From Wenzhouxiangella sp. (GTDB taxonomy: Bacteria; Pseudomonadota; Gammaproteobacteria; Xanthomonadales; Wenzhouxiangellaceae), in NCBI GenBank assembly GCA_007127425.1, contig SKZJ01000044.1, positions 1-12,012 of the forward strand: a stretch of DNA of 12,012 nucleotides. The letters are read 5' to 3'. The notes under the pieces are model-generated. The model saw nothing but the letters and a program-made list of their open reading frames with translations. It made no database searches and was not told the DNA's origin. The translations under genes were made by a program, and so were the position numbers. Position 1 is the stretch's first letter, and each line of letters opens with the position of its first letter. This document shows positions 1-12,012 of the stretch, piece by piece.

Positions 1-12
1 AACAAGCTGATC

Positions 13-27
13 GACCCGTGCCGGGTC
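13..27. other. small hairpin after the regulator gene; possible next gene start
   Basis: GACCCG (13-18) pairs perfectly with CGGGTC (22-27) around a 3-base loop, 17 bases beyond the stop codon of the minus-strand regulator. No T-run follows on the minus strand, so it is a poor classical terminator. The same bases could instead lie inside a gene that starts with an ATG at 29-27 on the minus strand and runs off the window edge. Only nine codons are visible and the ribosome site is weak. In SahR-type loci a methyl-cycle gene often follows, but nothing here identifies one. Confidence 0.3.
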
Positions 28-44
28 ATTCCACGGAAGTGAAG

Positions 45-974
45 TCATGGTTTTCTGGCCAGGAGTGTAATGATGCGGAAATTGGGTGTCTTGCGCTCGA
101 TGGACGTGACATCGCAGAAGTCGGTTTCCAGCCCGGCGGCAGCACAGTGTTCGGTCAGTTGCGCGGTGGTGAAACCACTATTGGCATGGCCGTAGGTCTT
201 GACGTGACCGGTATGACGGTGGCGTTTGAGCGTGGCGCCGATCAGGCGCCCACCGGGGCGCAGCACGCGGGCGGCCTCGCCGATCGCCAGCGCCGGTTTG
301 CGGCTGTAGGGCAGGGCATGCATCATCAACACGGTATCGAAGCTTGCATCCTCGAAGGGCAGGGCATGCATGTCGCCCAGGTGGAATCGCACATTGTTCA
401 GCCCGGCCACGCGCTCGCGGCCGGCGGCCACCACCTTTTCCGAAACGTCCATGCAGTCGATCGACTCGGCCCGGCGTGAAAGCAGCTCGCCCATGACGCC
501 GTCTCCGGAAGCGATATCCAGTACCCGCCCCAGCGAGAGCAGTTGTACCAGCGCCCGCGCCGTCGCCTCCCAGGTGCGACCTGGCGAATAATGCCGCTCC
601 ATGTCGCCGGCGACACTGTCGGGCCAGTTGCGCCCCACCGCACGCCGGGCCAGCACTTCGGGCAGGTGTTCGGCGTCGGCCGCGATCTGCGCGTCGTCCA
701 GATTCTCGCGGAACAGCGCCCACAGGCGATGAAGCTCCAGGTTATCGTCCGGGTTGCCCAGGCGATAGTAGACTGAAACCCCCTCGCGCCGGTCGACCAC
801 CAGCTCGGCCTCGCGCAGACGCGCCAGATGCGTGGACACACGGGGCTGTGCGAGGTGGGTCACCTCGGCCAGCTCGGCCACGGTCAACTCCTCGGCTTCC
901 AGCAAGGCCAGCAACCGCAGTCGGGTCGAATCACCCAGCAGGCTGCAATGCCGATTGACACGTTCCAGGTCGAT
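45..974 (-). CDS. SahR-type ArsR regulator fused to a SAM-dependent methyltransferase domain
   Basis: The protein joins two parts. Residues about 5-75 are an ArsR-family winged helix with the typical GDSTRLRLLALL entry helix and a recognition region, TVAELAEVTHLAQPRVSTHL (31-50). Residues about 130-260 are a class I methyltransferase fold with the SAM-binding motif VLDIASGDG (151-159), an acidic/LPF motif (DMHALPFEDASFD) and VLRPGGRL. This architecture is that of SahR, a proteobacterial repressor of methionine and SAM-cycle genes that responds to S-adenosylhomocysteine; that function is inferred from family. Start: the first usual start codon in frame is TTG at 914, but it would delete the start of the ArsR domain. 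The conserved reading extends back to a stop at 989-987. AAGGA at 986-982 sits seven bases before an ATC at 974, chosen here (309 residues). ATT at 980, ATC at 977 and CTG at 968 are alternatives. The gene diverges from the kinase gene. Family call is strong; exact start and target genes are not. Confidence 0.8.
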   Translation of the reverse strand: MDLERVNRHCSLLGDSTRLRLLALLEAEELTVAELAEVTHLAQPRVSTHLARLREAELVVDRREGVSVYYRLGNPDDNLELHRLWALFRENLDDAQIAADAEHLPEVLARRAVGRNWPDSVAGDMERHYSPGRTWEATARALVQLLSLGRVLDIASGDGVMGELLSRRAESIDCMDVSEKVVAAGRERVAGLNNVRFHLGDMHALPFEDASFDTVLMMHALPYSRKPALAIGEAARVLRPGGRLIGATLKRHRHTGHVKTYGHANSGFTTAQLTEHCAAAGLETDFCDVTSIERKTPNFRIITLLARKP

Positions 975-979
975 GATAA

Positions 980-1005
980 TATCCTTTTATCGCGATGGAA
1001 AGATA
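980..1005. promoter_or_regulatory. imperfect 26-bp palindrome, probable operator of the SahR-type regulator
   Basis: The core ATCGCGAT (989-996) is a perfect palindrome. It is flanked by TATCCTTTT (980-988) and GGAAAGATA (997-1005), which match as inverted arms at six of nine positions, so the pattern is TATC-TT-ATCGCGAT-AA-GATA. It lies directly over the ribosome site and start region of the regulator gene, as expected of an autoregulatory ArsR-family operator. Binding is inferred from symmetry and position. Confidence 0.5.
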
Positions 1006-1149
1006 AGTCAATAGCGTAGCTTGCTTCCAATGCATGTGCAAGCCTCCCTGACAGGAGCAGCAGCCGGGGCGGTCGGCACGGACCTCAAGCCGTTGCCGGG
1101 ACACCATGTAGTAAAGTGATGGTCATTCAAGCCAACCACGAGCCACGCC

Positions 1150-3822
1150 GTGTCGAATGAACCCTCCAGGGCGCGATTGACTCGCGCCCGCAGGAGTCTG
1201 CTCGATCACCTGTTCGATCAGCTCATGGATGTCGATCAGGCATCCCGGGATCGACAGCTCCGGAGCCTCGCCAGGCGTGCTCCGAGAATCCATCGATGGC
1301 TGGTCGAGCTGCTCGAAGCTGCCGAGGAAACGGGCGGCGAGATCGACGATTTGTTCCAGCGTGCCGGCAGCGCTGTTCGGGAATCCAGCAAAGCGAGCGA
1401 ACTGGTGCTGGCGCCTGGAACGCGGCTGGGGGCGTGGTGTGTGGTCGAGGCGGTCGGCAGTGGCGGCATGGGTTCGGTCTATCGTGCCGAACGGGCAGAC
1501 GGCGCCTTCGAAATGACGGTCGCGATCAAGCTGATACGGATCCGCAGGGACAATCTGGATGAGCGGCTCAGGATCGAGCGGCAACTTCTGGCGCGCCTCA
1601 ATCATCGCAATATAGCCAGGTTGATCGATGGCGGGACCACGGAAGACGGTCACGCCTTCCTGGTCATGGAATGGATCGCGGGGCATGATCTCGACGAGTA
1701 TCTCGACCGGCATGAGTGCGATCTTGCGGCTCGCCTGGATCTGTTCGAGCAGGTCGCCGAGGCCGTCGGGCATGCACACCAGCGCCAGGTAGTCCACGGT
1801 GATCTCAAGCCGGCCAACGTTCGCGTTACGGAAACTGACCGGGTCCGGCTGGTCGACTTCGGCGTGGCGAGACTTCTCCACGACGAAGGGGATACGGAAA
1901 GTGTGGGCAGTGGCGCGCTGACCCCGGCATTTTGCGCTCCCGAACAGCTCAGGGGCGAAAGCGTCTCGACCCAGTCCGACATCTGGTCGCTGGGCGTATT
2001 GTTGCAATGGCTATTGAGCGGTGTGGTCCGTCGGGTCGCGCCCGGTCAGTCGATCGATCGGGAACTACCGGCCGACCTGGCATACAGAAACGATCTGGTC
2101 GCGATCATTGACCGTGCCTGTGCCGAAGACCCCGACGTGCGCTATGCCGGAGTCTCCCAGTTGCTGGAAGACGTGCGTCGTTGCCGGGAAGGCTTTCCAG
2201 TGCGGGCTCGCCGACAAACCCGCACCTATCTCCTGTCGCGCTTTATTCGCCGCCATCGCCTTGCCGCCGGTGTCACGGTCACCGTATCGATTGTCCTGTG
2301 CCTTGCTGTCGTCGGTGCGCTCTGGCAGGCCCACCATGCCACGCTGCAGCGTGATCGGGCTGAACTGGAGGCAGAGCGGGCGATTCAGGCCGAGCAGCAG
2401 TCCGAGCAGTTGGCCGAAGAGCTCCAGCAAGTCGTGGATTTTCAGTCCGCACGCCTGGCAGCCGTCGATCCTGCGGCGATGGGTATCGGATTGCGTCAGG
2501 AGACCCTGGACAAGCGCCGGTCGGCCCTGCAGGGGTTGACCGAAGACCCCGGGGAAATCGAAAGAGAGCTCGAACTGCTCGACCAGTCGCTAACCGGCGT
2601 GAACTTCACGGATGTCGCGTTGGCATCCATGGATCGCAATATCTTCGAACCGACGCTTGCGACCATCGATCGCGAGTTTGCCGGTCAGCCGCTCTTGCGG
2701 GCAAGGCTCTTGCAGGTAACGGCAACCACCATGCGGGGGTTGGGGATCAGCGAGCGGACCGAGGCGCCGCAGACCCAGGCCCTGAAAATTCGTCGTGAGT
2801 TGCTGGGCGATGACGATCTCGATACATTGCAGTCGATCAGCGAAATGGGCGCGCTTCACGGGCAACTGGGTCAGTATGAGGAGCAGCGTCGACTCTACCA
2901 GGAGGCCATGATCGGGTATCGAGAGCTACTGGGTGAGCGCCACCTGCAAACATTGATTATGACAGGCAGCATGGGTACGCACTACAGCAGGAGTGGCGAG
3001 CTCGAACTGGCCGAACAGTACTTTGCCGATGTGCTGGAAATGAGCCGTGAAAGTTTGGGTTCGGAACATTCGCAGACCCTGGCCGCGCTAAACAATATGG
3101 GTACGCTGCTCGGTGACCAGGAACGCTTTGATGAAGCCACGCCCTTTCTGCGCGAGGTGCTGGAAACCCGTCGGCGCATGCTGGGCGACAACCACCCGGA
3201 CACATTGGGATCAGTCAGCAACATGGGCTGGCTGCTGCAACAGAAGGGGCGCCAGGACGATGCGTTGCCCTATTACCGGGAAGCACTGGAAGGTCGCAGG
3301 CAGGTGCTTGGTAATGATCATCCCTCCACCATGGTTTCGATCAATAACATGGGTTTCCTGCTTGGTGCGCTGGGAAGGAATGAAGAGGCAGAGCCGTTTT
3401 CACTGGAGGCCGTGCAGAATGCCCGCCGCATGTATGGCAACGACCATCATCGCACGCTGATCTTCATCAACAACCGCAGCTCGCTCCTGCAGTCGCTGGG
3501 GCGTTATGAAGAAGCTGAAGCACTGGCGGCCGAGGTGGTCGAACGTGGTCACCGCGCCTTGCCGCCGGGGCATTGGCACCTGGGTGTTTTTCAGGCGCGA
3601 CGCGCGTTGACCCTGGTTGCGCAGAATCGGCACGATCAGGCCGAGGGGCCGCTGCTAGAAGCGTACGAGATCTACAAGGCTGCGCTGGGTGATGATCACA
3701 GCCGTACCAGGGATATCGCGAACGAGCTGGCGGAACTCTATGCAGAGTTGAACGAGTCCGCGCCTGGCAATGGCCACGATCTTGCAGGGGAGAAATGGCG
3801 TCTGAAGGCTCAGGGAGACTGA
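1150..3822 (+). CDS. membrane-anchored Ser/Thr protein kinase with TPR sensor domain (PknB-like)
   Basis: A Ser/Thr kinase of 890 residues. An N-terminal helical region (1-85) resembles the leader found in kinases linked to TIGR02999 sigma factors. The kinase domain (about 90-350) has the glycine loop GSGGMGSVY (103-111), VAIK with K127, helix-C E143, catalytic loop HGDLKPANV (216-224; D218, K220, N223), DFG (236-238) and APEQ (263-266), so it should be active. It is a non-RD kinase, having HGD in place of HRD. One transmembrane helix (about 371-393) follows a basic stretch, placing the kinase in the cytoplasm and the rest in the periplasm. A coiled-coil stretch (396-430) leads to about seven 42-residue kinesin-light-chain-type TPRs (about 540-860) with the recurring LGxDHxxTLxSxxNMGxLL pattern. 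The GTG start is used because a stop lies in frame at about 1117 and no other start lies between; the ribosome site is weak. Its probable substrate is the sigma factor at 4480-5073. The signal sensed is unknown. Confidence 0.9.
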   Translation: MSNEPSRARLTRARRSLLDHLFDQLMDVDQASRDRQLRSLARRAPRIHRWLVELLEAAEETGGEIDDLFQRAGSAVRESSKASELVLAPGTRLGAWCVVEAVGSGGMGSVYRAERADGAFEMTVAIKLIRIRRDNLDERLRIERQLLARLNHRNIARLIDGGTTEDGHAFLVMEWIAGHDLDEYLDRHECDLAARLDLFEQVAEAVGHAHQRQVVHGDLKPANVRVTETDRVRLVDFGVARLLHDEGDTESVGSGALTPAFCAPEQLRGESVSTQSDIWSLGVLLQWLLSGVVRRVAPGQSIDRELPADLAYRNDLVAIIDRACAEDPDVRYAGVSQLLEDVRRCREGFPVRARRQTRTYLLSRFIRRHRLAAGVTVTVSIVLCLAVVGALWQAHHATLQRDRAELEAERAIQAEQQSEQLAEELQQVVDFQSARLAAVDPAAMGIGLRQETLDKRRSALQGLTEDPGEIERELELLDQSLTGVNFTDVALASMDRNIFEPTLATIDREFAGQPLLRARLLQVTATTMRGLGISERTEAPQTQALKIRRELLGDDDLDTLQSISEMGALHGQLGQYEEQRRLYQEAMIGYRELLGERHLQTLIMTGSMGTHYSRSGELELAEQYFADVLEMSRESLGSEHSQTLAALNNMGTLLGDQERFDEATPFLREVLETRRRMLGDNHPDTLGSVSNMGWLLQQKGRQDDALPYYREALEGRRQVLGNDHPSTMVSINNMGFLLGALGRNEEAEPFSLEAVQNARRMYGNDHHRTLIFINNRSSLLQSLGRYEEAEALAAEVVERGHRALPPGHWHLGVFQARRALTLVAQNRHDQAEGPLLEAYEIYKAALGDDHSRTRDIANELAELYAELNESAPGNGHDLAGEKWRLKAQGD

Positions 3823-3865
3823 GATACTTGCCCGTTAGCGCCAGGTGTGACTGGTGACCGCCAAT

Positions 3866-4318
3866 TCATGTGGGGCAGGTCGCACGAACCTCCATCGTTT
3901 TGGGTACTGCATCCGGGAAGCGATCGGGATTGAGCAGGATCATTGAGCGCATCAGTCGAGTCTCGCCGTGCAAACCACGGTCGAGATCAAGAGTCAGTCC
4001 CTCGGTAGGGACCGGGCCGGAGGAACTGCTACCGATTTTCCGGTTGACGTATTCGCTGCGTTCGGGTGAGGTGAGGCGCAGCACCGCCTCGTAGCCCGGT
4101 GGTGCATCCCGCTCGCTCACATATAGCACTCCTTGCTCGAAACGTACGGTGACCCGGCCCATTCTTTCGGAGCAGTACACGGAATCTACTGCGATGTCTC
4201 GGCCATTGAAGTTGAGGTGATTTTTGCCATTTTCATCCTGGAAGCTACCGTTTCCGCCACCGCAGGCAATAACCAGCAACAAGGTTGCGGGAAGAACGAT
4301 CAACGACTTCCTGTGCAT
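3866..4318 (-). CDS. small putative lipoprotein of unknown function
   Basis: The ATG at 4318 gives 150 residues and is preceded by GGAGG nine bases upstream; a longer reading from 4363 adds 15 residues but has no better ribosome site and would bury the signal peptide. The N-terminus MHRK plus a hydrophobic run ends in the lipobox VIAC with the acylated cysteine at residue 19, followed by glycines and no Asp at +2, so outer-membrane sorting is likely. The mature part (132 residues) is polar, with two more cysteines, one in VYCSERM and one three residues from the end, that could form a disulphide. No family is recognised. It lies between the kinase and sigma genes on the opposite strand, converging with the kinase (43-base gap) and diverging from the sigma gene (161-base gap). 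A role in kinase input or as a sigma target is possible, but rests on position alone. Confidence 0.75.
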   Translation of the reverse strand: MHRKSLIVLPATLLLVIACGGGNGSFQDENGKNHLNFNGRDIAVDSVYCSERMGRVTVRFEQGVLYVSERDAPPGYEAVLRLTSPERSEYVNRKIGSSSSGPVPTEGLTLDLDRGLHGETRLMRSMILLNPDRFPDAVPKTMEVRATCPT

Positions 4319-4409
4319 GATGACTTTCCTCCATTGAACTGATTCTTCTGCCTGAAGCGCCAAGCAGTTTGATGAACGGGTTAATAAGGTCTACGCGAAA
4401 TGATCCTCC

Positions 4410-4442
4410 AGCAGGACAAAAGTCTGTTGTTACGGTCCTGCT
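4410..4442. promoter_or_regulatory. inverted repeat in the divergent lipoprotein/sigma control region
   Basis: AGCAGGAC (4410-4417) is exactly inverted as GTCCTGCT (4435-4442) across 17 bases, and two further flanking positions match. A second, overlapping pair, AGTCT (4421-4425) and AGACT (4443-4447), could form an alternative hairpin. The site sits about 40 bases before the sigma gene start and about 90 before the lipoprotein start. It could be an operator, or a hairpin in the sigma mRNA leader. No clear -35/-10 pair was found on either strand. Confidence 0.4.
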
Positions 4443-4479
4443 AGACTGTCGACCAGAATCTTGTTGATCTGGACGCATC

Positions 4480-5073
4480 GTGTCGAAAAGCGAGCCACGT
4501 AAAGAGGTTGCCCGAGAAGACGTCACGCAATTGCTCGACGAAATACGCTCGTCGCCGGAGCTATTCGACCAACTCGTGCCGATGGTCTATGACGACATGA
4601 AGCGAATTGGCCGCGCGCAGCGTCATCGCCTGGGCGCCAGCCCGACGATGCAGACTACCGCACTGGTGCATGAGGCATTTCTCAAGTTGCGTGGCGGCAT
4701 GACCGATCCAATCGAGAACCGACTTCACTTTCAGCGCCTGGCGGCATGCGTCATGCGCCAGCTCATCCTGGATTATGCGCGCAAGCGACTGACGTCCAAG
4801 CGCGGCGGCGACCAGGTTCGGGAGACCTTCGATGAGGGGCGATATGGCTTGGCGGGGGAGGATCTGGACCGGATCATCGCGGTCGAGGAGGTGTTGGTGG
4901 CCCTGGGGTCACGGGACCGTCGCATGGCTGAAGCGGCCGCAGCACAGCTTTACGCCGGCTACACCGTCGAGGATATCGGAGACATGCTGGGTGTATCCAG
5001 CCGCACCGTGATTCGTGATCTGCGCCGCGCCCGCGCCTGGCTGAAGGTGGAACTGGCCGACTTCCGACAGTGA
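4480..5073 (+). CDS. ECF sigma factor, TIGR02999/ECF43 type, partner of the Ser/Thr kinase
   Basis: A 197-residue sigma-70 family protein. Region 2 spans about 25-105 and carries the hallmarks of the TIGR02999 group: QLVPMVYDDMKRI, TTALVHEAFLKL (59-70), HFQRLAACVMRQLILDYARKR and SKRGGD. Region 4 spans about 132-190 with the helix-turn-helix VEDIGDMLGVSSRTVIRDLRRARAWL. Canonical ECF factors have an acidic DxED-like motif in region 2.2 that contacts the core polymerase. Here the equivalent place reads MQTTALVHE, without acidic residues ahead of the LVHEA core. In the related Vibrio pair EcfP/PknT, kinase phosphorylation of a threonine in this region supplies the missing negative charge. T59 and T60 are the matching candidates here (inference). 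No anti-sigma gene is seen. GTG start; the ribosome site is poor. Confidence 0.9.
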   Translation: MSKSEPRKEVAREDVTQLLDEIRSSPELFDQLVPMVYDDMKRIGRAQRHRLGASPTMQTTALVHEAFLKLRGGMTDPIENRLHFQRLAACVMRQLILDYARKRLTSKRGGDQVRETFDEGRYGLAGEDLDRIIAVEEVLVALGSRDRRMAEAAAAQLYAGYTVEDIGDMLGVSSRTVIRDLRRARAWLKVELADFRQ

Positions 5074-5170
5074 TTGAAAAAATTCGAGGGGCGTGCGCTT
5101 TCACTCCTCATGCGGGCAGGTGAAATTGCCGGAAAGCTAGCGAGTGCAGGATGTTAAGAAAACATTAATG

Positions 5171-5176
5171 TATAAT
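5171..5176 (+). promoter_or_regulatory. probable sigma-70 -10 box for the beta-barrel gene
   Basis: TATAAT at 5171-5176, directly preceded by TG, is a perfect -10 hexamer in an AT-rich patch. No good -35 was found 16-18 bases upstream; TTAAGA (5154-5159) is too close. Transcription would start near 5183 and give a leader of roughly 65 bases before the ATG at 5250. Confidence 0.5.
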
Positions 5177-5249
5177 GGGTCGTGTCGGTGATCCTGGGGG
5201 GTAGCTGGCATGTTTTTTCGATGTTCAAAAATAACCAAGGAGAGCAAGG

Positions 5250-5756
5250 ATGAAAAAGATTTGTGTTGGCGTTTTCGCGATTTCTGCACTGCTGATGGCC
5301 TCTGCCGCCTCGGCGCAGGTGACCGGCAGCGTGGGCTACACCCATCTGGATGAAGATGTCAGTGTGGGAGCGCTGCAAGGAACGATTGGATACCGGCTTC
5401 CGGTGATGGAAGGAGTCGCCGGTAGCGGGTTTTTCATTCCCGAGTTGCGGGCCGGCGTCGGCATCAACGACGACACCGTGGGAGGCGTCAAGGTCGAAAT
5501 CGACAATTACTACGGTGTGGCACCGCGATTCCAGTACGAGGCTGATGGCGGTTTGTACGGTTTCCTGCAGACTTCCTACGTGAACTACAAGGTGAAGGGG
5601 TCCGCGCTGGGTGTGTCGGCTTCCGACAGCACCTGGGAATTCGGTGCCGGTCTCGGCGTGGGCATGGCCTTCAGCCAGGCGCTGGGAGCTGAGGTGTCCT
5701 GGGAGCGCGTCGACAGTGCCGACTTGTTCAATATTTCAATGCGTTTCGGTTTCTGA
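5250..5756 (+). CDS. small outer-membrane beta-barrel protein
   Basis: A 168-residue protein with a classic Sec signal peptide: MKK, a hydrophobic core and a probable cut after ASA at residue 22. The mature 146 residues alternate polar and hydrophobic positions in strands, with turns rich in Gly/Asp/Asn and aromatic girdle residues, and end in SMRFGF, a terminal-Phe signal recognised by the BAM complex. The size fits an eight-stranded OmpA/OmpX/OmpW-like barrel. AAGGAG (5237-5242) lies seven bases before the ATG. It has its own -10 box and its own terminator, so it is probably monocistronic. Its place just after the sigma gene invites a link, but the sigma-70-like -10 box argues against strict dependence on that sigma factor. 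The transport or structural role is unknown. Confidence 0.8.
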   Translation: MKKICVGVFAISALLMASAASAQVTGSVGYTHLDEDVSVGALQGTIGYRLPVMEGVAGSGFFIPELRAGVGINDDTVGGVKVEIDNYYGVAPRFQYEADGGLYGFLQTSYVNYKVKGSALGVSASDSTWEFGAGLGVGMAFSQALGAEVSWERVDSADLFNISMRFGF

Positions 5757-5770
5757 TTCAATAAACCGAG

Positions 5771-5798
5771 GCAGGCCGGCATGTCTGTGCCGGCCTGC
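5771..5798 (+). terminator. intrinsic terminator-like hairpin after the beta-barrel gene
   Basis: GCAGGCCGGC (5771-5780) pairs perfectly with GCCGGCCTGC (5789-5798) around an 8-base loop, 14 bases after the stop codon. The T-run that follows is short (ACTTTGATC), so efficiency is uncertain, but stem strength and position fit a terminator. Confidence 0.7.
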
Positions 5799-5860
5799 AC
5801 TTTGATCGTCAATTCCACAAGTGCTCCGATTCACGCCGAAACGGCCAAGCCCTGACAGCC

Positions 5861-7057
5861 ATGACGAACGCCTCAGTGCCGGACTTGCAGGTAGATGTCG
5901 TGGTCATCGGTGCCGGCGCAGCCGGCCTGATGTGTGCATTGACGGCAGGGGGGCGCGGCAGGCGGGTACTGGTGCTCGATCATGCCAATAAGATCGGCAA
6001 GAAGATCCTGATGTCCGGGGGCGGGCGCTGTAATTTCACCAACATGTATTCCATGCCGGAGCATTTTCTCTCGGCCAACCCGCATTTCTGCAAGTCGGCG
6101 CTGAGCCGCTACACGCCCTGGGATTTCATCGCACTGGTTGAAAAGCACGGTGTGCCTTACCACGAGAAGAAGCTCGGGCAGCTTTTCTGTGATCAGTCTT
6201 CGAAAGACATCGTGGCGCTGCTGCTGGCCGAATGTGCAGCGGCCGGGGCGGAAGTGCGTACGCATTCACCGGTCGAGATCGAACAGCTCGGTCCGCCGCA
6301 TCGCCTGAGAACCGGCTCGGAAAGAATTCATTGCGAATCGCTGGTGATTGCCACCGGCGGATACTCGATTCCTCGCATGGGCGCGACCGGATTCGGGTTC
6401 GACCTGGCCCGGTCACTGGGAATGGCCGTGCAGCCGACCCGGGCCGCCCTCGTGCCGTTCGTGTTCGAGGGCCGCAAGCTCTCACAGATCGAGGGGCTGG
6501 CCGGGGTGTCGGTCGATACCGCCAGCGAGGCCGGAGGTGCCGTATTCCGGGAGAATATCCTGTTTACTCACAAGGGGCTGAGCGGCCCGGCCATGCTGCA
6601 GGTGTCGTCTTACTGGCAGCCTGGCGAGCCGGTGGCTATCGACCTGCTGCCGGATCTCGACCTGGTCGAACACCTGCGTGCCGAGCGTCGTCAGCGGCCG
6701 CGTACTCACCTCAAGAATGTGCTGGCCGAGCACCTGCCCAAACGACTGGTGCAGCGCTGGTGCGAGTTGTGGTTGGAAGACCGCCCCATGGCCGAGATTG
6801 GTGACGAGGCGATCGCCGCCATCGCGGGCCGTCTCAAGCCCTGGCGCGTGTGGCCGGCCGATACCGAAGGCTACCGTACGGCCGAAGTCACGCTGGGCGG
6901 TGTGGATACCGATGTGCTGTCGTCAAAGACCATGGAGTGCCGCAATCACCCGGGGCTCTACTTCATCGGCGAAGTGGTGGATGTGACCGGCCATCTCGGT
7001 GGCCACAATTTCCAGTGGGCCTGGGCCTCGGGTCATGCCGCCGGTTTGGCTGTCTGA
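5861..7057 (+). CDS. yhiN: FAD/NAD(P)-binding flavoprotein of the YhiN/HI0933 family
   Basis: A 398-residue soluble flavoprotein, about the usual family length. The FAD-binding Rossmann motif GAGAAG is at 17-22. The family signature IGKKILMSGGGRCNFTN follows (45-61), then IATGGYSIPRMGATGFGF in the middle. The C-terminal EVVDVTGHLGGHNFQWAWASG closes the FAD site and closely matches E. coli YhiN. Members are annotated variously as aminoacetone oxidase-like, flavocytochrome-like or BaiN-like; the physiological substrate is not settled, so no reaction is assigned. The ATG has no clear ribosome site (preceding bases CCCTGACAGCC) but the N-terminus fits the family. It stands alone after a terminator and its 3' end overlaps the convergent cyclase gene by 25 bases. 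Confidence 0.88.
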   Translation: MTNASVPDLQVDVVVIGAGAAGLMCALTAGGRGRRVLVLDHANKIGKKILMSGGGRCNFTNMYSMPEHFLSANPHFCKSALSRYTPWDFIALVEKHGVPYHEKKLGQLFCDQSSKDIVALLLAECAAAGAEVRTHSPVEIEQLGPPHRLRTGSERIHCESLVIATGGYSIPRMGATGFGFDLARSLGMAVQPTRAALVPFVFEGRKLSQIEGLAGVSVDTASEAGGAVFRENILFTHKGLSGPAMLQVSSYWQPGEPVAIDLLPDLDLVEHLRAERRQRPRTHLKNVLAEHLPKRLVQRWCELWLEDRPMAEIGDEAIAAIAGRLKPWRVWPADTEGYRTAEVTLGGVDTDVLSSKTMECRNHPGLYFIGEVVDVTGHLGGHNFQWAWASGHAAGLAV

Positions 7058-9003
7058 GTCGCGTTACGCGGCCATTTGATACTGGAAGTTTCGCGGTGCG
7101 AGCTTTGTACCTCGAGGTAACCAGCCTGAACCAGCTCGGGCAGTGCCTGACTGATCCGATCAGGCAACTCATCCTGTGGCGGGGTGCTCGCCCATCGCAC
7201 TCCGATCCAGGCATTGCGCCAGGTGCGCTTGGCCGCATACAGGCAGTTGTCGGCAAGCTTGATCACTTCTTCCCAGTGGACCATCCTGGCGTTGTCGGGG
7301 AACACGGGGTACTGCGCATAGCCGATTGAGCACGTCAGACTCATGCTTCGGCCGTCACCGAGATCGAATCGGTGGTCGGCGATGCTTTGTCGCAAGCGTT
7401 CGGCGAGGGTCGGGGCGAACTCCGAATCGGTGAAACGTGCCACCAGGAGGAACTCCTCGCCACCCCAGCGCACGGCCGTATCGGACTCCCGGATATTTCT
7501 GAGCAGAATGCCGGACATCTGTTCGAGAACACGATCACCCGCGGCGTGGCCGTATATATCGTTGGCCTGTTTGAAGTGATCGATATCGATCATGAGGAAA
7601 AGCAGGTTGACATTAGCTCCCTGGTTCTTGTCAGGGCTGGACTTGTACTCTCTGTAGTGCCGGTCGATCAACGCAACATCGACGGGTGCTTGATCGGCGA
7701 GGTAGCGGCGATTACGCAGGCCCGTCAGGGGATCGGTCAGGCTCTGCTCTCCAAGCGCCTTGTTGGCGCTTTCCAGGGCCTGGTTCGCTTCGGAAAGCTC
7801 ACGGGTTCGTTCCTCGACACGCTGCTCCAGCGTGCGCTTGGCTTCGCTCAGCGAGGCCAGTGCTCTTTTTCTCTCAAGGCTGCTGGCAATCTGCGTGGAG
7901 ACGAAACGAAGGAGTTGCAGGTCTTCCTCCCGATAGAGTCGATCCTCGCGATAACTCTGCACGACGATCAGCCCCAGCGTCTTGCCCTCACACTGTAACG
8001 GCACCCCCATCCATGCATGTGCCAGTTCACCCTTGATGACTGCCTTTCCTGCATCAGCAAGACGTTGCATGTCCTTTCGAGTGAGCAGCACACCATTGTC
8101 CTGACTAAGCGCATACTCGGACATCCCCATGCCCAGAGGGCGTTTGCTCTGGGATCGCAGATACTCGTCGGCGTAGTAGCCGAACTCCAGCGCCTGATCG
8201 TCATCGACCAACAGGGCGATGAAGAAGTTGTCAGCATAGATCAGTTCGGCCACTTCATGATGCACCAGTCGGAAAAAGGCCTTCTCCTGGCCAATCTCAC
8301 CGGCCTGTTCGGCAATGTGGTAAAGCGCTTTCTGCAGCCGCTCGTTTCGACGACGCTGGGCGACCTCGGCTTTCAGGTTGCGGTTGGCTTCGGCCAGTTC
8401 CCGGGTGCGCGCAATGACCGCCTGTTCCAGTTCACGGTTGGCCCACCGGCGTTGCAGCATGGTGAGAATGTGGCTGGCAACGAAGCTGAGCAGGTTCTGG
8501 TCATCCTTGCTGTAGGTCTCCTGCTCGTCGTAGCTCTGCACGACCAGGATGCCCTTGACCTGGCCTCCGTCGAGCATGGGAACACCAAGCCAGTCCTTCG
8601 CGTTGGCACCGCGGGCCTTGAGCGGCCCGGGCAGTTCTCTTGCAATGGTGTCAAGCGAGCCCCGTACCGGCCTGGCCAGCCGGATCACGTACCAGGTCAG
8701 ACTGTGCTCCAGACTGTCCAGAGGGATGTCCGCCTCCATGTCCGGGGGTTCCGTGGCAACATCGGCGAAGTAGCGGAACCGCACCGTGTCCTGGCTTGCA
8801 TTGTAGAGAAAGATGTAGAAGTTCTCGGCGTACATCAGCTCGGAAATGATTTGATGCAGCCGCTGGAGGATGTCATCGGTGTCCAGATCGGCGCCGGCCA
8901 GGTCAGAGATCTGGTACAGGGCATTCTGAATACGCTCGGCCCTTCGCAGCTCCTCGATGGTTTGCTGGAGTTCGTCCTGGTTGGGAATGGTGGGCTTGGG
9001 CAT
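7033..9003 (-). CDS. diguanylate cyclase with tandem GAF domains (GAF-GAF-GGDEF)
   Basis: A 656-residue cytoplasmic protein with no signal peptide or membrane segment. It should make cyclic di-GMP from two GTP. GAF1 (about 25-185) and GAF2 (about 225-378) are clear copies of one another, sharing LIYADNFFIALL- and WxGVPL...GLIVVQSY-type blocks at matching positions. Each is followed by a coiled-coil linker (about 185-225 and 378-420) that would pass the sensory state along a dimer. The GGDEF domain (about 420-595) opens with SLTDPLTGLRNRRYL, has MIDIDHFKQANDIYGHAAGD, and an intact GGEEF active site (514-518). RESD (505-508), five residues before it, matches the product-inhibition I-site. About 60 residues of unrecognised tail follow. 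The effector bound by the GAF domains is not evident. The ATG at 9003 has a weak ribosome site. Transcribed alone, converging with yhiN. Confidence 0.93.
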   Translation of the reverse strand: MPKPTIPNQDELQQTIEELRRAERIQNALYQISDLAGADLDTDDILQRLHQIISELMYAENFYIFLYNASQDTVRFRYFADVATEPPDMEADIPLDSLEHSLTWYVIRLARPVRGSLDTIARELPGPLKARGANAKDWLGVPMLDGGQVKGILVVQSYDEQETYSKDDQNLLSFVASHILTMLQRRWANRELEQAVIARTRELAEANRNLKAEVAQRRRNERLQKALYHIAEQAGEIGQEKAFFRLVHHEVAELIYADNFFIALLVDDDQALEFGYYADEYLRSQSKRPLGMGMSEYALSQDNGVLLTRKDMQRLADAGKAVIKGELAHAWMGVPLQCEGKTLGLIVVQSYREDRLYREEDLQLLRFVSTQIASSLERKRALASLSEAKRTLEQRVEERTRELSEANQALESANKALGEQSLTDPLTGLRNRRYLADQAPVDVALIDRHYREYKSSPDKNQGANVNLLFLMIDIDHFKQANDIYGHAAGDRVLEQMSGILLRNIRESDTAVRWGGEEFLLVARFTDSEFAPTLAERLRQSIADHRFDLGDGRSMSLTCSIGYAQYPVFPDNARMVHWEEVIKLADNCLYAAKRTWRNAWIGVRWASTPPQDELPDRISQALPELVQAGYLEVQSSHRETSSIKWPRNATQTAKPAA

Positions 9004-9097
9004 GCGTGGTGTCGGGGCTTGCCGGTGGATACTGCCCCTAGTTTACCCCGTCACTCAAATTGTTACTTATAGCGAGTGCCTCAGGGGCCAGATGCAA

Positions 9098-9111
9098 GGC
9101 GCGATTGCGCC
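9098..9111. repeat. hairpin in the gap between gloB and the cyclase gene, possible dispersed repeat
   Basis: GGCGC (9098-9102) pairs with GCGCC (9107-9111) around GATT. It lies 20 bases past the gloB stop codon on the minus strand, inside a GC-rich stretch bordered by GGCC at both sides (9086-9089 and about 9121-9124). A stretch reading CAGATGCAAGGCGCGA is reminiscent of intergenic repeats seen in other gammaproteobacteria, but that is recollection only. It may simply end gloB transcripts; the T-run is absent. Confidence 0.3.
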
Positions 9112-9130
9112 GGCGTAGTGCGGCCAGCGA

Positions 9131-9895
9131 TCAGCCATCCTTCCAGCGTCTGATCACGCCGAAGACTGCGGCCGGGTTGTTGCCGGTGCCGGGTTCGCGC
9201 CGGTTGGCGGCTTCGATGACCGCGGGCTCGCGGGCGCGCAGGAACGGGTTGGTGGCGCGTTCCTCGGCCAGGGTGGAGGGCAGGGTGATGCGCCCCTGTT
9301 CGCGCAGGCCGCGTGCCTCCTCGAAGCGCTGCTTCAGCGCCATGTTGTCGGGCTCGACTTCCAGGGCGAAGCGGCAGTTGTCGAGCGTGTATTCGTGGCC
9401 GCAGTAGATTTTCAGTTCGCCGGACAGGTTGGACAGCTTGTCGAGCGAAGCCAGCATCTGTTCCGGTGTGCCCTCGAACAGGCGGCCGCAGCCGATGGAA
9501 AACAGCGTGTCGCCGCTGATCAGGCGTTCGTCATCATGCAGCATGATGTGACTGGTGGTGTGGCCGGGCGTTTCCAGTACCTGGAATGACAAGGAGGGTC
9601 GATCGATTTCGATGCGATCTCCCTCACCGACCGGACGCGTGACTTGTTCGATGCGTGCATCGCGCGGCCCCCAGACCGGCACCTCGTGGCGCGAGAGGAT
9701 ATCGCCGAGTCCGCCGGTGTGGTCCCTGTGGTGATGGGTGATCAGGATGGCAGTCAGTTCGAGACGGTTTTTTTCCAGAAAAGCCAGGGGTTCTGCAGCG
9801 CTGCCGGGATCGACCAGAACGCAATGGCTACCGTCATGCAGTGCCCAGACATAGTTGGTCTCCAGTACCGGGACGGCTTCGATGGTCAGCGGCAT
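9131..9895 (-). CDS. gloB: glyoxalase II (hydroxyacylglutathione hydrolase)
   Basis: A 254-residue metallo-beta-lactamase-fold enzyme that hydrolyses S-lactoylglutathione to lactate and glutathione, the second step of methylglyoxal detoxification. All metal ligands are visible: THHHRDH (53-59; H54, H56, D58, H59), H112 in PGHTTSH, D129 in SGDT and H167 in CGHEYT. The C-terminal part (about 170-254), with NPFLRAREP and a final RRWKDG, matches the glyoxalase II C-terminal substrate-binding domain. The start at 9895 is chosen because AAGGAG lies six bases before it and MPLTIEAVPVLETNYVW is the family N-terminus; a longer reading from 9934 is not needed. It is divergent from the yafS-like gene, as in E. 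coli, with a gap of only 59 bases. Confidence 0.95.
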   Translation of the reverse strand: MPLTIEAVPVLETNYVWALHDGSHCVLVDPGSAAEPLAFLEKNRLELTAILITHHHRDHTGGLGDILSRHEVPVWGPRDARIEQVTRPVGEGDRIEIDRPSLSFQVLETPGHTTSHIMLHDDERLISGDTLFSIGCGRLFEGTPEQMLASLDKLSNLSGELKIYCGHEYTLDNCRFALEVEPDNMALKQRFEEARGLREQGRITLPSTLAEERATNPFLRAREPAVIEAANRREPGTGNNPAAVFGVIRRWKDG

Positions 9896-9954
9896 ATCGG
9901 GCTCCTTCTGGTATCCTTTCCAGTGTGAACGCAATCCATTCTAACGTGCACCGA

Positions 9955-10554
9955 ATGCCGGCCGGATTCGACCGGCTGCAGCGACGCGAAGCCCCCCTGG
10001 TGGCAGCGGGGCTGGCCGGTGTGCATGCTCGCTGGTTGCTGGAAATCGCCCCGACCGCCAGTGCCTCGCCGGATCTGAGCGTGGAGCGTTGCCGGGTGTT
10101 GGTCGACGGTGCCACCTGTCGCTGGCCGTTCCGTGCCCCGCTGGATCTCTGGCCACTGGAGGATCGGTCGGTGCCGTTGATCCTGCTGCGACATGTCTGG
10201 CAGCCGGCGATCGAGGTCGACCCGCTCGATGAAGCCCTGCGTGTGCTCAAGCCGAATGGCGTCCTGATTTCGGTGACCGCCAACCCCTGGCACCATCTGG
10301 CCTGGCGTGAAATCGGGCGGGATGCCTTGCGCCTGCCGAGCTGGCCGCATTTCCAGATTCTGCACGCACGGCGCGGGTTCAGCCTGGCCACGCCCATGGC
10401 CAGCCAGGTGCGAGGATTTGTGCCAGGTTTGAGTGCCGCGCTGGTGCTGGTGGCGCGCAAGCCGGCCGAGCCGGCCCGGATCGAGCCGTTGCGCTTTTCA
10501 CGCCCACAGGCGTCGCCGGGCGCGGCCGCCGTCACCCAGTGCCGGGCGGCATGA
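9955..10554 (+). CDS. yafS: YafS-like class I methyltransferase-fold protein
   Basis: A 199-residue protein whose place between gloB and rnhA, and whose C-terminus (ALVLVARKP ... AVTQCRAA, comparable to the VARKR ... GATRQCRK end of E. coli YafS), identify it as the YafS-type methyltransferase-fold protein. The later fold elements are visible: [21 protein letters not shown] (loop/strand 4), [13 protein letters not shown] (helix and strand 5) and NPWHHLAWR. The N-terminal glycine-rich SAM motif is not recognisable: where GxGxG is expected it reads [11 protein letters not shown]. Catalysis is therefore uncertain. The ATG at 9955 fits the YafS N-terminus, but GTG at 9925 in the same frame is possible; neither has a good ribosome site. 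Its stop overlaps the rnhA start in ATGA, indicating translational coupling. Confidence 0.8.
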
Positions 10555-10994
10555 CTCGTAGCGGGCAAATCCATATCTGGACCGATGGCGCCTGCCTGGG
10601 CAATCCCGGCCCCGGTGGCTGGGGTGCGTTGTTGCGCTGGAATGGCCACGAACGCGAGCTTTCAGGTGGCGAGGCCGACACCACCAACAATCGCATGGAG
10701 TTGATGGCTGCCATCCAGGCTCTGGAGGCACTCAAGCGGCCCAGTGACGTGATCCTGACCACCGATTCACAGTACGTGCGCAAGGGCATCACGGAGTGGA
10801 TGACCAACTGGAAGAAAAACGGCTGGAAGACCGCCTCGAAGAAAGCCGTGAAGAACGCCGAACTCTGGCAACGCCTCGACCGAGCCCGCGAACGCCACCA
10901 GGTGCAATGGGACTGGGTGAAAGGTCACTCCGGGCACCCGGAGAATGAACGCGCCGATGAGCTTGCCAGCGAGGCGGCGAAGGGTCAGCAGTAA
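10551..10994 (+). CDS. rnhA: ribonuclease HI
   Basis: A 147-residue RNase HI that cuts the RNA strand of RNA-DNA hybrids (R-loops, replication primers). The catalytic set is complete: D12 in [15 protein letters not shown]50 in [13 protein letters not shown]72 in TTDSQYV, H126 in [18 protein letters not shown] and D136. The basic protrusion [17 protein letters not shown] is present, as in E. coli. The length is slightly short of E. coli's 155 because the C-terminal tail is trimmed. ATG at 10551 is used rather than an in-frame GTG at 10539, as it matches the family N-terminus and overlaps the upstream stop codon. Confidence 0.97.
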
Positions 10995-11004
10995 AAACCT
11001 TTTG

Positions 11005-11121
11005 TCCACAGATGAACACAGATGAACACAGGTATAAAAACATTTCTTGAAATTGACTCGGCGGGAACTGGATACATCAACGAGTCGTCTTGCGATTTTC
11101 AAATCTGTGTTTATCTGTGGA
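11005..11121. repeat. 117-bp MITE-like element with 19-bp terminal inverted repeats
   Basis: The left end TCCACAGATGAACACAGAT (11005-11023) is repeated in inverse at 11103-11121 with one mismatch in 19. GATGAACACA is also directly repeated at the left (11011-11020, 11021-11030). Inside, GACTCG (11055-11060) is inverted as CGAGTC (11081-11086). The element fills nearly all of the rnhA-dnaQ gap, is AT-richer than its surroundings and encodes no protein. This resembles a non-autonomous mobile or dispersed repeat; CACAGATGAACACAGATG-like repeats are familiar in many bacterial genomes, though copy number cannot be judged from one window. A weak promoter (TTGAAA at 11047, GATACA at 11071) may lie inside it. 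Confidence 0.7.
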
Positions 11122-11140
11122 TGAATAAAAAGAGGGTCAA

Positions 11141-11845
11141 ATGAGGCAAGTCGTACTGGATACGGAAACAACCGGCCTGGAGCCGTCGGAGGGCCACCGC
11201 ATCATCGAGATCGGTTGCCTGGAAATGGTCGAACGGCGCATTACCAATCGCACGTTCCATGTCTATCTGAACCCCGATTGCGAGGTCGAGCACGGCGCGA
11301 TCCAGGTTCACGGCATCACCAATGAATTCCTGGCCGATAAGCCGCGTTTTGCCGATGTCGCCGAAGATTTCATCGATTTCATTCGCGACTCCGAACTGGT
11401 GATCCACAATGCCTCGTTCGACGTCGGTTTCCTCGACGCTGAACTCGCAAGGCTGGATTCTCCGGCGCGGGTTGAGGAGCACGCCACCGTGCTCGATACG
11501 CTGCACCTGGCCCGCGAGCTGCACCCGGGGCAGCGGGTGAGCCTGGACGCCTTGTGCAAGCGCTACGAAGTCGATAATTCCGGCCGCGAACTGCACGGCG
11601 CGTTACTCGATGCCGAGTTGCTGGCCGAGGTCTATCTGGCCATGACCGGTGGCCAGGTCGATCTTTGCCTGGATCTGTCGTCCGACTCCGATGGCGGCGA
11701 AGGCCACGAGCCTTTGGGCGAGATTGACCTGTCGAAGCTGGTGGTGCGCAAGGCGACTGGCGATGAGCTGGCTGCGCACCGGGCGCGGCTGGAGGCGATT
11801 CGGGAAACTGCTGGCAAGTGCCTGTGGCTTGAGGCCAGCGAATAG
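11141..11845 (+). CDS. dnaQ: DNA polymerase III epsilon subunit (3'-5' proofreading exonuclease)
   Basis: A 234-residue DEDDh exonuclease that removes misinserted bases for the replicative polymerase. Active-site residues are D7 and E9 in LDTETTGLEP, D94 in HNASFDVGFL, H152 and D157 in LHGALLDAE. The linker carries QVDLCL (172-177) in the place of E. coli's clamp-binding QTSMAF, after the conserved MTGGQ. The C-terminal region (about 196-230: SKLVVRKATGDELAAHRARL ... CLWLE) matches the segment that binds the alpha subunit. GAGG lies about seven bases before the ATG. Length is close to E. coli (243). It is co-directional with rnhA, unlike the divergent pair in E. coli. Confidence 0.97.
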   Translation: MRQVVLDTETTGLEPSEGHRIIEIGCLEMVERRITNRTFHVYLNPDCEVEHGAIQVHGITNEFLADKPRFADVAEDFIDFIRDSELVIHNASFDVGFLDAELARLDSPARVEEHATVLDTLHLARELHPGQRVSLDALCKRYEVDNSGRELHGALLDAELLAEVYLAMTGGQVDLCLDLSSDSDGGEGHEPLGEIDLSKLVVRKATGDELAAHRARLEAIRETAGKCLWLEASE

Positions 11846-11940
11846 CCTTCATTAGTTCGGTGTCGACGCGCCACTCTACGAACCGGAAAACGTGAAATGT
11901 GAAACGGGGGCGAAGCGACGTGGTTTCCTTTCCGTGAAGA

Positions 11941-11971
11941 TGGCCAATGGTTTACGCCTCACCATTGGCCA
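11941..11971. repeat. perfect 11-bp hairpin in the gene-free right edge
   Basis: TGGCCAATGGT (11941-11951) pairs exactly with ACCATTGGCCA (11961-11971) around nine bases. It lies about 95 bases past dnaQ and has no T-run after it. The rest of 11846-12012 holds no convincing gene or tRNA. A looser pair, CGGAAA and TTTCCG, flanks the centre of 11882-11934. The stretch could be a repeat element, the end of a mobile element beyond the window, or a factor-independent transcription end. Confidence 0.45.
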
Positions 11972-12012
11972 CCCATGCTAAAACAAGGCCACCGGATCTA
12001 ATCCCCGCTTTA

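Follow-up and report, generated by a model that had tools for sequence, protein, structure and literature searches.

The window, a stretch of 12,012 nucleotides from a Wenzhouxiangella sp. MAG (65% complete; the host most likely lives in soda lakes), probably carries a new kinase–sigma factor module of the PknS/EcfK type, in which a lipoprotein gene lying between the two partners would be a direct target of the sigma factor. What is new here is a candidate ECF promoter that points at the lipoprotein gene, together with the recurrence of this promoter sequence. The proposal draws on computed gene content, family membership, a phospho-motif, gene linkage, matching clades and a shared motif tied to exported genes. 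Features of the locus are as follows.

1150..3822, + strand: transmembrane Ser/Thr kinase, 890 aa, GTG start, HGD loop (non-RD) (ORF list, Pfam)
1150..1422, + strand: conserved N-terminal segment of the kinase, about 91 aa, preceding the kinase domain (sequence comparison, dN/dS)
1423..2178, + strand: kinase catalytic domain, residues 92-343 (Pfam)
2254..2334, + strand: single membrane helix, about residues 369-395 (hydropathy)
2803..3687, + strand: TPR array, predicted periplasmic, residues 552 to 846 (Pfam, repeat period)
3866..4324, - strand: lineage-specific lipoprotein, named lipo1, 152 aa (ORF, lipobox by reading)
4393..4418, - strand: candidate ECF promoter TGTCCT-N16-GCGT, 74 bp ahead of the lipo1 start (strict motif match)
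4480..5073, + strand: ECF43/TIGR02999 sigma factor, 197 aa, GTG start (profile match)
4651..4662, + strand: codons of Q58-T59-T60-A61, phospho-switch motif (motif in sigma2.2)

An earlier note on this DNA had described an intact Ser/Thr kinase with one membrane helix and about seven TPRs, and Pfam, hydropathy and the repeat period agree with that description. The kinase ORF matches Pkinase (E 4e-39), TPR_10 (E 1.7e-60) and TPR_12 (E 5.7e-48), and its active-site lysine, catalytic-loop Asp and DFG are all intact. A single hydrophobic segment is preceded by an arginine-rich flank on its N-terminal side, and from the helix and its flanks the TPRs are predicted to face the periplasm. Boundaries of the TPR units fall at residues 552, 594, 636, 678, 720, 762, 804 and 846; they recur exactly every 42 residues and so delimit seven full units; Pfam scored six TPR_10 stretches in the array. 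The TPR domains of the eukaryotic cargo adaptors KLC1 and KLC2 are built of the same kind of unit (sequence match E 3e-29), a likeness by repeat type only that is uninformative on the ligand.

The best solved-structure relative of the kinase is 9EED (PknS; E 1.3e-43), and the window protein has the layout of PknS-type receptor kinases, in which an N-terminal extension and the kinase domain are followed by a single membrane helix and then by the TPRs. In Xanthomonas citri, the periplasmic-TPR kinase PknS is reported to phosphorylate the ECF43 sigma factor EcfK in region 2.2 (PMC13147305). PknS is a transmembrane Hanks kinase with an N-terminal extension, a cytoplasmic kinase domain and periplasmic TPRs, encoded next to an ECF43 sigma factor gene, and the window kinase shares this design, with its TPRs predicted to be periplasmic. 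The N-terminal segments of the two kinases are similar in place and length (83 aa in PknS, about 91 aa in the window kinase, where dN/dS is 0.25-0.28 across three close genomes). The arrangement that the earlier note had inferred for this locus, in which a kinase with periplasmic TPRs acts on an ECF43 sigma factor, was thus already known. The two kinases differ in that PknS has HRD in the catalytic loop and three Pfam TPRs, while the window kinase has HGD and seven units. The HGD loop is present in 19 of the 21 kinases scored from the Wenzhouxiangella set, as opposed to HRD in 65 of 72 distant-locus kinases; the variant occurs within the family and leaves the catalytic Asp in place.

The sigma factor scores 149.5 bits against TIGR02999 (curated cut-off 126.15), which places it in the ECF43 type, as had been supposed. 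Its sigma2.2 motif is QTTA (residues 58-61), an uncharged replacement of DAED with phosphorylatable threonine, and the QTTALVHEAF block is identical in 13/13 aligned orthologues. QTTA is reported as the consensus of ECF43 region 2.2, with its threonine acting as a phospho-switch; in EcfK the corresponding residues are given as QATE. EcfP of Vibrio parahaemolyticus, an ECF43 sigma factor that likewise is without DAED, is activated by phosphorylation of the second threonine of STTA (PMC8999054, PMC8103513), to which T60 of the window sigma factor corresponds. The signal of the PknT/EcfP system is polymyxin, and the available parts of these reports mention neither a periplasmic TPR array nor an interposed lipoprotein (PMC8999054, PMC8103513). 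Ser, Thr, Asp or Glu is reported at the linker position of EcfK T106 in 76.9% of ECF43 members; a gapless offset from T60 would place its equivalent here at E115, beside T116. Five TIGR02999 sigma factors exceed the cut-off in the genome, each with an adjacent kinase. The earlier note's statement that there is no anti-sigma gene agrees with the family scan, which covered seven proteins encoded from 45 to 9003 and matched none of them to an anti-sigma family (region 9004-12012 was covered as ORFs only). The locus shows the ECF43 trait of a neighbouring Ser/Thr kinase and, among the proteins scanned, no anti-sigma factor, with one opposite-strand gene intervening.

In the proposed mechanism the kinase would span the inner membrane, its catalytic domain facing the cytoplasm and its TPR superhelix the periplasm. 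The TPR domain would change state in response to a periplasmic signal, which may be a protein or peptide, and so switch on the kinase. The kinase would then phosphorylate T60, a residue of sigma factor region 2.2. The phosphate would supply the negative charge missing from a protein with QTTA instead of DAED, and the phosphorylated sigma factor would bind RNA polymerase and transcribe from TGTCYT-N16-GCGT(A) promoters. One such promoter, between the kinase and sigma factor genes, would drive lipo1, and others in relatives would drive lipoproteins and large surface proteins. In this scheme we infer the kinase activity, the phosphotransfer, the sigma factor's reading of the motif and what the TPRs sense.

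Gene neighbourhoods support the assignment of the window kinase and sigma factor to one module. A kinase gene lies within 1 kb of the sigma factor gene at 66/80 named sigma loci. Homologues of the two genes occur together elsewhere, so this refuting condition set by the earlier note did not hold, although among the 14 named sigma loci closest to that of the window six show no kinase within 1 kb (in two of these six the contig extends <600 bases on the upstream side, where a kinase would be expected). The sigma clade and the kinase clade, each of 11 rows and both supported 100/99, have nine loci in common, and at the loci of the remaining two rows per clade the partner gene either is cut off or was not observed. 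With the QTTA phospho-motif, this supports the earlier note's view of the pair as a single module. The gene order, which it had called unusual, is real, but it is a clade trait: the kinase comes first in 8/8 linked named loci of the window's clade and in 0/58 linked loci elsewhere, so the idea that this order is a peculiarity of the window was rejected. Viral contigs searched with the sigma factor as sole query, a search limited in reach to close relatives, gave no match.

Could the two genes be neighbours by history only, with a sigma factor that is constitutive or otherwise controlled and a kinase acting on other substrates? Family sigma orthologues at 52-62% identity do occur without an adjacent kinase, including four with >2 kb of sequence upstream, and in the window the lipo1 gene splits the pair. 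However, the linkage outlasts this insertion in three genomes, the sigma and kinase clades match, and the aligned kinase-less orthologues L048 and L049 retain QTTA. Moreover, the five genomes with such kinase-less orthologues hold related kinases elsewhere, with no sigma factor beside them. We regard mere historical neighbourhood as very unlikely.

The product of lipo1 gave no match in Pfam or NCBIfam. The gene is present in 3 of the 30 Wenzhouxiangella genus genomes, and a protein search returned nine relatives, itself included. Two relatives keep the same order of kinase, lipo1 and sigma factor, and the dN/dS of lipo1 (0.18-0.21) indicates purifying selection; together these place the locus beyond chance. 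Lipo1 is a later insertion into the kinase–sigma pair, seen in three genomes, and since it interrupts the operon, co-transcription of the kinase and sigma factor genes may be lost. Genes of a second lipoprotein family lie convergent to the sigma factor gene in G003 and, in the window's genome, to the gene of a paralogous kinase (L152). No homology was found between this family and lipo1: profile comparison gave 13.9% probability and covered the signal peptide only. In Wenzhouxiangella sediminis XDB06 (locus L066), a cultured relative with the linked pair, the lipoprotein of the second family carries the promoter motif discussed below. A lipoprotein encoded upstream of the kinase in G019 is possibly a distant relative of this second family (81% probability).

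Lipo1 might itself act on the TPR sensor in the periplasm, as its ligand or as an inhibitor, which would form a feedback loop: the sigma factor would drive lipo1, and lipo1 would reset or sustain the kinase. Its position between both genes in all three genomes that have it, its predicted export and candidate sigma promoter, and the placement of the dissimilar second family beside related kinase and sigma genes are consistent with this, but lipo1 is absent from most clade members and its predicted structure (mean pLDDT 41.5) is too poor for use, and we consider such feedback rather improbable. A closed envelope loop may be imagined as well, in which the activated sigma factor drives lipo1 and the TPR array reads it, so that the module gauges the export or folding of its own product and lineages swap lipoproteins beside the pair; we offer this as a speculation of slightly lower probability still.

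The preferred reading, with lipo1 as a direct target of the sigma factor, relies on the promoter motif. The lipo1 candidate promoter is exact in G009 and has one mismatch in G008, and TGTCYT-N16-GCGT recurs upstream of lipoprotein and surface-protein genes in the vicinity of related modules, the regions from which the motif was derived. Sites lying ≤85 bp before a signal-peptide ORF numbered 17/72 in six discovery genomes and 6/25 in three hold-out genomes with the sigma factor, compared with 1/34 in seven genomes without it (one-sided Fisher p 0.005 and 0.019, respectively); of the genomes scored as sigma-less, some are incomplete (G001 65%, G014 73%, G015 84%). The GCGTA form precedes such an ORF at 1/2 sites in G022, a further genome with the sigma factor, and at 0/11 sites in three new genomes without the sigma clade (G017, G024 and G027). 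A long form of the motif was read from sites that include its own four matches. A weight matrix matched 16 places in 147 kb of loci of the clade, all of them sites used to build it, and gave no match in 345 kb of other sigma or kinase loci. Genome-wide, the basic motif is at chance (14 versus 11 control sites in the window's genome), so context alone tells real sites from noise.

Motif and sigma factor do not coincide everywhere. Five of the 15 clade loci (L041, L042, L045, L047 and L212, on contigs of 3.3-10.8 kb) had no motif site. Conversely, G002, G005 and G029 have the motif and its cargo, yet no clade sigma factor was found in them at E 1e-58; G029 has a clade kinase, and in G005 the same contig holds the remnant of a kinase; G002 is without explanation. 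The G002 case, the rarity of lipo1 and the many related sigma factors per genome (within genus and family, as many as 17 that match the sigma factor of the window) would suit an arrangement in which the pair works as described, but lipo1 is an unrelated passenger under another sigma factor and the motif belongs to a different, common regulator. We think this unlikely, as the matrix had no match in 121 kb of other-sigma-clade loci or in 51 kb around orphan sigma factors, and genomes with other sigma factors of the family but without the clade gave the low counts above (1/34 and 0/11).

Lipo1 as a direct target thus remains our favoured interpretation. In the window, no motif site was found upstream of the kinase or sigma factor gene, which gives no hint of autoregulation, and sigma70-type promoters and terminators in 850-5900 were no commoner than in shuffles. 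No earlier report of the promoter motif was found in the open-licence literature. Overall, the earlier interpretation is supported in part: the kinase–sigma pairing and the order stand, the design itself was already published, and the candidate promoter of lipo1 had gone unnoticed. EcfK is described as driving a type VI secretion system (PMC13147305), whereas the predicted targets of the window sigma factor are lipoproteins and surface proteins, one of which is encoded between the pair, unlike in the PknS/EcfK locus as described.

Few kinase-activated sigma factors are reported to have a known regulon or sensor ligand, and how the periplasmic TPR domain controls the kinase was, in the accessible text, left for future work by the PknS authors (PMC13147305). 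If the motif is right, the clade gains a defined promoter and a short, testable list of exported targets, and lipo1 would be both a natural readout of the module and a candidate ligand. The clade's natural variants, i.e. linked, split and lipoprotein-interrupted pairs and non-RD kinases, may also serve to probe how TPRs control the kinase.

The window is an entire contig (contig 116) of a 2.08-Mb parent genome that is 65% complete. The kinase, lipoprotein and sigma factor genes described in the earlier note were all confirmed, and the features of the locus are as follows.

1150-3822, + strand: Ser/Thr kinase with an intact catalytic domain and one membrane helix
3866-4324, - strand: lipoprotein gene (lipo1)
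4393-4418, - strand (that of the lipoprotein): candidate promoter, match to the motif TGTC[CT]T-N16-GCGT
4480-5073, + strand: sigma factor

The TPR boundaries of the kinase are spaced at exactly 42 residues between residues 552 and 846, which amounts to seven units. The sigma factor exceeds the TIGR02999 profile cut-off and carries QTTA at the place of DAED in ordinary ECF sigma factors. In the PknS paper (PMC13147305), QTTA with a phospho-Thr is given as the ECF43 consensus, Xanthomonas citri PknS is composed of an N-terminal extension, kinase domain, membrane helix and periplasmic TPRs, and it phosphorylates the ECF43 sigma factor EcfK; a review (PMC8999054) places the phosphorylation of EcfP on the second Thr. 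Among solved structures, the PknS kinase domain (PDB 9EED) matched the window kinase best (E 1.3e-43). The locus belongs to the kinase-activated ECF43 kind and fits the proposed kinase-to-sigma module with periplasmic TPRs, but since PknS/EcfK has been published with the same design, this proposal describes a known kind rather than a new one. The catalytic loop reads HRD in PknS and HGD in the window kinase; in our survey, HGD was present in 19/21 kinases of the Wenzhouxiangella set versus 5/72 kinases of distant loci. In general, non-RD kinases rely less on activation-loop phosphorylation.

Within the kinase gene (1150-3822), the catalytic domain is nearer to that of genome G008 (dS 0.86) than G009 (dS 1.25), while the TPR part is nearer to G009 (dS 0.51) than G008 (dS 1.57), a mosaic divergence that suggests recombination between kinase genes. 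The upstream region (955-1010) that the kinase gene shares with a divergent ArsR-methyltransferase gene contains a conserved TTATC...GATAA stretch, possibly an element of the ArsR-type regulator. Downstream of the sigma gene lies a small beta-barrel protein gene (5250-5756), preceded by a TATAAT-like element kept in G009; in G008 no such gene was detected in the interval from sigma to the following gene. A GGDEF protein with two GAF matches is encoded at 7033-9003, and G009 has one at the same place.

The sigma alignment search gave 377 relatives, the best 80 of which were retained for a linkage survey; its motif counts are biased, because QTTALVHE was one of the two scan patterns. The neighbourhood survey suggested earlier revealed a kinase within 1 kb of sigma in 66 of these 80 loci, ordered sigma-then-kinase in 46, kinase-then-sigma in 8, convergently in 8 and divergently in 4. 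Kinase-first order is thus unusual, as had been noted, but not peculiar to the window: all eight cases, among the best 80, are in the window's clade and constitute every linked named locus there, compared with 0/58 linked loci outside it. An additional paralogue on contig 241 of the window's own genome is likewise kinase-first, and all five TIGR02999 sigma factors over the cut-off in this genome adjoin a kinase. The closest named relatives of the window sigma among these 80 are from soda-lake sediment MAGs labelled Wenzhouxiangella, which makes this the most likely genus of the host.

The sigma and kinase clades containing the window genes comprise 11 rows each (support 100/99 for both) and have nine loci in common. 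L042 and L047, whose kinases are lost at contig ends, are in the sigma clade only, and the kinase clade alone contains L152 and L212; the position of L043 differs between the trees. Unlinked kinases group beside the kinase clade (18-row group, support 91/95). No kinase was found within 1 kb in 6 of the 14 closest named sigma loci among the best 80. L064 has just 585 upstream bases; at the same place in L042 a trace of a TPR match is visible. L073 has just 318, while L070, L071, L072 and L074 (52-62% identity) have more than 2 kb and are truly without a kinase there. Related kinases are located elsewhere in the five genomes of L070-L074, and no sigma gene lies beside those fetched.

At L048 (the same locus as L070), the kinase-less QTTA orthologue (2269-2871, 62%) is flanked by genes that read as an acyl-CoA dehydrogenase and a phosphotransferase. 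Contig 333 of the window's genome (L165, 4.6 kb) carries a kinase (318-2915) whose catalytic domain is closely related, and no sigma; this kinase might serve one of the sigma factors as a second input. In L050 (8028-13952) one sigma gene is followed by a tandem pair of kinases of the same type, which may give that sigma two inputs.

lipo1 was found in 3/30 genus genomes (G000, the window's own, G008 and G009), always between kinase and sigma. It has nine relatives, itself included, among 5.8 billion proteins searched, and is under purifying selection (dN/dS 0.18-0.21). Seven other clade loci show both genes, and in each of them kinase and sigma are at most 40 bases apart or overlap; lipo1 is therefore an insertion that split an operon. 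A second family of lipoproteins, for which no similarity to lipo1 could be detected, is encoded convergently to a paralogous kinase (51% identity) in the window's genome (L152) and to sigma in G003. The L152 genes (contig 84) occupy 107-628 and 669-3344; the kinase paralogue is full-length, and the contig stops before any sigma would be visible. Two loci hold apparent decayed copies of the module: L207 (76-579 and 1421-1947) has a remnant of the sigma together with a frameshifted lipoprotein, and the kinase remnant of L208 (6251-6931) lies about 2 kb away from a lipoprotein that is intact and bears the motif.

The candidate promoter was read off from one site type recovered by a spaced-word scan of 24 upstream regions, in four sequences versus a largest count of three in 30 shuffles. 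The site of the window's lipoprotein is exact in G009 and has one mismatch in G008. Whole-genome motif counts were near chance, so a context test was chosen, which asked whether a signal-peptide ORF starts 12-85 bp downstream of a site. The first round covered 16/30 genus genomes. Such ORFs followed 17/72 sites in the six discovery genomes (one identical duplicate removed), 6/25 in three sigma-bearing hold-out genomes (G028, G012, G006) and 1/34 in seven without the sigma clade (one-sided Fisher 0.005 and 0.019, each versus 1/34). By reading, four of the six hold-out cases are lipoproteins and one resembles a large surface protein of G020 and G025. A second round, with the GCGTA form, extended to another ten genomes of the genus and two from the family; G004, G007, G021 and G023 were left out of the test. 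The new genome with the sigma (G022) gave 1/2 and those without it (G017, G024, G027) 0/11; G030 gave 0/1, and G016, G010 and G034 had no sites. Of the genomes that had contributed to the motif, G019 gave 1/1 and G002, G005 and G029 together 4/5. No sigma of the clade was detected in these last three: in G029 the end of a contig carries a clade kinase (87% to the G019 kinase), G005 has a kinase remnant, and G002 is an exception.

A longer motif form, derived from sites that include its own four matches, had those four in 30 genomes and zero control matches: two are about 3.0 kb (G003) and 2.5 kb (G025) from sigma, while the G019 match lies upstream of the kinase and the G029 match near the partial kinase, both at a distance of about 3 kb. 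A weight matrix gave 16 matches in 147 kb of clade loci, all among the sites it was built from, whereas 345 kb of loci of other sigma factors or kinases had no match; 5/15 clade loci had no matrix site. Cargo behind the sites includes proteins of the right-handed beta-helix type, a 1762-aa protein that combines vWA and F5/8 type C domains, and one carrying a Peptidase_S74 domain. A recurrent membrane protein, with no good Pfam match in the two copies scanned, is encoded beside modules or cargo (L046 8192-8974, L207 693-1400, L209 9111-9866, L210 2127-2900), with the motif upstream in L046 and L210.

Judged from these sequence comparisons, it is probable that the sigma factor recognises a defined promoter and that lipo1 is one of its targets. 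This probable promoter, with the interposed lipoprotein as its target, is the most useful new point of the analysis.
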